Positions 1-7,265 of a stretch of 7,265 nt of DNA are shown here, piece after piece (the stretch's first letter is position 1; the number at the start of each line of letters is the position of its first letter). The position numbers were made by a program, and so were the translations under genes. Source of the DNA: an uncultured Collinsella sp. (GTDB lineage Bacteria; Actinomycetota; Coriobacteriia; Coriobacteriales; Coriobacteriaceae). Below the pieces are notes generated by a model that saw nothing but the letters and a program-made list of their open reading frames with translations, was not told the origin of the DNA and did no database searches. Location of the stretch: contig CAJLAN010000079.1 of NCBI GenBank assembly GCA_905204635.1, forward strand, positions 1 through 7,265, given 5' to 3'.

Positions 1-9
1 CCTTCGTGG

Positions 10-38
10 TGGTTTGGGGTGGGGCTCGCTGCTATCAT
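10..38 (+). promoter_or_regulatory. possible promoter for the ABC-F/HAD unit
   Basis: TATCAT at 33-38 differs from the -10 consensus at one position and lies 35 bases before the chosen start codon at 74, giving a short leader of about 30 bases. The -35 match is poor: TGGTTT at 10-15 with a 17-base spacer. The window starts here, so transcription could equally come from further upstream. This is a weak call. Confidence 0.25.
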
Positions 39-58
39 GGACAACGTTGAATTTCTAC

Positions 59-65
59 GAAGGAG
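59..65 (+). promoter_or_regulatory. ribosome binding site fixing the uup-like start at 74
   Basis: GAAGGAG at 59-65 lies eight bases before the ATG at 74. The frame is open upstream to a TTG at 14, but that codon has no such site and would add 20 residues unlike ABC-F N termini, so 74 is the start. Confidence 0.75.
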
Positions 66-73
66 CAGGGCAT

Positions 74-1933
74 ATGGCGATTCTTTTGGGATGCGATTCC
101 GTCAGCCTAGAGTTTCCCACCAAGCATATTTTCGATAGCGTGACGCTCGGCGTGGGCGAGGGCGACCGCATTGGTATTGTCGGCAAAAACGGCGACGGCA
201 AGTCGACGCTGCTGAGCGTGCTCGCCGGCACGCTGGAGCCCGACGACGGCCGCGTGACGCACCGTCGCGGCACCACGATTGGTCTGCTCGGCCAAAAGGA
301 CCAGCTTGTCGACACCGATACCGTGCATCATGCCGTTGTGGGCGACACGCCTGAGTACGAGTGGGCGTCGAGCCCCCGCACGCGCCAGATTCTCGCCGGT
401 CTTATTAGCGATGTGCCCTGGGAGGGCACGGTTGGCGAGCTTTCGGGCGGCCAGCGCCGTCGCGTGGACCTCGCGCGCCTGCTGATTGGTGACTACGACG
501 TGCTCATGCTCGACGAGCCCACCAACCACCTGGACATGCGCACCATCAACTGGCTCGCGCGTCACCTTAAGGCCCGCTGGCAGCGCGGTCAGGGCGCCAT
601 GCTCGTGGTCACGCACGACCGCTGGTTCTTGGACGAGGTCTGCACCAGCATGTGGGAGGTCCACGACGGCCAGGTCGATCCCTTCGAGGGCGGCTATTCG
701 GCCTACATCCTGCAGCGCGTAGAGCGCGACCGCATGGCCGCGGTTACCGAGGAGCGCCGTCGCAACATGGCGCGCAAGGAGCTCGCGTGGCTGAGCCGCG
801 GTGCCCAGGCTCGTTCCACCAAGCCCAAGTTTCGCGTGGATGCCGCTCGTGAGCTGATCGCCGACGTGCCGCCCGTGCGTGACGAGCTGGAGCTCAAGCG
901 CTTGGCCGTGAGCCGCTTGGGCAAGCAGGTTATCGATGTGGTCGACGTGGATGCCGGCTATGCCGATACCGACGGCGCGCCCAAGCAGGTGCTCACCGAT
1001 GTGACCTGGCTCATTGGTGCGGGCGACCGCTATGGCCTTTTGGGCGAGAACGGCGCCGGTAAGTCGACGCTGCTCGACGTGATCCAGGGCAAGATTGAAC
1101 CTACGCGCGGCCGCGTGAAGATTGGCCAGACAGTGCGCTTTGGCGTGCTGTCGCAGCAGCTCGAGGAGCTCAAGCCCTACATGGGCGACACGATCCGCGA
1201 GGTGCTCGGCAACTATAAGAAGTACTACGTCATCGACGGCAAGGAGACTTCGCCCGAGAAGCTCTGCGAGCGTCTGGGCTTTACGACGCAGCAGCTCTGG
1301 AGCCGCATCGGCGATCTTTCGGGCGGCCAGCGCCGTCGCCTGTCGCTGTTGCTGACGATTCTGGACGAGCCCAACGTGCTCATCCTGGACGAGCCGGGCA
1401 ACGACCTGGATACCGACATGCTCGCGATTGTCGAGGACCTGCTGGACGGCTGGCCCGGCACGCTGATCCTGGTGACGCACGACCGCTTTTTGATGGAGCG
1501 CGTGACCGACCAGCAGTGGGCGCTGCTCGACGGCCACCTGACGCATATGCCCGGTGGCGTGGACCAGTACCTGCGCCTGTGCAACGCTACCGCCGAGGGC
1601 GAGCCCGTGGGCGCGCCGAGCGCCAAGACCGGCACGTTCGACACCGGTGCCGCGGCAGCTGCGGCCGAAAAGCCCAAGTCGAGCGGTCAGCCCAACGGCC
1701 TGTCCAACGCCGAGCGCCAGAAGCTCCGCCGCGAGGTGAGTTCGCTCGAGCGCAAGATGGAGACGCAGCGCACCCGCGTTGAGGAGGCCGAGGCAGCAAT
1801 GGCCCAAGTCGATCCCACCAACTACACGGCGCTCGGCGAGCAGCAGGCAAAGATCGACGAGGCTCACGCTGCCATGGACGAGCTGGAGATGGCGTGGCTC
1901 GAGGCGAGCGAAAAGCTCGAGGGCGAGGAGTAG
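74..1933 (+). CDS. uup: Uup-like ABC-F family ATPase with C-terminal coiled coil
   Basis: Cytoplasmic twin-ATPase protein of 619 residues with no membrane segments, so an ABC-F protein and not a transporter subunit. Domain 1 has Walker A GKNGDGKST (37-45), signature LSGGQ (123-127), Walker B with DEPTNHLD (147-154) and the switch THD (180-182). A charged linker at about 212-280 matches the ABC-F interdomain helices. Domain 2 has Walker A GENGAGKST (324-332), LSGGQ (415-419), Walker B DEPGNDLD (439-446) and THD (468-470). A low-complexity Ala/Lys/Ser hinge (about 505-545) leads to a helical, Glu/Arg-rich tail (546-619) that resembles the Uup coiled coil, which binds nucleic acid in E. coli Uup. 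Length is close to the 635 residues of E. coli Uup. Family members act on ribosomes or on DNA intermediates; the exact role here is inferred. An antibiotic-resistance ABC-F is less likely because of the Uup-type tail. The second Walker B has Gly where Thr is usual. Confidence 0.85.
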   Translation: MAILLGCDSVSLEFPTKHIFDSVTLGVGEGDRIGIVGKNGDGKSTLLSVLAGTLEPDDGRVTHRRGTTIGLLGQKDQLVDTDTVHHAVVGDTPEYEWASSPRTRQILAGLISDVPWEGTVGELSGGQRRRVDLARLLIGDYDVLMLDEPTNHLDMRTINWLARHLKARWQRGQGAMLVVTHDRWFLDEVCTSMWEVHDGQVDPFEGGYSAYILQRVERDRMAAVTEERRRNMARKELAWLSRGAQARSTKPKFRVDAARELIADVPPVRDELELKRLAVSRLGKQVIDVVDVDAGYADTDGAPKQVLTDVTWLIGAGDRYGLLGENGAGKSTLLDVIQGKIEPTRGRVKIGQTVRFGVLSQQLEELKPYMGDTIREVLGNYKKYYVIDGKETSPEKLCERLGFTTQQLWSRIGDLSGGQRRRLSLLLTILDEPNVLILDEPGNDLDTDMLAIVEDLLDGWPGTLILVTHDRFLMERVTDQQWALLDGHLTHMPGGVDQYLRLCNATAEGEPVGAPSAKTGTFDTGAAAAAAEKPKSSGQPNGLSNAERQKLRREVSSLERKMETQRTRVEEAEAAMAQVDPTNYTALGEQQAKIDEAHAAMDELEMAWLEASEKLEGEE

Positions 1934-1939
1934 GCGAGA

Positions 1940-2710
1940 ATGATCAAAGCCGCGTTTTTCGATATCGACGGCACGCTGCTGAGCTTTAAGACCCACCGGA
2001 TTCCGGCGTCGGCGCAGCAGGTGCTCGACAGCTTTCACGAGCAGGGGATTGCGTGCGTGATCGCCACGGGCCGTCCGACCTACCAGATGCCGGACTGGCT
2101 GTTCGACCTGGGCTGGGATGCGTACATTACGCTTTCGGGCCAGCACTGCTTTGATGCTGAGGGCGTCTACCGTAGCTGCCCGATTGACCCGGACGACGTT
2201 GCGGTGATTGTGGACCAGGTGGCGCAGGGGCGCTACGACTCGCTGTGTATGCAGGGTGAGAACTCGTTTGTGAACCGCCTGTCCGAGCGCGTGGTGACGG
2301 CCGGCAGCAACGCGGGAATCGTCTACCACGAGGAGCCGTTTGAGCACGCCTTTGACGCGCCGGTCTACCAGTTTTGCGCCTTTGTGGACCCTGACGACGA
2401 GCATATCGTGACCGATGCCGTGTCGCATTCGCTCACCACGCGCTGGTGCGACCTGTTCTGTGACATTATTCCCGCTAACGGCGGCAAGGACCTGGGCGTG
2501 GCGGCGACGCTGGAGCGCCTGGGTATCGACGCGAGCGAGGCGATTGCCTTTGGCGACGGCGAGAACGACCTGTCGATGTTTGCCGCCGTGGGCACGAGCG
2601 TGGCCATGGGCAACGCGCAGGACACGGTGAAGGCTGCGGCGACCTATGTGACGACCGCCGTGGACGACGACGGCATCTACAACGCCGCGAAGTACTTTGG
2701 ACTGCTATAG
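1940..2710 (+). CDS. Cof-type HAD-IIB family phosphatase
   Basis: A 256-residue soluble hydrolase of the haloacid dehalogenase superfamily. Motif I is FDIDGT (7-12), giving the nucleophile Asp8 and the acid/base Asp10. Motif II is ATGR (42-45), the motif III lysine is probably Lys183 in NGGKDLG, and motif IV is GDGEND (205-210), which binds Mg2+. The insert between motifs II and III (about 80-180) fits the C2B cap of Cof/YbiV-like sugar-phosphate and cofactor phosphatases; the substrate cannot be read from sequence. The ATG lies six bases after the uup-like stop, with GAGGAG at the end of that gene serving as ribosome binding site, so the two genes are almost certainly co-transcribed and possibly translationally coupled. 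The gene is full length and ends just before an intrinsic terminator. Confidence 0.88.
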   Translation: MIKAAFFDIDGTLLSFKTHRIPASAQQVLDSFHEQGIACVIATGRPTYQMPDWLFDLGWDAYITLSGQHCFDAEGVYRSCPIDPDDVAVIVDQVAQGRYDSLCMQGENSFVNRLSERVVTAGSNAGIVYHEEPFEHAFDAPVYQFCAFVDPDDEHIVTDAVSHSLTTRWCDLFCDIIPANGGKDLGVAATLERLGIDASEAIAFGDGENDLSMFAAVGTSVAMGNAQDTVKAAATYVTTAVDDDGIYNAAKYFGLL

Positions 2711-2725
2711 CTGCGGCTCGGCACT

Positions 2726-2764
2726 TGGGGACACTCCTTGCGGGGTGTGTTCCCATTTTGTTTT
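2726..2764 (+). terminator. intrinsic terminator of the ABC-F/HAD unit
   Basis: TGGGGACAC at 2726-2734 pairs with GTGTTCCCA at 2747-2755 (nine pairs, one of them G-U). The loop spans 2735-2746. The stem is followed directly by TTTTGTTTT (2756-2764), as expected for Rho-independent termination, 16 bases after the HAD stop codon. Confidence 0.8.
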
Positions 2765-2793
2765 CGTCCCGCTCGTTTTGCGAAACACGGCTA

Positions 2794-2808
2794 ACTTTTA
2801 GGCAAAGT
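2794..2808 (+). promoter_or_regulatory. operator-like inverted repeat 1 (ACTTT-N5-AAAGT)
   Basis: ACTTTTAGGCAAAGT is an inverted repeat with five-base arms, about 85 bases before the regulator start. Read on the other strand it contains TTTGCCTAA, which resembles MntR-type metal-regulator boxes. With the second copy it suggests autoregulation by the adjacent DtxR/MntR-like protein. The function is inferred. Confidence 0.45.
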
Positions 2809-2823
2809 AGTAAGACATGGGCA

Positions 2824-2839
2824 ACTTTTGCGGTAAAGT
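2824..2839 (+). promoter_or_regulatory. operator-like inverted repeat 2 (ACTTT-N6-AAAGT)
   Basis: ACTTTTGCGGTAAAGT has the same arms as the repeat at 2794-2808. Its centre lies about 30 bases away, close to three helical turns, so two regulator dimers could sit on the same face of the DNA. No confident -35/-10 pair is visible nearby, although TAAAGT at 2834-2839 could be part of a promoter. Confidence 0.45.
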
Positions 2840-2892
2840 AAGCCGTGGAAAGTATCCAACGGCTAACTAGCAATCATCGCGAAAGGCGGCCC

Positions 2893-3282
2893 ATGGCCCT
2901 ACGTGAATCCGGAGAAGACTATCTCGAATCGATCTACGTTCTGTCGCAACGTCAGGGCATCGTGCGCTCGATTGATGTTGCAGAGTACCTTGGCGTAACT
3001 AAGGCAAGCGTTTCAAAAGCTATGGCGACGTTGGAGAACAACGGCTACGTCGAAATGGGCAAGCGAGATGTTCATCTGACGGAGCGTGGTCTGGAGGTCG
3101 CTCGTCAAATGTGGGAGCGTCACTGCTTTTTCGTGGGGCTGCTGGAGGATGCGGGTGTTTCGGCTGAGGTCGCGTCGCAAGAGGGCTGCCACATGGAGCA
3201 CTGCCTGAGCGAGGAGAGCTTTGAGAAGCTACGGGCGATGTTGGGTCGGGAAGATGCAGCGGGTCCAACAACAGAAGCCTAA
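2893..3282 (+). CDS. DtxR/MntR-family metal-dependent transcriptional regulator (short form)
   Basis: A 129-residue protein with an N-terminal winged helix-turn-helix (about 5-66; recognition region around SIDVAEYLGVTKASVSKAM) and a short metal-binding dimerisation domain (67-115). Aligned by eye to Bacillus MntR, the metal ligands Asp8, Glu11, His77, Glu102 and His103 are matched by Asp9, Glu12, His77, Glu102 and His103. The residue matching MntR Glu99 is Cys99, as in the iron-type sensor DtxR (Cys102). It lacks the SH3-like third domain of actinobacterial DtxR/IdeR and is slightly shorter than MntR (142). The frame extends to a GTG at 2845, but the ATG at 2893 is preferred: AAAGG at 2882-2886 precedes it by six bases, and MALRESGEDYLESIY is the expected N terminus. 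It probably represses metal uptake genes and itself; the metal, Fe or Mn, is uncertain. Confidence 0.85.
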   Translation: MALRESGEDYLESIYVLSQRQGIVRSIDVAEYLGVTKASVSKAMATLENNGYVEMGKRDVHLTERGLEVARQMWERHCFFVGLLEDAGVSAEVASQEGCHMEHCLSEESFEKLRAMLGREDAAGPTTEA

Positions 3283-3450
3283 CTGTCCCACAGTAGCGCG
3301 GAGTTCACGCAAAGCGCGAACCAGCGACTGGGACCAGCGGCCCTTTCGGCCAAGTCCATTTCAGCAAAGGAACCCTGCCAGCAAGCGATGCCCAAGAACC
3401 ACCAGCAACGTCACCGTAGGCCGGGGTCGGGCTTGGTTTTGAAAACATTC
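3283..3450. other. non-coding chromosomal flank between the regulator and the insertion sequence
   Basis: No convincing gene on either strand. Visible structure: a small palindrome ACTGTCCCACAGT at the regulator stop (3282-3294), a weak hairpin with GGCC arms at 3339-3342 and 3348-3351 extended by TGGGAC/GTCCA (3329-3334, 3354-3358) but without a T-tract, several CCAGC motifs, and the palindrome GTTTTGAAAAC (3436-3446). The last bases (ACATTCC, 3445-3451) form the left half of the insertion target. Confidence 0.5.
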
Positions 3451-3455
3451 CACAC

Positions 3456-3464
3456 TGATATTTT
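3456..3464 (+). promoter_or_regulatory. extended -10 element at the left end, half of a circle-junction promoter
   Basis: TGATATTTT contains TG, one base, then TATTTT. In the integrated form the best -35 is TTGAAA at 3439-3444 in the flank, with a short 14-base spacer, so a weak promoter. In a circularised element the right end brings TTGCCA (5014-5019) to exactly 16 bases upstream. Transcription would start near 3470 and produce the bridge RNA. Confidence 0.6.
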
Positions 3465-3474
3465 CTGTATTGAA

Positions 3475-3508
3475 GACGTCGATGATGCACCCGTATACCA
3501 TTGACGTC
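3475..3508 (+). other. 5' stem-loop of the bridge RNA
   Basis: GACGTCGATG (3475-3484) pairs with CATTGACGTC (3499-3508), ten pairs including one G-U, around a 14-base loop. It stands a few bases after the predicted transcription start, where IS110 bridge RNAs carry their first hairpin. Confidence 0.65.
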
Positions 3509-3521
3509 GACACCATCAGAT

Positions 3522-3600
3522 GCGGACCGCGCGGTGACCCCACATTCCGCTGGCGCCCACAGGGCTGCCCTCGTTTCCTGACATGTCCCGCGCGGGCCGC
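3522..3600 (+). other. target-binding loop of the bridge RNA
   Basis: The basal stem is 3522-3534 with 3588-3600: four pairs, one A-G mismatch, then CCGCGCGG with CCGCGCGG. The apical stem is 3552-3558 with 3562-3569 (seven pairs, one bulged base at 3566, loop ACA). The internal loop between them holds the left target guide ACATTCCG (3542-3549), identical to the rejoined target, and the right target guide TCCTGAC (3576-3582), reverse complement of GTCAGGA at 5029-5035. Confidence 0.72.
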
Positions 3601-3605
3601 GGCGA

Positions 3606-3709
3606 GCCGAGACCGCCGCATGACCTAATAGGAGCATGGAGCGATACCGCGGACCCGAACAACCGCATTCTATCGCGCCCCGTCAGTGTGCCGTCTGCCC
3701 GGTCCAGGC
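3606..3709 (+). other. donor-binding loop of the bridge RNA
   Basis: The left donor guide AATAGGAGCA (3627-3636) equals the circle junction read from the right end. The right donor guide TCAGTGTGC (3683-3691) is the reverse complement of GCACACTGA across the same junction. Between them, GCGATA (3641-3646) pairs with TATCGC (3671-3676), extended by GG/CC after a mismatch, and GCGG (3649-3652) pairs with CCGC (3663-3666). The basal stem is less certain: GACCG (3611-3615) with CGGTC (3700-3704) and GCC (3606-3608) with GGC (3707-3709), in competition with a local hairpin GCGGCG/CGCCGC at 3599-3619. Confidence 0.65.
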
Positions 3710-3723
3710 GAGCACGGAAAGAA

Positions 3724-3728
3724 CGGAG
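3724..3728 (+). promoter_or_regulatory. ribosome binding site fixing the transposase start at 3735
   Basis: CGGAG lies six bases before the ATG at 3735. The same frame is open back to an ATG at 3636, but there AGGAG sits one base from the ATG, too close to work, and that ATG overlaps the left donor guide of the bridge RNA. The 33 extra residues resemble no transposase N terminus. Confidence 0.65.
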
Positions 3729-3734
3729 CGAGAC

Positions 3735-5024
3735 ATGAGAACCGAATCGACACCCGGCGCCCGCGGGCCGGTCTTCTGCGGGGTCGACACCCACGCCGAC
3801 TCGCACTGGCTGTGCGTCCTGGACTGGAGGGGCCGCAAGGTCCTGTCCCGCCAGTTCCCCGCCGACGCGGCGGGCTACGAGGCGCTCGCCGGGGCGATCG
3901 CGGCGGCCGGGGAGCCGGCCTGCGTCGCGATGGAGGGGACGTCGTCCTACGGGGCGGGCCTCACCAGGCACCTCGCGTCGCTGGGGATGCCCGTGCGCGA
4001 GGCGCTCTCCCCGGCGAGGACGCAGAGGAGGCGCCCGGGGCAGGGGAAGTGCGACGAGGCGGACGCGGAGAGGGCCGCCCGCGCGGCGATGTCCGGCTCA
4101 GGGCTCGGGACCCCCAAGAGCCAGGACGGGTGGGTCGACGGGGTGCGCTGCATGCTCGCGGCGCGCTCCGGGGCGGTGAAGGCGCGGACCTCGGCGATCA
4201 ACACCGCGAGGTCGCTGCTCACCACCGCGCCGGAAGGGCTCAGGTCGAGGTTCCGCGGCATGGGAGGGCCGAGGCTGATGGAGGAGCTCCCCTCCGTGCG
4301 CGCCGAGGGCGCGCTGGGCGCCGCGCTCGGCGCGCTGGCGGACCTGTGGGCGGCGGCGCGCGACGCGGCGCTCGACATGGAGCTCGCGATCGAGGCGTCC
4401 CTGGAGGAGAACTGCCCCGCGCTGCTGGCGATGTACGGGTGCGGGCCCGTGAGCGCGGCCAAGCTCGCGGTCGCGGCCGGGGACAACCCGGGCAGGCTGC
4501 GCTCCGAGGCGTCGTTCGCGGCGATATGCGGCGCCTGCCCCATCCCCGCCTCGAGCGGCAAGACCGTGAGGCACAGGCTCAACAGGGGCGGCGACCGGCA
4601 GGCGAACAGCGCGCTGCACGAGATCGCGAGGCAGAGGGTCATGCGCGACCCCGAGACCGCCGAGTACGCCGAGAGGGCCAGGGGGCGGGGAAAGAGCGAC
4701 AGGGAGGTCATGAGGTGCCTCAAGCGCTACGTGGCCAGGGAGGCGTACCGGGCGCTGATGCGCCCGCACGAGATCAGGAGGCCCGAGGACGCCTCGGAGC
4801 TCGTGGCGGCCAGGCGCGCGGCGAAGGTCAGCCAGGTGAGGGCGGCGTCCATACTGGGCACCAGCGAGAAGTACATCTCGATGCTGGAGAGGGGCCAAAG
4901 GGAGCTCAAGCCCATAAGGAGGGCCTACGAGGCATGGGTCGAGGCCGGACTTCCGCTCGATTGGGACAGGCAGGCCTTCGAGGCCGAGCGCAAAATGGAT
5001 TCTAAAAAACACCTTGCCAAATAG
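3735..5024 (+). CDS. IS110-family transposase (bridge-RNA-guided recombinase) with C-terminal XRE-type HTH
   Basis: A 429-residue protein. The N-terminal RuvC-like DEDD domain shows Asp18 (GVDTH), Glu67 (AMEGTSSYG), Asp107 and Asp110 (KCDEADAE), matching IS621 Asp11, Glu60, Asp102 and Asp105 in spacing. A helical middle (about 130-225) leads to the Tnp domain from about 230 (MYGCGPVSAAKL), with the catalytic serine in IPASSGKT, probably Ser274 (or Ser273). The family recombines a circular donor with target DNA under bridge-RNA guidance, combining DEDD and serine chemistry. Residues 355-400 add a Cro/XRE-like helix-turn-helix (VSQVRAASILG, then SEKYISMLERGQR), which most IS110 proteins lack. 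The stop codon lies inside the right-end donor sequence (5020-5028). Arginine is mostly AGG, unlike CGC/CGT in neighbouring genes. All catalytic residues are present, so the element looks potentially active. Confidence 0.9.
   Translation: MRTESTPGARGPVFCGVDTHADSHWLCVLDWRGRKVLSRQFPADAAGYEALAGAIAAAGEPACVAMEGTSSYGAGLTRHLASLGMPVREALSPARTQRRRPGQGKCDEADAERAARAAMSGSGLGTPKSQDGWVDGVRCMLAARSGAVKARTSAINTARSLLTTAPEGLRSRFRGMGGPRLMEELPSVRAEGALGAALGALADLWAAARDAALDMELAIEASLEENCPALLAMYGCGPVSAAKLAVAAGDNPGRLRSEASFAAICGACPIPASSGKTVRHRLNRGGDRQANSALHEIARQRVMRDPETAEYAERARGRGKSDREVMRCLKRYVAREAYRALMRPHEIRRPEDASELVAARRAAKVSQVRAASILGTSEKYISMLERGQRELKPIRRAYEAWVEAGLPLDWDRQAFEAERKMDSKKHLAK
5014..5019 (+). promoter_or_regulatory. 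outward-facing -35 element at the right end (circle-junction promoter)
   Basis: TTGCCA, one mismatch from TTGACA, faces out of the element. On circularisation it lies 9 + 7 = 16 bases before TATTTT at 3459-3464. In the integrated form it could only promote into the flank, where no matching -10 is seen before the terminator. Confidence 0.55.
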
Positions 5025-5037
5025 GAGCGTCAGGACG

Positions 5038-5078
5038 AAGGAACCCCCGCCGCACGTAGTGCGCAGCGGGGGTTCCTT
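5038..5078. terminator. nifJ: bidirectional hairpin terminator between the insertion sequence and nifJ
   Basis: AAGGAACCCCCGC (5038-5050) pairs perfectly with GCGGGGGTTCCTT (5066-5078); inside it CGCAC (5051-5055) pairs with GTGCG (5059-5063) around a GTA loop, leaving a two-base bulge (5064-5065). No long T-tract follows on either strand, only TTCCTTC. It lies 53 bases past the nifJ stop on the minus strand and in the original layout would also end the plus-strand regulator transcript. By the guide matches it lies outside the insertion sequence. Confidence 0.78.
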
Positions 5079-5130
5079 CATGTCCGAGGACGTCCGCGAA
5101 GGTCAGCCCTCAGATCCTGCGGTGGGAGAC

Positions 5131-7265
<2,135 letters not shown>

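What the first reader, a model, noticed from the sequence alone, without database searches (positions are those of the whole stretch)
3470..3712. A complete bridge RNA with all four guides readable in the IS110 leader
Seen directly: the leader holds ACATTCC (3542-3548), also at the left flank (3445-3451); TCCTGAC (3576-3582), reverse complement of GTCAGGA in the right flank (5029-5035); AATAGGAGC (3627-3635), also at the right end (5020-5028); and TCAGTGTG (3683-3690), reverse complement of CACACTGA at the left end (3451-3458). Order and strand sense are those of left target, right target, left donor and right donor guides. When flanks and ends are rejoined, three matches lengthen: the left target guide by one base, the left donor guide by one and the right donor guide by one. 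Each guide pair sits on opposite sides of a drawn internal loop. One short match could be chance; four in the right order, orientation and structural setting are hard to explain otherwise.
Basis: partly seen in the sequence, partly recalled or inferred. Interest (0 to 1): 0.93.

Follow-up and report, generated by a model that had tools for sequence, protein, structure and literature searches.

The report
Bridge RNA of a Collinsella IS110
A mobile DNA element found in the gut bacterium Collinsella has, just ahead of its recombinase gene, a conserved leader with short segments that match both the element's own ends and its landing sites; the leader is predicted to make a guide ("bridge") RNA that would steer insertion, which is a known kind of system, here in a branch that likely exchanges strands at one shared base instead of two.

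Summary
The four matches are in the sequence at the stated coordinates, and the bridge-RNA reading holds. Support: orthologous empty sites for both flanks (20 of 20 and 19 of 30 loci read); 11 left and 13 right junctions of near-identical copies; 13 relatives whose leaders carry other guides that follow their own flanks (LTG 111 of 126 bases; best of 20,000 permutations 86; register-free control). A covariance model built from 10 relatives without the window finds 3517-3706 at 123.8 bits, next best 8.4.

The claimed RTG is RTG (TCCTG, 3576-3580) plus a handshake guide (AC) for the element's own GT (5029-5030); the claimed RDG is RDG (TCAGTG) plus a handshake guide (TG) for target bases 3451-3452. 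The "lengthened" matches come from the misplaced ends.

Variant features: in 8 of 10 elements readable on both sides only one base (C) is shared at the crossover; the left donor guide matches 3 nt farther from the core than in IS621; the recombinase has an HTH-like tail. The window's two flanks belong to different loci (rearranged or mis-assembled copy). Transcription and activity are untested.

The parts
3417..3452 (.). left flank: outer arm of a palindromic repeat next to an iron-dependent-repressor-like gene, ending in the left target ACATTCCA (3445-3452)
   Evidence: empty orthologous sites; gene by Pfam
3453..3454 (.). left copy of the core CA (C at 3453 is the base shared by donor and target in this branch)
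   Evidence: comparison of filled and empty sites
3455..3458 (+). right donor CTGA, start of the element
3459..3464 (+). predicted -10 box TATTTT, 17 bp from the -35 box of the right end when the ends are joined
3471..3706 (+). predicted bridge RNA; 5' end inferred from the -10 box, 3' end unknown; covariance-model match covers 3517-3706
3475..3508 (+). predicted 5' stem-loop
   Evidence: single-sequence fold
3542..3550 (+). left target guide (LTG) ACATTCCGC
3576..3580 (+). right target guide (RTG) TCCTG, complementary to CAGGA (5031-5035)
3581..3582 (+). predicted target-loop handshake guide AC, complementary to donor GT (5029-5030)
   Evidence: model from PMC11208158 passages
3627..3635 (+). 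left donor guide (LDG) AATAGGAGC
   Evidence: conserved, so permutation is uninformative
3683..3688 (+). right donor guide (RDG) TCAGTG, complementary to CACTGA (3453-3458)
3689..3690 (+). predicted donor-loop handshake guide TG, complementary to target CA (3451-3452)
   Evidence: model from PMC11208158 passages
3735..5024 (+). IS110-family recombinase, 429 aa (PF01548, PF02371, NF033542)
4806..4913 (+). HTH_3-like stretch (aa 358-393) in the C-terminal extension
   Evidence: 20.7 bits, below the cut-off of 23; relative B above cut-off (26.7)
5014..5019 (+). predicted -35 box TTGCCA of the promoter formed across the joined ends
5020..5028 (+). left donor AATAGGAGC; overlaps the recombinase stop codon (5022-5024)
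5029..5030 (+). last two bases of the element (GT), donor positions 6-7
   Evidence: absent from empty sites
5031..5032 (.). right copy of the core CA
5033..5097 (.). right flank: right target GGA, then a terminator-like inverted repeat (by eye) beside a pyruvate:ferredoxin oxidoreductase gene
   Evidence: gene by Pfam

Best explanation
This is an IS110-family insertion sequence of Collinsella type whose leader (about 3471-3706) is predicted to be transcribed as a bridge RNA, with one loop that matches the target site and one that matches the element's own ends, so that the RNA would hold both DNAs for the recombinase encoded next to it. Shown by sequence comparison: the ends, the target (TCC[G/A]-CA-G in a palindromic repeat), two conserved loops, four guides, and co-variation of the target guides, the right donor guide and both handshake guides with the flanks across 14 elements. 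Inferred: excision to a circle that joins a -35 box in the right end to a -10 box in the left end and so drives the RNA; pairing of LTG and RTG with the two target strands and of LDG and RDG with the two donor strands; cutting and exchange at the shared C; and the handshake guides (3581-3582, 3689-3690) catching the incoming strand of the other DNA after exchange.
For: Empty and filled sites fix the ends. Own guides against own flanks in 14 elements (13 relatives and the window): LTG 111 of 126, RTG 55 of 60, RDG 77 of 78, each reached by 0 of 20,000 permutations; handshake guides 19 of 20 (reached by 5) and 22 of 26 (reached by 0); register-free version 0 of 20,000 for left target, right junction and right-donor junction. 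Guides fall in the same columns of an alignment made without flanks, except LTG of L144, two columns off. 16 of 25 consensus pairs have compensatory changes; 94.2% of cells pair against 34.0-44.5% for slid partners. Held-out model finds the window at 123.8 bits, E 4.5e-25, next match 8.4 bits. Promoter-like boxes across the joined ends in 10 of 10 elements.
Against: No expression or activity data. LDG is so conserved that permutation says nothing (85 of 99 own, permutation mean 83.8, reached by 5,204; register-free 16,839 of 20,000). The LDG match ends two bases before the core C, unlike IS621. L005's right junction does not fit; L002 and L018 have extra bases at the left junction. Guide registers were picked by eye; L142 was left out as a weaker fit, L132 and L143 because the left end could not be read. 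The window itself differs from LTG at one base (3452), and its two flanks belong to two different loci. No Rfam family matches.
Confidence: 0.92

Rival explanations
1. The leader is a structured untranslated region that only controls translation of the recombinase; the matches to ends and flanks are chance or a by-product of shared ancestry.
For: The leader sits directly upstream of the gene; the LDG match alone cannot be told from shared ancestry.
Against: LTG, RTG and RDG follow their own flanks against permutation, register-free too; the four window matches together were not reached in 3,000 shuffles.
Confidence: 0.03
2. The bridge RNA is real, but the exchange uses an ordinary two-base core (CA) as in IS621, and differing second bases are mismatches settled later.
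For: IS621 and relatives use a dinucleotide core (PMC11208160 and PMC11208158, passages); in the window's element both DNAs carry CA.
Against: In 8 of 10 elements readable on both sides the second base differs between the junctions; the right one is the base read by RTG in 10 of 10 and the left one the base read by RDG in the 9 where RDG was read. In group B, 7 of 7 left junctions have CA and 8 of 8 right junctions CG. A random settling of mismatches would mix them.
Confidence: 0.35
3. The element ends where the reader put them (3451/3452 and 5028), and RTG and RDG pair with target and donor over their full 7-8 bases.
For: The match lengths are longest that way.
Against: GT is absent from the empty sites, and the extra RDG bases match only the window's flank variant (and L002), not the usual junction.
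Confidence: 0.02

Closest known systems
IS621 of E. coli and its bridge RNA (PMC11208160, outline, passages, sections 12 and 21; PMC11208158, passages)
   Same: Upstream bridge RNA with target- and donor-binding loops, guide order and strand sense, handshake guides after RTG and RDG, promoter formed across the joined ends, palindromic extragenic repeats as targets.
   Different: Core is CA in the window and only C is shared in 8 of 10 elements readable on both sides, instead of CT; LDG match ends at donor position 5 instead of 8; RDG match is a contiguous 6 nt; HTH-like C-terminal extension.
ISCro4 recombinase (PDB 9t56)
   Same: The only solved chain matched by sequence at E up to 0.001 (4.5e-05).
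   Different: Distant; its chain has 341 aa, the window's protein 429.
seekRNA of ISEc21 and the IS1111 type (PMC11187229, passages)
   Same: RNA from the non-coding region upstream of the gene in the IS110 type; insertion without target duplication.
   Different: IS1111 members carry the RNA downstream of the gene; here it is upstream.
IS elements that insert in REP sequences (PMC1525189, listing only)
   Same: Insertion into repeated extragenic palindromes.
   Different: Here the repeats are the terminator-like palindromes of Collinsella.

Membership tests
IS110 family, IS110 group | DEDD (RuvC-like) domain PF01548 and Tnp domain PF02371 | tested here: met
   77.9 and 63.2 bits, above cut-offs; NF033542 164.9 bits against 140
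IS110 family, IS110 group | Long non-coding left end with the bridge RNA, short right end | tested here: met
   282 nt from 3453 to 3734 against 6 nt from 5025 to 5030; RNA model match 3517-3706
IS110 family, IS110 group | Scarless insertion at a specific target | tested here: met
   Filled against empty sites share only the core; L002, L005, L018 deviate
IS110 family, IS110 group | Guides that pair with target and donor | tested here: met
   by sequence only
IS110 family, IS110 group | Circular intermediate with a promoter across the joined ends | tested here: inconclusive
   Promoter-like boxes found; the circle itself not testable
IS110 family, IS110 group | RNA expressed and bound by the recombinase | not testable with these tools
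   Needs an experiment
IS621-like elements with CT core | CT dinucleotide shared by donor and target | tested here: not met
   CA at both ends of the window; only C shared in 8 of 10 elements
IS621-like elements with CT core | Handshake guides 3' of RTG and RDG | tested here: met
   19 of 20 and 22 of 26 bases
IS1111 group | Bridge RNA in the right end | tested here: not met
   Right end has 6 non-coding nt and the RNA model match is upstream
IS1111 group | Sub-terminal inverted repeats of 7-17 bp | not tested
   No search was made

The most novel reading that the evidence does not exclude
A Coriobacteriia branch of HTH-tailed IS110 elements recombines over a single shared base: donor and target are free to differ at the second core position, each is read separately by its own right guide, the left donor guide is moved three bases away from the core, and the two handshake guides do the work that an identical dinucleotide core does in IS621.
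Probability: 0.4. Interest if true: 0.62.

Novelty: new variant of a known kind. Interest (0 to 1): 0.5.

Why it matters
It gives a natural family in which target guides, the right donor guide and both handshake guides can be read against ends fixed by empty sites, and so tests in nature the handshake step proposed for IS621. If the one-base core is real, such recombinases would have a looser demand on the target than IS621, which bears on how programmable bridge recombinases can be.

Tried and rejected
Rejected: my own early idea, in the first notebook entry, that the window had lost two bases at its left end; the empty sites showed a G/A variant instead. Set aside: the 462-aa frame from 3636 as the protein; relatives align from 3735, and 3636 lies inside the donor loop.

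Led nowhere: own-genome search (no genome held); patterns for an empty site with GTCAGG after ACATTCC (0 of 4 genomes, 0 of 43), which failed because GT is not target sequence; Rfam (no match); PMC13174815 on Eggerthella lenta (passages), where bridge recombinases appear only in the reference list. Paper search for IS110 together with Collinsella: 1 paper, by its title about gut microbiomes of herdsmen (listing). I made no search of the literature for one-base cores as such; searches are the nearest.

Rows dropped: of 30 class-level loci L117-L146, 13 were used. Left out: close relatives or siblings of a used element (L118, L123, L124, L135, L140), copies of the window's element (L125, L138), loci whose match lacks the start of the gene (L119, L130, L137, L139, L141, L145, L146), L142 (weaker fit by eye), L132 and L143 (left end not readable). 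One search scored at most 4 candidates per genome and 30 loci were fetched. In one search, junctions with the same first letters as one already listed were dropped (for example right ends of L009 and L034).

Full report
Observation. All four matches are at the stated places. The gene at 3735-5024 is an IS110-family recombinase. In 3,000 dinucleotide shuffles of the leader none reached the sum of the four observed matches, although the right-junction match alone was reached by 316 and the left-target match by 85.

Where the element ends. A genome scan found 12 loci with the recombinase or part of it, all in Collinsella records, eleven of them at 98-100% identity in the best segment and one (L006) at 81%. 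Eleven copies with a left end, the window included, show the same guides in 10 (the 11th, L021, is cut by a contig end) and different flanks. Searching 43 Collinsella genomes with each flank gave orthologous loci without the element. Left flank: 31 genomes matched; the 20 best loci all read AAAACA(T/C/A)TCC(G/A)CAG. Right flank: 43 genomes matched; of 30 loci fetched, 19 have a readable empty site with TCCGCAG(G/A)ACGAAAG and 11 do not; several of the latter have other sequence on the left. In the listed matches to these sites the match begins at query base 3 or later; the two rows that begin at base 1 lie directly behind filled copies in G004 and G005. So filled sites read TCC(G/A)-CA-CTGATA on the left and AATAGGAGCGT-CA-G on the right; GT is element, CA is common. 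The window differs from the usual left junction by A for G at 3452.

The window's flanks. The left flank adjoins an iron-dependent-repressor-like gene and the right flank a pyruvate:ferredoxin oxidoreductase gene. In the other genomes these are two separate sites. The two arms of the window do not match each other (14 of 25, background level), nor do those of L002 (16 of 25), whereas those of L001, L006, L034 and L038 do (21, 24, 25, 25 of 25). The window copy is therefore either the product of recombination between two copies or an assembly join; I could not tell which. It means that left and right target in the window need not come from one insertion.

What the copies say about targets. Of 11 left junctions, read by eye, three match LTG in 9 of 9 bases (L003, L034, L051), six in 8 of 9 (window, L001, L006, L021, L028, L038), L018 has one extra T, and L002 has two extra bases after an otherwise full match. 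Of 13 right junctions, eight read CAGGACG, three CAGACCAG, one CAGCACG, and L005 does not fit. RTG (complement CAGGA) thus fits eight in full and four in part. The motif ACATTCCRCAGNNC occurs 104 times in 37 of 43 genomes against 2 for the reversed control.

Relatives. A search of 396 genomes of the class (Coriobacteriia) gave 48 with matches at E up to 1e-20. Fourteen elements, the window included, had leaders and at least a left junction that I could read. Own guides against own flanks: LTG 111 of 126 bases (permutation mean 49.2, maximum 86), RTG 55 of 60 (27.8, 51), RDG 77 of 78 (61.6, 75), each reached by 0 of 20,000 permutations; target-loop handshake guide 19 of 20 (12.6; reached by 5); donor-loop handshake guide 22 of 26 (9.7; reached by 0); LDG 85 of 99 (83.8; reached by 5,204, so uninformative). 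Guide registers were picked by eye. Two checks: a test without register, best match anywhere in the leader, gives 0 of 20,000 for left target (112 against mean 89.4), right junction (74 against 60.3) and right-donor junction (106 against 88.3), and no signal for the left donor (78 against 78.4; 16,839); and an alignment of 11 leaders made without flanks puts the guides in the same columns, except LTG of L144, two columns off. Compensatory examples: RDG TCAGTG with CACTGA, TCGGTG with CACCGA, TCACTG with CAGTGA; LDG and right end both with AGAAGC in L144. Some of the 14 are related to each other, so they are not fully independent.

Handshake guides. In IS621 the two bases 3' of RTG pair with donor positions 6-7 and the two bases 3' of RDG with target positions 6-7 after strand exchange (PMC11208158, passages). 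The window has AC after RTG and GT at donor 6-7; TG after RDG and CA at target 6-7. In the common target variant (CG at 6-7) the second pair would be G-U.

RNA. RNAalifold on the 11 leaders gives 25 pairs, 16 with a change on both sides; 94.2% of cells pair, against 34.0-44.5% for slid partners, and 0 of 500 shuffles reach any of the five measures. A model from 10 relatives without the window finds 3517-3706 at 123.8 bits, the next match 8.4 bits on the other strand of the same place. In 65 genomes of the family it matches in 9 (15 matches), all of them genomes in which the recombinase search also matched. Joined ends place a -35-like box 16-18 bp from a -10-like box in 10 of 10 elements; by my simple score the circle beats both integrated junctions in 9 and ties with one in L117 (no shuffled control).

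Core. In 8 of 10 elements readable on both sides, the base after the shared C differs between left junction (A) and right junction (G or T); the right one is read by RTG in 10 of 10, the left one by RDG in the 9 where RDG was read. For group B, 7 of 7 left junctions have CA and 8 of 8 right junctions C followed by GGTTT, and all but 8 of the listed rows for the B-like site (a capped list; 39 of 43 genomes match) read CTACCTG-C-GGTTTT. So only C is common there. In the window's own element both DNAs have CA. IS621 is described with a CT dinucleotide in all four pairings (PMC11208160, passages); in its structure LDG reaches the partner of core position 8 (PMC11208158, passages), whereas here the LDG match ends at donor position 5. 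Whether other IS110 elements in the published sets share this I could not check; figures are not held.

Protein. The recombinase has a C-terminal HTH_3-like stretch, below cut-off in the window and above it in relative B; a third relative, L121, has an HTH_31 match below cut-off. The closest protein cluster in the big search, 98% identical, stands for 14,171 member sequences.

Verdict. The finding is right in substance and corrected in detail: a new variant of a known kind of system. Transcription, binding and activity remain inferred.

Noticed in passing
window 3417-3452 and 5031-5115: The two flanks come from two different loci in other Collinsella genomes, and their repeat arms do not match each other; L002 shows the same. 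Either recombination between copies or assembly joins.
   Followed up: partly
window 5031-5115; L057-L076, L087-L105: A family of intergenic palindromes in Collinsella: a terminator-like hairpin between long inverted arms, many copies per genome; the insertion target lies at the inner end of the left arm.
   Followed up: partly
window 4806-4913; L040, L121: HTH-like C-terminal extension on the IS110 recombinase; role unknown, perhaps autoregulation or nucleic-acid contact (guess).
   Followed up: partly
L006, L028, L034, L038: Decayed copies that keep both ends: foreign sequence inside the gene in L006, L028 and L038, an internal deletion in L034.
   Followed up: partly
L030 (L118), left end: The left end is duplicated in tandem, giving two copies of the -10 region.
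   Followed up: no
for example G005:C1 and L162-L173: The group B target CTACCTGCGGTTTT is itself a frequent repeat in Collinsella genomes (39 of 43 match the pattern).
   Followed up: no
L005 547 onward: A right junction that lacks the usual GTCAG and the terminator-like hairpin and runs straight into the distal repeat arm, as if deleted.
   Followed up: no
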